Origin: Chitinispirillales bacterium
GTDB taxonomy: Bacteria; Fibrobacterota; Chitinivibrionia; Chitinivibrionales; Chitinispirillaceae
DNA length: 46,828 bases
Assembly: GCA_031286265.1 (NCBI GenBank)
Contig: JAITUP010000159.1
Coordinates: forward strand, 1-46,828
Reading direction: 5' to 3'
Part shown: positions 1 to 46,828 of the stretch, in pieces
Layout of the letters: each line of letters begins with the position of its first letter
Numbering within the stretch: the first letter of the stretch is position 1
Program-made: the position numbers and the translations under genes
The notes under the pieces: model-generated
Told to the model about the DNA's origin: nothing
Seen by the model: the letters and a program-made list of their open reading frames with translations, nothing else
The model's database searches: none

Positions 1-633
1 AGCGGCGATATAAACGAGACTACCGATGATTATCAGTATACTAAGGATATGGGCCTCATAAGAGACGACCGCGGTAAAATAGAACCGGCAAACCCCATCT
101 ATGCGGAACTGATTATCAGAATCTTGACATGGTACCCCCAAGACTCAATCTACAGAACATATGGTGAATACGTCATCCCGCGATACCTGAAAGACGGAGC
201 CCTCGACATGAGCCTTTTGATAAGCGATTTTCAACAATACTGGCGCGAAAATAGCGATATCTGGGTAAAGCGTTACGAAACGGAACTGTATCAATACAAC
301 GAAGCCGCCGCGCACCTGGTCTTCCAGGCGTTTATGCAACGGATAGTCAACGGCGGCGGATACATCATCCGCGAAATGGCGCTTGGTACGGGACGGTGCG
401 ATCTGTGCGTGGTCTACGACGGGCATAAGTACCCAATCGAACTCAAAATCAAGCAAAATATAAGAGGCCAATCCAAAATATACGAACAGATACTGAAATA
501 CATGGATAGCGTCGGATCGGACGTGGGATGGATTGTTATTTTTGATAAGGACGCAGAAAAATGCTGGGACGATAAGATTTATATGAAAGAAGAGATTGTG
601 GACGGGAAGAGGGTGGTTGTGGCGGGGTGTTAA
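1..633 (+). CDS. C-terminal part of an AAA ATPase / PD-(D/E)XK nuclease-type protein (5' end outside window)
   Basis: The reading frame is open from the first base of the window, so this is the end of a longer gene and the ATG at 49 is probably internal. The visible part reads like the tail of AAA-like ATPases that carry a nuclease-fold C-terminus: a segment DMGLIRDD...ANPIYAELI, typical of the helical region after the ATPase, is followed by a PD-(D/E)XK-like core with GRCDLCVVYDG and IELKIK (Asp, then Glu-Leu-Lys). Such proteins are common in Bacteroidota and Fibrobacterota and are thought to act in defence or mobile-element biology, but no reaction is established. No Walker motifs are inside the window. 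The family assignment is by motif; the function is unknown. Confidence 0.7.
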   Translation, partial: SGDINETTDDYQYTKDMGLIRDDRGKIEPANPIYAELIIRILTWYPQDSIYRTYGEYVIPRYLKDGALDMSLLISDFQQYWRENSDIWVKRYETELYQYNEAAAHLVFQAFMQRIVNGGGYIIREMALGTGRCDLCVVYDGHKYPIELKIKQNIRGQSKIYEQILKYMDSVGSDVGWIVIFDKDAEKCWDDKIYMKEEIVDGKRVVVAGC

Positions 634-829
634 AAATTGTGCCCCAGGGCGCTATTTTCCGTTCTCCCCTTGAATTCGTGCGATACAATATTGCATATTA
701 TAGATTAGAATGATGCTTATTATGTTACACCCCTATCAAGGGGACGGGCTTGTTTTATTTTGCCCGTGTGCGGGTGGGTGATTGATAATGATGGTGATGG
801 CGTACTATATTCTCCGTTTTTAGGATGTT
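634..829. other. Intergenic leader of porX with two hairpins
   Basis: There is no gene here. The stretch holds two adjacent inverted repeats: CCCC/GGGG at 730-743 with a 6-base loop, and ACGGGC/GCCCGT at 744-767 with a 12-base loop. They could form a terminator for the upstream gene or structure in the porX leader. No T-tract follows either stem, so a rho-independent terminator is not clear. Confidence 0.35.
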
Positions 830-832
830 GTG

Positions 833-2350
833 ATGCGTAAGAACGTATTGTGGGTAGACGACGAGATCGAATTTTTACGATCTCATGTTGCCTTTTTGGA
901 GACGCGTGGCTATAGCGTTACGCCTGCGTCCAGCGGCGAAGAGGCGTTGCGGCTGATACATGAGGGCGGGTGCGACGTATATGATATGGTGCTACTCGAT
1001 AAGCAGATGCCCATAAAGAGCGGCAGCGCTACACTTGGTGAGATAAAAGCGATCTGCCCCGATCTGCCGGTCGTTATGTTGACGGGATGCCAGCACGGCA
1101 CAGACGCGGCTTGCCCCGAAGAGTATGATGGCAGTTTGCCGAAGCCGATTGATCCGGATCGGCTCCTGCTTGCTTGCCAGCGGGCCATAGATTCCCGGCG
1201 ACAGCGCACTTCCCACAAGATTTCCGACAAATATTTCCGCTACTATACCGATACCCACGCGCGTTTAAACAGTATGCTGAGCGCTTCCGGTTGGATGGAT
1301 TTTTATGCGTCCCTCATCAAGTGGGACATTGAAATGGAGGGTGCGGACTGCGAGGCCATGCGCCAGACGCATACGGGGTTTAAGTTTGATGTCGGCAAGT
1401 GCTTTGGCAATTTCGCCACCGAAAATTACGTCGAATGGGCGAAGGGAAGCGGGAACGGGCGGCCGCTTATGTCGGTCGACATTATTAAAAAAGCCGTTGT
1501 TCCCGAACTGCGTGACGGCAGGAGCGTCCTCATGGTTGTTTTGAGCGGGGTGCGACTCAATCAATTCTTTGCTATTGAGCCGGAAATTAAGAAAAATTTT
1601 TCGGCCAAGGCGGCACGGTTTATGACCGTGCTGCCCACAACGCCGGATTTTTGTATGACAGCGCTCGCGTCCGGCCTCTACCCAGACGAAGCGGCGGCGG
1701 TTGAACCGGAAGCCTTTGAAACGAGAGCCCGGCACGACCCGGCCATTATGAAGCGGCTGATGTCTGCCGGGCTTGAGCGGGTATGGACAGATGCGGCAAA
1801 AACATTTTTCACAGACGCAAACGGGGCAGGGGCCAAGCGGAGGATTAAGGCGGCTCTCGACGCGATGAAAAAAACGCCGGTATTCGGCATTGTCGCGCTT
1901 GATCCCGTCGACCAGTTTATTGATGCGGAAAGTGACGGAACGCAGCGAGAATTAATAAGAGAGTGGTTTGCCGGTTCGGAGATATTCGCCATGATAAAGG
2001 AAGCCTGCAGCGATTCATGTACGGTGATTTTGACCTCCGACCGTGGCCATGTCTACTGCACCAGCGCAAGCGAGGTATACGAAATGCCGAAAATAGACGA
2101 CGCGCCGAGATGCATATTCGGCAAGCGGTTATCAATTGATGAGCGTGAAGCGTTCCTACTTGAAGAACCGCGTCATTTCAGGCTGCCGCAACTTGCCGAT
2201 GGGATAAAATGCGCCATGGCGCGAGAAAATTTCTATTTTACTATGCCGGGGAAAAAACAGGGCCCCGCCGATCATCGAAGCGGCGGAATATCGCTTGAAG
2301 AAATGGTTATGCCAATATATATTTGTCGGCCTATAGTAGTTCCACTTTAA
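833..2350 (+). CDS. porX: PorX-type response regulator with PglZ/alkaline phosphatase-like effector domain
   Basis: Two-domain regulator. Residues 1-120 are a receiver domain: acidic pair DDE near residue 10, phosphoacceptor Asp near 56 in LLDKQMP, VVMLTG, and a Lys in LPKP. Residues about 150-505 match the PglZ-like effector of PorX, with MVVLSGVRLNQF, RFMTVLPTTPDF, ILTSDRGHVY and a C-terminal GGISLEEMVMP. In Bacteroidota, PorX works with the sensor PorY and controls type IX secretion; its effector domain has been reported to hydrolyse nucleotides. The start could be GTG at 830 or ATG at 833; AGGA at 822-825 fits 833. The length (505 residues) is normal for PorX. No PorY or secretion gene is in the window, so a role in type IX secretion is inferred from the family. 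The stop codon lies inside the left arm of a dispersed repeat. Confidence 0.88.
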   Translation: MRKNVLWVDDEIEFLRSHVAFLETRGYSVTPASSGEEALRLIHEGGCDVYDMVLLDKQMPIKSGSATLGEIKAICPDLPVVMLTGCQHGTDAACPEEYDGSLPKPIDPDRLLLACQRAIDSRRQRTSHKISDKYFRYYTDTHARLNSMLSASGWMDFYASLIKWDIEMEGADCEAMRQTHTGFKFDVGKCFGNFATENYVEWAKGSGNGRPLMSVDIIKKAVVPELRDGRSVLMVVLSGVRLNQFFAIEPEIKKNFSAKAARFMTVLPTTPDFCMTALASGLYPDEAAAVEPEAFETRARHDPAIMKRLMSAGLERVWTDAAKTFFTDANGAGAKRRIKAALDAMKKTPVFGIVALDPVDQFIDAESDGTQRELIREWFAGSEIFAMIKEACSDSCTVILTSDRGHVYCTSASEVYEMPKIDDAPRCIFGKRLSIDEREAFLLEEPRHFRLPQLADGIKCAMARENFYFTMPGKKQGPADHRSGGISLEEMVMPIYICRPIVVPL

Positions 2351-2432
2351 AATAGCATCTACATTGCCCAACGGCTGCACGTTACTCAGTGATGTCGCCG
2401 GACAACGCAGATGCCATTTTAAGATGGAATGA
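2331..2432. repeat. Dispersed intergenic palindromic element, copy 1
   Basis: About 100 bases repeated at 27565-27670. The arms 2340-2359 and 2410-2429 are inverted repeats matching at 17 of 20 positions. The core 2366-2407 (starting GCCCAACGGCTGCACG) matches the second copy with two differences. The left arm overlaps the porX stop codon. It may be a REP-like element, a miniature mobile element or an RNA structure. Confidence 0.75.
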
Positions 2433-2457
2433 CCATAATCGGTAATAATGTAGAAAT

Positions 2458-2889
2458 ATGGTGAAAAATATGCGTGAACAATCGACATCAACACAGGAAA
2501 CCAGAGCGCTCGGCGCGAGGCTTGCCCAAATAGCATCCGCCGGAGACGTATACTCGCTCGACGGTGATCTTGGCAGCGGCAAGACTGAGTTTGTGCGTGG
2601 ATTCGTTGAAGCCCTAGCAAACGGCGCGGAAGTGCGTAGCCCGACGTTCTCGATAGTCAACACATATCAAACACCGAAATTTCCGGTATATCATTTTGAC
2701 TTCTACAGAATAGAAAATCCAAATGAGCTGGCATCAATAGGGTTTGACGAATACATTTACGGCGACGGCGTATGCCTTATTGAATGGGGGGAGTTGTTCT
2801 CAAACAGGCTCCCGAATTATACAAAGTGCATCCGATTTACAAGTGCAGACGAAGATCGGCGTGTAATTGAAGCCGGTTTTTCGTTTTGA
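2458..2889 (+). CDS. tsaE: tRNA threonylcarbamoyladenosine biosynthesis ATPase TsaE
   Basis: Small P-loop ATPase that works with TsaB, TsaD and TsaC to make the t6A37 modification in ANN-decoding tRNAs. Walker A GDLGSGKT lies at residues 36-43, followed by RGFVEAL, the SPTFSIVNTY segment, HFDFYRI, and LIEWGE near the C-terminus, all hallmarks of TsaE (former YjeE). The length of 143 residues is normal. Two in-frame ATGs (2458 and 2470) are possible; the later one fits family alignments better and has GGTG just upstream. It follows a palindromic repeat and converges on rsmE 40 bases downstream, so it is probably transcribed alone. Confidence 0.93.
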   Translation: MVKNMREQSTSTQETRALGARLAQIASAGDVYSLDGDLGSGKTEFVRGFVEALANGAEVRSPTFSIVNTYQTPKFPVYHFDFYRIENPNELASIGFDEYIYGDGVCLIEWGELFSNRLPNYTKCIRFTSADEDRRVIEAGFSF

Positions 2890-2929
2890 GATGAGTTGCT
2901 ATATTTTATCATGGCAGAGCTTGTGATTG

Positions 2930-3640
2930 TCAACAATATAAAATACGCGAACATAAAACCGTAGCGGCCAACTCGGTTTTCAAGCGGGTTGGAGCGATTT
3001 TTACAAACAGCGAATTGCGGTCTTTGAGCAATTTATGCTCGTTGGCTGATATGCCGCCCGGCGGGCCTACGAGGCAGATTATTGCCGAATGCGCGGGCAA
3101 GTCGGCATTGTGCAACGGTTTTCCGTGTTGATCCGCGACAATGATGGGATTTTCATACATATCGATTACTTCCTGCAAAGATAACGGCGCGTCGAGTTTG
3201 GGGAGATATGGGTAGAGGCATTGTTTCATGGATACTATCATCTTAGCTTTGAACCGTTCGTATGATTTTTCCCATGACGACCACCACGGTTTGCGGCAGT
3301 GATCCATGATGAGCGGAATGACGCGTGAAACACCGATGGCGGTTGTGTGTTCCAGGATGGTTTCGAACGGATCCTTGTCCGGGAGCCCTGCGAGCAGAGT
3401 CAATTCCGGCGTTATTTTTGGAATTGTCGTTTTGTTGATAATTCGGCACGATAGCGATTGCCTCGTAATATCGACGCATAGACAGTCATAAATTGTACCT
3501 TTGCCGTTTGTGATTTGTATTTGTTGGCCGATCTTTATTCTTAGTACGGATATGGCGTGATTGGTTTCGCTATCGTTGAGAAAAACAGTATCATCAGTGA
3601 TGTTATCGCTGTAAAACAGGTGATGGTCGATATTTTTCAT
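2930..3640 (-). CDS. rsmE: 16S rRNA m3U1498 methyltransferase RsmE
   Basis: SPOUT-class methyltransferase that methylates N3 of U1498 in 16S rRNA. The N-terminal PUA-like part contains ETNHAISVLRIKIGQQI. The C-terminal knot domain contains GPPGGIS followed by NEHKLLK, where most homologues read GPEGG, and the closing LKTELAATVLCSRI (usual form LRTETA). Length 236 residues is typical. GAAGGG about nine bases before the ATG serves as ribosome binding site. It is the last gene of a reverse-strand set after the DAHP synthase and the lipoate-ligase-like gene, 27 bases downstream of the latter, and it converges on tsaE. Confidence 0.93.
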   Translation of the reverse strand: MKNIDHHLFYSDNITDDTVFLNDSETNHAISVLRIKIGQQIQITNGKGTIYDCLCVDITRQSLSCRIINKTTIPKITPELTLLAGLPDKDPFETILEHTTAIGVSRVIPLIMDHCRKPWWSSWEKSYERFKAKMIVSMKQCLYPYLPKLDAPLSLQEVIDMYENPIIVADQHGKPLHNADLPAHSAIICLVGPPGGISANEHKLLKDRNSLFVKIAPTRLKTELAATVLCSRILYC

Positions 3641-3667
3641 AATGTCAGGCCCTTCAAAATCAAAATG

Positions 3668-4306
3668 TTACAGATGATTTTTCAATTCCGATTCTATCAA
3701 CTTTGCCAATTCCCGTATGTCAATCGGCATATTTAATTTTTTTAGCGTCGTACAAAACTGATTATGGCCCCTACCTTGCCGATAGTTGGGTTCTCTTGGA
3801 GGGTGGCGGAGGTATTTGTCCATTAGCGATGTATCGTTATAAACCATCAGGCTCGACTGGTAATAAAACAGCGGCGGTTTTGATCCCATGTATAAGGAAC
3901 TGCCGAGAATTTTTTTACCATCAACCGCTATATCGCTTATCCCCTCATGAATCGCGTTATCTATACCGGCTTTACAAAGGGCGGTGATTACGTGATCGTG
4001 TATTCTGCGAAAAACTTCTACGGCGTCTTCGCGAGGATTTTTTTTATTGCCGACGACCATGACGACAAGCACCCCCGGCGACAGTATGACCGTTCCCCCG
4101 CCACCTCTGCGTTCGGTAATCGCTACGCCGTCCGTTTCGCATTGATCAACAAAAATTTCACTGTCAAGAGCACGGCATGACGGGCCGTGTACTATTTCGA
4201 TTGTTTGCTGTTCGTATATGTGTACAAACGGCAATTTTTGTGACGCGGCATTCATAAACATGTCGTCGTTTTTTCGTAGTTTTCCGGGAAATATCGGGTC
4301 TGCCAT
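3668..4306 (-). CDS. Lipoate-protein ligase A-like (BPL/LPL catalytic domain) protein
   Basis: Single-domain member of the biotin/lipoate ligase fold. The visible motifs are RRGGGGTV near residue 68 (RRSGGG in LplA), DIAVDGKKILGSS (the Lys-containing active-site segment) and EPNYRQGRGHNQF. The expected role is attachment or transfer of lipoate or octanoate to the lipoyl domains of 2-oxoacid dehydrogenases or GcvH. At 212 residues it is shorter than E. coli LplA and lacks the accessory C-terminal domain, as in lipoyltransferases such as LipM or LplJ-like proteins. The start is ATG 4306, which shares one base with the TGA of the upstream DAHP synthase gene, so translation is probably coupled. 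The exact substrate is not decided by sequence. Confidence 0.85.
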   Translation of the reverse strand: MADPIFPGKLRKNDDMFMNAASQKLPFVHIYEQQTIEIVHGPSCRALDSEIFVDQCETDGVAITERRGGGGTVILSPGVLVVMVVGNKKNPREDAVEVFRRIHDHVITALCKAGIDNAIHEGISDIAVDGKKILGSSLYMGSKPPLFYYQSSLMVYNDTSLMDKYLRHPPREPNYRQGRGHNQFCTTLKKLNMPIDIRELAKLIESELKNHL

Positions 4307-5334
4307 CAACAACTCTCTGCGATTTCATACAGTAATTTTTCCGAATCCGCCCATCCGAGGCACGGATCCGTTATCGACTTTCCATACGCGTCTTCGTCTG
4401 CTTTTTGCGCGCCTTCTTCGAGGTAGCTCTCTATCATAAATCCGCGGATCATCTGCGTTAACAGTGTATCGTGTCTTCTGCTACGCAACACTTCTCGCGC
4501 TATTCGTATCTGTTCTTTAAATTTTTTGCCCGAGTTATCGTGGTTTGTATCCACAAAAATAATAGGATTTTTCATGTTGCGTTTGACGTATGAGCTTGCG
4601 GTATGAATCAAATTTTCGTAATGATAATTTGGTATGGGCTCGCCGTGGCTGTTTACCGCGCCTCTCAAAATCAAATGCGCGTGATGATTACCCGGAGTTT
4701 CTACCTCATATCCATTATATGAAAACGAGTGCGGTATCTGCGCGGCGAGGACAGAATTAAGCGCTACATTTATATCACCGCTTGTAGGGTTTTTCATTCC
4801 GACCGGAATATCGAGCCCGCTTGCCGTCAATCTGTGCATCTGATTTTCAACCGACCGCGCGCCCACTGCCACGTAGGAAAGCAGGTCGTCTAAATAGGGG
4901 TGATTATTAGGATAAAGCATCTCATCCGCCGCGCTCAAGCCGGAGATGTTGAGCGAACGTACGTGCATTTTTCTGATCGCGGTGATTCCTTCGGCAACGT
5001 TGGGCGCCTTCAAGTGATTGGGCTGGTGGGCCATTCCCTTGTATCCCTGACCGGTGGTTCTCGGTTTATTTGTATACAGTCGCGGAATAAGGATCAGCCT
5101 GCTTTTTACCTTTTCCTGCACTTCGGCAAGACGATAGACATATTCGCACACGGCATCCTCATCATGTGCCGAGCAGGGGCCCACTACCGCGATAAAACGG
5201 TTATCCCTGTTCTCAAAAACCGCCTTTATTTCGCTGTCCCGCTCGGCCTTTTTCACAAGCAAGTGCGCCGGCACGGGCACGGCTTCCTTAATTTCGGCAA
5301 ACGTTGGGAGTTTTCTTATTTCCTTAAAGCTCAT
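4306..5334 (-). CDS. aroF: 3-deoxy-7-phosphoheptulonate (DAHP) synthase, class I
   Basis: First enzyme of the shikimate pathway: phosphoenolpyruvate plus erythrose 4-phosphate gives DAHP. The 342 residues match the feedback-regulated type I alpha enzymes (AroF/AroG/AroH). GPCSAHD lies near residue 52, PRLYTNKPRTTGQGYKG follows, then GARSVENQMHR, GMKNPTSGD and VDTNHDNSGK. Which aromatic amino acid inhibits it cannot be read with certainty. The -10-like TATATT lies only 8 bases before the ATG and no ribosome binding site is visible, which suggests a nearly leaderless transcript. The lipoate-ligase-like gene overlaps its stop by one base. Confidence 0.93.
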   Translation of the reverse strand: MSFKEIRKLPTFAEIKEAVPVPAHLLVKKAERDSEIKAVFENRDNRFIAVVGPCSAHDEDAVCEYVYRLAEVQEKVKSRLILIPRLYTNKPRTTGQGYKGMAHQPNHLKAPNVAEGITAIRKMHVRSLNISGLSAADEMLYPNNHPYLDDLLSYVAVGARSVENQMHRLTASGLDIPVGMKNPTSGDINVALNSVLAAQIPHSFSYNGYEVETPGNHHAHLILRGAVNSHGEPIPNYHYENLIHTASSYVKRNMKNPIIFVDTNHDNSGKKFKEQIRIAREVLRSRRHDTLLTQMIRGFMIESYLEEGAQKADEDAYGKSITDPCLGWADSEKLLYEIAESC

Positions 5335-5342
5335 AGTCGATT

Positions 5343-5358
5343 AATATAATTTGCGCCA
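5343..5358 (-). promoter_or_regulatory. Candidate promoter of the DAHP synthase operon
   Basis: On the reverse strand, TGGC and TATATT are separated by 6 bases, the same arrangement found before parA and before three toxin-antitoxin genes in this window. The TATATT (reverse strand 5348-5343) is 8 bases upstream of the ATG, predicting a transcript with almost no leader. Confidence 0.45.
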
Positions 5359-5386
5359 TCTGAAAAAATTTTTTTTTGATTTATAT

Positions 5387-5404
5387 TTTGGCATCACTTA
5401 TATT
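5387..5404 (+). promoter_or_regulatory. Candidate promoter of the parA operon
   Basis: TTTGGC is followed after exactly 6 bases by TATATT (5399-5404), about 44 bases upstream of the ATG. A T-rich tract precedes it. A TTTGAT 18 bases upstream of TATATT could be a -35 box. Confidence 0.45.
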
Positions 5405-5447
5405 TCAGTTTGAGGCGTGTTGTTGAAACGATACATCGGGCGGATTT

Positions 5448-6299
5448 ATGAAAATCATCTCAGTTCTGAATCACAAAGGCGGTGTGGGGAAAACCACATT
5501 TACCGGCTGTGTCGCACAAGCGTTGGCGCTCACGGGATATCGGGTATTGGCTGTTGACAACGATAGCCAGCACAATTTATCGTCGCTCCTGAATGTCGGC
5601 GTGAGGCAGCCGAATATTCTTGATGTATATAAATCCACGTTGGCCGATGCGCCCAAGGCGTTTTTGAGCGCGGTAGTCAAAACAGGGCTGCCCAACCTGC
5701 ATATAATAACATCATGCGGCAATCTGATCGGCGAGGCGGCGCCCGATGCTTTCCATTTGAAAAACACCATCGAGGCCTGCGGGCTTGGGCGATACTACGA
5801 TTTTGTGATGATCGATAACGCCCCCGGCCTCGACCGGCTTCAGGCATCGGCGGTGAATGCGTGTCATGAAATTTTTGTGCCCACGGAGCTGCGGCAGTTT
5901 GCGGTCGACGGGCTCGTCGAGATGGAGCGGACGCTCGAGGCGCGATGTCCGCAGGGGGGGCGCATCACGAAGATCGTCCCAAATTTTTACCGCGACATCC
6001 GCCGCCACAACACGTTTCTCGCCGCGCTCGACACAATGTTCCCCGGTCGGGTCACGGCAACGCGCATACCGCTCGACTCCGTGTTTGACGAGGTCGTCAC
6101 CGAGGGGAAAATATTGTTTTTACACAGGCTCTATTCAAAAGGCGCGGCCACGTACATCAAACTCATGTATGAGCTTTTTAATTTGGGCGAGGAAACCGTG
6201 TGGGACGCGGTATCGGGCAAGCGCGACGAGTACATACGCGACCGGGCGCGGGAGAGATACTATAAAATGAAAACCGAGGATACGGAGGATAATACGTAA
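5448..6299 (+). CDS. ParA/MinD-family ATPase
   Basis: Cytoplasmic P-loop ATPase of the ParA group. The deviant Walker A HKGGVGKTT begins at residue 9 with the signature Lys at 10. The switch/Walker B region shows VDNDSQHNL and FVMIDNAPG, where most ParAs read D-x-PP. The length of 283 residues is typical. No ParB or parS-like site is next to it. Instead the next genes, coupled by overlaps of 1 and 8 bases, encode a small membrane protein and a class II aldolase, so an orphan role in positioning a membrane-associated partner is possible (inference). The C-terminal tail is rich in charged residues. Confidence 0.85.
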   Translation: MKIISVLNHKGGVGKTTFTGCVAQALALTGYRVLAVDNDSQHNLSSLLNVGVRQPNILDVYKSTLADAPKAFLSAVVKTGLPNLHIITSCGNLIGEAAPDAFHLKNTIEACGLGRYYDFVMIDNAPGLDRLQASAVNACHEIFVPTELRQFAVDGLVEMERTLEARCPQGGRITKIVPNFYRDIRRHNTFLAALDTMFPGRVTATRIPLDSVFDEVVTEGKILFLHRLYSKGAATYIKLMYELFNLGEETVWDAVSGKRDEYIRDRARERYYKMKTEDTEDNT

Positions 6300-6571
6300 T
6301 GAACAATGAAAATGCTGGCGAGCGGGTTTTCGCGAATGTCGACGAGGCGCTTGCGAAAAAAATAATTTCGCGATCAAAGAAAAACTGCGGAAACGCGGCG
6401 CCAAAAATTGATGTCGTTACGAGTAATACGGTGATGGGCGATCCTGTTGATAAAAATGATAATCGCATTTCTCGCTACAAGTCGATACTAATAATAACAG
6501 CCGCGGCAATTGGGGCGTTATTGATTTTGGCAATATTAATTTTCGGACGCAAGGATAACGGCAATGATTAA
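6299..6571 (+). CDS. Small single-pass membrane protein
   Basis: 90 residues of unknown family. The first 60 residues are polar and charged. Residues about 62-83 form one hydrophobic segment (ILIITAAAIGALLILAILIF) followed by a short charged tail, so this is probably a tail-anchored protein with its bulk in the cytoplasm. The start ATG shares one base with the parA stop, and the stop overlaps the start of the aldolase gene by 8 bases. This tight coupling suggests it works with the ParA-like ATPase, perhaps as its membrane partner (inference). Confidence 0.7.
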   Translation: MNNENAGERVFANVDEALAKKIISRSKKNCGNAAPKIDVVTSNTVMGDPVDKNDNRISRYKSILIITAAAIGALLILAILIFGRKDNGND

Positions 6572-7874
6572 ACGGTGGACGGATGTTGACAAACAAAATT
6601 ACATGTCACGATATGACGGTCATCAACATAAAATAGAAAAAGATTTACTATTACAGGCATACTCCACAACGCTTTTGGGCGCTGAAAATGATTTGACTAT
6701 GCACGGTGGCGGTAATACGTCGGTTAAAAAGAATATCGCCCATGAGGGCCGCGCAAAACGCGCGTTATACGTAAAGGCTTCCGGCACACCGCTAAATTCA
6801 TTTACTCCCGAACATTTTGTAGTGATGGATTTGGAGTTTTTGGAAAGTTTGAAAGATCGCGGTAGTCTTGATGATGAAACGATGGCGCGAGAGTTTAGAA
6901 ATCACCAACTGATAAATTGCGACAAATTACCGTCGATAGAATCGTTGATGCATGCGTTTATCCCCGCAAAATTCGTTGCGCATACTCATCCGTCAGCCAT
7001 ACTGAAAATCGCCAACAGGATAGGGGGAGGCGAACTTTTGAAAAAATGTTTTGGGGCCGATATAGCCGTTGTTCAATATGCGAAGATGGGATACGATTTG
7101 GCGAAGACGGTATCGGATGCCGTCAAACAGTCACCCGGCAGTATCGGCGTTGTTATGCGGCATCATGGATTGATCGTGTGGGGCGAAGATGCGCGGGAAG
7201 TTTATGAAAAAACGATTGACATCGTTACGAAAGCCGAAAAGTTTTTGGAAAAAATACTTGTCCGCCCGATTGCGTCGGCCAAGCAGGAGATGTCCACGAG
7301 TAAGTCAATACAAAATTTCAAGACAGTAGTCCCGATGGTAATGGAAAGTTTTTTGAAGATAGCGCAGGATAACGGCGATAAAAAATTTTCTGCTGAAAAA
7401 ATATCACTAACGCTATTAAACACCGCCGACGTTCTTGAACTTATAGGTTCGCCGGAGGGCAAAGATATCATTTGCAATCCGCCCATGACCCCAGATTACC
7501 CGATGCACGTGTGGATACTGCCGCTATGGACGGACGCTTGCCTTGAAGGCTCTTTCGAAAAAATATCTACGCTTATAGGTAATGACATTGGCGAATATGC
7601 CAGCAATCATAAAAAATATCTCAAAGCGCACGACGTGACAGACTTTTCCACGCCCGATCTTTTGCCTCGCGCCGTTGTTCATCCGCAAATCGGCGCGATA
7701 TGCTTTTGCCTCAGTGACAAAAACGCCTATAAAATCGCCGACTTCACCCGCCAAGCATTTTCAATCAGGCGGGCAATCGCAGAAACCGGGGGCGTTTACG
7801 AAAGTTTGCCGGAAAAATATCTGCTCGACATGCAATATCGAGGTTATATGCAAGGAGTAAGGCATGTCTGTTGA
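6564..7874 (+). CDS. Class II aldolase/adducin-domain protein (RhaD-like, without dehydrogenase domain)
   Basis: Zinc-dependent class II aldolase fold. The motifs are HGGGNTSVK near residue 47, a Glu in SIESLMHAF near 126, metal ligands HTHP at 140-143 and RHHGLIVWG near 199. The sequence resembles the aldolase half of the bifunctional rhamnulose-1-phosphate aldolase/lactaldehyde dehydrogenase proteins, which are normally near 650-700 residues with a C-terminal short-chain dehydrogenase. Here the protein stops at 436 residues just after the aldolase region. The substrate is probably a sugar phosphate but is not proven. It is the third gene of an overlapping operon with the ParA-like ATPase and a membrane protein, an odd setting for a sugar enzyme. 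Confidence 0.82.
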   Translation: MIKRWTDVDKQNYMSRYDGHQHKIEKDLLLQAYSTTLLGAENDLTMHGGGNTSVKKNIAHEGRAKRALYVKASGTPLNSFTPEHFVVMDLEFLESLKDRGSLDDETMAREFRNHQLINCDKLPSIESLMHAFIPAKFVAHTHPSAILKIANRIGGGELLKKCFGADIAVVQYAKMGYDLAKTVSDAVKQSPGSIGVVMRHHGLIVWGEDAREVYEKTIDIVTKAEKFLEKILVRPIASAKQEMSTSKSIQNFKTVVPMVMESFLKIAQDNGDKKFSAEKISLTLLNTADVLELIGSPEGKDIICNPPMTPDYPMHVWILPLWTDACLEGSFEKISTLIGNDIGEYASNHKKYLKAHDVTDFSTPDLLPRAVVHPQIGAICFCLSDKNAYKIADFTRQAFSIRRAIAETGGVYESLPEKYLLDMQYRGYMQGVRHVC

Positions 7875-7908
7875 CGAATCGCTATTGACGACAATACAGG
7901 CAAGTTAG
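7864..7908 (+). other. Possible remnant of a following gene (14 codons)
   Basis: A well placed AAGGAG lies 6 bases before an ATG that overlaps the end of the aldolase gene, but the frame closes after MSVDESLLTTIQAS. It could be the surviving start of a lost downstream gene, or chance. Confidence 0.25.
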
Positions 7909-7966
7909 GGAGTGGATTGTGAGGGGGAAGGTGTGCTAGGATTGTGAAAAAAATATAATAAAATGT

Positions 7967-7994
7967 TTGACAGGCAGAAGCGATATAGTATATT
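7967..7994 (+). promoter_or_regulatory. Sigma-70-type promoter of the DUF3990 operon
   Basis: TTGACA (7967-7972) and TATATT (7989-7994) are separated by 16 bases, about 55 bases before the start codon of the DUF3990 gene. Confidence 0.65.
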
Positions 7995-8049
7995 GCGTGG
8001 AGTGTCGTTGTACTCTTAAAATCGTATTTACGGAATAAATGGTGCTTTT

Positions 8050-8535
8050 ATGCAACTTTTTCATGCTTCAAATTTGGAAATCAATAGCCCAAAACTGGTC
8101 AACCGTACCCAAACGCTTGATTTTGGAGGCGGATTTTATACTACATCGAATAGAGAGCAGGCCGAGGAATTTGCGTTAAAAGTTTATGCAAGGCGGAAAA
8201 AAGAGGGATCCCCCACAGTAAACGTTTATGATCTTGATGAACGCGCACAACAATTAAATATTTTGAAATTTGAATCACCGTCGAATAAATGGCTGGATTT
8301 TGTGGTTCATAACAGGAGGAACGGGCGAAAAGAAAATTACGATTTAATAGTAGGCCCAGTGGCAAATGATGACGTTTTCGCCATCATCGTGCTTTACGAA
8401 GACGGACAATTAACAAAAAGCGCTGCGATAAGAAGATTTAAGGTTAAAAAACTATTTAATCAGTATGTTTTTTGCACGGAAAAAGCACTTTCTACGTTGG
8501 CTTTTATAGAGTCGTACAAGGTGAAAGGAGGGTAG
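8050..8535 (+). CDS. DUF3990 protein, predicted ADP-ribosyltransferase-fold toxin
   Basis: 161 residues matching the DUF3990 family. The N-terminal LFHASNLEI and LDFGGGFYTTSNREQAEEFA are the family signature, followed by LDFVVHNRR, YDLIVGPVANDDVF and a C-terminal QYVFCTEKALSTLAFI. The family has been placed in the ADP-ribosyltransferase fold on sequence grounds and occurs beside small DUF3791 proteins, which suggests a toxin with its antitoxins. The likely action is transfer of ADP-ribose from NAD+ to a host target; that target is unknown. It is the first gene of a three-gene unit: the next gene begins directly after its stop and the third overlaps the second by four bases. A good promoter lies upstream. 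Confidence 0.82.
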   Translation: MQLFHASNLEINSPKLVNRTQTLDFGGGFYTTSNREQAEEFALKVYARRKKEGSPTVNVYDLDERAQQLNILKFESPSNKWLDFVVHNRRNGRKENYDLIVGPVANDDVFAIIVLYEDGQLTKSAAIRRFKVKKLFNQYVFCTEKALSTLAFIESYKVKGG

Positions 8536-8775
8536 ATGGACAACAAAAAGCTGTCAACGCTTTTAGGAATCTGTATAATTCCCGGCATCGTGAGAGAGCT
8601 TAAAATTTCTGACGATGAAATGATCGAATCGTTAGATAAACTCTACCGGTCAGCCCTTTATGATGTTTTGATACAAGAAGAAACTGCCGTTTGGCATTTA
8701 AGCCCGACAACGCTGGCTAATATTTATCTGGAGGAACTGAAAACCGGAATTTTAGAACTACCGGAGGATCAGTGA
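8536..8775 (+). CDS. DUF3791-like small protein, candidate antitoxin component
   Basis: 79 residues. The pattern LKISDDEMIESLDKLYRSALYDVL followed by a Trp/His segment and LANIYLEEL resembles small partner proteins found next to DUF3990 genes. GGAGG precedes the ATG, which directly follows the TAG of the DUF3990 gene. It probably neutralises or regulates the DUF3990 toxin together with the next gene. The family call is moderate because the sequence is short. Confidence 0.65.
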   Translation: MDNKKLSTLLGICIIPGIVRELKISDDEMIESLDKLYRSALYDVLIQEETAVWHLSPTTLANIYLEELKTGILELPEDQ

Positions 8776-8978
8776 ATAAGGAAAATAAATTTTTAATTTT
8801 CGCCGTCGAGTATTACAGGGACAAGAAAAATCTGACCGGTAGGCAAGTCGCGAAGCTCTTTTCAAAACACGATATCTACCGAATGATTATCGACAACTAT
8901 TTTCTCTATCACATAGAATCGCCGGATAATTTCGTCGCCGAGATTGACGAGGCAATAGCGAGTATCCCAGAGAAATAA
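8772..8978 (+). CDS. DUF3791 family protein, candidate antitoxin component
   Basis: 68 residues starting at GTG 8772, which overlaps the previous stop as GTGA and has GGAGG upstream. The sequence shows the DUF3791 pattern: FAVEYYRDKKNLTGRQVAKLF, then YRMIIDNYFLYHIES. In known loci such proteins flank DUF3990 genes. The presence of two different DUF3791-like partners in one operon suggests a two-part antitoxin or an antitoxin plus accessory factor (inference). Confidence 0.75.
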   Translation: MNKENKFLIFAVEYYRDKKNLTGRQVAKLFSKHDIYRMIIDNYFLYHIESPDNFVAEIDEAIASIPEK

Positions 8979-9079
8979 ATGCAGAAACAAAAAAAGTTAA
9001 AACGATTATGTATGAAATGAATTATATTCATATTTTATGACATATTAGCATAAAATTGAACACAGGAGCGATAAAACCA

Positions 9080-10339
9080 ATGAATACAAAAATTGTTAAA
9101 AAAGTGACCAAAAAGGCAATAAAAAAAACAATCGCCACCACCTATACCCCACCCCCTCGTCTGCTTAAAAAATATGCGGATGTTATGATTAAATTCGCGC
9201 TTAATAGCGGTAAAGGAATGAAAAAAGGCGATGTTGTGTATCTCGTCACGCAGATTCCTGGGCTTCCGCTTGCGAAGCAAACCTATAAAACGATCATGGA
9301 AATGGGCGGATACCCTATCATTAGCATAATTGATGACGATTTTAAGTTGATACAAGTCAAAAACGCCTCGAAGCAACAACTGACTTTCTTTCCGGATAAA
9401 TTCTACCGCGGCCTTGCCGATACCATCGATCACTGGGTGAGGATTATAGCAACCGACGACCCGATGTATTTGAAGACTGCCGATCCGGCTAAGGTGCTGC
9501 TGTCAAACAGCGCCACCCGGAAGTTCCGCGAATGGCTTGATCAGAAAGAAGACAAGGGAAAATTCACATGGACGCTTTGTCTCTACGCGACTGAAAATAT
9601 GGCTAAGGAGGCCGGGCTTTCGCTCGAAGAATATTGGGATCAAATCACCAGAGCATGCTTTTTGAACGAGGCCAATCCTGTCCAAAAATGGAAGCGTGTA
9701 TTCAGCGAAATGCAACGTTTGCTCAACAGACTCAACTCGCTTCCGATAAAGAGGCTCCATATAGCGGCTAAAGAGACAGATTTATGGATCACGCTTGGCA
9801 AAAAACGTAAATGGCTCGGCGGCAGCGGCAGAAATATCCCATCGTTTGAGATATTTACATCGCCGGATTGGCGGGGGACGGAGGGAACGATCTATTTTGA
9901 CCAGCCGCTATACAGATACGGCAACGTTATTAAAGATATCAGGCTAGAATTTAAAAAAGGCAAAATAGTTAAGGCGACGGCGAAAACAAATGAAAAAATG
10001 CTCAAGGAGCTTATCAAGCAAAAAAACGCCGATAAGATAGGCGAGTTTTCGTTGACCGATACGAGGTTTTCAAAAATAACAAAATTTATGGCCGAAACGC
10101 TCTACGATGAAAATTTTGGCGGCAAATACGGTAATACGCATTTGGCGGTAGGCAAAAGTTATCACGACGCCTACGCCGGCGATACGTCGAAAATGAAAAA
10201 AGAAGAATTCGCCGCACTCGGCTTCAACCACTCGCAAGAACATACCGATATTATAGCGACGACCGACAGAACGGTAACGGCGGAGCTAATAAACGGCAGC
10301 GAAGTAGTGATATACCGTAAGGGAAAATTTGTTATCTGA
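9080..10339 (+). CDS. M29-family metallo-aminopeptidase (AmpS/PepS-like)
   Basis: Cytoplasmic metallopeptidase that removes N-terminal residues from peptides. Family features are RNIPSFEIFTSPDW followed by TEGTIYFDQPLY, GEFSLTDTRFSKI, TLYDENFGGKYGNTHLAVG, and a C-terminal HDAYAGD...NHSQEHTDI that supplies His and Asp metal ligands. Length about 419 residues is normal. The N-terminus carries an extra Lys-rich stretch (KIVKKVTKKAIKK). ATG 9080 is preferred, with GGAG 11 bases upstream; a TTG at 9056 is less likely. The next gene starts four bases after the stop, so the two are probably co-transcribed. Confidence 0.88.
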   Translation: MNTKIVKKVTKKAIKKTIATTYTPPPRLLKKYADVMIKFALNSGKGMKKGDVVYLVTQIPGLPLAKQTYKTIMEMGGYPIISIIDDDFKLIQVKNASKQQLTFFPDKFYRGLADTIDHWVRIIATDDPMYLKTADPAKVLLSNSATRKFREWLDQKEDKGKFTWTLCLYATENMAKEAGLSLEEYWDQITRACFLNEANPVQKWKRVFSEMQRLLNRLNSLPIKRLHIAAKETDLWITLGKKRKWLGGSGRNIPSFEIFTSPDWRGTEGTIYFDQPLYRYGNVIKDIRLEFKKGKIVKATAKTNEKMLKELIKQKNADKIGEFSLTDTRFSKITKFMAETLYDENFGGKYGNTHLAVGKSYHDAYAGDTSKMKKEEFAALGFNHSQEHTDIIATTDRTVTAELINGSEVVIYRKGKFVI

Positions 10340-10343
10340 TTTT

Positions 10344-11153
10344 ATGTTAAAGCAAATGCTTGATGATATCTACGCTCAATATCATCACCCGCGATATTTG
10401 GTCCTTGATCCGCTTGTTTGTGTTCGCAAATTTGGCGGTCAGGACAGCCGCGAGGCCGTCGGTTTGCTCGCGGCCTCTCTTGCGTATGGTCGGGTAGAAA
10501 TTATTATTCGCAATATCAATGCCATTATCAATATTATGGGTGACGACCCCGTTGGATTTATCAAAAATACATCATACAAGCAAAAATTAAATTTTCTCAG
10601 CAAATTCAAACACCGATTTAACGATGGTCAAGACATATCCGCACTTCTCGAATCCATCGGTATTATAATGAAAGAGTATGGGTCAATAGAAAAATGTTTT
10701 TGCGAATGTATGGATAAAACAGGCAATCAATTCAAAGACGCGTTGGCATTGTTTACCGGCATCGTCAAAAACAACGGCCGTATTCACTGCGGCAATCGCG
10801 CGAGCTTTGAATATCTGATTCCATCCCCCAATAAAGGAAGCGCCTGTAAAAGGATCGTTTTGTATTTGCGCTGGATGATACGTAAAGACGACGGTATTGA
10901 TTTAGGTGTGTGGAAAAACATTTCGCCATCATGCCTGCTGATTCCAGTCGATACCCATGTAGCCAGAATCGCTCGCGGATATGGATTGACAAACAGGAAG
11001 GCTTCTGATTGGAAAATGGCGGAAGAAATCACCGCTCGTTTAAGAGAATTTGATCCAGACGACCCGATCAAATATGACTTTTCCCTTTGTCATGCGGGGA
11101 TGGTTGCATACAAAACTGTTTCGCCGCAGCTTGGGAACAGCATGTGCTGCTGA
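10344..11153 (+). CDS. DUF2400 (TIGR02757) family protein
   Basis: Conserved protein of unknown function. Motifs visible: RYLVLDPLVCVRKF near the N-terminus, a mid-section ACKRIVLYLRWMIRKDDGIDLGVW, then LLIPVDTHVARIARGYGL and DPDDPIKYDFSLCHAGM. The fold is related to helix-hairpin-helix DNA glycosylases by general similarity, but no activity is established. ATG 10344 follows the aminopeptidase stop by four bases; a TTG at 10329 in the same frame is less likely. The last 64 bases overlap the 3' end of the convergent FkbM gene, so the C-terminal tail after KYDFSLCHAG may have been recruited from antisense sequence. Confidence 0.88.
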   Translation: MLKQMLDDIYAQYHHPRYLVLDPLVCVRKFGGQDSREAVGLLAASLAYGRVEIIIRNINAIINIMGDDPVGFIKNTSYKQKLNFLSKFKHRFNDGQDISALLESIGIIMKEYGSIEKCFCECMDKTGNQFKDALALFTGIVKNNGRIHCGNRASFEYLIPSPNKGSACKRIVLYLRWMIRKDDGIDLGVWKNISPSCLLIPVDTHVARIARGYGLTNRKASDWKMAEEITARLREFDPDDPIKYDFSLCHAGMVAYKTVSPQLGNSMCC

Positions 11154-12010
11154 ACGTAAAGTTTATATTCCGGCATTATTTTGTGGATATACTCGGCAAT
11201 GCAGATCATATCTTCGTTGCTGTGATATATGCTGATAGCAAGTTTTGGTTTATCGCGCAGGATAGTATTTTTCGCACCTTTGAGCGCGTCTAATTCCGCA
11301 CCTTCCACATCCATTTTTATAAACGTAACTTTGTCCTGTAAATTTAAGTTGTCAATGGATTTGACTTGAATTGAATTTATCTCTCCTTTAATTGCCGTGG
11401 CGCAATTTTCAGGACCATCATCGCTTATTATTTTTGATTCATCGCTTCCGCATGTATTAAATTTAACTTCGCCGTCTTTGTCATATACACCGGCGTTTAT
11501 CAGTGTTATTTTGGGGTTGTTTTCTCCATATTTTTTCTTGAGTTTTTGAAAGTTGCGCAGGTCCGGTTCAAACGCTATGACGGCCCTGTATTCTCCGCAA
11601 TGCTTAATAAAATCGTCTATGGTATTGCCGTTAAAGGCCCCGCAGTCGATAAAAACTTCATCTTTACCAAACCGCAATTCTCTGACGAGATATTTTTTTC
11701 TACTGTAGTATTTGGCCGGAAAATCTTTTTTAAGACCGGTTTGCCGATATTTCGTGAGACCGAGATATGTGTTTTTACTTTTTTCATCAGCCAGCGTAGC
11801 GGCTACGCGCTCTATTCTTTCGGCGTTTTCCGCGAGGTAGCTGTTTCGCTGCGCCTCCGCCAAAACGCTGCCCGGCACAAACGGAGCGCGGCTCATGGTG
11901 AACCACTGGAAGCGCTGATAGATGGGCACGAGGCGCTCACCGATAGCGGTATTCCGGAGGTTATGCTTATTCGCGAATCGTGTGACAACTGCAAATATCT
12001 TTTCGATCAT
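11090..12010 (-). CDS. FkbM family methyltransferase
   Basis: SAM-dependent methyltransferase of the FkbM group. The Rossmann motif EVFIDCGAFNGNTIDDF carries the SAM-binding acidic and glycine residues; VIAFEPDLRNFQKL and the post-core FIKMDVEGAELDALKGA with KLAISIYH are diagnostic. The first 90 residues are family-variable. Such enzymes usually O-methylate sugars in surface polysaccharides or natural products. GAGG lies upstream of the ATG at 12010. The 3' end overlaps the end of the DUF2400 gene by 64 bases on the other strand. It stands alone, so its substrate is unknown. Confidence 0.88.
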   Translation of the reverse strand: MIEKIFAVVTRFANKHNLRNTAIGERLVPIYQRFQWFTMSRAPFVPGSVLAEAQRNSYLAENAERIERVAATLADEKSKNTYLGLTKYRQTGLKKDFPAKYYSRKKYLVRELRFGKDEVFIDCGAFNGNTIDDFIKHCGEYRAVIAFEPDLRNFQKLKKKYGENNPKITLINAGVYDKDGEVKFNTCGSDESKIISDDGPENCATAIKGEINSIQVKSIDNLNLQDKVTFIKMDVEGAELDALKGAKNTILRDKPKLAISIYHSNEDMICIAEYIHKIMPEYKLYVQQHMLFPSCGETVLYATIPA

Positions 12011-12199
12011 ACTGCTTTTTCCTCTGCTTTCCGTTTTTCATCACCTTCCTTCAAACTTGCCCCACTTTCCTTTTGATCTAAAATACTATATTGCTTATCG
12101 GCATTCATTTTTTTTATAAATAAAAAAAGATATGGCTTGCGTTGGCAACAATTATTTTATACGGTTAAGGGACTTTATAATTTATGGAAAGGGTATAAT

Positions 12200-12562
12200 A
12201 TGACAAAAACACTAAGTGTTCGTCTCGACAGCGACATAAAAGAAAAGGCCGAAGCGATTCTTGAACTCTATGGCTTGGATATCTCAACCTTTTTGCTGAT
12301 GACGATCCATGCCACTGTGAACCAGGGCGCTATCCCATACGAAATAAAATATAATCCCAAATTCCGTTCTGTCGCCTCGCTCACAAAAGAAGAAATTGAA
12401 GCGAACTCAACAGAAGACGGAAACTGGATCTTCGACGAGGAAGAGGGGAGGTTCATCCGACCGGAAATTATCGATGAACTTGAAAAAAATGGTGATTATA
12501 TTTTGCCAAACGCAAATGAAAGCATCGAAGATTTTATGAAAAGACTAATTGCCAATGAATAA
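12200..12562 (+). CDS. RelB/DinJ-family antitoxin
   Basis: 120 residues from ATG 12200, with GGAAAGG just upstream; longer forms starting at 12137 have no support. The N-terminus TKTLSVRLDSDIKEKAEAIL and LDISTFLLMTIHATVNQGAIPYEI is the ribbon-helix-helix region of RelB/DinJ proteins, followed by an acidic C-terminal half that would bind the toxin. It overlaps the downstream toxin start by 8 bases, the usual coupling. The protein should bind the toxin and repress its own promoter. Confidence 0.88.
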   Translation: MTKTLSVRLDSDIKEKAEAILELYGLDISTFLLMTIHATVNQGAIPYEIKYNPKFRSVASLTKEEIEANSTEDGNWIFDEEEGRFIRPEIIDELEKNGDYILPNANESIEDFMKRLIANE

Positions 12563-12833
12563 AAGAAATATTGCTTTTTCTCGAAGATTTACAAGAAAAC
12601 TAAAAAAAATCAATGCGGAAAAACTTAGATTGATCTCGGTGGCGATTACTAAATTTCAAAAAGGCAAAGATGAAACATTAAGAATACACAAATTAAAGGG
12701 AAAATACAAAGACTTTTGGTCTTTTGATGCCGCTTATGATTTACGAGTAATCTATTTTTTAAACGAAAAAGGCACCGTGATAATTCATAACCTTTATGAT
12801 TTTGGAACACACGAAGAATTATACGCAGATTAA
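12555..12833 (+). CDS. RelE/YafQ-type mRNA interferase toxin
   Basis: 92 residues from ATG 12555. RelE-fold features: FSRRFTRKLKKI at the N-terminus, IHKLKGKYKDFWSFDAAYDLRVIY in the middle and VIIHNLYDFGTHEELY at the end, the last being typical of YafQ/RelE toxins. The basic surface (many Lys and Arg) and the His near the end fit ribosome-dependent mRNA cleavage. It forms a toxin-antitoxin pair with the overlapping upstream gene. AT-rich composition contrasts with ettA next to it. Confidence 0.88.
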   Translation: MNKRNIAFSRRFTRKLKKINAEKLRLISVAITKFQKGKDETLRIHKLKGKYKDFWSFDAAYDLRVIYFLNEKGTVIIHNLYDFGTHEELYAD

Positions 12834-12939
12834 AATGCTTATTGAAAATATTAGTTACCATATTTTATTTCCTAATCGGCAGAGCGCAATAATGTATATT
12901 CTTGCGGTAACGTAACGCATTTAAAAGGAGAATCCAAAA

Positions 12940-14619
<1,680 letters not shown>

Positions 14620-14695
14620 TGAAGCAAGGAGATTTTAATGTTTTAATTTTTAAAAAAAATTAACGTTTTTTTTAAAAAAATGCTTTTCGTGTTGC

Positions 14696-14739
14696 CGGAA
14701 GTCTATATTGAGTATTTGACATTTCAATATAGACTTCCG
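14696..14739. repeat. Perfect 15-base inverted repeat at the repeat A / S-element junction
   Basis: CGGAAGTCTATATTG (14696-14710) and its exact complement (14725-14739) enclose a 14-base loop. No T-tract follows. The hairpin sits exactly where repeat A ends and the FISUMP-type 3' flank begins, so it may be a scar of the rearrangement or a transcript-end structure. Confidence 0.7.
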
Positions 14740-14830
14740 TTCTGCCTTTCCACGACCTCACCAATCGTGGGGGGGCAGGGCGGAGATTTATAAATATAAA
14801 CTAGAGGCAATCGAGTTGTCGCTTGTTTCG
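14713..14830 (+). repeat. S-element copy 1: FISUMP-type 3' flank with structured hairpin
   Basis: The same block follows the FISUMP reading frames at 19918 and 22121, but here there is no FISUMP gene. Hairpin 14736-14784: stem CCACGA/TCGTGG around loop CCTCACCAA, extended by GCC/GGC and CCGTTCTGCC/GGCAGGGCGG with G-U pairs. The rest of 14830-14942 holds nothing I recognise. Confidence 0.75.
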
Positions 14831-14958
14831 TTGCTGAAGAAAAGAATTAGGTAGTTAGGTAGTGCGACAATGTAAATTTTGTCGTTGGTATTACAAATTT
14901 TAAAACTGAACTTAAAAATTTTACATTCTATTCAAAAAATATTAAGGAGGTAGTAAAA

Positions 14959-15852
14959 ATGAATATTTGGAGGATTAACCTGAAGCCTGATGCAAAAAAA
15001 AATGTTGATTCTCATCAGTTTTGTATGGAAAATAAGATAGTTGGCATCGGTTGGCCAGTTGCTAATGTATTGGCTCCTGTATCGTGGAAAAAATACTTGG
15101 AGGCTGCGGAAGAACAATACAAAGGAGATGGGCATAAAGGTTGGAGGAAAGCCATAAATATAATGAAAAATCGCATGTATAAAGATGACCTTATTTGGAC
15201 GCGGGATAGTAAAGGTATTTATTCTTTGGGGCGCATAATGAGCGATTGGTGCTATGACGGGTCGAATAGTTACCTCGATGCCGACATTGTAAATTTCCGT
15301 GAATGTGAATGGTATAAAATCGGGACAGTTGATGCAATACCTGGAAAAATTGTAAACAGTTTCATACCACCTGCGACAGTTCAGCAGGTTCGTAGCAGTG
15401 CTGTAATGATATTCTCTCAACTAATTTACAATGAAAAAAATAAAAGTAACTTTTACAAAGTCGATAAATTATCGAGTAAAAACATTTTTGATTTATTGTC
15501 ACCGGATGATTGTGAGGATGTTTTGGCAATTTATCTGCAAGAAAAATACAACTATTACTTGATTCCGAGTTCGTGTAAAAAAACTACTCCAGCTTACGAA
15601 TATACCTTAATAAACGCAAAAACCAATAAATGTGCAATCGCTCAAGTCAGAAGTGGAAATGAGTCTTTGAATATTGACGGCTATTCCAAATATGATACGA
15701 GGGTTTATTTATTTGCAACCAGCGGGAATTATCTTGGTCAGCCAAAGGCGAATATCACAACTGTGGAGCCAGAAGAGATACGGAAATTTTTATACGAGTA
15801 TACTCATCTTCTTCCGAAAAAAATGAAAGTTTGGGTTAATATGAGCCGATAG
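14959..15852 (+). CDS. Putative modification-dependent nuclease: EVE-like N-terminus plus PD-(D/E)XK-like C-terminus
   Basis: 297 residues preceded by a strong AAGGAGGTAG. Residues about 1-140 look like an EVE/PUA-like reader: MNIWRINLKP, IVGIGWPV, DLIWTRDSKGIYSLGRI, and ADIVNFRECEWYKIGTVDAIPG arranged as in EVE-type domains. Residues about 170-270 resemble a restriction-endonuclease core: DCEDVLAIYLQEKY, YYLIPSSCKKTTPAYEYTLI, CAIAQVRSG, where the usual Lys of the QVKSG motif is Arg. Such reader-nuclease fusions cut modified foreign DNA (type IV restriction); this role is inferred. The gene is AT-rich and lies between the two copies of the ettA repeat, which suggests acquisition. The Arg in the catalytic motif could affect activity. 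Confidence 0.6.
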   Translation: MNIWRINLKPDAKKNVDSHQFCMENKIVGIGWPVANVLAPVSWKKYLEAAEEQYKGDGHKGWRKAINIMKNRMYKDDLIWTRDSKGIYSLGRIMSDWCYDGSNSYLDADIVNFRECEWYKIGTVDAIPGKIVNSFIPPATVQQVRSSAVMIFSQLIYNEKNKSNFYKVDKLSSKNIFDLLSPDDCEDVLAIYLQEKYNYYLIPSSCKKTTPAYEYTLINAKTNKCAIAQVRSGNESLNIDGYSKYDTRVYLFATSGNYLGQPKANITTVEPEEIRKFLYEYTHLLPKKMKVWVNMSR

Positions 15853-15945
15853 AAAAGAAGAGATAAGAGAAATATTTTATTTTTAATTTTTGCAGGGTGG
15901 AAATTAAGAGCGGCTTCATTTTTGCATAAACTCGCTTCGATCCAT

Positions 15946-15985
15946 CAACCCGGGAGGGTTCCTCACGGTCCTCCCACCTAGGTTG
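15946..15985. repeat. H-hairpin copy 1 (loop CTCACGGT)
   Basis: Stem GGGAGG/CCTCCC (15952-15957, 15970-15975) with loop GTTCCTCACGGT, plus an outer CAACC/GGTTG pair. Related hairpins are at 17083-17112 and 23465-23494. Bases 15853-15945 hold nothing else I recognise. Confidence 0.65.
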
Positions 15986-16015
15986 TCATCCGTTCGTTGT
16001 TTTTCGTCTACCTCA

Positions 16016-16174
16016 TCAATACTCGTTGAAAATTAAGTTCAGTCCGAATTTTTTGTAATATGGAAACACTTTATCGCTACTCACGAGCGTAATTTTTTCT
16101 GTTATTGCTTGCGCTATAATCATTCTATCACTTGGGTCTTTGTGGTTGTAACGGCTAAAAACCGCATTAAACCA
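16016..16174 (-). pseudogene. C-terminal remnant of a VapC-like PIN-domain toxin
   Basis: Reading the reverse strand from 16174 to the TGA at 16018-16016 gives 52 residues including HKDPSDRMIIAQAITE and ITLVSSDKVFPYYKKFG. The H-x-DP-x-DR-x-x-IAQA pattern is characteristic of the C-terminal half of PIN-domain VapC toxins. The frame is closed by a stop just upstream of the Trp at 16174 and no start or N-terminal half (with its first catalytic Asp) exists. The break lies next to the shared leader repeat at 16183, so that repeat's arrival may have destroyed the gene. No cognate antitoxin is visible for it. Confidence 0.7.
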
Positions 16175-16182
16175 TCAATCCT

Positions 16183-16290
16183 GGAATGGATTTTCGCGCT
16201 TTTCTCCGTTCCCGTTCGTTGGCCTCAAAATTTTCCACCGATTTCATGTTTTTTATTTTTATCTTTGGCATACATTATATTATATTATTA
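16183..16290 (+). promoter_or_regulatory. Shared leader repeat P, copy 1
   Basis: Matches 18969-19074 closely, and its second half (TTTCATGTTTTTTATTTTTA, then TCTTTGGC) matches 17411-17482 and 23501-23590. It contains TTTGGC-N6-TATATT with TATATT at 16276-16281 and stands before the UPF0175 gene, so it probably carries its promoter. Confidence 0.7.
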
Positions 16291-16340
16291 GCAACGATAT
16301 GGTTGTAGCATATTAACACGTCAATCAGGAGCGAGCAATA

Positions 16341-16568
16341 ATGGCTTCAGTTGTGTTGAGTTTACCGAATATCGAAATATCGCCTACTTTCGATATTTCT
16401 GTATATTTGGCTAGCAAGTTATATGAGGACGGTTTGTTTTCTGCCGGTCAGGCCGCGTCTTTGGCTGGTTTGTCCAAGCGTGCTTTTATTGAGGTGATGG
16501 GTAAATATGGCGTATCGCCTTTTAGTTCAAATGTAGACGATCTTCTTGAAGATATCGCCAATGCCTGA
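16341..16568 (+). CDS. UPF0175 family antitoxin
   Basis: 75 residues with the UPF0175 pattern: [43 protein letters not shown]. These proteins carry a helix-turn-helix-like segment and are partners of DUF3368 PIN-domain toxins. AGGAG lies before the ATG, and the leader repeat P copy 1 supplies a likely promoter. The stop overlaps the toxin start (ATGCCTGA). It should neutralise the toxin and regulate the operon. Confidence 0.9.
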
Positions 16569-17031
16569 AACGATTGTTATAGCTGATACGAGTTGTCTGA
16601 TTGCGTTAGCTAGTGCCGAAGTGTTAGACATTTTGCCCCGATTGTATAGCAGGATAGTTATAACTGAAAGTATAAGGGATGAATACATGGGGGAACTACC
16701 CTCATGGATTGAAGTCTCGGCAGTTTCTGACCCGAAGTATCAACGTGTTCTTGAGAGAATATTGGACAAAGGTGAGGCTTCCGCGATTGCGCTAGCTGTT
16801 TCGCTCAAGAATGTTGAAGACGTGTTACTGATATTAGACGATCTAAAGGCGAGAAAAGAAGCCAAGGGTTTGGGCTTCAAGGTTACCGGCACTTTAGGCA
16901 TTTTGTTTAGAGCAAGGCAGGATGGCCTTATTCCAGCATTAAAACCATATACTGACAAGTTGCAATCTACGGGTTTTAGAATATCCACAATTGTTATTGG
17001 AGAATTGTTGGCGTTAAGTAATGAATTGTAG
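16561..17031 (+). CDS. DUF3368 PIN-domain toxin
   Basis: 156 residues from ATG 16561. The N-terminus [20 protein letters not shown] contains the first PIN-domain Asp; SIRDEYMG and the central [12 protein letters not shown] supply further acidic residues; [16 protein letters not shown] and [20 protein letters not shown] are the DUF3368 signature. Its predicted activity is metal-dependent RNA cleavage, held in check by the UPF0175 protein encoded just upstream with an 8-base overlap. All expected acidic residues appear to be present, so unlike the other PIN loci nearby this one looks intact. Confidence 0.9.
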
Positions 17032-17082
17032 GTATTCTATTGGAAACAATTTCTATTTTTGTCTAAACCAACATCAAATCAC

Positions 17083-17112
17083 CAACCCGAGAGGGCCCCT
17101 CACGGTCCTCTC
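17083..17112. repeat. H-hairpin copy 2
   Basis: Stem GAGAGG/CCTCTC (17089-17094, 17107-17112) with the 12-base loop GCCCCTCACGGT. Relative to copy 1 one stem pair has changed from G-C to A-T on both sides, while the loop end is unchanged. Confidence 0.6.
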
Positions 17113-17169
17113 TCTCAATTTCCTACTTACACTATTTCATCGGCGAGTTAAGTGTCAATATTTTTATTT

Positions 17170-17307
17170 AACCCAAATTGTCCATTAGCCATATTTCCTC
17201 TCTTTTCGGGATGTTTTCTAATGGACACCATTAGAGTAACCTGTTGATTTATAATGAGTTACAGTTGCAGAATGTGTGAATAAATCACCTAATGGACAAT
17301 TTGGGTT
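17170..17307. mobile_element. Miniature inverted-repeat element
   Basis: The terminal 19 bases AACCCAAATTGTCCATTAG (17170-17188) are perfectly repeated in inverse at 17289-17307. The 100-base interior has no gene but contains a further CTAATGG/CCATTAG palindrome (17218-17234), so the TAATGGAC motif occurs three times. Both ends are flanked by T/A-rich sequence; a clear target duplication cannot be set. It fits a non-autonomous element; no matching transposase is in the window. Confidence 0.7.
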
Positions 17308-17733
17308 TAATTTATTTGAAAAAGTAGCGTGAGCTTGTTTTTCAGCATTGTTAGGGCTTGAAGATCCCCAAAAGGCGCGGGGAATCCCCCTTGTGTCCCT
17401 CCCGTCTCCCCCTTTTCCACCAATCCGCTCGCTTTTTCAAGTTTCCCAGTTGATTTCATGTTTTTTTATTTTTATCTTTGGCATCAATCCATCAATAGTA
17501 AGGCTCCTTTATCCCCTCTGATTGTGTGAAAACAGGCGTTATTGTATGATCGAACAAGGACGGCAGGGCGTTTTTATCGACCATGCTCGACAAAAACGTC
17601 GGTTTCTCTTGCTTTGTCGACTACACATATATTATTTTATGTTTAATTAAGCGTCTGTGATTTTTTATTTGAATGGGCGTTTCTAAATTTAAACTTTGTC
17701 CGCTGGCCGGATGACTTAGTGTTGGAGGTTTTT
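17308..17733. other. Gene-free stretch with degenerate leader repeat P (copy 2) and a hairpin
   Basis: No convincing reading frame. 17383-17482 matches the 3' part of H-hairpin copy 3 and leader repeat P (CCACCAATCCGCTCGC, then ATTTCATG and ATCTTTGGC), but TATATT is missing after TTTGGC, so this copy is degenerate. 17569-17580 and 17587-17598 (CGTTTTTATCGA and TCGACAAAAACG) form a hairpin with one mismatch and a 6-base loop. Confidence 0.55.
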
Positions 17734-18945
17734 ATGATACCGAGAAATACGTATCTTCAAAAAATCGTTCCGTTTATCGATACGGATTTAGTAAAAATAT
17801 TCACCGGCATAAGGCGATGCGGCAAGAGTGTGATGCTTGATTTGATAAAGGACGCGTTGTCGGAAAGAGGGGTGAAGAAGAAGCAATTTGTGAGCATGAA
17901 TTTTGAAGATATTGAGACGGAAAGATATCGTGATTACCAAAAACTCCATGAACATATTTCCGCTAAAATAAATAAGATAGACGGAAAGGCATATTTGTTT
18001 TTGGATGAGATACAAGAAGTTGGCGCTTGGGAGAAGTGTGTAAATTCTCTTCGGGTAAAATTTGATTGCGATATCTATATTACAGGTTCAAACGCCAATC
18101 TGCTATCGGGTGAATTTGCCACTTATTTGGGCGGGAGGTATGTTGAAATTGTGATATATCCATTTTCTTTCGCGGAGTTCATCGAATTATATAGGAGCCA
18201 AAATGAAAGCGCGGATGTTGAAAAAATATTTAAAGAATATCTGCTTGTCGGCGGAATGCCGTATCTGAAAAATGTCGGCTTCAACTATGACGCAAGCGTG
18301 ATGTACTTGCAAGATTTATATAATTCTGTTGTTTTGAAGGATATTGTTCGGAGAAATCAGATACGTTCAATAGATTTATTTGAGCGGGTTATAAAGTATG
18401 TGATTGCAAACATCGGGACAACTTTTTCGGCAAGCGGAATATCGAACTATTTCAAGAGCGAAAAGCGTGATGTCGCGGTCGATACCATATTAAATCATCT
18501 GCGATACTCTGAAAACGCGCACCTTTTAAGTCGTGTCAGGCGTAAAGATATAGTTGGCAAAAAAACACTCGCGGTTAGTGAAAAGTATTACATCGCCGAC
18601 CACGGATTAAGAGAGGCTGTTATCGGTAAAAATCAGCAAAATATATCCCTGACCCTAGAAAATATCGTTTTTATGGAACTTAAGCGGCGGGGCTATAATG
18701 TATGTGTAGGGAAAATAAACGGCTTTGAAATAGATTTTATAGCGGAAAAAAACAATGCCTGCATATACGTCCAAGTTTGTTATCTGTTAGCCTCGAATCA
18801 AACAGTAGAGCGGGAATTTTCCGTTCTGGAAAAAATCAAAGACAACTATCCGAAGTTTGTAGTTTCGCTCGACGAATTTGACATGAGTCGAAACGGAATT
18901 AAACATCTGAACATACGTAAATTTCTGCTGGATAGTAATTGGTGA
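17734..18945 (+). CDS. AAA_14/DUF4143 ATPase
   Basis: 403 residues from ATG 17734 with GGAGG upstream. The N-terminal ATPase shows FTGIRRCGKSVML (Walker A), YLFLDEIQEVGAWEKCVNSL (Walker B and following helix) and ITGSNANLLSGE. The C-terminal DUF4143 part contains LENIVFMELKRRGYNVCVGK and GFEIDFIAEKNN, the nuclease-like fold at the end of these proteins. They are very common in Bacteroidota and Fibrobacterota, often single genes in mobile or defence regions; no biochemical role is established. It lies between the two ettA repeats and is AT-rich, in line with transfer. Confidence 0.9.
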   Translation: MIPRNTYLQKIVPFIDTDLVKIFTGIRRCGKSVMLDLIKDALSERGVKKKQFVSMNFEDIETERYRDYQKLHEHISAKINKIDGKAYLFLDEIQEVGAWEKCVNSLRVKFDCDIYITGSNANLLSGEFATYLGGRYVEIVIYPFSFAEFIELYRSQNESADVEKIFKEYLLVGGMPYLKNVGFNYDASVMYLQDLYNSVVLKDIVRRNQIRSIDLFERVIKYVIANIGTTFSASGISNYFKSEKRDVAVDTILNHLRYSENAHLLSRVRRKDIVGKKTLAVSEKYYIADHGLREAVIGKNQQNISLTLENIVFMELKRRGYNVCVGKINGFEIDFIAEKNNACIYVQVCYLLASNQTVEREFSVLEKIKDNYPKFVVSLDEFDMSRNGIKHLNIRKFLLDSNW

Positions 18946-18968
18946 AATAGTGGGCGTATGAAGTAATG

Positions 18969-19074
18969 GGAATGGATTTTCGCACTTTTCTCCGTTCCCG
19001 TTCGTTATCCTCAAAATTTTTCTCCGATTTCATGTTTTTTATTTTTATCTTTGGCGTATATTATATTTGTTATG
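18969..19074 (+). promoter_or_regulatory. Shared leader repeat P, copy 3
   Basis: Nearly the same as 16183-16290, starting GGAATGGATTTTCGC and ending TTTGGC-N6-TATATT (TATATT at 19062-19067). It stands before the VapB-like antitoxin gene. Confidence 0.7.
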
Positions 19075-19105
19075 TATTCGGGTTCTTTTTTATGGAGGTG
19101 TGATT

Positions 19106-19306
19106 ATGCCGGTACAATTTGATGTTGACGAGTCTTTACTTACTGATGCGATTAAAATCGGCGGTTTCAAGACGCGTGATGATGCGGTGAATGTGGCGCT
19201 TAAGGAGTTTATAGGGCTCAAAAAGCGTCAGGAAGCTATGGATTTATTGTGGCAAGTCGATTTTGACGAAGATTGGTCACCGCAGAAAGCGCGAGGAAAA
19301 GTGTGA
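19106..19306 (+). CDS. VapB-type (ribbon-helix-helix) antitoxin, orphan
   Basis: 66 residues from ATG 19106; GGAGG at 19094-19098 gives good spacing. The pattern VQFDVDESLLTDAIKIGGFK followed by TRDDAVNVALKEFI is the DNA-binding half of VapB-type antitoxins, and the tail DLLWQVDFDEDWSP is the toxin-wrapping part. Its toxin gene should begin at GTG 19303, overlapping the stop, but only remnants of it survive. The protein may still act as a repressor or neutralise related toxins (inference). Confidence 0.8.
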   Translation: MPVQFDVDESLLTDAIKIGGFKTRDDAVNVALKEFIGLKKRQEAMDLLWQVDFDEDWSPQKARGKV

Positions 19307-19405
19307 AATTTATCATTAAAAAATGATTGGGTGATATTTTCGGAAGATGCTGATTTCTTGAATTATCGAAAATATATACCAATCAAAATATACGTTGCAG
19401 GGTGA
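19303..19405 (+). pseudogene. Remnant of a PIN-like (DUF5615/VapC-type) toxin
   Basis: GTG 19303 overlaps the antitoxin stop and encodes VKFIIKK before a TGA, matching the usual toxin start (M-K-F-hydrophobic). From 19325, one frame over, 26 codons read DWVIFSEDADFLNYRKYIPI and then a hydrophobic end before TGA 19405. The D-W-V-I-x-S-x-D-A-D-F pattern is the C-terminal active-site part of PIN-like toxins. About 60 or more middle codons are missing, so a deletion has removed the toxin and left its two ends. The ettA-derived repeat A copy 2 starts 11 bases later. Confidence 0.65.
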
Positions 19406-19415
19406 TTTAGCAACG

Positions 19416-19536
19416 GATCAACCTCAACGTATAAAATATAAGCCGCTTCAACGGTAGTGAAGCAAGGAGATTTTAATATTAAAATTTATAAAAAAAATTA
19501 ACGTTTTTTTTAAAAAAATGCTTTTCATGTTGCCGG
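19416..19536 (+). repeat. Long direct repeat A, copy 2 (orphan 3' end of ettA)
   Basis: Duplicate of 14578-14698, including the last 42 bases of the ettA reading frame and its stop, but with no ettA in front of it. The first 62 bases are identical to copy 1. Confidence 0.92.
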
Positions 19537-19569
19537 TAATTTATATTGACGTTGATGTTAGGCTAATGA

Positions 19570-19905
19570 AGTTACGGCTTAATTGATTTTGCTGGCGGTT
19601 CATCGGTTGCCGGTACTCGGTTGAAAGCTCTGACCGGTTGGGAAACTCGGGACGACAACGCTACTCTTATTCCCGGTACTGATAATCACGGCTTTTCGGC
19701 TTTGCCCGGCGGCATCCACGTCACCGTCATTAGTACTTTCTGGGATGTCGGCATAGTCGGCAACTGGTGGAGCGCCACGGAGTTCGAGAACGCAACGACG
19801 ACTCAGGCTTGGAGCAGAAGCATGTACTCGATGGGGCACAACGTGGATAGGGGCGATCTGAACAAAAGCACTGGCTTATCGTTGCGTTGTGTTAGGGATG
19901 ATTGA
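19570..19905 (+). pseudogene. 5'-truncated FISUMP domain gene
   Basis: The frame opens after stops at 19564-19569 and reads GLIDFAGGSSVAGTRLKALTGWE through GTDNHGFSALPGG, NWWSATEFE and a closing LSLRCVRDD. This is the C-terminal third of a FISUMP domain and aligns with the intact protein at 20898 from its LINFVGGS onward. There is no in-frame ATG, signal peptide or N-terminal half. Sequence blocks such as GATAATCACGGCTTTTCGGC are almost identical to the intact gene while stretches between them differ. It lies directly behind the orphan ettA repeat and is followed by an S-element. It may be simple decay or a silent donor for recombination. Confidence 0.8.
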
Positions 19906-19917
19906 TGGAATATGAAT

Positions 19918-20060
19918 GTTTGACATTTTTGATATAGGCTTCCGCTTTGCCTTTCCACGGCCTCACCAATCGTGGAGGGCAGGGCGGAAATTATAAATAT
20001 AAACTAGAGGCAATCGCGTTGTCGGTATGAGTGTGCCGCTTTGTCGGTTGTTTCGTTCAG
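19918..20060 (+). repeat. S-element copy 2
   Basis: 3' flank of the truncated FISUMP frame. Hairpin 19941-19989 with stem CCACG/CGTGG and the loop CCTCACCAA flanked by a G-T pair, extended by GCC/GGC and CCGCTTTGCC/GGCAGGGCGG. The following AACTAGAGGCAATCG is also in copy 1. Similarity to copy 3 continues near GAGTACGGGTAGAGG. Confidence 0.75.
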
Positions 20061-20169
20061 AGAGGAGATGGTTTATGGAGTACGGGTAGAGGCTGGGAGA
20101 AGTTTTAGTGGCTTTTTTGTCGTCGATTTGAAAAAGTAGTTATGCGGGAAGCCGCAGAAGGAGGGTGGT

Positions 20170-20631
20170 GTGAACAACGGTAAAATAGTAGTAGCGCTTA
20201 AAGGTATTTCTAAAATTGGCAAAACGGAAACTTTGAAAAAATTGATAAAAATCCTTTTGGAATTGCCATCGGGTAATATATTATATCAATCTTCCGATAA
20301 ATATAAAGATGCCATTTTAATAATTAAAATAAAGGGGCTAATTATAGGTGTCATCACACAAGGAGATCCAGGCACAGAATTGGATAAAAAACTATATGAA
20401 ATGAAAAGTTTTAACTGTTCATTAATATTTTGTGCCAGCAGAACTCGCGGTGACACTATATCTGTGGTAAAAGATTTCTCTATAAAGCATAATTTTGGCC
20501 TAATATGGACCTCAACATATTATGCTGAAATTAAGGAAATTTATTATAACATAGATGGATTAAACGAATTAAAGGCAGAGCAGCTGTTGAAGTTGGGTCT
20601 TTCAATCTTAAATAAAAGAGAAATAGAGTGA
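20170..20631 (+). CDS. Small P-loop NTPase-like protein of unknown function
   Basis: 153 residues starting at GTG or TTG-type codon GTG 20170 with GGAGGG upstream. The N-terminus VVALKGISKIGKTETLKKLI is a Walker A-like loop (G-x4-GKT). A later stretch GLIIGVITQGDPGTELDKKL could be a Walker B/switch region and LIFCASRTRGDTISVV a further nucleotide-binding segment. I do not recognise a named family. The composition is AT-rich and it sits between two FISUMP loci, followed with overlap by two very small frames, which suggests a small accessory operon, possibly defensive (inference). Confidence 0.65.
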   Translation: MNNGKIVVALKGISKIGKTETLKKLIKILLELPSGNILYQSSDKYKDAILIIKIKGLIIGVITQGDPGTELDKKLYEMKSFNCSLIFCASRTRGDTISVVKDFSIKHNFGLIWTSTYYAEIKEIYYNIDGLNELKAEQLLKLGLSILNKREIE

Positions 20632-20702
20632 AAATAATTTACATCGCTGGCGCGATAATTCTTATTTTCGGGAAGATAGTTGTGATAAATGAAGCATATT
20701 AA
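20628..20702 (+). CDS. Possible 24-residue hydrophobic peptide
   Basis: GTG 20628 overlaps the preceding TGA as GTGA and encodes a peptide with one hydrophobic run (IIYIAGAIILIFGKIVVI). It could be a membrane peptide in the same operon. Too short to be sure that it is translated. Confidence 0.3.
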   Translation: MKIIYIAGAIILIFGKIVVINEAY

Positions 20703-20707
20703 GAAAG

Positions 20708-20854
20708 GTGATTAATTGGGAGGCAGCGGATATTCGTGAAAAAATTAAAGAATCGCATAGTGAAAACTACGAGGGCCTAGCTGTTTCTGTCCACGATGGT
20801 ATAAAAAAAATTAGAACTGTCTATGCGGATGGTACTATCTCAAAAACGCCGTAA
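20708..20854 (+). CDS. Possible 48-residue protein
   Basis: GTG 20708 is preceded by AGAAAG and the frame runs 48 codons, containing IREKIKESHSENYEGLAVSV and ending with RTVYADGTISKTP. The composition looks protein-like. It follows the P-loop gene and hydrophobic peptide closely, so it may be the third gene of that unit or the tail of a broken gene. No family recognised. Confidence 0.35.
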   Translation: MINWEAADIREKIKESHSENYEGLAVSVHDGIKKIRTVYADGTISKTP

Positions 20855-20897
20855 AAATTTACAAATATATCCTGTTTATCACGATGGAGGTTTTTGT

Positions 20898-22112
20898 ATG
20901 AAAAAAGCATTACTCTGCAAGCTAATCAACACGAAAAAGCGGCTATTTCTTTGTGTTACGGCCGCCGCATTACCCGCATTTTTGCTGTTTATAGCCTGTT
21001 CGGACAACTCCGATAACGGTTGGTCTCCGGGCGGCCACGAAGGCGGCGCCACGTATACTCTTTTGCTCCTCGCCGGTAGCGGCGCCGCTTCCGTGTCGCC
21101 ATCCGGCGCCAGTACACATAACGCCAACACCACCCCCACCATAACGACAACACCAATAAACGCGGAATGCACGTTTAACGGATGGACACCAGAGGCAGGG
21201 ATTATTAACCCGAACTCGGCAACTACTACCGTATTCATGGATCAGGACAGGTTGATGATTACCGCGAACTTCGACTGCCTCACCTACACAGTCACCTACG
21301 ATATCAACGGCGGCACGGGGACAACGCCCGCCGCGCAGACTGTCTATGCAGAAAACAGCGTAACGCTTGCGAGTGGTAACGGGTTTTCGAGGGACGGGTT
21401 TATATTTGGAGGGTGGAATACCAATTCAGACGGCGCGGGATTTAATCGCGACGCGAGGTCTTCGTTTACACCGACAAACGACATTACACTGTTTGCGAGA
21501 TGGAATAGTGGCGGCTCATTCATTGATCCAAGGGACGGACAGAGCTATAACTGGGTGAGAATAGGTATGCAGGTTTGGATGGCTGAAAATTTGAACTTTC
21601 AAATCGGCAGTTCTTGGTGTTATGATAATGATGATAGTAATTGTCAAAAATATGGGCGGCTTTATGATTGGTCTACAGCTATGGACTTTCCTTCAACTTG
21701 TAACCTTACTTCTTGCGCTTTTCAAGTTCAATCTCCTCATCGTGGTATTTGTCCTGTTGGCTGGCATGTTCCTAGTGAGGCTGAGTGGATTACTTTGATT
21801 AATTTTGTTGGTGGTTCAACGGTGGCAGGTGCGCAGTTGAGGACCACAACAGGTTGGGAACCTCATGAGAACGGTGATTTTATTTCTGGTACAGATAATC
21901 ACGGCTTTTCGGCATTGCCCGGCGGCAGTGGTGGTGTTGGCGGTCACTTCATGCGTATCGGCACAAGCGCCGAATGGTGGAGCGCTACGGTGGACGCTAC
22001 GTATGGCGACGGCGCGCGGCATATGGACATGAGGTCGGCCAACAGTCGCGCTAACACAACCTTGAGAGGTAAGGTCCACATGTCCTCGTTGCGTTGTTTG
22101 AGGAGTGATTGA
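20898..22112 (+). CDS. FISUMP-domain lipoprotein with beta-repeat N-terminal part
   Basis: 404 residues from ATG 20898, with GGAGG eight bases upstream. A lipoprotein signal peptide ends at LLFIAC near residue 35. Residues about 50-130 and 130-205 are two bacterial beta-repeat modules (TYTLLLLAGSGAA...TANF, then TYTVTYDINGGTGTT ... TLFARWN, the latter of Listeria-Bacteroides repeat type). Residues about 210-404 are a FISUMP domain: DGQSYNWVRIGMQVWMAENL, WCYDNDDSNCQKYGRLYDW, CPVGWHVPSEAEW, HGFSALPGG, EWWSAT and the final SLRCLRSD. The family is secreted or surface-bound and of unknown role. An S-element follows the stop. Fragments of related genes nearby suggest active recombination. Confidence 0.88.
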   Translation: MKKALLCKLINTKKRLFLCVTAAALPAFLLFIACSDNSDNGWSPGGHEGGATYTLLLLAGSGAASVSPSGASTHNANTTPTITTTPINAECTFNGWTPEAGIINPNSATTTVFMDQDRLMITANFDCLTYTVTYDINGGTGTTPAAQTVYAENSVTLASGNGFSRDGFIFGGWNTNSDGAGFNRDARSSFTPTNDITLFARWNSGGSFIDPRDGQSYNWVRIGMQVWMAENLNFQIGSSWCYDNDDSNCQKYGRLYDWSTAMDFPSTCNLTSCAFQVQSPHRGICPVGWHVPSEAEWITLINFVGGSTVAGAQLRTTTGWEPHENGDFISGTDNHGFSALPGGSGGVGGHFMRIGTSAEWWSATVDATYGDGARHMDMRSANSRANTTLRGKVHMSSLRCLRSD

Positions 22113-22120
22113 TGTAGTAT

Positions 22121-22270
22121 GAATATTTGACATTTTTGATACAGGTTTCCGTTTTGCCTTTCTTACAATCTCACCAATTGTGAAGGGGCAGGGCGGAGAT
22201 ATGAGTACGGGTAGAGGTTGGGAGGTTTTTAGTGGTTTTCTGTCGTCGGCTCATGAGAGTCGTTATGCGG
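22121..22270 (+). repeat. S-element copy 3
   Basis: 3' flank of the intact FISUMP gene. Stem TTACAA/TTGTGA (22163-22168, 22178-22183) around loop TCTCACCAA, extended by GCC/GGC and CCGTTTTGCC/GGCAGGGCGG. Two stem pairs differ from copy 1 on both sides at once. Similarity to copy 2 continues through GAGTACGGGTAGAGG and TTTTCTGTCGTCGG. Confidence 0.75.
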
Positions 22271-22345
22271 GAAATGTTTTGTGAGTATGGGGGCGATATA
22301 TCACTCCTAAATCTAAACAATGTAATCCTATACATGGAGGGAAAA

Positions 22346-23362
22346 ATGAGACCGAATCTTTTCGAAATTTCAACCAAAGAATTGTCTCAAGACGGTTTTT
22401 TCACATGGTTACTACGATGGGCCGATCCTGAAAATAAAATACATGACCAGCTATTGAATGAGTGTGGAGTTGATTTTGTCAAGCTTTTGATAAAAGAAGG
22501 ATGTGGTGATAATATAGAAATAAATGGAATCAATGCTAAACGCCAACAGGATAATATAGATATTTCGGTTGAGGTAAATAAGGATTACTTTATAATAATT
22601 GAGGACAAAACATATACGCGTGATCACCCAGGAAAATTAAGGAAATATATAAAAAAAGCTTCGGAACAGTGTGAGAATGATAACAGGAAATTGGTCTGCA
22701 TCTATCTAAAAACAGGAGCTGAAGCCAGATCCTCGTTAAAAGTTGTTGAGAAAACTGGTTTTAAAGTAGTGGGGCGTTCTAAGTTGATAGAATTTTTCAA
22801 GAAACATAACAATATTTCTAATAACATTTATACAGATTTCGTTGATAAAATCAACAATCTTGAAAAGGCAGAAAAAGCATTTGAAACAACAGCGATAGCA
22901 AGCTGGGATCGGGATTGTTGGACAGGCTTTTATCATTTTCTAGACACAAATATGAAAAATGATTGCGGCTGGAGCTATGAAAACAATCCTGCCGGCGGTT
23001 CATTATGTTTTTATTGGAATTTTTTTAAATTGGAAGAGGAATATAAATTGTATCTTCAAATTGAACACGCTAAAGGCAAGAGTGGAAAATTATCTTTTAG
23101 AATTTGTGACGTCCATGATAAATTGAAACGCAAGGATGTAAGAACTAGATACTCCGATATAGTACTCGAAAAAGCAGAAAGAAACAAAATGGAAATTGCT
23201 AAACCTTCTCGCTTTGGTAATGGAAACAGCATGAATGTAGCAATAGTAAAAACTGAAGATTGGTTGGGAAACAATGATGAAACTATAAACAAGGAGAATG
23301 TAATAAAGAAATTAAAACAATACGAAGAATTTTTAAGTGAGTGTATAAAAGAAATCGCTTAA
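22346..23362 (+). CDS. PD-(D/E)XK nuclease superfamily protein (PDDEXK_4 type)
   Basis: 338 residues from ATG 22346, with GGAGGG upstream. The opening MRPNLFEISTKELSQDGFF followed by TWLLRWAD is the hallmark of the PDDEXK_4 family. The nuclease core follows: QQDNIDISVEV, then YFIIIEDKTYTRDHPGKL, giving Asp, Glu-Asp-Lys and a trailing helix, then KLVCIYLKTG. The C-terminal half is variable and contains YWNFFKLEEEYKLYLQIEHA. These proteins are abundant in accessory regions of Bacteroidota-type genomes and are presumed to be restriction or defence nucleases; no specific reaction is known. AT-rich relative to the neighbours. Confidence 0.88.
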   Translation: MRPNLFEISTKELSQDGFFTWLLRWADPENKIHDQLLNECGVDFVKLLIKEGCGDNIEINGINAKRQQDNIDISVEVNKDYFIIIEDKTYTRDHPGKLRKYIKKASEQCENDNRKLVCIYLKTGAEARSSLKVVEKTGFKVVGRSKLIEFFKKHNNISNNIYTDFVDKINNLEKAEKAFETTAIASWDRDCWTGFYHFLDTNMKNDCGWSYENNPAGGSLCFYWNFFKLEEEYKLYLQIEHAKGKSGKLSFRICDVHDKLKRKDVRTRYSDIVLEKAERNKMEIAKPSRFGNGNSMNVAIVKTEDWLGNNDETINKENVIKKLKQYEEFLSECIKEIA

Positions 23363-23464
23363 AATTTAGAATAAACTTCAGTTAGGTGTTTTGGTATAAA
23401 AAGGTGACAAAGATGGGTGCGTATGGTCTTTTTTGGCTCAAAAACAGACTCGCCTAAACAGCTC

Positions 23465-23494
23465 GGGAGGGGAGATCTCACGGTCTTCCCTCCC
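23465..23494. repeat. H-hairpin copy 3
   Basis: GGGAGGGGAGA (23465-23475) pairs with TCTTCCCTCCC (23484-23494) with one G-T pair, around a loop containing CTCACGG. It lies about 100 bases after the PDDEXK_4 gene and abuts leader repeat P copy 4. Confidence 0.65.
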
Positions 23495-23500
23495 GTCTTC

Positions 23501-23590
23501 CCCTTTCCACCAATCCGCTCGCCTTTTCAAGCTTCCCTGCTGATTCCATGTTTTTTCATTTTTTATCTTTGGCGGATAGTATATTGTGTT
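23501..23590 (+). promoter_or_regulatory. Shared leader repeat P, copy 4
   Basis: Matches 17411-17482 (CCACCAATCCGCTCGC, then TTCAAG) and the ATGTTTTTT...ATCTTTGGC part of the other copies. TTTGGC-N6-TATATT with TATATT at 23580-23585; the HicB gene begins 38 bases later. Confidence 0.7.
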
Positions 23591-23622
23591 GAGACCATAC
23601 AAATATTATATAAGGGGTATTT

Positions 23623-23850
23623 GTGAACTTTGATATTGAATTTGAGCAGGAGGTTGACGGTCGCTGGATAGCTGAAATACCTGAGATTCCTGGTGTGCTC
23701 GCATACGGAGTGACTCCGTTGCAGGCTGGTGCGTGGGCCAAGGCTTTGGCTTTGCGTGTTTTGGCGGAGCGTATGGAAAACGAATGCTCGATTCCTGGCA
23801 TTAATTCGATAGCGTTTGTGAGCCATTATGAGCCGATGGCCGTCAATTAA
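23623..23850 (+). CDS. hicB: HicB-type antitoxin, orphan
   Basis: 75 residues starting at GTG 23623 with AAGGGG upstream. FDIEFEQEVDGRWIAEIPEIPGV followed by AYGVTPLQAGAWAKALALRVL is the partly degraded RNase-H-like fold of HicB antitoxins. It should bind HicA, but the overlapping hicA frame is truncated. It may retain a regulatory function. The gene follows the shared leader repeat P copy 4, like the UPF0175 and VapB genes upstream. Confidence 0.85.
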   Translation: MNFDIEFEQEVDGRWIAEIPEIPGVLAYGVTPLQAGAWAKALALRVLAERMENECSIPGINSIAFVSHYEPMAVN

Positions 23851-23890
23851 GGCTAGCCGTTTATTAACGGCATTGTTAAGACACTCCATT
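23828..23890 (+). pseudogene. N-terminal remnant of a HicA toxin gene
   Basis: ATG 23828 overlaps the hicB end in the usual antitoxin-toxin arrangement and encodes MSRWPSIKASRLLTALLRHS, which matches the start of HicA toxins (P-x-x-K-A-x-x-L-L-x-A-L). After about 21 codons the similarity stops and the frame runs into the sequence before the cold-shock gene; the double-stranded-RNA-binding-like core with the catalytic His (GSH motif) is absent. Confidence 0.65.
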
Positions 23891-23947
23891 TTCTACGATT
23901 TTGTATTCAGAAGCCCTCCTCCACTCAACGATGCAGCAACTGTCTTA

Positions 23948-23990
23948 ACAAAAAAAGGGGCGGGTCCTAAGACCTGCCCCTTCTTTTTCC
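23948..23990 (-). terminator. Rho-independent terminator of the cold-shock gene
   Basis: Reverse strand GGGGCAGGTC / GACCCGCCCC with a 4-base loop followed by a run of T (the A8 at 23949-23956 on the + strand). On the + strand the same stem is followed by TTCTTTTT, so it may act in both directions. Confidence 0.9.
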
Positions 23991-24010
23991 CCTCTACCTA
24001 TGTATTTATA

Positions 24011-24214
24011 TTACATTGGTTGAACGTTCTGAGCGTTGGGCCCCTTAGCGCCGTCAACAACCTCAAACTGTACTTTCTGCCCCTCGTCGAGCTTCCTAAA
24101 GCCCTGAGTCTGGATGGCGGAAAAATGCACGAACACGTCACGGGAACCGTCGTCGGGTGAAATGAAACCGAAACCTTTGGCTTCATTAAACCACTTTACA
24201 ACACCTGTAGGCAT
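24011..24214 (-). CDS. Cold-shock protein (CspA family)
   Basis: 67-residue OB-fold RNA chaperone. [15 protein letters not shown] is RNP1-containing, [14 protein letters not shown] carries RNP2, and the end [16 protein letters not shown] is standard. It binds single-stranded RNA and DNA and melts mRNA structure, often on cold shock or in stationary phase. A good promoter lies about 75 bases upstream, giving a leader of roughly 67 bases, and a strong terminator follows the stop, so it is monocistronic. Confidence 0.96.
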
Positions 24215-24287
24215 ACAACAAAACCTCGTTTGAAAAATGAAACATCCCGGGAGTTGCCCCCCGGATTACAACTACAACCACGGTAAT

Positions 24288-24316
24288 AAGATAATATCTG
24301 CCGTAGCGGAATGCAA
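24288..24316 (-). promoter_or_regulatory. Promoter of the cold-shock gene
   Basis: Reverse strand TTGCAT (24316-24311) and TATCTT (24293-24288) are 17 bases apart, about 74 bases upstream of the ATG. The leader between them and the gene includes CCGGGGGGCAACTCCCGGG-like pairing near 24247-24263. Confidence 0.55.
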
Positions 24317-24462
24317 GAAAAATCTTTGTAAAATATTTTATTTTAAAAAATAAAAAAAATGTATATGAGGCAGAAGGCGTTTATTATGTTTATATTAGGG
24401 TAGTGTATCAATCAGGGGTGTGGTCGGAGGCGGCCGCTCTCGCAAAAACAGGGGTATCCAAA

Positions 24463-26034
24463 ATGATTAAATTTGTCAAAAAAGTCGCGCCGGCTCTCGC
24501 GCTGTGCGTCTTCACGTTCTCGTTGCACACATCGGCGCATCATCATCGCGGCCAAAACAGATACGCGCAGGCCCAGACCGAGCCCGCGGTGGCAGAGCAG
24601 GCGTATCAAGCCGCCTCTCCCGCACAAGCAAGGCCCGGACAGGGAAGGCCGGCGCAAGCCGAACCGCTGAAAACCACCGCCGACGACCGTCAAAACGTCG
24701 AGGTTACCATATACAATAGCGACCTCGGCCTCGTTAAGGAGCACCGCGCCGTGCGGATCGCGGCGGGGGAAGGGGAACTGCAATTTATCGATGTGCCGAC
24801 GCGAATAAACCCCGTAACCGTCCACATCAATCCGCTTGGGAACGCGCCGGATTTCATCGTGCTTGAGCAAAACTACGAATTTGATCTCATCAGTCACGCG
24901 AAATTGATGGAAAAATATATCGGCAAAATGGTAAAAATAAAGCACTGGAATCAATACCATGATCGTTATGATATTGTCGACGCGGAACTTTTGAGTGTGG
25001 CTAACGGCGAGGTTTTCAGGATAGACGGCGAAATTTTCCTCGGTCACCCCGGTATAAAAATCCTCCCCGAGATTCCCGGCAACCTGATAAGCCGCCCCAC
25101 GCTTTCGTGGATATACCGCAGCAGGTCCGGCGGTGTGCAACAGCTTGAAGTGTCTTATTTGACGAGTGGAATGAACTGGAACGCCGACTATATCCTCTTA
25201 GTTTCCGACGGGCACGATCGAGCCGGGCTATCCGGCTGGGTTACCGTGAACAACCGTAGCGGCGCGGAGTTTGAGAACGCGAAACTCAAGCTCGTGGCGG
25301 GAAATGTCAACCGTGTGCGTCCTCAGGCAGTATCGAGAGCAAGGTCGTTTGAATTTGAAGGCGTTACCGAGGATGCGGTCGCTTTTAGCGCGCCGCCTCC
25401 CGCGTTTGTCCAAAGCGAAGTATTTGAATACCACATGTATGACCTGCAACGCCCCACTACCCTGAAGAATAACCAGACAAAGCAGATAAGCCTCATGGAG
25501 GCGCAGGGCGTTACCATAGAAAAAGAGTACACTACATCCGGCTCCGCGGTTAGGGGCCGCGGCGGGGCGGGCGGCGGACCCGTCAAACAGCCGGTGATCG
25601 CGTTTTTCAAGTTCAAAAATTCAAGCGATAACCAGCTCGGCGACCCGTTGCCAGCGGGGGTGGTCAGGCTATACACCGCCGATAATCAAGGCCGCCAGCA
25701 GTTCATAGGCGAAGACCGGATACAGCACACACCCAGAGACGAAGAAATACGCCTCAGGGCAGGCGAGGCGTTTGATATCGTGGCGGAGCGTACACAGGTT
25801 GATTTCAGGCAGATTACCAATCGGCAGCATGAAATAGAGTGGACGATCGCCGTCCGTAATCGCAAGAGCGAGGATATCACGGTCGGTATATTGGAAAGCG
25901 CGCACGGTACGTGGGAAATAAGGCAGTCAACCCATCGGCACACGAGGACAGACGCCAACAATTTCAGATTCGACGTGCCGGTGAAAGCGGGAGAAGAGGT
26001 TATCGTTAGATACAGAGTAAGGATAGGGAGCTAA
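24463..26034 (+). CDS. Secreted DUF4139-type protein, paralogue 1
   Basis: 523 residues from ATG 24463, which begins a signal peptide (MIKFVKKVAPALALCVFTFS). A His- and Gln-rich linker follows to about residue 70. The rest matches DUF4139-type proteins: VEVTIYNSDLGLVKEHRAV, LQFIDVPTRINPVTVHI, PTLSWIYRSRSGG, LEVSYLTSGMNWNADYILLV, LSGWVTVNNRSGAEFENAKLKLVAG and a C-terminal IEWTIAVRNRKSEDITVGI. The family is predicted to fold into beta domains in the envelope; function unknown. The gene is followed after five bases by a close paralogue, so the pair is a tandem duplication in one operon. Confidence 0.82.
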   Translation: MIKFVKKVAPALALCVFTFSLHTSAHHHRGQNRYAQAQTEPAVAEQAYQAASPAQARPGQGRPAQAEPLKTTADDRQNVEVTIYNSDLGLVKEHRAVRIAAGEGELQFIDVPTRINPVTVHINPLGNAPDFIVLEQNYEFDLISHAKLMEKYIGKMVKIKHWNQYHDRYDIVDAELLSVANGEVFRIDGEIFLGHPGIKILPEIPGNLISRPTLSWIYRSRSGGVQQLEVSYLTSGMNWNADYILLVSDGHDRAGLSGWVTVNNRSGAEFENAKLKLVAGNVNRVRPQAVSRARSFEFEGVTEDAVAFSAPPPAFVQSEVFEYHMYDLQRPTTLKNNQTKQISLMEAQGVTIEKEYTTSGSAVRGRGGAGGGPVKQPVIAFFKFKNSSDNQLGDPLPAGVVRLYTADNQGRQQFIGEDRIQHTPRDEEIRLRAGEAFDIVAERTQVDFRQITNRQHEIEWTIAVRNRKSEDITVGILESAHGTWEIRQSTHRHTRTDANNFRFDVPVKAGEEVIVRYRVRIGS

Positions 26035-26039
26035 CTTTT

Positions 26040-27560
26040 ATGATGAAAATCGCGAAATTAATCATATCCGCGCTGATTTTGATATGCTCGTGCGCGTCCA
26101 CCGGCCAAATGGCTCAAACCGAGTCCATGCATACCGGCGCCGCACAGGACAGGCCCACGTCGAGACGAGCGGCCCGAACCGAGTCCGCGCAACCGAGACT
26201 CGCGCAAGTCGATCCAAAGAAAAGCGCTGCCGACGATCGTCAGGCCGTCGAGGTTACCATTTATAATAGCGATCTCGGTCTTGTTAAAGAATTGCGCAAT
26301 GTTCGGGTTGGAGCGGGGGAAGGGGAACTGCAATTTATCGACGTGCCGACGCAAATAAACCCCGTAACAGTCCATATCAACCCGCTCGGGAACGCGCCGG
26401 ACTTCGTCGTGCTTGAACAGAATTATGAGTATGACCTCATCAGTCACGAAAAATTGATGGAGAAGTATATCGGCAGGATGATAAAAATAAAGCATTGGAA
26501 TCAATTCCATGATCGTTACGATATCATCGACGCGGAGCTTTTGAGTGTGGCTAACGGTGAAGTTTTCAGGATTGACGGCGAAATTTTTCTCGGTCACCCC
26601 GGCACAAAAATTCTCCCCGAGATTCCCGGCAATCTGATAAGCCGCCCTACGCTTTCGTGGATATACCGCAGCAAGTCCGGCGGAGAAAAGCAGCTTGAAG
26701 TTTCCTATCTGACCGGCGGAATGAACTGGAACGCGGATTATATTCTCTTAGTTTCCGACGGGCATGACAGGGCGGGGCTTTCCGGCTGGGTCACTGTAAA
26801 CAACCGCAGCGGCGCGGAATTTGAAGACGCGAAACTCAAACTCGTGGCGGGGAACGTCAATCGCGTGCCTGTTGGCCGCAGAGGCCTGTCGGGCATCAGC
26901 AGTGGCTTCGGCGGCGGCGTTGATGTTGCCAATGATGCCGGTTTCGTGCAGTCCGAGGTTTTTGAATACCATATATACGACCTGCAACGCCCCACCACCC
27001 TAAAGAATAACCAGACAAAACAGATAAACTTAATGGAAGCGCAAGGCGTTACCATAGTGAAAGAATACACCACGTCCCCAACGGTTTTCCGCTCCGAAAG
27101 CGGGCCGGTCAGACAACCGGTGATCACGTTTTTCACATTCGAAAACTCGCGAGAAAATCAGTTGGGTAATCCGTTGCCGGCAGGAATAATCAGGCTATAC
27201 ACCGCCGATAATCAGGGCCGCCAACAATTTATAGGCGAAGACCGCATAAACCACACCCCAAGAGACGAAGAAATGCGATTAAGAGCCGGTGAGGCGTTCG
27301 ACATAGTGGCTGAACGCACACAAACCGATTTCAGGCAGATAACCACACGGCAGCATGAGATAGAGTGGACAATAGCCGTCCGCAACCGCAAAAGCGAAGA
27401 CATCACGGTAGGCGTATTGGAAGGAGCGCACGATACGTGGGAAATAAGGGAGTCGACCCATCAGCACACAAGGATAGACGCCAATAACTTTAGATTCGAC
27501 GTGCCGGTGAAAGCGGGGGAAGAGGTTATTGTCAGGTACAGGATACGTATGGGAATTTGA
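26040..27560 (+). CDS. Secreted DUF4139-type lipoprotein, paralogue 2
   Basis: 506 residues, largely identical to the preceding protein from VEVTIYNSDLGLVKE to the end. The N-terminus differs: MMKIAKLIISALILICSCAS reads as a lipoprotein signal with Cys near residue 19, so this copy is probably lipid-anchored while the first is not. The middle insert after NVNRV also differs (glycine-rich GISSGFGGGV here). The high similarity of the rest at DNA level points to a recent duplication or gene conversion. A dispersed palindromic repeat follows the stop. Confidence 0.82.
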   Translation: MMKIAKLIISALILICSCASTGQMAQTESMHTGAAQDRPTSRRAARTESAQPRLAQVDPKKSAADDRQAVEVTIYNSDLGLVKELRNVRVGAGEGELQFIDVPTQINPVTVHINPLGNAPDFVVLEQNYEYDLISHEKLMEKYIGRMIKIKHWNQFHDRYDIIDAELLSVANGEVFRIDGEIFLGHPGTKILPEIPGNLISRPTLSWIYRSKSGGEKQLEVSYLTGGMNWNADYILLVSDGHDRAGLSGWVTVNNRSGAEFEDAKLKLVAGNVNRVPVGRRGLSGISSGFGGGVDVANDAGFVQSEVFEYHIYDLQRPTTLKNNQTKQINLMEAQGVTIVKEYTTSPTVFRSESGPVRQPVITFFTFENSRENQLGNPLPAGIIRLYTADNQGRQQFIGEDRINHTPRDEEMRLRAGEAFDIVAERTQTDFRQITTRQHEIEWTIAVRNRKSEDITVGVLEGAHDTWEIRESTHQHTRIDANNFRFDVPVKAGEEVIVRYRIRMGI

Positions 27561-27564
27561 AGTT

Positions 27565-27670
27565 TATATAGTAGTCCCATTTTTAAAATAGCACCTGTAT
27601 CGCCCGACGGCTGCACGTTACTCCGTGATGTCGCCGGACAACGAGAGGGCATTTAAAAGTGGAATGTGAC
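27565..27670. repeat. Dispersed intergenic palindromic element, copy 2
   Basis: Second copy of 2331-2432. Core 27602-27643 (starting GCCCGACGGCTGCACG) differs at two positions. The arms (TTTTTAAAATAGCACC and its partner near 27647-27665) are again inverted repeats with different sequence details. Confidence 0.75.
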
Positions 27671-27708
27671 TATAGAAAGCACAACAGAAAACAAGGGAGT
27701 TGAAAGCA

Positions 27709-28035
27709 ATGGGACAGAAATTCGCGGCGGCGTTTTTTCCTAAAAAATTGGCGAGAATAGAGAAGAGGCGCGCCAACTCGCTCGACGTGGCGCTTACAAG
27801 CGAGCAGATTGCGTCGCTGTTCTCAATGAGGTTCAACCGAAAGCCGCTCTACCAGTCGATTGAGGATTTTTATGCGCCGGAATACGCGGAAGCGCTACGG
27901 GCCGGAGCCGCGCCGGCGGAACTGGCGAAGATTAAACGCTATCGTGGGCCGACCCAAAAAGAGGTCAACCTGCTTTTCAACGACATCCACGCCAAAGAAG
28001 AGATCTACGAGTGTAGCGGATCAAACGACGAATAG
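27709..28035 (+). CDS. Conserved-looking protein of unknown function
   Basis: 108 residues from ATG 27709, with GGGAG nine bases upstream. It is basic at the N-terminus (FAAAFFPKKLARIEKRR) and helical throughout, with no signal peptide or membrane segment and no recognised motif. A GC-rich hairpin follows the stop. Codon use resembles the core genes, so it is probably native and real. Confidence 0.6.
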   Translation: MGQKFAAAFFPKKLARIEKRRANSLDVALTSEQIASLFSMRFNRKPLYQSIEDFYAPEYAEALRAGAAPAELAKIKRYRGPTQKEVNLLFNDIHAKEEIYECSGSNDE

Positions 28036-28036
28036 G

Positions 28037-28054
28037 GGCCGCCAAAAAGCGGCC
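28037..28054 (+). terminator. GC-rich hairpin after the 27709 gene
   Basis: GGCCGC and GCGGCC with a 6-base loop, one base after the stop codon. A loose T-rich run begins only 10 bases later, so termination is plausible but weakly supported. It also lies at the end of the convergent cheX gene. Confidence 0.5.
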
Positions 28055-28066
28055 GTCCTGCGAGTT

Positions 28067-28543
28067 TTATTTCTTCGCTTCCGGCGTTTTGAGCGATATT
28101 TCCATGGCAAACTCGCCGAGTTTCGACAGAATCGGCACCACGAACGTGGGGACGCCGCTCATCGACGCGACGGAATGGCTTCTCCCTATGACGACCTTGG
28201 GCAACGAAATCGAGAGATTGTATTTTTGGGCGGTCAGGTATTGCTTGGCGTTCCCGGCAACGATGTTCACAAGTTCGCCGATGCCGTCGGTCACCTCGTC
28301 GCCCATATCCGTAACTTCCATACCGAGAAGCGCGGAAACCGTCCTCAAGGCCACATCCTGCGGGAAACTCAAGCAGATCGACCCCGCGGCCTCACCCGAC
28401 AGGCCGATTACGCCGGTAACGTCGAAAGTATGCAGCGCGTTGTTTTTGATCGCCAGCGTACCCGCATGGCTCTCGACATTCAACATCTTCTGCAGCGTTT
28501 CAATAGTAGACATTATAAACGGATTAACATACGATACGTCCAT
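28067..28543 (-). CDS. CheX-like chemotaxis phosphatase family protein
   Basis: 158 residues from ATG 28543, with GAAGGGG upstream; longer starts lack support. The diagnostic phosphatase motif of CheC/CheX proteins, E-x-x-N, is present in EVTDGIGELVNIVAGNAK, preceded by SICLSFPQDVALRTVSALLG. These proteins remove phosphate from CheY-type regulators or act in other two-component systems. No other chemotaxis gene is in the window, and in non-motile relatives the family serves uncharacterised signalling, so the partner is unknown. Confidence 0.88.
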   Translation of the reverse strand: MDVSYVNPFIMSTIETLQKMLNVESHAGTLAIKNNALHTFDVTGVIGLSGEAAGSICLSFPQDVALRTVSALLGMEVTDMGDEVTDGIGELVNIVAGNAKQYLTAQKYNLSISLPKVVIGRSHSVASMSGVPTFVVPILSKLGEFAMEISLKTPEAKK

Positions 28544-28652
28544 TACAACACCCCTTCCCCGTATTAGGCGCTGGCGGTAGACACTTACATTATGGGACCA
28601 ACAACACCGCTGTAATATAATATGTCGCGAGGCGCACAAGTGCAAATATTTT

Positions 28653-29096
28653 TTAATCCATAGAGATTTCCACTTGCCGCATTTCAATCCCCGCTTCCTC
28701 CGCGACTTTCAATACGCGCTCGTCTCTGTAAAATTCCAGATACGATATGCGTTTAATGCCGCTGTTGGCGATCAGCTTGAAACAATCCCAGCAGGGTGAC
28801 GCCGTGACGTATATGTCGGCGCCGTCTATCCGCACCCCGTTTTTGGCGGCCTGAATGATCGCGTTCGCCTCGGCGTGGACGGTGGCTATGCAGTGACCGT
28901 CTTCCATTATGTGGCCCGCGTCGTCGCAGTGCGGCATCCCTCTCACGCTGCCGTTGTATCCGGTCGACAGGATCGTTTTATCCCTAACTATGACCGCTCC
29001 CACGTTTTTCCTGTCGCACGTAGACCGTGTGGCGACCTGTACGGCAATCTGCATGAAATATGCGTCCCAGGGTAGCCGTTTTTTCGTGTTCGTCAT
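28653..29096 (-). CDS. dCMP deaminase family protein
   Basis: 147-residue zinc-dependent deaminase that should convert dCMP to dUMP for dTTP synthesis. The zinc motif is HAE at residues 74-76 with PCWDC at 101-105; RSTCDRKNVGAVIVRD and TGYNGSVRGMPHCDD are typical of the dCMP deaminase (ComEB) branch and provide further ligands. The start ATG overlaps the rpiB stop as ATGA, so the two genes are coupled. Confidence 0.93.
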   Translation of the reverse strand: MTNTKKRLPWDAYFMQIAVQVATRSTCDRKNVGAVIVRDKTILSTGYNGSVRGMPHCDDAGHIMEDGHCIATVHAEANAIIQAAKNGVRIDGADIYVTASPCWDCFKLIANSGIKRISYLEFYRDERVLKVAEEAGIEMRQVEISMD

Positions 29097-29539
29097 AATT
29101 CGTCCAGCATTCTGACCCGTTTTTCATGCCGCCCGCCCTCGAACGTGCCGCTCAGCCACGCGTCTAATATCGCAAGAGACACCTCTTCCGCCATCGTTCT
29201 CGATCCGAGCACCAAAACGTTCGAATCGTTGTGCGCCCGGCTCATGGCTCCCATCTCGGGGGTGAAGCACAGCGCCGCCCGCACGTTTTTGTACCGATTG
29301 GCCATGATGGACGCCCCCACGCCCGTTCCGCAGAACAGAACGCCCCGGTCGAACTCCCCGCCGCCGACCTTTTTCGCCAAATCCGCGGCAAAAACAGGGT
29401 AATCGTCTGCCGCGTCGTAGACCGTAGCGCCACAGTCCTGCACGTTGAAGCCCTTCTTGATCAGGTGTTTTTTGACGATTTCCTTGAGTTCAAATCCGGC
29501 GTGGTCGCCGGCGACACATATTTTTTGCGAATTTTTCAT
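29093..29539 (-). CDS. rpiB: Ribose 5-phosphate isomerase B
   Basis: 148 residues from ATG 29539, with GGGAG upstream. It interconverts ribose 5-phosphate and ribulose 5-phosphate in the pentose phosphate pathway. DHAGFELK at 12-19, the catalytic Cys at about 70 in FCGTGVGASI, and ARLCF-like ALCFTPEMGAMSRAHNDSNVL are signature stretches of the LacAB/RpiB family. It precedes the dCMP deaminase with a 4-base overlap. Confidence 0.94.
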   Translation of the reverse strand: MKNSQKICVAGDHAGFELKEIVKKHLIKKGFNVQDCGATVYDAADDYPVFAADLAKKVGGGEFDRGVLFCGTGVGASIMANRYKNVRAALCFTPEMGAMSRAHNDSNVLVLGSRTMAEEVSLAILDAWLSGTFEGGRHEKRVRMLDEL

Positions 29540-29660
29540 AAAACTCCCGTGTGAATTTATTATATTGATTATGTGTGAGTAAATATAATAAATGGCTATT
29601 TTAGGAGCGGCGTTTTTTTTCTGTAACAAAAACCTTGTTTGGAAGGTCTAATATTTAAAG

Positions 29661-30212
29661 GTGAACGAAATTGACGGTACCACTATAGAAAGGGCAAAAC
29701 GGGGCAACGCATTGGCGTTCAGGAGCTTGTATGCGCACTACTCACCTTTTGTTTGGAGACTGTGTTACAGGTCCGCAAACGGAGATGCCCAGTGCGCCGA
29801 GGAGATTATGCAGAACACTTTTATTAAAGTTCACCGCTATTTGGGGAGCTTTTCGAGTGGTTCTACGTTCTCCACGTGGCTCTATAAGGTTACGTATAAT
29901 TGTATAAACGAGCATTTCTCGAGAGCGTCCAAATACGATTCACGTATGGTCCGGCTTGAGGAGGAAAACGCGGCGTGCACCAACCCCGGCTCATACGAAG
30001 ACAGCGACTTTGTGAGAAGAATCCTTGCGCCGTTAACTGAAGCGGAGCGATTTCTGCTCACAGCGCGAGAGGTAGACGGAATGTCTTATGAGGAGTTAGC
30101 CGAGGTATTCGGACTCAGCGAGGGTGCGTTGCGGACGAGAATAGCGCGGCTGAAATCGGATATCAGGGAACGTGTCGAGCGGCTGGATCGAGAGCCTGTC
30201 GTCGGCGTTTAA
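29661..30212 (+). CDS. ECF-type RNA polymerase sigma factor
   Basis: 183 residues from GTG 29661. Region 2 is seen in ALAFRSLYAHYSPFVWRLCYR and QNTFIKVHRYLGSF...FSTWLYKVTYN, and region 4 in LTEAERFLLTAREVDGMSYEELAEVF followed by SEGALRTRIARL, the DNA-binding helix-turn-helix. It lies first in a set with a small membrane protein and a Spy-like periplasmic protein, which suggests control of an envelope-stress response. The ribosome binding site is weak (GGAAGG 13 bases upstream). Confidence 0.93.
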   Translation: MNEIDGTTIERAKRGNALAFRSLYAHYSPFVWRLCYRSANGDAQCAEEIMQNTFIKVHRYLGSFSSGSTFSTWLYKVTYNCINEHFSRASKYDSRMVRLEEENAACTNPGSYEDSDFVRRILAPLTEAERFLLTAREVDGMSYEELAEVFGLSEGALRTRIARLKSDIRERVERLDREPVVGV

Positions 30213-30314
30213 GATGAAATAACAACGGCTGCATACACGTAACGTTTTTGTTCGTTATCGGCCATATTACATACTGCACACCCGGATACGGTGTGGCGGA
30301 AGAAAGGAAAAAAT

Positions 30315-30734
30315 ATGGAATCGACAAGAGAAAAAGCGTTCTACGACACCTTGAGCATCGTTCCGGACGTCCCGGAGCAGGTGTTTGCGAATGTAGAACG
30401 TAGCGTACGCATTTCAGGCGTCAAGCGGCGCACACTGCTCGCGGCGTGTCTTTTGCTCGCCTTTATCGTTCCGGCGTTTGTGATCTGGCAATTGGACACG
30501 TCGACAGTCAGCGCAAAAGAGTATACCTCTATGGATGAACTCATGTATGCGCTCGAATTCCTGATTGGCGACGAAAACACCGACTACGACTACCTGTTCG
30601 ACATCGACATCGACGTAGCCGATGACGACGGTAACGGCAAAGCGCTAACAATGTCCGGAAACAGGATGTCGGTCGGCGATTCGAGGGGCGGCGCGTTACA
30701 AGTTCATGGAAAGGAACGGTCAAATGAGGATTAA
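30315..30734 (+). CDS. Single-pass membrane protein, candidate anti-sigma factor
   Basis: 139 residues from ATG 30315, with AAAGGAAA upstream. A short cytoplasmic N-terminus (about 40 residues) precedes one membrane segment (TLLAACLLLAFIVPAFVIWQ) and an acidic extracytoplasmic tail rich in Asp. There is no zinc-binding anti-sigma motif (H-x3-C-x2-C), but location directly after the ECF sigma gene and the topology fit an anti-sigma role. This is inference from context. Its 3' end overlaps the next start by 11 bases. Confidence 0.7.
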   Translation: MESTREKAFYDTLSIVPDVPEQVFANVERSVRISGVKRRTLLAACLLLAFIVPAFVIWQLDTSTVSAKEYTSMDELMYALEFLIGDENTDYDYLFDIDIDVADDDGNGKALTMSGNRMSVGDSRGGALQVHGKERSNED

Positions 30735-31128
30735 GAACTTTATATATTTGGCGTTTGCCGCCATTGTATTGCTGCCGACCCTCGGGTTGGCCGATACCGG
30801 CAGGCGGGAACATCCGGCAAGGCAGGTATGGGAGGAACTGAACCTCACCCCCGAACAGGAGGCCAAATTCAGGGACATCAACGCGAGACATGCCCCCGCC
30901 AGAAGGGAACACGCGAGACTGATGGAGGAAGTGCGGACAAGGATCAATCAGGAACTCCTGAAAGACAGGCCAAACAGAAATCTGCTCGCCCAGTGGGCCG
31001 GGCAGATGGGCGAGTATCAGAAGAGAATGAACATCGCGTCCGTCAACCACATGTTAGATGTAAAAGGTGTGCTGACGCCGGAGCAATTCAAGATGTTCAC
31101 CGACAGGGTGTCGATCGGACGCAATTAA
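30724..31128 (+). CDS. Spy/CpxP-like periplasmic protein (LTxxQ type)
   Basis: 134 residues from ATG 30724, with AAGGA upstream (ATG 30706 is possible). A signal peptide (FIYLAFAAIVLLPTLGLA) is followed by helices with the two LTPEQ-type motifs: LNLTPEQEAKF near residue 42 and GVLTPEQFKMF near 117. Such proteins are periplasmic chaperones or stress or metal sensors, often under control of envelope-stress systems. Its place behind the ECF sigma and membrane protein fits that. A GC-rich hairpin follows. Confidence 0.82.
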   Translation: MRIKNFIYLAFAAIVLLPTLGLADTGRREHPARQVWEELNLTPEQEAKFRDINARHAPARREHARLMEEVRTRINQELLKDRPNRNLLAQWAGQMGEYQKRMNIASVNHMLDVKGVLTPEQFKMFTDRVSIGRN

Positions 31129-31133
31129 AGGGC

Positions 31134-31160
31134 AAGGAGGGGGGCCTCCGAACCAGCCCC
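31134..31160. terminator. Hairpin between convergent spy-like and lolA-like genes
   Basis: GGGGGC pairs with GCCCCC across about 10 bases, with a nested GGAGG/CCTCC alternative. No long T-run follows, so it may serve both directions weakly. Confidence 0.5.
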
Positions 31161-31161
31161 C

Positions 31162-31917
31162 TTACCGTTCCAAGTTTCTTTGCGTGAACACAGCGTCCGG
31201 TATCGGCTGATCTATAATGACGTTTCTCATCACAAATGTTGTTTTGCTATTCCTCCTCAACAAATCCCGCATTTCCACCCTGACCGGGAAACGTCTGCCG
31301 CCTATGACTTCCACTTCTATCAGATTGTAGTCCTTGAGTTTGGCGCCAGACAGCGCAAAGAGTTCGTAGCGTACTAAATCGCCGGTCTCCTTGTCTATCC
31401 ACAACTTGCGCTTGGGATAACTCTCCGTTCTTCTTTTCGCCGTGAGGTCAAGCACCCATGCGTCCCTGCCGTTGATTTTTTCCGAGCCGGACAATATGGC
31501 GTTGTATCGGCTTGCGAGCGTCTCGTTGTTTATCGCGTCCTCGTAGGACATGTCCGAACCCATCATCGATTCTCTGAGCATGTGGCCGGAGATGAGCATC
31601 ACGCCTTCGGTATCGGGCGAATATACGAAGAGCCTGCCGCCGCGCCGGAGGTACCTTGTGCCTCTGTCTTCGGGATTCGTAAATTCGATAAAACTGTCGG
31701 CATTTTCCCGCGCCCACGCCTTCATGGTTTTCACAAAGCGGCGATTATTGTGCTCAATTATCATTTCGCCTTCGTATTCGATGGTAGTGAAAATCTCGTT
31801 GCCGTCGATCTGACGCAGCAGTTCATCCGCGGTAGGCGTTCTGGAAAATGTGGGTATTGCCGCCACTAACAGTGTTAGCATTAGCGGTATGATTGGGGAT
31901 GTGTTTTTTGAGGTCAT
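31162..31917 (-). CDS. LolA-like outer membrane lipoprotein-sorting protein
   Basis: 251 residues from ATG 31917, with AAGGAG 8 bases upstream. A signal peptide (SPIIPLMLTLLVAAIPTF) leads into a LolA/LolB-like fold of the outer-membrane lipoprotein-sorting group: ADELLRQIDGNEIFTTIEYEG, VKTMKAWARENADSFIEF, YLRRGGRLFVYSPDTEGVMLIS and KLWIDKETGDLVRYELFAL. Members often sit beside transport or stress genes of the envelope. It converges on the ECF sigma set and has its own strong promoter. Confidence 0.85.
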   Translation of the reverse strand: MTSKNTSPIIPLMLTLLVAAIPTFSRTPTADELLRQIDGNEIFTTIEYEGEMIIEHNNRRFVKTMKAWARENADSFIEFTNPEDRGTRYLRRGGRLFVYSPDTEGVMLISGHMLRESMMGSDMSYEDAINNETLASRYNAILSGSEKINGRDAWVLDLTAKRRTESYPKRKLWIDKETGDLVRYELFALSGAKLKDYNLIEVEVIGGRRFPVRVEMRDLLRRNSKTTFVMRNVIIDQPIPDAVFTQRNLER

Positions 31918-31956
31918 GACGTTCTCCTTGAAATTTTTTTTAGAGCCTTTAGTGAC

Positions 31957-31985
31957 AATATACGTAAAATTGAATCGGATGTCAA
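31957..31985 (-). promoter_or_regulatory. Sigma-70-type promoter of the LolA-like gene
   Basis: Reverse strand TTGACA (31985-31980) and TATATT (31962-31957) are 17 bases apart, about 40 bases upstream of the ATG at 31917. This is the best consensus promoter in the window. Confidence 0.75.
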
Positions 31986-32301
31986 TAGCAAAAATGAAAC
32001 TTGGAAAAAATAAATAATGAACGGTCAAATCCCACGAACCAAATAAGTTCCTGCCGATACCGGTGGGCGCGGTTGGGGTGCCCGTTTTTTTTAAAAACCT
32101 TTTTTTTAAAATGTGTCGCCTAACCCTCTTTGATGTTGACTTTGACGTTGACGTTGATTTTAAAGACGGTTGGAAACCAAAAAGAACAGGCTATGGGATG
32201 ATAGTGTTTTGGAATTTATGAGATATTTTTTTTAATACATATTGATTTTCCTCACAAAGCATATTATATTGATAGTACATGAGTCTAAATGAAGCCGGGG
32301 C

Positions 32302-32628
32302 ATGAAAATGACTGAAACCGTCAAAAAAGAACTCGACAAAATCGTAAGCACACTGGTCGAAACGGGGATCGTAACCAAAATCATCCTGTTTGGCTCACAT
32401 GCCCGTGGAGAAGGAACTGATGAAAGCGATATTGATTTATGTATCCTCTCATCAGCAGAAAAGCACCCGATTGATTTGATGAAGCAGTTTAACAGAAAAT
32501 TATGGGGGATAAAAAAACGGCCGATGGATTTGCTGGCGTATAATCAAGACTATTTTTACCGCCATGCAAAACGGTCAACATCTTTTGAATACGAAATTGC
32601 AGAAAACGGAGTATCAATATATGGCTGA
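32302..32628 (+). CDS. MNT-type nucleotidyltransferase, antitoxin of a HEPN/MNT pair
   Basis: 108 residues (ATG 32302; ATG 32308 has better spacing to GGGG). The minimal nucleotidyltransferase motif is IILFGSHARGEGTDESDIDL with the two catalytic Asp residues, and MDLLAYNQDYF supplies the third acidic position. In characterised systems such enzymes AMPylate and silence the HEPN RNase partner. The next gene overlaps by eight bases and encodes a HEPN protein. The promoter region is AT-rich with TATATTG near 32265. Confidence 0.9.
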   Translation: MKMTETVKKELDKIVSTLVETGIVTKIILFGSHARGEGTDESDIDLCILSSAEKHPIDLMKQFNRKLWGIKKRPMDLLAYNQDYFYRHAKRSTSFEYEIAENGVSIYG

Positions 32629-33034
32629 TAGCCTTGATGTCCTAAAATGGATTAAATTTGCTCAAAATGATTACGAGGCTGCCGTAATATTGTCAGAGCG
32701 ATTTCGCCCTCCAATAGAAGCAGTGTGCTATCATTGCCAACAATCAGCCGAAAAAATTTTGAAAGCATATGTTATTGCCCAAACAGGTAAGCGGGAAAAA
32801 ACGCATAATCTTGAATTAGTACTTAATGAATGTCTACCGTATTCAACAGATTTTAGTGCTCTCATAAACAATTGCTTAGATTTAAACCCGTATCTAAGCC
32901 TCGCACGTTACCCATCCACGATAGAACCGACCGCACACCACATGAAACAAGCCATAAAAGACGCAGGCGAAATATTGGAATTTACAAAGGCGAAACTGAA
33001 AGAAATAGGGTATGAATATTGCCCGGAAAATTAG
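32621..33034 (+). CDS. HEPN-domain protein, toxin of a HEPN/MNT pair
   Basis: 137 residues from ATG 32621. HEPN features: WIKFAQNDYEAAVIL, AVCYHCQQSAEKILKAYVI and THNLELVLNEC, then ARYPSTIEPTAHHMKQAI. It is all helical and would form a dimeric RNase or be an inactive structural HEPN. The canonical R-x4-6-H motif is not obvious, so this belongs to the H-x-QQAAEK branch, whose activity is less certain. It is coupled to the nucleotidyltransferase gene by an 8-base overlap. Confidence 0.88.
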   Translation: MADSLDVLKWIKFAQNDYEAAVILSERFRPPIEAVCYHCQQSAEKILKAYVIAQTGKREKTHNLELVLNECLPYSTDFSALINNCLDLNPYLSLARYPSTIEPTAHHMKQAIKDAGEILEFTKAKLKEIGYEYCPEN

Positions 33035-33066
33035 CGTTTTATTCCGCTTGAGGTTTCGCGCCATGA

Positions 33067-33204
33067 GATATTGACGGCAGTGACGAATTAAAATTATGGC
33101 TGGCGTTGTTTAACGCCAAAACGGAAGAAGAGTTGATAACACTTCAAAATATCGGAGGTGCAATTATGGTACAAGCAGTCGAAGCGTATCGCCACATTTC
33201 TGCG
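33067..33204 (+). pseudogene. C-terminal fragment of an Rpn/PDDEXK-family transposase-like gene, copy 1
   Basis: From 33067 the frame reads DGSDELKLWLALFNAKTEEE, then LITLQNIGG and AVEAYRHISA, the typical end of Rpn-type PD-(D/E)XK proteins (LWLxFLNAKTEEEL, then a Val/Ala-rich helix). Upstream is a stop and no N-terminal nuclease core. It ends where it meets the antisense yhcG fragment. A second fragment lies at 35768. Confidence 0.75.
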
Positions 33205-33652
33205 TCCAACCCATTTTTACCGCCGCTTCCGCATAATAAAGCGCTTCCTGAAGGTCTTTTACTTTACTCAATATAAGCCGATTATGACCCCAAGGCAAAA
33301 CCGCCACAACCTGTGGCAGAATGTCGTTTCCAGAAACTGCCGCAGCCTGTGGCAGAATTTGACCTGTCCCCGTGTAAAACTCATAAAAACGCTTCATATC
33401 CCACAAACTACGCGGCGAAAAACCTTCTGTATCTGGAAATTCACTCTTCAAATCAGCAGACAACTGCTCTACAACCTTTCCACCATACCCCTTGTCTAAT
33501 TTTTCGGAAGAAAGACGTTTGCCAATATTCCAGTAAAGTTGCGTTACAGTTGCACTTAATCTGTTCGCGATAACAACACGACTCATCTTTATTTCCGCAA
33601 TTATCTCGCGAAGCATCTCGCCATATTGACTTGTAAAAATACTTTTTCCCAT
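33164..33652 (-). pseudogene. Truncated YhcG/DUF1016 nuclease gene (N-terminal domain only)
   Basis: From ATG 33652, 162 codons encode the DUF1016 N-terminal DNA-binding domain: YGEMLREIIAEIKMSRVVIA, LYWNIGKRLSSEKLDKGYGG, VEQLSADLKSEFPDTEGFSP and PWGHNRLIL...KMGW. Full YhcG proteins run to about 350 residues with a PD-(D/E)XK nuclease domain at the end; here the sequence changes to antisense Rpn sequence after GWT, and the nuclease is lost. A repeat of the LPQ(A/V)VA segment is present (ILPQAAAV, ILPQVVAV). The frame also stays open upstream but that part is FISUMP and repeat sequence read in another frame. Confidence 0.8.
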
Positions 33653-33654
33653 GC

Positions 33655-33740
33655 TATGCCTTCGTAATCGGAACCCATGATCCACACTCCGAGCCTTGTG
33701 GCGCTCCACTGAAAACCAACACCAACCAAGCCAAATCGGA
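33655..33740 (-). pseudogene. FISUMP gene fragment
   Basis: In one reverse frame this reads FGLVGVGFQWSATRLGVWIM followed by GSDYEGIA, matching AGFWWSATKLGVWIMGFDYN in the intact FISUMP protein encoded at 35883-36533. It is joined on one side to the start of the yhcG fragment and on the other to direct repeat B. Confidence 0.75.
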
Positions 33741-34018
33741 CTGGTGGTAGGAAACGCAACAACTACGGTATCAATCCGTTTTCTACCCCATTTCTTTGAA
33801 AACGAGATGTTGGCTCGTAACACTACGATAGCAGTAAGGCTCCAGTGGCTCCCCATAAACGAGGGCAAAATGCTAAAAATATCGCGTAAACTAAGCACCA
33901 AACCGGGCAGACCCGCTAAACTGGATAGCATCGCATATCGGTGACAGAGCAATTTTTTTAAAAAATTGATTTTCAAATAAAATTTATAGTATATTATAAA
34001 TATGCGACCACAAGGGCT
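33718..34018 (+). repeat. Long direct repeat B, copy 1
   Basis: About 300 bases repeated in the same orientation at 35467-35770 with high identity from CAATCCGTTTTCTACC to ATGCGACCACAAGGGCT; the first 50 bases are more diverged. No convincing gene inside. The end holds TATAGTATATTATAAATATG, a possible promoter and start codon; here 31 codons follow before a stop. Confidence 0.88.
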
Positions 34019-34119
34019 AAATCTTTTAGTAGCCCCAAATGGAGGCAAGGCATGGGTGTTAAAAATGCTGTGCAAATTTCGCCGGGAGATGTCGTAAGTT
34101 GACATTTAAGGATAAAACA

Positions 34120-34542
34120 ATGAAAACAAACACATTACCCTATAAAGTGGCTTTTCGGATTAAAAGAAGCAAAGCCGATGTCTTCATACCATCGGATTTT
34201 TCCGATTTATCTGGGTATGATCAAGTTTTGCGAGTTTTGCGTAATATGGTACGCACCCGAAAATTAATAAAAATCGGTCGAGGCATTTATGCCAAAACAT
34301 GGGTTGCCGCAAACGGAGATGTTCGACCTACAAAGTTCATAGGTGACCTTGCGCGGCAAGCGTTGGAAAAATACGGAGTGGAGACCGGCAACTCCTCCTA
34401 TTGGAATGCCTACAATGCCGACACCTCTACTCAAATACCGACCGGCCGCGTAATAGCCGTATCCAAGCGCGTCCGCCGAAAAATCAGTTATAACGGATAT
34501 AGCGTGTCATTTGAGATGATGGGCGCTAAATATAGAAAATAA
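34120..34542 (+). CDS. AbiEi-like antitoxin (DUF6088 family)
   Basis: 140 residues from ATG 34120, with AAGG upstream. LPYKVAFRIKRSKADVFIPS and YDQVLRVLRNMVRTRKLIKI give a winged-helix N-terminal half typical of AbiEi-type regulators, followed by GRGIYAKTWVAANGDVRPTK and IPTGRVIAVSKRVRRKISYN. It should repress the operon and counter the AbiEii-type toxin encoded 23 bases downstream. The pair lies between the two copies of direct repeat B. Confidence 0.85.
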   Translation: MKTNTLPYKVAFRIKRSKADVFIPSDFSDLSGYDQVLRVLRNMVRTRKLIKIGRGIYAKTWVAANGDVRPTKFIGDLARQALEKYGVETGNSSYWNAYNADTSTQIPTGRVIAVSKRVRRKISYNGYSVSFEMMGAKYRK

Positions 34543-34565
34543 CGATTTAACACAAAGGTTGCCTA

Positions 34566-35501
34566 ATGAGGCCGAATTTTGAAAATTTCAAAATAATCGC
34601 ACAAGACTACGGTTTTGAAGAAACAATACCCGAAAAAGATTATTGGGTGATTTATCTTATAAAAAAAATGTCTGAGCTGTCTTTGCCAAATGGTTATCTT
34701 GTTTTCGGCGGTGGGACGAGCTTGGTCAAAGCGCATCGTGTAATAAAACGATTTAGTGAAGATATCGATTTTAGATTTATTACGGATATTTCACTTAACC
34801 GTTCCCAAAGAAGCAAGATAAAGCATATCATTACGGGTTACCTGAAAACATTAAATCCCCTTTTTCTTTTCGATGAACCTGAAGCCCACAACGAAAATAC
34901 ACTACTATTTTTTAAGCTGAATTATCCACGTGATGAACGATTTAACAAAAACAACGCCTTGCGTCCTTTTATCAAATTAGAAATATTTTTTTCTGATATA
35001 CATTACCCACCAATCAAATGTCCGCTTATATCATTTTATAACGAATATGAACACTTACAACCGGAAGTTGAATTTAATTGTGTGGCAATAGAGGACACGG
35101 CTATCGACAAGATTAGCTCGCTACTGTGGAGAATAGAGGTGGGCGAATACGAACCTACAGATATACGGCATTTGCACGATGTGGCAATGCTATGTGATAA
35201 AATAACAATTGATGATAAATTTAAGAAAACTTTAAATGTAGTATATAACAAAGATATTCGCACACGTGCTAAATCCGACAAAGAGCTAAAAGTATCAATA
35301 GACACCGTTACCACAAACCTTATGGAAAACAAGCGATATGCATATGATTACAAAAATTACGTATCTAACATGTCTTATGCCCCCGATTCGGATAATCTGT
35401 CTTTTGAGCAGGCACGAGACAAATTTGTACAACTCGCAGAAAAAATCGCTTTCGAACCTCCAAAAAACAACACCAGTCAAGCCAAACTTGGCCGGAGTTA
35501 G
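34566..35501 (+). CDS. AbiEii/AbiGii-family nucleotidyltransferase toxin
   Basis: 311 residues. The nucleotidyltransferase motif is VFGGGTSLVKAHRVIKRFSEDIDFRF, with the G-G-T-S and S-E-D-I-D residues that define AbiEii. EKDYWVIYLIKKM at the N-terminus and AIDKISSLLWRIEVGEYEPT, DIRHLHDVAML further on are standard. Such toxins modify tRNA or other RNA ends and give abortive phage defence. The last eleven residues (NNTSQAKLGRS) are encoded by the beginning of direct repeat B copy 2, so the native C-terminus may have been replaced. Confidence 0.9.
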   Translation: MRPNFENFKIIAQDYGFEETIPEKDYWVIYLIKKMSELSLPNGYLVFGGGTSLVKAHRVIKRFSEDIDFRFITDISLNRSQRSKIKHIITGYLKTLNPLFLFDEPEAHNENTLLFFKLNYPRDERFNKNNALRPFIKLEIFFSDIHYPPIKCPLISFYNEYEHLQPEVEFNCVAIEDTAIDKISSLLWRIEVGEYEPTDIRHLHDVAMLCDKITIDDKFKKTLNVVYNKDIRTRAKSDKELKVSIDTVTTNLMENKRYAYDYKNYVSNMSYAPDSDNLSFEQARDKFVQLAEKIAFEPPKNNTSQAKLGRS

Positions 35502-35770
35502 AAAGCGCAACAAACACGACACCAATCCGTTTTCTACCTCATTTCTTTGAAGACGGGATGTTGGCTCGTAACACTACGATAGCAGTAAGACTCCAGTGGC
35601 TCCCCATAAACGAGGGCAAAATGCTAAAAATATCGCGTAAACTAAGCACCAAGCCGGGCAGACCCGCTAAACTGGATAGCATCGCATATCGGTGACAGAG
35701 TAATTTTTTAAAAAAATTGATTTTCAAATAAAATTTATAGTATATTATAAATATGCGACCACAAGGGCTG
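35467..35770 (+). repeat. Long direct repeat B, copy 2
   Basis: Second copy of 33718-34018. It begins inside the 3' end of the AbiEii gene and ends with ATGCGACCACAAGGGCT, after which it is fused to an Rpn gene fragment. Confidence 0.88.
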
Positions 35771-35875
35771 GCATTGTTTAACGCCAAAACGGAAGAAGAG
35801 TTGATAACACTTCAAAATATCGGAGGTACAGTTATGGCCCAAGCAGTCGTGGCATACCGACATGTCTCCGCAAAG
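35768..35875 (+). pseudogene. C-terminal fragment of an Rpn/PDDEXK-family transposase-like gene, copy 2
   Basis: Reads LALFNAKTEEELITLQNIGG, then AQAVVAYRHVSAK, almost the same as the fragment at 33067 from CTGGCxTTG onward. It is fused in frame to the ATG at 35753 at the end of direct repeat B. No nuclease core. Confidence 0.75.
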
Positions 35876-35882
35876 ATTAATA

Positions 35883-36533
35883 TTAATGCCTCCGATCCTG
35901 AACACAGCGGACGGATAAGCCGGCGTGCTCGCCGATGTAGTTTATTTCCATGCCGTTGTAGTCAAAACCCATGATCCATACACCGAGCTTTGTAGCGCTC
36001 CACCAAAAACCCGCCCAGCCGGCGCCGATAAAAGCGCGGCGGCAACTACGGCCATAGCCGCCGGGCAAGGCCGAAAAACCAAACTCATCTGTACCGTTGC
36101 CGCTATCATTCCAACCAATTTGTGATTTTAACCTCTCACCGGCAACCTCAAAACCACCGGCGGCCAAAACCAAATCGTCCCAATCTACATCAGATGGCAA
36201 ACGCCATCCAAGCGGGCAAGCGCCAAGAGCGGCATATCCATAATATAATCTGCCATAAGTTGCGCAATAGAAATCACTATTACCATAACACCAGCTGTTG
36301 CTCGTTTCGTAGTTGAGATTTTCCGCCATCCATATCCTGTCGCCTATCCTCACCGTGCGATAACTTTGACCGTCTCGCGAATCAACAAGTGAGCCATAAC
36401 TTATATACGGATTAAATTGCAAACCGCCGCCGCCCATACCGTTGTTGACGCCGTTATCGCCGCACCCCGCAAAAAGAGCCGCACAGATTATCACAACGCC
36501 AAACGCAAGCCGCACAAATATTGATTTTATCAT
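35883..36533 (-). CDS. FISUMP-domain lipoprotein
   Basis: 216 residues. A lipoprotein signal peptide ends with LFAGC near residue 24, followed by a Gly/Asn-rich linker. The FISUMP domain fills the rest: DSRDGQSYRTVRIGDRIWMA, WCYGNSDFYCATYGRLYYGY, CPLGWRLPSDVDW, FGFSALPGGYG, WWSATKLGVWIMGFDYNG and a final SVRCVQDRR. Paired Cys residues suggest disulfides outside the cytoplasm. It lies 15 bases after the OmpA-like gene on the reverse strand, so both are probably one operon. Its 3' end abuts the Rpn fragment, and a fragment of a close relative lies 2 kb away. Confidence 0.9.
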   Translation of the reverse strand: MIKSIFVRLAFGVVIICAALFAGCGDNGVNNGMGGGGLQFNPYISYGSLVDSRDGQSYRTVRIGDRIWMAENLNYETSNSWCYGNSDFYCATYGRLYYGYAALGACPLGWRLPSDVDWDDLVLAAGGFEVAGERLKSQIGWNDSGNGTDEFGFSALPGGYGRSCRRAFIGAGWAGFWWSATKLGVWIMGFDYNGMEINYIGEHAGLSVRCVQDRRH

Positions 36534-36548
36534 CTTCCTACTCCATAC

Positions 36549-37799
36549 CTATAATTTGAAACCTATACCGACACTAAAAGTAAAGCCGTGTCCAAGCCTC
36601 GCCAATCCCTTTTCGCCGTCAGTAATAACCGGTCTCATCGCGCCGCTCTCCCATCTACTAATCCGCCTGATACCATACTGCAACGTTGGACGAATAAACA
36701 CCGTTTCGCTTATCGCCATATCCATACCGACACCAAACTTGAACCATAGCGCGTTATCGTCAGCTACGTTAATAATATTCACCTCACCGATCTTACCGGA
36801 AAGGACTAACTGATAGTCGATACCGGCGGCGAGGAACAGAGTGTTATCGCTTGCCGGCCAATTCACAATCGGGTATTTGCCCAACAGGCTGAGATTGAGA
36901 GCTAAGAAAGTGTGTTCAACCTCAATTGTAGGCGATTCGTTGGTGAGAAGCACTGAGGCGGGATTAGGCATCTCCATTACCCCGTTGCCGAAAGTCAGGC
37001 CAACGCCAACTTCCGCGTAATTTGTAACGTCAAAAAATCCTTTGACACCGCCGCCTATCCATGGTGTTTTTACCTCTGTGCCGGGTATTGTTATGCTACC
37101 AATATTAATTTCCGACTTATTGAACCCGCCGCCAAAATCACTTGAAAAGAAACCTGCGATACCGACGTTTATTCGCGTTTTCGTTTTTGGCCCTGTTGTA
37201 ATATCTTCTATAGTCAAACATGGCCCACAGTCTATTGGGGGGCACGGCTCACACTCTGTTGGAAGACACGGTTCAGGCACGGGCTCAGGTTCAACAATCT
37301 CAATAATCGGTTCGGGCTCCGGTTGCGGAATTTCCGCTAACTTAACCTCCACACGCCTGTTACGCGCGCGGCCTTGCGGCGTAGTGTTGTCGGCCGTAGG
37401 CAGATCTGGGCCGTGAACAATGGTAATAATGCTTTCTGCCGGTATGCCGCTTGCTACCAAATAATCTTTCACCGCCGCGGCGCGCAGGGTAGCGGCTCGT
37501 ATATTTCTATGATGCGCGCCAACGGCGCAGGTGTGGCCATGAATCTCAAAATGGTAGTGTAGGTTACGCCTAAACAGAGCGACTATGCTGTCAAGCGGAG
37601 AGTGTGCGGCTAGTGGGAGCGCGGTCTGCTGGTATCTAAAATTTATTGTTCTTATGGGAGCCGGTAATTCTGTGGCGTCAGGGTTTTGTGTGGTGCCTTG
37701 AGCGTAAGCGGCAACAGAAATGGCGGCGCACAGTAGCGCCGCTGTTATTAGTGTTGTAGCTATGGGTGTTGTTAGTGATTTGGTGTTTTTTTTCATCAT
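36549..37799 (-). CDS. OmpA-like envelope protein with C-terminal beta-barrel
   Basis: 416 residues. A signal peptide (TTLITAALLCAAISVAAYA) is followed at about 50-150 by an OmpA/MotB peptidoglycan-binding domain: INFRYQQTALPLAAHSPLDS, HFEIHGHTCAVGAHHRNIRA, AAAVKDYLVASGIPAESI and GRARNRRVEV. A Pro/Glu/Cys linker (EPEPVPEPCLPTECEPCPP) leads to a glycine-rich C-terminal region with alternating pattern and a final Phe/Leu that looks like an outer-membrane barrel. The order, OmpA domain first and barrel second, is the reverse of classical OmpA. It probably links the outer membrane to peptidoglycan. It is followed by the FISUMP lipoprotein gene. Confidence 0.8.
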   Translation of the reverse strand: MMKKNTKSLTTPIATTLITAALLCAAISVAAYAQGTTQNPDATELPAPIRTINFRYQQTALPLAAHSPLDSIVALFRRNLHYHFEIHGHTCAVGAHHRNIRAATLRAAAVKDYLVASGIPAESIITIVHGPDLPTADNTTPQGRARNRRVEVKLAEIPQPEPEPIIEIVEPEPVPEPCLPTECEPCPPIDCGPCLTIEDITTGPKTKTRINVGIAGFFSSDFGGGFNKSEINIGSITIPGTEVKTPWIGGGVKGFFDVTNYAEVGVGLTFGNGVMEMPNPASVLLTNESPTIEVEHTFLALNLSLLGKYPIVNWPASDNTLFLAAGIDYQLVLSGKIGEVNIINVADDNALWFKFGVGMDMAISETVFIRPTLQYGIRRISRWESGAMRPVITDGEKGLARLGHGFTFSVGIGFKL

Positions 37800-37885
37800 G
37801 TTGAATCAATTAATATTTTTTTCCTTATGATAGGCAGCCGCGTGAAACGGCTGCCTTGATGGTGTGCTAATGTGTTTGGTTATGG

Positions 37886-40279
37886 TTACCGGTAGTATGT
37901 GACTATGATTCTGACTTGGCCGTTGCTACCCGCTGAACTTGTACGATGGTTGCCATCGTCACTTCGGCTACTAGTTGCATATCCACCGTCACCACCTCTG
38001 CCTACCGAACCACTAGGAAAGGGATTTACAAAACCAATTCTTGTAATTCCTGCTCCACCACCTGTGCCTCCTAGTCTACTATCCCAATTTCCACCAATAC
38101 CCGAGGATCCATGAGCTAGGGTAATTGGTGTTGTTGCAGGATTCACGCTTACTTCTCCGCGATTCCCACCATTCCCACCATTTCCACCCCTGCCCCCTCC
38201 TGCGGTTAGAACGATGTTTCCACCACTTCGAACCCAAGTTACAATTGTAGGGGCACCATCGCCACCGTTGCCGCCCCACCGTGAACTAGTACCCGTAGAT
38301 GCATGAAATGTCGCTCCGCCACCACCACCACTACCCACCGCTATATTAAATGTAGCCGATTCAATTACATCAAAACTCCAATTAGCAACCCCACCACCGC
38401 CGCCACTACCACCAGTCCCACTACCCATCCAGCCTTCATAGACACAGACCATAGGAGGCCAGATGCTGTTTCTACATGCATCAGCACTGTGCCCACCTTG
38501 TCCACCACCACCACCACCAGCGGCATAAATTTCTATTGTAGCGGGAAAAGTTACATTATTTGGCAAAGTATAGTTATAGGCTCCTGTACGAAACGAAAAT
38601 GTAGTGTCAATTCTACGGCGTTCTGCGAAATTAGCACGAATCGTTGCATCGGAATTCAAGATGACTTTTGCGTCGTGTCTAGAAGTCGGATTGGCTATGT
38701 TTGCTGTGCCACTTGTCACCGTCCAGTTAATAAATCTAAAGCCATCATTGAGGGAGGTCGATATATTAACCTCTCTATTGAAGAAATCGTAGATAGTAGG
38801 CATTGTATACGTAGTGCCATTGATACTTACTGTACCACCCGCCAAATTTCGGTCGATTGTAAGTGTATATCGTATTAATTCAAAATTAGCTCGAATCGTT
38901 GCGTTTGAGTTCAAGCGAATAGTCGGATTCGTGGAGTTAGCATTGCCGCTAACAAAACTTACCGCGCCGTCCACTGTCCAATTGATGAATCTATAGCCAT
39001 TTGCTATATCGGCTCTTAAATTGACCACCGCCCCGGAATCGTGAGTTGTGGGTTCAGTTGATGGTAGGTTGTCGACAAACACTGTACCACCGGCTAGGTT
39101 ACGTGTAATCGTCAACGTGTAAGTTCGCTGGAAATTGGCGCGGATTGTAGCGTCTGAGCTTAAGCTAACAATTGGATCCACAGAATTGATACTGCCGTTA
39201 ACGAAATTCACTGCACCGCCTACTGTCCAGTTGACAAATCTGTAGCCATTTGCCGCGTTAGCTCTTATTTCGATAGGGGTTCCATGATTGTGTGGTGTGG
39301 CTCCACTCATTATTGGTGTTCCATTGTTGGCACTCACCGTGTTGCCGCCAATTGTGGGGGCTACATCGGTTGTAAGCGTGTAGGTATTTATTAGAAATTC
39401 AGCGGTCAGCGTCAAGTTGTTATTTATGGTGACCTGCATGGAAGGATCCGAAATCATTAGTCCACCCGATGACCAGCCAGTAAATGTGTGACCTTCCGCT
39501 GGGGTAGCCGTTGCGATGAGCGTTGTCCCAGTGGCATAACTTCCACCTGGGGGATCATACAATACGCTACCGCCATTCGGTGGGGTAACAATAGTTTCAA
39601 TCGTAAAATTACCGCCCGGAATTTGTACGAAGTTAGCGGTTAGCTCTTTGTCGCTATCCATGGTAATCCCCACTTGACGAGCTGTAGAAGTTGACGCTCC
39701 AGTCCATCCGGTGAACGCATAACCTTCTTCTGGATTGGCCGTTACAATAACTTGCGCTCCATGGTTGTGCGCTGTATTCCCGGTTGATGTAGTGCCATTG
39801 ACTGTCACAGTGCCGCCAATAGTCGAACTTGGATTAATCATCAGCGTGCGCCTTTGCAACTCAAATATAGCAAGTAATGTTTTGCTGTCGTCCATGGTGA
39901 CAGTAATATTAGATGACGTAGACGTTGACGCTCCATTCCAGAGTGCAAATCTGTAGCCATCTGTTACTGTAGTCGCCGTTACGGTGACCTCCGTTCCATA
40001 GGCATATAGTCTTTGATCAGGGCTACGCGATACGCGGCCACCATCTTGTGGAATACTAATATCAAGTGTATACCATTGCGGCTCAAATACAGCAAACAAC
40101 GCTTTGTGGCTGTCCATGTTAATGGTGATGTTGGGCGATGTAGATGTTGATGCTCCATTCCATCTTGCGAAAGTATAGCCCGCTCTCGGAATAGCTGTTG
40201 CAGTGACCTGAGTTCCGTGTATGTGAGTTGTTGCTTCGGTTGATTCAACGCTATTGACAAGCACCGTACCACCAACCAT
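37886..40279 (-). CDS. Main part of a large surface protein: beta-repeats plus glycine-rich C-terminal domain (5' end frameshifted)
   Basis: 797 residues from the first in-frame ATG, which is not a plausible start: there is no signal peptide, and the frame stays open and protein-like up to 40507 (RWIDNINVPVRVGTGLNFRV, then PFFSTDEGIFYD). Seven beta-repeat modules of about 70-85 residues follow, each with G-T-x-V, H-x-x-G or Y-x-x-G, G-Y-x-F-x-x-W and a closing L-x-A-x-F pattern. The last 200 residues are extremely Gly-rich (AAGGGGGGQGG, GSGGGGGATF, GGGRGGNGG) and end QVRIIVTYYR, as in Gly-rich surface domains. With the upstream lipoprotein start at 40811 it would form one protein of nearly 980 residues. 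As it stands the gene is probably inactive or needs a frameshift. Confidence 0.75.
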   Translation of the reverse strand: MVGGTVLVNSVESTEATTHIHGTQVTATAIPRAGYTFARWNGASTSTSPNITINMDSHKALFAVFEPQWYTLDISIPQDGGRVSRSPDQRLYAYGTEVTVTATTVTDGYRFALWNGASTSTSSNITVTMDDSKTLLAIFELQRRTLMINPSSTIGGTVTVNGTTSTGNTAHNHGAQVIVTANPEEGYAFTGWTGASTSTARQVGITMDSDKELTANFVQIPGGNFTIETIVTPPNGGSVLYDPPGGSYATGTTLIATATPAEGHTFTGWSSGGLMISDPSMQVTINNNLTLTAEFLINTYTLTTDVAPTIGGNTVSANNGTPIMSGATPHNHGTPIEIRANAANGYRFVNWTVGGAVNFVNGSINSVDPIVSLSSDATIRANFQRTYTLTITRNLAGGTVFVDNLPSTEPTTHDSGAVVNLRADIANGYRFINWTVDGAVSFVSGNANSTNPTIRLNSNATIRANFELIRYTLTIDRNLAGGTVSINGTTYTMPTIYDFFNREVNISTSLNDGFRFINWTVTSGTANIANPTSRHDAKVILNSDATIRANFAERRRIDTTFSFRTGAYNYTLPNNVTFPATIEIYAAGGGGGGQGGHSADACRNSIWPPMVCVYEGWMGSGTGGSGGGGGVANWSFDVIESATFNIAVGSGGGGGATFHASTGTSSRWGGNGGDGAPTIVTWVRSGGNIVLTAGGGRGGNGGNGGNRGEVSVNPATTPITLAHGSSGIGGNWDSRLGGTGGGAGITRIGFVNPFPSGSVGRGGDGGYATSSRSDDGNHRTSSAGSNGQVRIIVTYYR

Positions 40280-40496
40280 CGGCTCACGATTAGTCGTTAG
40301 CGTGTGCTCAACTATATGTGCAAAAGAAGTCGCTCTGTCATAAAATATACCTTCATCGGTTGAAAAAAACGGCCTGATTGCGTAGGTCGGGCCGGGCTCT
40401 AAACTAAAAGGAACGCGAAAATTGAGCCCTGTACCGACTCTAACGGGTACATTGATGTTATCTATCCATCTTATTCCATGCCCATCTCGACATTGA

Positions 40497-40811
40497 TTAC
40501 TCCGGGATTAACTCTTCATCTAAGTCTCTGAATAGTAGCGTACCTACAAAACCGCTATCTGATACTGTGGTCGTGTCAATTTGAAAAAGTGTGTTGTCGA
40601 GTATACCTTCCTCGAAAACTAAGACATCGTGGCCATCTTCTGTTCTGCCAACGCTACCTTCTCGTGTTATCGCGTTATCTCGCGGCCTTATTTCATCAGG
40701 GCCTACATTATCGACACAACCGACGACAATCCCGGCCATTATGGCTACTGCACAAAAAAACGCCCACTTTTTCGTAGCTAACAAATCATTAAACAATAGC
40801 TTATAATTCAT
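40497..40811 (-). CDS. Lipoprotein N-terminal part, probably the 5' end of the frameshifted surface protein gene
   Basis: 104 residues. A signal peptide with lipobox IVVGC (Cys near 32) is followed by a polar region ending FRDLDEELIPE. The stop at 40499-40497 lies inside the region where the next frame (down to 37886) becomes open at 40507, and the sequence across the junction continues as one secreted-protein-like chain. It is therefore best read as the first part of the large repeat protein, separated by a one-base change. If it is a real separate gene it is a small lipoprotein of unknown role. Confidence 0.65.
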   Translation of the reverse strand: MNYKLLFNDLLATKKWAFFCAVAIMAGIVVGCVDNVGPDEIRPRDNAITREGSVGRTEDGHDVLVFEEGILDNTLFQIDTTTVSDSGFVGTLLFRDLDEELIPE

Positions 40812-40885
40812 AGCTCAACCCTTTCCTATATAATATTATGTACAGTATAAGGCAACAAAGATTATCTCCCCATCACCCTGCAAAT

Positions 40886-41052
40886 CAATATAAATCACCG
40901 GCATCACAAAAAACAAATGTTTTTCAAAAATATTTTAACCCTGATCTTGATTTTAAACAATCGATAAATTATATTCGCTCTATCCCCTGCTCCCTTCACC
41001 GGGTTACAGAGTTTAAAAAATAACAAACACGGAGTGAAAAAATGCGTTTACA
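40886..41052 (+). repeat. Long direct repeat C, copy 1 (orphan leader and start codon of the glycoside hydrolase gene)
   Basis: 167 bases nearly identical to 42048-42214 (offset 1162), from CAATATAAATCACCGGC to ATGCGTTTACA. Only a few bases differ. This copy has the start codon at 41042 but then runs into the inserted cassette. Confidence 0.93.
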
Positions 41053-41056
41053 ATAG

Positions 41057-41467
41057 TCACGGGTATTTTTTCTTTATTTTCTTGCATTCAACCTCTACAT
41101 CATCAAGCTTCCTTTGCGCCCATTCTTTGGTAAATTTAGTTGTATCGTATTCATTATATTTGGCAGCTCTAGTAATCTTGTAAAGCTCTGAGTATGGCTT
41201 ATATATATCAACAAATACTATATCTATCATGGCCCTCAGCCTTTCGCCATGATCGTAGTAATTTTCACAAAAGAAAGCCTTTTTTCTGTTTCTGTTGATT
41301 TTAGGTACCACTAACGGCAAAATTGCCTCAAAATAATGCAAGGCAGTATAATACGAAACAGTGACATATCAGTCTCTAAAATGACTTTCTTTGTCGTAGG
41401 AATTTATAAATTCAAGCATTTTACGGTTGTGTTTAGCCTGTATTTCATGTCGATTTTGTAATGGCAT
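41057..41467 (-). pseudogene. HEPN-like protein gene with an in-frame TGA
   Basis: From ATG 41467 (sharing one base with the stop of the upstream gene) the frame reads MPLQNRHEIQAKHNRKMLEF, ESHFRD, then TGA at 41371-41369, then YVTVSYYTALHYFEAILPLV to a stop at 41057. The joined sequence RD-x-YVTVSYYTALHYFEA matches HEPN-type proteins, where this position is usually Trp (WAVTxxFYxALHY); a TGG to TGA change explains it. HGERLRAM and YSELYKITRAAKY fit the later helices. It would be 136 residues with the stop read through. Most likely a nonsense mutation; translation from an internal start would make only the C-terminal 94 residues. Confidence 0.7.
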
Positions 41468-41958
41468 TATATATTCACCTTGTGGCATGGGAAGTCGTGA
41501 TTTATTAGATGCTGATCAAGTTTATGATCTGTAATAACCCAAAAAGCGCAAAAGTAGCCATTTTTTTTGAAAATATTTATTTCAAGCTCTGCCGCCATTT
41601 GCATTATTTGGGGCATATCGCTTTCATATTTATGCGATATTACCGTAAGCGTGGCTGGCGCCTTAGTTGTATAGTCCAAACCTATTCTGTGCTGAAGTAT
41701 GCAATTTTTAGGGACGAAGTGCAAAAGTTCTCTGTAAAATTCTTCGGCTGGGTCTATCATTTCAATAATTAAATCTTTTGCTGTCTTACCTGTAACCTTT
41801 TTAATAGCTTTCAGGACGGATTTGATGGCGTCTCTCTTGTCGGCATCGTAGTCCATTTCATATTCACGTCCTGAGCCGATACTAATTTCATCCAACATCT
41901 TGATAATGTCACTGTCAACTGCAACGGATGCAGATTTAGCTGTTTCCAGGCTTACCAT
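41467..41958 (-). CDS. Protein of unknown function, partner of the HEPN-like gene
   Basis: 163 residues from ATG 41958 (AAGGAA upstream); an ATG at 41991 would add 11. The N-terminal half is helical (SDIIKMLDEISIGSG, KRDAIKSVLKAIKKVTG) and the C-terminal half looks alpha/beta with LTVISHKYESDMPQIMQMAA and YFCAFWVITDHKL. I do not recognise the family. It overlaps the HEPN-like gene (TAATG), and both are strongly AT-rich and lie between the copies of direct repeat C, which suggests a two-gene toxin-antitoxin or defence cassette. Confidence 0.65.
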   Translation of the reverse strand: MVSLETAKSASVAVDSDIIKMLDEISIGSGREYEMDYDADKRDAIKSVLKAIKKVTGKTAKDLIIEMIDPAEEFYRELLHFVPKNCILQHRIGLDYTTKAPATLTVISHKYESDMPQIMQMAAELEINIFKKNGYFCAFWVITDHKLDQHLINHDFPCHKVNI

Positions 41959-42047
41959 CTCCAATGTATTCCTTTTTGTTGACGCGTACATGGCTACATA
42001 ATAGCCAAGCCGCTATTAATGTAACGAGGTCACACCCATCACACATA

Positions 42048-42214
42048 CAATATAAATCACCGGCATCACAAAAAACAAATGTTTTTCAAAAATATTTTAA
42101 CCCTGACCTTGATTTTAAACAATCGATAAATTATATTCGCTTTATCCCCTGCTCCCTTCACCGGGTTACAGAGTTTAAAAAACAACAAACACGGAGTGAA
42201 AAAATGCGTTTACA
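42048..42214 (+). repeat. Long direct repeat C, copy 2 (functional leader of the glycoside hydrolase gene)
   Basis: Copy attached to the glycoside hydrolase gene; includes its ribosome binding site (CGGAGTGA) and first four codons. Confidence 0.93.
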
Positions 42215-44981
42215 TTTCCCCTTGAAAATTTTATTATCCACGCTGATCCTATCAAGCATTTGCCTTGCGGGCAGCCCTCTTTCCCCCGTCGACAGCGCCG
42301 GAAATGTCGTTACCAACTTCTCTTTCGAGGAGGGTGGAAGCGGCTGGAACATCTGGGGCGGCGGCGTTTCCGATGTCGCGCGTAGCGGCCGAGCCGGGCT
42401 TACTATCCGCAATGAGGAGCCCAAATGGAGCGGCGCCGAGCAGATGATTGTGCTGCCCGATGGTGCGGCTCACGTTACGGTTTCGGGGTGGATAAAGACA
42501 GACGATGTGGTACAAGGCAGGGAAAACTGGGAAATGGCGCGCATATCGGTCGAATTTCGTGATGAGCGCGGTAACCTTATAGGCGGCTACCCGCCGCCGG
42601 TGGGGCAGATTGCCGGAACTACAGACTGGACGCACTATACCAATACCTACAGGGTATCGACCGCCGCTCGCACCGTTACGCTTCAGTGCGCTTTGGGGAA
42701 CGCGACGGGAGCCGCGCACTTTGACGACATTACAATCACGATACGCAACCGCGCGGGGGAGTTGCTCGAGGCGGGGCGGCTTTCTGGTATTATGGACGAG
42801 GGCGAGTGGTATGCGCTTCCCGTCAGGCAAGCTTCGAGGGGCGGGCACTATGTTGATTGGTCGAGGCTTTTGGACGCGCCGGCTGGCAAGCACGGTTTTT
42901 TGCAGGTTAGAGACGGGCGGCTGGTGTTTGAAAACGGCACGCCCGCACGATTTTGGGGGACGAACCTTGTGGCGAACGATAATTTCGCCGCCGATTCGCT
43001 GATTGACTCCCTTGTTACGCGTCTTGCGAAGATGGGTGTCAATATGTTGCGTTTGCATCACTTGGACGCCCCCTGGACAGCGCCGAACATTTTCGGCAAC
43101 ACTCCCGGCACACGCGAGCTTTCAAAGGAATCGATGCGGCAGCTTGATTATCTCATATACCGCTGTAAGCAAAAAGGCATATACATTTTTCTGGATCTCC
43201 TCGTCCACCGCGATTTCACCGAGGCCGACGGCATAGAAAACCGTCCGCCCGACCTTGGGGGTAAGCAGATAGGCTTCTTCTATGAAAAAATCATTGAACT
43301 CCAAAAAGAATTCAACGAAAACCTGCTAAACCATGTCAATCAATTTACCGGTGTGGCTTATAAGGACGAACCGGCAATAGCGTTATCGGCGTTTATCAAC
43401 GAATCGACAATCTTCGGCGCGTTTTCGAGCGATATTCTTACCCCGTACTATCGTCAGGTACTAAACGATATATGGTCCCGGCGCGACAGGCCGCGGCAGG
43501 GTATGCAGAACAATGATTGCGGTTGCGGCGGATACGCTCAAATTGATATGACGATTGATGGAAACGATATCGACACAGAAAATGAAAATGATATTGTGGC
43601 GGTGGATGATGAAGATGACATTGATACCGACGGCGGCCGTTATATCAATGCGGACAATGAAAGAGACATCGCGGGGGACGACGGAGTTGGTACGCTCGCG
43701 GTTTTTAGTCTCGACTGGCAGAATGACAGACCGCGGCTCAGGCTCGCGTCGGCCGAGGGCGATATTGAAGAAAGTATCCAATTTTTGTCAGAGTTGGAAG
43801 CCGGCTATTTTAAGAGGATGGAAGAACATCTTCGCGGCGTCGGCGTTCGCTATCCGCTTGCGGGGAGCAACATGCCGCTGCCGCTTTTGGCTACGCTACG
43901 GAACAACACCGCGCTCGACATCATCATTCAAAACGACTACTGGGACCATCCGCAGGTATGGAAAATCGACAACGACTGGGACAACATCCTCACCGCGCCG
44001 TTTCACAATCGTTCACAGCTCAGAAACCCGGGAGCGAGTGCAATTCAAAACAAATCATACTATCGCGTAGATGGCATGCCGTTTCTAATAACCGAGTGGA
44101 ATCACTGCTATCCGAATGAACACGTCCTTGAGGGCGTTCCGCTAATGGCCGCGTACGGTGCGCTACAGGGTTGGGACGGTATACTGCAGTTTGACGCGAA
44201 TCACCACGTGTTAGGCAAAGACCGCATACGTAGCTACACGCTTTCCGTTCAGCCGGAGGACGTGGCATTGTGGGTAATGGCCGCGCCACTGTTTTTGAGA
44301 GGCGATGTACAAGCCGCGCCGGGGCTTGTCATAGAGGGTATTAGCGAAGAGCAATACGGCAATATTCCGAGCTATTCAGACATGCTCGAAAGAAATTATC
44401 ACCTGCCCTTCATCACAAGGGTAGCGAAGCGTTTCGATGCCCCATCAAGCGGGAGCATCGAGCATTACGCGCGATATTATTCCAGAGAAGACGGCGTAAC
44501 CCGCTCCGAAACCGGCGAGCTTGCAATTAATAGTAAGGTAGGGTATATGCGCATAGAAACTCCGCGCATACAGGGCGCAAACGGCTTCATCGGCGGTGTC
44601 GAACTCAACTTCCCGCTCTTTTCGACATCAATATCAAACAGCCACGCGGCAATCTACGCGGTATCCGCCGACGGTGAAGATTTGATTTCATCAAAACGTT
44701 TTTACCTCGTAGTGACAGGCCCCGCCAAAATGAGAGGCCAAGTCTATGACCCGGTCAGAAACCTGTTAGAAAGCGCGGGTGAAGGCGAAGTTCTTACGCA
44801 GGTTGTTGACGGTATGGTAGTTTTCAATCAGTTGGGCGGGAAAAAATTACAGATCTTCCCGCTCGAAATGAACGGCCGCCGCGGAAAAAAAATGTCGTTA
44901 AGAAGGGTCAGAGGTTCATCGCACAGAGCCCTCGATCTGAGCAGAGGCAGAACGTTGGTTTATGAAGTGGTGCTGAAGTAA
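42204..44981 (+). CDS. Secreted glycoside hydrolase of clan A type with N-terminal carbohydrate-binding module
   Basis: 925 residues from ATG 42204. The signal peptide is LKILLSTLILSSICLAG. Residues about 30-175 resemble a CBM4/9-type module (VVTNFSFEEGGSGWNIWGGG, GWIKTDD, AHFDDITITI). The catalytic TIM barrel starts with RFWGTNLVANDNFA and MGVNMLRLHHLDAPW; the probable acid/base Glu is E400 in AFINES and the nucleophile E631 in LITEWNHCYPNE, as in GH5-like enzymes. Between them, residues about 430-495 form an odd acidic insert rich in Asp-Ile pairs (IDGNDIDTENENDIVAV). A C-terminal beta region follows. It probably attacks plant polysaccharide outside the cell. No typical type IX sorting domain is visible. 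The leader is duplicated 1.2 kb upstream. Confidence 0.83.
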   Translation: MRLHFPLKILLSTLILSSICLAGSPLSPVDSAGNVVTNFSFEEGGSGWNIWGGGVSDVARSGRAGLTIRNEEPKWSGAEQMIVLPDGAAHVTVSGWIKTDDVVQGRENWEMARISVEFRDERGNLIGGYPPPVGQIAGTTDWTHYTNTYRVSTAARTVTLQCALGNATGAAHFDDITITIRNRAGELLEAGRLSGIMDEGEWYALPVRQASRGGHYVDWSRLLDAPAGKHGFLQVRDGRLVFENGTPARFWGTNLVANDNFAADSLIDSLVTRLAKMGVNMLRLHHLDAPWTAPNIFGNTPGTRELSKESMRQLDYLIYRCKQKGIYIFLDLLVHRDFTEADGIENRPPDLGGKQIGFFYEKIIELQKEFNENLLNHVNQFTGVAYKDEPAIALSAFINESTIFGAFSSDILTPYYRQVLNDIWSRRDRPRQGMQNNDCGCGGYAQIDMTIDGNDIDTENENDIVAVDDEDDIDTDGGRYINADNERDIAGDDGVGTLAVFSLDWQNDRPRLRLASAEGDIEESIQFLSELEAGYFKRMEEHLRGVGVRYPLAGSNMPLPLLATLRNNTALDIIIQNDYWDHPQVWKIDNDWDNILTAPFHNRSQLRNPGASAIQNKSYYRVDGMPFLITEWNHCYPNEHVLEGVPLMAAYGALQGWDGILQFDANHHVLGKDRIRSYTLSVQPEDVALWVMAAPLFLRGDVQAAPGLVIEGISEEQYGNIPSYSDMLERNYHLPFITRVAKRFDAPSSGSIEHYARYYSREDGVTRSETGELAINSKVGYMRIETPRIQGANGFIGGVELNFPLFSTSISNSHAAIYAVSADGEDLISSKRFYLVVTGPAKMRGQVYDPVRNLLESAGEGEVLTQVVDGMVVFNQLGGKKLQIFPLEMNGRRGKKMSLRRVRGSSHRALDLSRGRTLVYEVVLK

Positions 44982-44988
44982 ATGGATA

Positions 44989-45008
44989 GGGCAGGCAGTC
45001 TGCCGCCC
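44989..45008 (+). terminator. Hairpin after the glycoside hydrolase gene
   Basis: GGGCAGGCAG and CTGCCGCCC form a near-perfect stem with almost no loop, seven bases after the stop; a short TTGT follows. Termination is plausible but not strong. Confidence 0.5.
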
Positions 45009-45034
45009 TTGTAAACATAACAAAGGATGACGCT

Positions 45035-46363
45035 ATGAAATTAGACGATCTCGATTTCACAATTTCGAAGTTAGGTCTCGCCAAACTCCCATCTCCCATA
45101 ATGCTCTCGAAGGTCATGGGAGACATGATTGCCAACTATGTAGAAGACGACGAACGCATCGTGTTCGACATAAACGCCAAACCGGGAGAAAAAATAGTTT
45201 TTGAGGAAAAGCACCTCCTCGAAAAAGCGGGTCCTCGCGAGTTCATATTTTTTGATCCCGACAAAGTCCACGCGGCGATTGTTACCTGCGGCGGACTATG
45301 CCCGGGCCTCAACGATGTCATCAGGGCGGTAGTGCTCGCGCTATGGCATCAATACGGGGTGCGCCGGATATCGGGCGCGCAGTTCGGCTTCAGAGGTTTT
45401 TTGCCGGAGTTCGGCTTCCCGTTCGTCCAGCTAAAACCCGATGTCGTCAAACACATACATCACATGGGCGGCACAATCCTCGGATCGTCGCGCGGACACG
45501 GACAGCGTACATCGGAAATTGTAGATACCCTCGAAGCAGAAGGCATAAACATGCTCTTCACGGTAGGCGGCGACGGTACGCAAAGGGGCACGTTGCGCAT
45601 CGCGGAGGAAGTCGAACGCCGCGGGCTCAACGTGGCGGTTATCGGCATACCGAAAACTATCGATAACGATCTCAGCTTCATAGACAGATCTTTCGGCTTC
45701 GTTACCGCTGTTTCCGAGGCGATCAAAGCCGTTACCGGGGCGCACGTGGAAGCGCACGATGCCGTGAACGGCGTCGGGTTGATCAAGCTGATGGGCAGGG
45801 AAGCCGGCTTCATAGCCGCCGCGGCCGCGCTCGGATCGCGGGATGTAAACTTCGTACTGATCCCCGAATTACGCTTTGAGCTCGACGGCGAAAACGGGCT
45901 GCTCGCACATCTCGAAAGACGGCTTGAGAGGCGCAACCACGCGGTGATAGTGGTGGCCGAGGGCGCGGGACAACATCTTCTCGAGACGACATCCACGAAG
46001 CTTGACGCGTCTGGCAACAAGGTACTCGGCGATATCGGGCTGTTTTTGAGAGATAAAATCAGAAGCCACTTCGCGTCGAAAGAAGTGGAAATGAACATGA
46101 GATACATAGACCCAAGCTACACCATCCGCGCGGCTCCGGCCAACCCGGTAGACTCTGTCTACTGCGCCCGCTTAGGCGCATACGCCGTGCACGCGGCAAT
46201 GACGGGAAGAACAAAAATGTTAGCTAGCCACGTAAACGATACATTCGTACACGTACCGACGGAGCTTGCGGTATCGACACGCAAGTGCGTTAATCTTGAC
46301 GGGGAATTGTGGAGGGATGTAGTGGAGGCCACAGGACAGCCGCCGTTGATGTTGAATTATTAA
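45035..46363 (+). CDS. pfkA: 6-phosphofructokinase (group with plant/spirochaete-type ATP-PFK)
   Basis: 442 residues. Phosphorylates fructose 6-phosphate in glycolysis. VTCGGLCPGLNDVIRAVV begins the nucleotide-binding part, LFTVGGDGTQRG gives the phosphoryl-donor site and IGIPKTIDNDL with the catalytic Asp follows; LMGREAGFIAAAAAL is the sugar-phosphate site. The Gly in GGDGT (where PPi enzymes have Asp) together with the Lys in PKTIDND is the combination seen in the ATP-using long PFKs of plants and Treponema, so ATP is the likely donor. AAGGATG lies before the ATG. It is probably a single gene. Confidence 0.92.
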   Translation: MKLDDLDFTISKLGLAKLPSPIMLSKVMGDMIANYVEDDERIVFDINAKPGEKIVFEEKHLLEKAGPREFIFFDPDKVHAAIVTCGGLCPGLNDVIRAVVLALWHQYGVRRISGAQFGFRGFLPEFGFPFVQLKPDVVKHIHHMGGTILGSSRGHGQRTSEIVDTLEAEGINMLFTVGGDGTQRGTLRIAEEVERRGLNVAVIGIPKTIDNDLSFIDRSFGFVTAVSEAIKAVTGAHVEAHDAVNGVGLIKLMGREAGFIAAAAALGSRDVNFVLIPELRFELDGENGLLAHLERRLERRNHAVIVVAEGAGQHLLETTSTKLDASGNKVLGDIGLFLRDKIRSHFASKEVEMNMRYIDPSYTIRAAPANPVDSVYCARLGAYAVHAAMTGRTKMLASHVNDTFVHVPTELAVSTRKCVNLDGELWRDVVEATGQPPLMLNY

Positions 46364-46470
46364 CCCGGCGGCAATTGACCTTGACGTTAAAATCGAAGCC
46401 TTTAAAGTCTTTAAAATCTAATTCTTTTTTGGTGACAGGGGCTCAAAGTTCCCTCTTTCAATCATAGTAC

Positions 46471-46491
46471 AGGGTGTACACTGTACACCCT
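46471..46491. promoter_or_regulatory. Perfect 21-base palindrome
   Basis: AGGGTGTACA, one C, TGTACACCCT. It lies between the ends of two convergent genes. It could be an operator-like protein site or a transcript-end hairpin; no T-tract follows. Confidence 0.6.
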
Positions 46492-46510
46492 CACTCACTT
46501 CGAGCATAGC

Positions 46511-46828
46511 CTATCTCCCGTAATGCCCCCATTTTAAAACCGACTTCTCTGCCCAAACCACATTTCGCGCTCTATCACTTATATCGTGTAATTTTCTTCT
46601 CCCCTCCTCATCAGCTGCCCTAATTTTTGCCATAAATTCCATGTCATCCCAAGGATCAAGTCCCGCTCTATGCATTGCTTTAAGGCTTTCAAACATTTCC
46701 TCATAAGGAAAATCAGGTATTTCAGGAATAGGCTCAGGTATCGGGTTTTCTACTTGCTCAATTTGTTCTTCAATCTGCTTAGCTTGTCGATCATTATTGC
46801 AACATAGCAGTAGCAACGAGAACAAGAG
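46511..46828 (-). CDS. Probable lipoprotein, N-terminus outside window
   Basis: The frame is open to the window edge, so the true start lies beyond 46828. The visible part begins with the end of a signal peptide (LLLLCC, the likely lipidation Cys), then a Gln/Glu-rich stretch and Pro-Glu-Ile repeats (NPIPEPIPEIPDFPYEEM), then a helical part with MHRAGLDPWDDMEFMAKIRA. No known family; likely a small surface or periplasmic lipoprotein. It converges on pfkA. Confidence 0.65.
   Translation of the reverse strand, partial: LLFSLLLLCCNNDRQAKQIEEQIEQVENPIPEPIPEIPDFPYEEMFESLKAMHRAGLDPWDDMEFMAKIRAADEEGRRKLHDISDRARNVVWAEKSVLKWGHYGR

Follow-up and report, generated by a model that had tools for sequence, protein, structure and literature searches.

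A small two-gene cassette with a candidate HEPN-fold protein lies between long direct repeats of a glycoside hydrolase leader in a Fibrobacterota genome

Introduction

Some restriction-modification (RM) systems insert with long and variable target duplications, in the order of 100 bp (PMC3874152, PMC1643837, PMC3031569), a mode described for RM units as insertion with long target duplication and attributed to Nobusato et al. 2000 and Furuta et al. 2010 in passages of these same three sources. Such cases involve small, self-contained units that carry RM genes, flanked by host direct repeats of that order and devoid of a transposase, and they were recognized by comparing paired strains, one carrying the insert and the other lacking it. 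Some site-specific integrative elements, for their part, carry a replacement gene end, and their target gene retains an intact copy of the part that is duplicated, as in the arrangement described below; however, the cassette studied here has no recombinase gene, and its 167-bp repeat covers a promoter and a start only. Regarding gene content, the nearest described counterparts are the HEPN-MNT (HepT/MntA) type VII systems, whose defining motifs are RX4-6H (RX4HXY) and GSX10DXD (PMC7641770).

In this work, we analyzed a 46,828-nucleotide window from a Chitinispirillales bacterium (contig C70 of a draft genome of 2.6 Mb in 278 contigs), in which two short reverse-strand genes lie between two copies of the leader of a glycoside hydrolase (GH) gene. 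The locus shares with the RM units the host direct repeat of at least about 100 bp and the lack of a transposase and of terminal inverted repeats, and it differs from them in its cargo, an unnamed gene pair set in a divergent promoter region.

Results

The direct repeat and its signals

The repeat spans 167 nt, and its two copies display 98.2% identity, with three mismatches (positions 40945, 40980 and 41021 in copy 1) and an offset of 1162 nt from start to start (Table 1). A first-pass annotation of this DNA had recognized a leader duplication with this offset and an orphan start upstream, and both are borne out; it had also counted four duplicated GH codons along with the leader and the ribosome binding site, of which the repeat holds three whole codons and two bases (ATG CGT TTA CA). 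The ends of the repeat are sharp on both sides and each copy retains its own outer flank: anchored extension scored 1 at the left boundary (p 0.60 vs shuffles) and 0 at the right one (p 1.0 vs shuffles), the flanks being unrelated in both cases. A leftward extension of the duplication through a similarity at CCCATCAC was considered and rejected, as this similarity was not significant by anchored extension. In a whole-genome search, copy 2 was matched with an E-value of 8.8e-79, and these two were the only full copies found, together with one partial match of 45 bases; further, among the local direct repeats of at least 60 bp in the 765 kb of genome surveyed, this pair showed the highest identity.

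Table 1. Coordinates of the repeat-flanked cassette, its candidate signals and the neighbouring genes in the window
Feature	Position	Strand	Remarks
Leftward neighbour gene	40497..40811	-	104 aa with a lipoprotein-like signal; no match in Pfam
Repeat copy 1	40886..41052	+	GH leader, candidate promoter, ribosome binding site and initial 11 nt of the GH coding sequence; reads MRLQ-stop (orphan start)
Promoter-like motif GTGATGCCGGTGATTTATATTG, copy 1	40886..40907	-	Faces leftward gene, ATG 74 nt away
Sigma-70-like promoter candidate TTGATT-17-TATATT, copy 1	40947..40975	+	Consensus match only
HEPN-fold gene	41057..41467	-	136 codons + stop, interrupted by in-frame TGA
In-frame TGA, codon 33 of HEPN-fold gene	41369..41371	-	Tryptophan in seven other aligned members
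Partner gene	41467..41958	-	Intact; likely ATG at 41958, ORF extends to 41991
Promoter candidate of the cassette, GTTACA-16-TATTAT	41998..42025	-	Consensus match only
Repeat copy 2	42048..42214	+	Continuous with intact GH gene
Promoter-like motif, copy 2	42048..42069	-	Faces partner gene
Sigma-70-like promoter candidate TTGATT-17-TATATT, copy 2, for GH gene	42109..42137	+	Consensus match only
GH gene	42204..44981	+	925 aa, CBM_4_9 and GH5-like region

On the + strand, the sigma-70-like candidate within the repeat is followed by a GGAG ribosome site and then by the GH start; 11 promoter matches were found vs 6.0 expected (sd 2.6), and calls made by consensus matching are suggestive only. The first 22 bases of the repeat, read on the - strand, correspond to a dispersed promoter-like motif, about GTGTTGCCGATAATTTATATTG, which occurs at 23 places of the genome with at most three mismatches vs one for the reversed control; it may act as a promoter, with a long ORF lying downstream at only some of its places. 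Examples at C258:339-360, C123:274-295 and C166:401-422 display a T/A-rich run upstream. As for the GH protein, it matches Pfam CBM_4_9 (E 5.2e-10) and Cellulase (E 3.1e-4, below its cutoff), and its gene occurs once in the genome by protein search, with orthologues in the family that share about 65-75% identity and lie in other neighbourhoods.

The cassette and its two genes

The insert between the repeat copies measures 995 bp and has a GC content of 37% vs 46% for the window; it carries two overlapping - strand genes, in agreement with the AT-rich, two-gene reverse-strand cassette first described. The stop of the first gene, here called the partner, overlaps the start of the second, the HEPN-fold gene, as TAATG. 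These two are the only genes of the cassette in the ORF list, with no recombinase or transposase among them, and the search for terminal inverted repeats gave none (score 5, p 0.88). Neither protein belongs to a named family in Pfam, NCBIfam, PADLOC, PHROGs or the PDB sequences, apart from one weak hit in PADLOC, between the paralogous partner encoded elsewhere in this genome and PDC-M12A (E 0.0036); Rfam families were absent across the whole window.

A genome-wide reading of TGA as tryptophan was rejected, since 101 of the 324 long ORFs surveyed end in this codon, and TGA is taken to be an ordinary stop in this genome. Given that the interrupted position holds tryptophan in all seven other aligned members, the second protein of the pair has probably been lost from the window copy.

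The HEPN-type assignment originally proposed for the cassette is weakly supported at the level of the fold and not at that of the motif. An AlphaFold model of the intact paralogue of the HEPN-fold protein (pLDDT 66) displays four long helices and a hairpin, and HEPN proteins rank first in the Foldseek search with this model (2hsb, prob 0.93, E 0.2), with many HEPN entries among the top 30 and none significant by E-value. In the alignment of eight members, D32, W33, T36, Y40, E47, A48, H73 and R76 are invariant, and no conserved arginine lies 4-6 residues before a histidine; instead of RX4-6H, an HxxR motif is conserved, together with DW and EA. The partner alignments show an invariant R-x-G, P and DFP and contain neither GS nor DXD. 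Its predicted fold (helix, hairpin, helix, strand) found no convincing neighbour in the structure search, where the best hits did not include an MNT protein, and an MNT-like fold was rejected for this protein for want of a convincing structure match. The pair resembles HEPN-MNT systems in that two small genes lie next to each other, one of them encoding a probable HEPN fold, and in that it occurs both on chromosomes and on mobile DNA; however, given the lack of a conserved RX4-6H in one protein and of GSX10DXD in the partner, it falls outside HEPN-MNT as defined by those motifs.

Distribution of the gene pair

The pair was found at nine loci. Two of them, the window and a paralogous locus, belong to this genome, six lie in other Fibrobacterota genomes and the ninth is on a tailed-phage contig. 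An overlapping operon is formed at the own-genome paralogue (contig C258), in G002, twice in G010, twice in G065, in G114 and on the phage contig. The partner is present in 6 of the 168 genomes of the phylum that were searched, own included, some of them carrying it twice, and the HEPN-fold gene follows directly behind it each time, except for a fragment in G004. The paralogous pair on C258 is intact (L018 8985-9452 and 8582-9001) and has tryptophan at the TGA position. It forms part of an array of small reverse-strand genes (L018 7306-11217) beside a XerC-like recombinase fragment, in which several genes share near-identical upstream TTGACA/TATAAT regions (63-bp repeat).

At the phage locus (IMG/VR contig, L138 4887-5727), the pair has tail genes on one side and an antirepressor gene on the other, and the surroundings of the pair are unrelated from locus to locus, phage included. 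Relatives of the cassette in named records came from Chitinispirillales metagenome genomes; homologues on plasmids or deposited phages were not found, and a single-protein scan of genome contigs gave no match. None of the other pair loci tested, C258 among them, is flanked by a direct repeat of this kind.

Discussion

Origin of the arrangement

We consider insertion with a long target duplication of host DNA to be the best explanation of this locus, and a rather likely one. Under this reading, the leftward gene (start 40811) and the GH gene (start 42204) would have shared a divergent intergenic region that received the cassette, and 167 bp of this region would have been duplicated in the process; a possible route would be the capture of DNA at two nicks spaced by about 167 bp, with the ends filled in, and template switching at a replication fork would be an alternative one. 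The first-pass annotation took the arrival of the cassette together with the duplication as demonstrated; with sharp ends, separate outer flanks and no GH trace in the insert, this is the simplest reading. The related genomes yielded no uninterrupted single-leader site in the genus, because the leaders of the relatives do not align, their upstream neighbours being different as well, and from this it follows that the ancestral site, and duplication and insertion as a single event, are what we infer, in contrast to the RM cases. The HEPN-fold gene would have been lost later through its stop codon.

Decay of a tandem duplication, in which leader and GH gene were doubled and the upstream GH gene was then replaced by the cassette, leaving leader and start behind, was the scenario that the initial description itself named as contrary to an insertion, and it has a precedent in the same genome: at L102, a leader plus start is duplicated beside a decayed gene (14947-15160 and 15995-16202, 214 bp, 90%). 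We regard this scenario as unlikely for the cassette, whose sequence gave only noise-level matches to the GH protein over all frames (best tblastn E 0.039), with nothing that resembles the GH downstream sequence ahead of copy 2; the abrupt ends of the repeat and the single GH gene of the genome also speak against it. The L102 arrangement itself (14947-16266), where a small gene for a secreted protein has its leader and initial codons repeated 1 kb downstream and the second gene is truncated, is an ordinary decayed tandem copy and serves as a contrast case.

A cassette between direct repeats would equally be left by a circle carrying leader and cassette through a single crossover, or by a tyrosine recombinase acting in trans on a cis-mobilisable element with long att repeats, and the paralogous pair on C258 does adjoin the recombinase fragment mentioned above. 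Yet that pair has no such flanking repeat, the cassette carries neither a recombinase nor terminal inverted repeats, and no third full leader copy exists in the genome; moreover, the circle model shifts the question to the original joining of leader and cassette, and we hold this origin to be quite unlikely. Very unlikely is an assembly artefact fusing strain variants or distant loci through a repeat of about read length, an idea suggested by a draft of 278 contigs and a repeat length near that of short reads, given that three mismatches separate the copies, that both stop abruptly where unique sequence begins, and that the junction of copy 1 with the cassette was needed in reads for assembly.

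Consequences for the neighbouring genes

Returning to insertion with target duplication, neither neighbour appears to be cut. As first proposed, the GH gene has an intact leader, with the promoter-like match, ribosome site and start retained in copy 2; and since the repeat also carries the leftward promoter-like motif, which the left copy retains for the leftward gene, both neighbours are predicted to have kept their start signals. An insertion without harm, as the first description had it, may be read into this arrangement. For the cassette, the right copy would have supplied a possible second promoter; the promoter that points rightward in copy 1 would be expected to read antisense into the pair, and recombination between the two copies is predicted to excise the cassette precisely.

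Other repeat-flanked blocks

Further direct repeats were observed in this genome, and within the window they flank two more blocks of defence type. A 134-bp repeat (14578-14711 and 19416-19549, 94%), which comprises the final 13 codons of a gene of the ABC-F type and the region downstream, encloses 4.7 kb of AT-rich DNA that encodes a PDC-S02 candidate defence protein, an ATPase and a protein with DUF3368; target duplication may have accompanied a second insertion here. Around an AbiEi/AbiEii pair, a 308-bp repeat (33712-34018 and 35463-35769, 92.5%) starts with the last 13 AbiEii codons and looks like a tandem-duplication relic of this cassette. Outside the window, a 130-bp repeat with 88% identity (L064 8716-10839) surrounds a methylase-like gene of 30% GC located behind a repeat-rich surface-protein gene.

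Significance

The insertion mode considered here is already known and little documented, and its cargo at this locus is an unnamed gene pair in place of RM genes; the locus provides a clean, well-delimited insertion footprint in Fibrobacterota. Whether such insertions, whose duplication spares the neighbours, constitute a general transposase-free entry of small defence or toxin-antitoxin cassettes in this lineage is a proposal that we rate as improbable; if it were true, inserts would persist in divergent promoter regions because both neighbours are spared. The pair may function like a toxin-antitoxin, and a role of this type or in phage defence is likely. Taken together, partner and HEPN-fold gene constitute a conserved, unnamed two-gene module of Fibrobacterota and a tailed-phage contig, and this conservation makes the pair a candidate toxin-antitoxin or defence system.

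What the first reader, a model, noticed from the sequence alone, without database searches (positions are those of the whole stretch)
41057..41958. Unrecognised two-gene HEPN-type cassette with a TGA at an expected Trp
A 163-residue protein of no recognised family is coupled (TAATG) to a HEPN-like gene interrupted by TGA where homologues carry Trp. TGA is used as a normal stop across the window, so recoding is unlikely; the mutation may have disarmed a toxin. The partner may be a new antitoxin or effector family.
Basis: partly seen in the sequence, partly recalled or inferred. Interest (0 to 1): 0.58.

Follow-up and report, generated by a model that had tools for sequence, protein, structure and literature searches.

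The report
Broken HEPN gene with phage-borne partner
A small two-gene cassette that also rides in phage genomes, and looks like a toxin with its upstream partner, sits here with the toxin-like gene broken by a stop codon; the broken copy is ordinary decay, but the gene family itself is absent from the protein-family libraries searched.

Summary
On the minus strand a 163-aa gene (P1) overlaps, at TAATG, a 136-codon frame (P2) interrupted by one TGA at codon 33. All 25 distinct relatives carry Trp there. P2 read through gives a confident AlphaFold2 model (pLDDT 88.8) with a HEPN fold. TGA is an ordinary stop in this genome: prfB is present and no tRNA-Sec passes its cut-off. The TGA is therefore a loss-of-function mutation or an assembly error, not recoding. 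Intact pairs exist: a second in the same genome, in a small island at the tmRNA gene; others scattered over Fibrobacterota; and 10 of 10 IMG/VR viral contigs read for a partner. Phage structural or packaging genes lie near the pair in 6 of 11 viral contigs. Neither protein has a significant model in Pfam, NCBIfam, PADLOC or PHROGs. P1 has an alpha/beta topology compatible with a minimal nucleotidyltransferase but lacks GSX10DXD; P2 lacks a conserved Rx4-6H. The pair fails the defining motifs of HepT/MntA while resembling its layout. A 167-bp direct repeat of the downstream gene's leader brackets the cassette. Best reading: a phage-spread, HEPN/MNT-like toxin-antitoxin module with its HEPN arm inactivated. 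Toxicity and neutralisation are inferred.

The parts
41467..41958 (-). P1, 163 aa, upstream partner gene (stop TAA included)
   Evidence: AF2 model pLDDT 82.0, pTM 0.75; homologues by sequence in 5 of 150 genomes, own genome included
41057..41467 (-). P2, HEPN-fold gene of 136 codons plus stop, interrupted at codon 33
   Evidence: read-through model pLDDT 88.8, HEPN matches
41369..41371 (-). In-frame TGA at the position of an invariant Trp
   Evidence: Trp in 25 of 25 distinct relatives
41465..41469 (-). TAATG overlap coupling P1 and P2
   Evidence: sequence
40886..41052 (+). Direct repeat, copy 1: leader plus first codons of the downstream glycosidase-like gene
   Evidence: 3 mismatches in 167
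42048..42214 (+). Direct repeat, copy 2: the same leader in place before the ATG at 42204

Best explanation
This is a mobile two-gene module that works like a HEPN/MNT toxin-antitoxin pair. P2 (HEPN fold) would be the growth-arresting or RNA-acting arm; P1, translated first and coupled to it, would hold it in check by binding rather than by AMPylation, since P1 lacks the nucleotidyltransferase motif. The module is carried by phages, plausibly as a defence against competing phages, and has been dropped into bacterial chromosomes. In the window it landed in front of a glycosidase-like gene, leaving a 167-bp duplication, and P2 was then knocked out by a nonsense codon while P1 stayed open. Shown: pair, coupling, conservation, HEPN fold by model, phage carriage, the direct repeat, the stop. 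Inferred: toxicity, neutralisation by binding, defence role, order of events.
For: P2 fold: VIA-align Z 13.0 to HEPN AF_0298 (2hsb, rmsd 2.8, 117 aligned), 11.4 to sacsin HEPN, 10.5 to HepT 6m6w; most of the first 19 rows are HEPN entries. Seven P2 positions are the same in all 16 rows of A9 (His7, Asn14, Trp33, Tyr40, His73, Leu95, Tyr104), the window's TGA being read as Trp. A P1-type ORF lies directly upstream of P2 in 15 of 16 Fibrobacterota loci, in 10 of 10 viral contigs read for it (23-nt overlap to 9-nt gap) and in a Planctomycetia and a KSB1 MAG. Scattered distribution: 11 of 167 phylum genomes. Phage genes near the pair: TerL and head-tail connector (L044), TerS and TerL (L057), portal, scaffold and capsid (L058), TerL (L059), portal and neck (L047/L121), virion protein (L046). 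Second own-genome copy in an island with an integrase at tmRNA. P1 is 5' of the HEPN gene, as MNT is in MNT/HEPN (PMC3710099, section 14 read).
Against: No sequence-profile support for HEPN or MNT membership: hhalign not significant, though the one positive control (PF05168-like against DUF86-like HEPN) also failed, so that test is weak. P1's best structural Z is 6.5, to a non-nucleotidyltransferase, and many KH/RbfA-type alpha/beta proteins score alike. The catalytic Rx4-6H is not conserved in P2. G137 has P2 open and P1 reduced to its last 26 codons. In 6 of 11 viral contigs the pair sits by structural or packaging genes, which would also fit a role in the phage's own late functions. No PADLOC family for the window proteins and only weak ones for relatives.
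Confidence: 0.55

Rival explanations
1. The TGA is a sequencing or assembly error and the pair is intact in the living cell; everything else stands.
For: One MAG-type contig of a 278-contig assembly; otherwise P2 has no other stop or frameshift and keeps all positions invariant in the family.
Against: Other loci in the phylum are also broken: G009:C100 has an in-frame TAA near the C-terminus of P2, G004:C34 is a fragment, G137 lost most of P1, so decay of this cassette is recurrent.
Confidence: 0.12
2. The pair is not a toxin-antitoxin module but a phage-derived accessory complex (virion assembly, late regulation or host takeover) in which a non-catalytic HEPN domain binds RNA or protein and P1 is its structural partner.
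For: Phage structural or packaging genes near the pair in 6 of 11 viral contigs; no conserved Rx4-6H; P2 retained without full P1 in G137.
Against: The pair also stands alone between housekeeping genes of bacteria without phage genes seen nearby, and in C258 it shares a promoter-like leader with two other two-gene modules, as addiction or defence modules might.
Confidence: 0.25
3. TGA is read as Trp or selenocysteine and P2 is made in full.
For: Trp is the residue in all 25 relatives.
Against: prfB present, no tRNA-Sec over the family's cut-off, TGA ends ordinary genes such as the class II aldolase.
Confidence: 0.03

Closest known systems
HepT/MntA (HEPN/MNT, type VII toxin-antitoxin), Class I and Class II
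   Same: Two coupled genes, alpha/beta protein first, HEPN protein second; P2 keeps a conserved Tyr and lacks RX4H, as described for Class II HEPN proteins (PMC7641770, passages).
   Different: P1 has no GSX10DXD in any of 25 distinct P1 readings (the window's two starts counted apart), and no loose match in their last 90 residues; no PF01909 or PF05168 match. A canonical pair with both Pfam domains lies in the same window at 32302-33034.
Tha, prophage HEPN defence of Staphylococcus aureus (PMC11087260, passages)
   Same: HEPN protein carried by prophages.
   Different: Tha-1 is a 301-aa protein with an ArgX4His motif; P2 is 136 aa with a partner gene and no conserved Rx4-6H.
AF_0298 HEPN protein (PDB 2hsb)
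   Same: Closest solved fold to P2, Z 13.0.
   Different: 10% identity over the alignment; no relation detected by sequence profile.

Membership tests
HEPN superfamily | All-helical HEPN fold | tested here: met
   AF2 pLDDT 88.8; Z 13.0 to 2hsb and many other HEPN entries at Z 9-11.5. Caution: the tool notes that helical bundles can reach 13 by chance, and an alpha-catenin row scored 10.1.
HEPN superfamily | Catalytic Rx4-6H (common, not universal: Table 1 of PMC3710099 lists families without it; section 5 part 1 read) | tested here: not met
   No conserved Rx4-6H in the family; conserved instead are His7, His73, Tyr104.
HepT/MntA type VII toxin-antitoxin | Antitoxin with GSX10DXD | tested here: not met
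   0 of 25 distinct P1 readings by strict pattern; 0 of 25 by a loose pattern in the last 90 residues. 5 of 25 match loosely somewhere, two of them the window's two P1 readings; these lie outside the last 90 residues.
HepT/MntA type VII toxin-antitoxin | Toxin with RX4HXY (Class I) | tested here: not met
HepT/MntA type VII toxin-antitoxin | Nucleotidyltransferase fold of the antitoxin | tested here: inconclusive
   P1 matches 2rff Z 6.2 (98 aligned, rmsd 3.9), 1ylq Z 6.1, AadA Z 5.4, but unrelated alpha/beta proteins tie with these.
HepT/MntA type VII toxin-antitoxin | Antitoxin gene 5' of and coupled to the HEPN gene | tested here: met
   TAATG in the window; overlaps or short gaps in relatives.
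HepT/MntA type VII toxin-antitoxin | Toxicity of HEPN, AMPylation by MNT | not testable with these tools
   needs experiments
Known anti-phage defence systems (PADLOC-DB 2.0.0) | Match to a system protein | tested here: inconclusive
   No family for the window proteins at E 10; for relatives only weak matches, best 0.0032.

The most novel reading that the evidence does not exclude
A phage-spread toxin-antitoxin or abortive-infection class in which the antitoxin is a catalytically dead nucleotidyltransferase fold that restrains a non-canonical HEPN protein by binding alone, a binding-only counterpart of the AMPylating HEPN/MNT systems, often carried near phage structural and packaging genes.
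Probability: 0.22. Interest if true: 0.62.

Novelty: new variant of a known kind. Interest (0 to 1): 0.42.

Why it matters
[quoted passage not shown] A related layout without either signature motif, moving in phages, would bear on how a binding-only and an enzymatic antidote are related, and would add a family that motif- and profile-based defence finders miss. The broken copy itself is ordinary decay of a mobile cassette.

Tried and rejected
Recoding of TGA was tested and set aside. Pfam, NCBIfam, PADLOC and PHROGs gave no significant family for P1 or P2 (a 0.042 hit to a CysB model and 0.025-0.07 PHROG hits taken as noise; YaaC at 0.0014 for the P2 of L044, below its cut-off). PDB sequence searches gave only chance matches. 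Plasmid searches by protein and phage-record searches by protein found nothing. hhalign of P1 against 21 MNT proteins and of P2 against HEPN-T and HEPN-M sets from relatives was not significant; the HEPN-T against HEPN-M positive control failed too, so this says little. The viral structure library gave no clear match for P1. A general link between the cassette and flanking direct repeats was tested: of 25 loci examined, three exceed the shuffled null clearly (window; C258, where the repeat is a shared leader; G113:C47, 37 bp), so it is not a general feature. The empty site could not be defined: three congeners with the orthologous glycosidase-like gene show no DNA similarity to the leader, and searches list no P1 or P2 match in those contigs. 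Literature: four searches brought no paper on this pair in the listings; only PMC3710099 (abstract, passages, section 5 part 1, section 14), PMC10799925, PMC11087260 and PMC7641770 (passages) were opened.

Full report
What is there. On the minus strand, P1 (41958-41467, 163 aa) overlaps P2 (41467-41057) by one base in TAATG. P2 is open for 136 codons apart from one TGA at codon 33 (41369-41371). By chance a frame of this length and composition would hold about 11 stops, with P(<=1) = 0.0001, so this is a coding frame that was interrupted recently or is mis-called. The cassette is AT-rich (about 34-39% GC in 500-base windows) against 46-59% in the flanking genes.

Relatives. The window is G000:C70 of a 2.6-Mb, 278-contig genome, 92% complete. 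The contig of the same-genus relative G002 matches in length and position a MAG named Chitinispirillales, so the host belongs to Fibrobacterota. A second pair with both genes open lies in the same genome at C258 (P1 50% identical over residues 67-169, P2 33%). A profile of P2 finds 16 loci in 11 of 167 genomes of the phylum, with a P1-type ORF directly upstream in 15 of 16. By plain sequence search P1 was matched in 5 of 150 genomes, own genome included; elsewhere P1 is assigned by place, length and pattern, which is weaker. Two further MAGs, a Planctomycetia and a KSB1, carry the same arrangement.

The Trp. It is present in 15 of 15 relatives in A9 and 13 of 13 in A2, 25 distinct sequences. 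Other broken copies exist: G009:C100 (P1 and P2 in one frame, TAA near the end of P2), G004:C34 (a fragment of the end of P1 and the start of P2) and G137 (P2 open, only the last 26 codons of P1). Decay thus hits both genes; the G137 case does not fit a strict toxin-antitoxin pair.

Structure. P2 modelled with 16 aligned sequences has pLDDT 88.8 and five helices. Foldseek alone gives no match at E <= 0.001 but ranks a HEPN protein first. VIA-align gives Z 13.0 to 2hsb, 11.5 to 2q00, 11.4 to the sacsin HEPN and about 10 to several HepT structures; the first clearly non-HEPN helical row, alpha-catenin, is at 10.1. P1 has pLDDT 82.0 with a helix-strand-strand-helix-strand-helix core. Nucleotidyltransferases 2rff and 1ylq are second and third by Z (6.2, 6.1) and align to near the C-terminus, but RbfA- and KH-type proteins tie with them. 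Thus P2 is HEPN by fold and P1 is only compatible with a nucleotidyltransferase fold. Signature motifs of HepT/MntA are missing in both.

Phage carriage. Protein searches of IMG/VR gave 11 distinct viral contigs; 10 were read for a partner ORF and all 10 have one. L042 is closest to the window (P2 50%, P1 53% identical) and carries an integrase and a repressor-type gene. Phage head, packaging, connector or virion genes lie near the pair in L044, L057, L058, L059, L047/L121 and L046, 6 of 11; none was identified in the stretches read of L042, L043, L045, L056 and L118, whose neighbours were only partly searched.

Mobility in the host. In C258 the pair lies in an island of about 4.6 kb between the tmRNA 3' end and an imperfect 35-nt copy of it (7081-7115 and 11654-11688, 83%), with an integrase-family ORF. 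Three two-gene modules there share a promoter-like leader, found nowhere else in the genome by DNA search. In the window the cassette is bracketed by a 167-bp direct repeat with 3 mismatches, the leader and first codons of the downstream gene, which has a CBM_4_9 domain and a weak cellulase match below Pfam's cut-off. The window also holds other duplicated stretches, so the repeat may reflect a duplication-prone genome rather than the cassette's own mobility. How the insertion arose is not resolved.

Reading. The arrangement works most like a HEPN/MNT toxin-antitoxin or abortive-infection module; it is not a member of HepT/MntA by the tests made. The TGA most likely disables P2 here. Toxicity, neutralisation and anti-phage action remain inferences. 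No paper on this pair appeared in four searches of the open library.

Noticed in passing
window 32302-33034 (+): A canonical MNT/HEPN pair (PF01909 E 6e-12, PF05168 E 4e-20) with overlapping genes, about 8 kb from the finding.
   Followed up: partly
window 34566-35501 (+): An AbiEii-family nucleotidyltransferase (E 5e-26), so this end of the window holds several toxin-antitoxin-type modules.
   Followed up: no
L026 7081-11688 (G000:C258): Island at the 3' end of the tmRNA gene with an integrase-family ORF and three two-gene modules preceded by a shared leader repeat; one includes an IrrE-like (M78) protein below Pfam's cut-off, one has no family.
   Followed up: partly
G000 whole genome: 15 NTP_transf_2 (MNT-type) matches in one 2.6-Mb genome, and 24 to 30 in three relatives.
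   Followed up: no
window 37886-40279 (-): 797-aa protein with six InlB-type B repeat matches, next to an OmpA-family protein and a Fib_succ_major protein.
   Followed up: no
window 33098-36011: Several duplicated stretches of 82-92% identity around Fib_succ_major-type genes.
   Followed up: no
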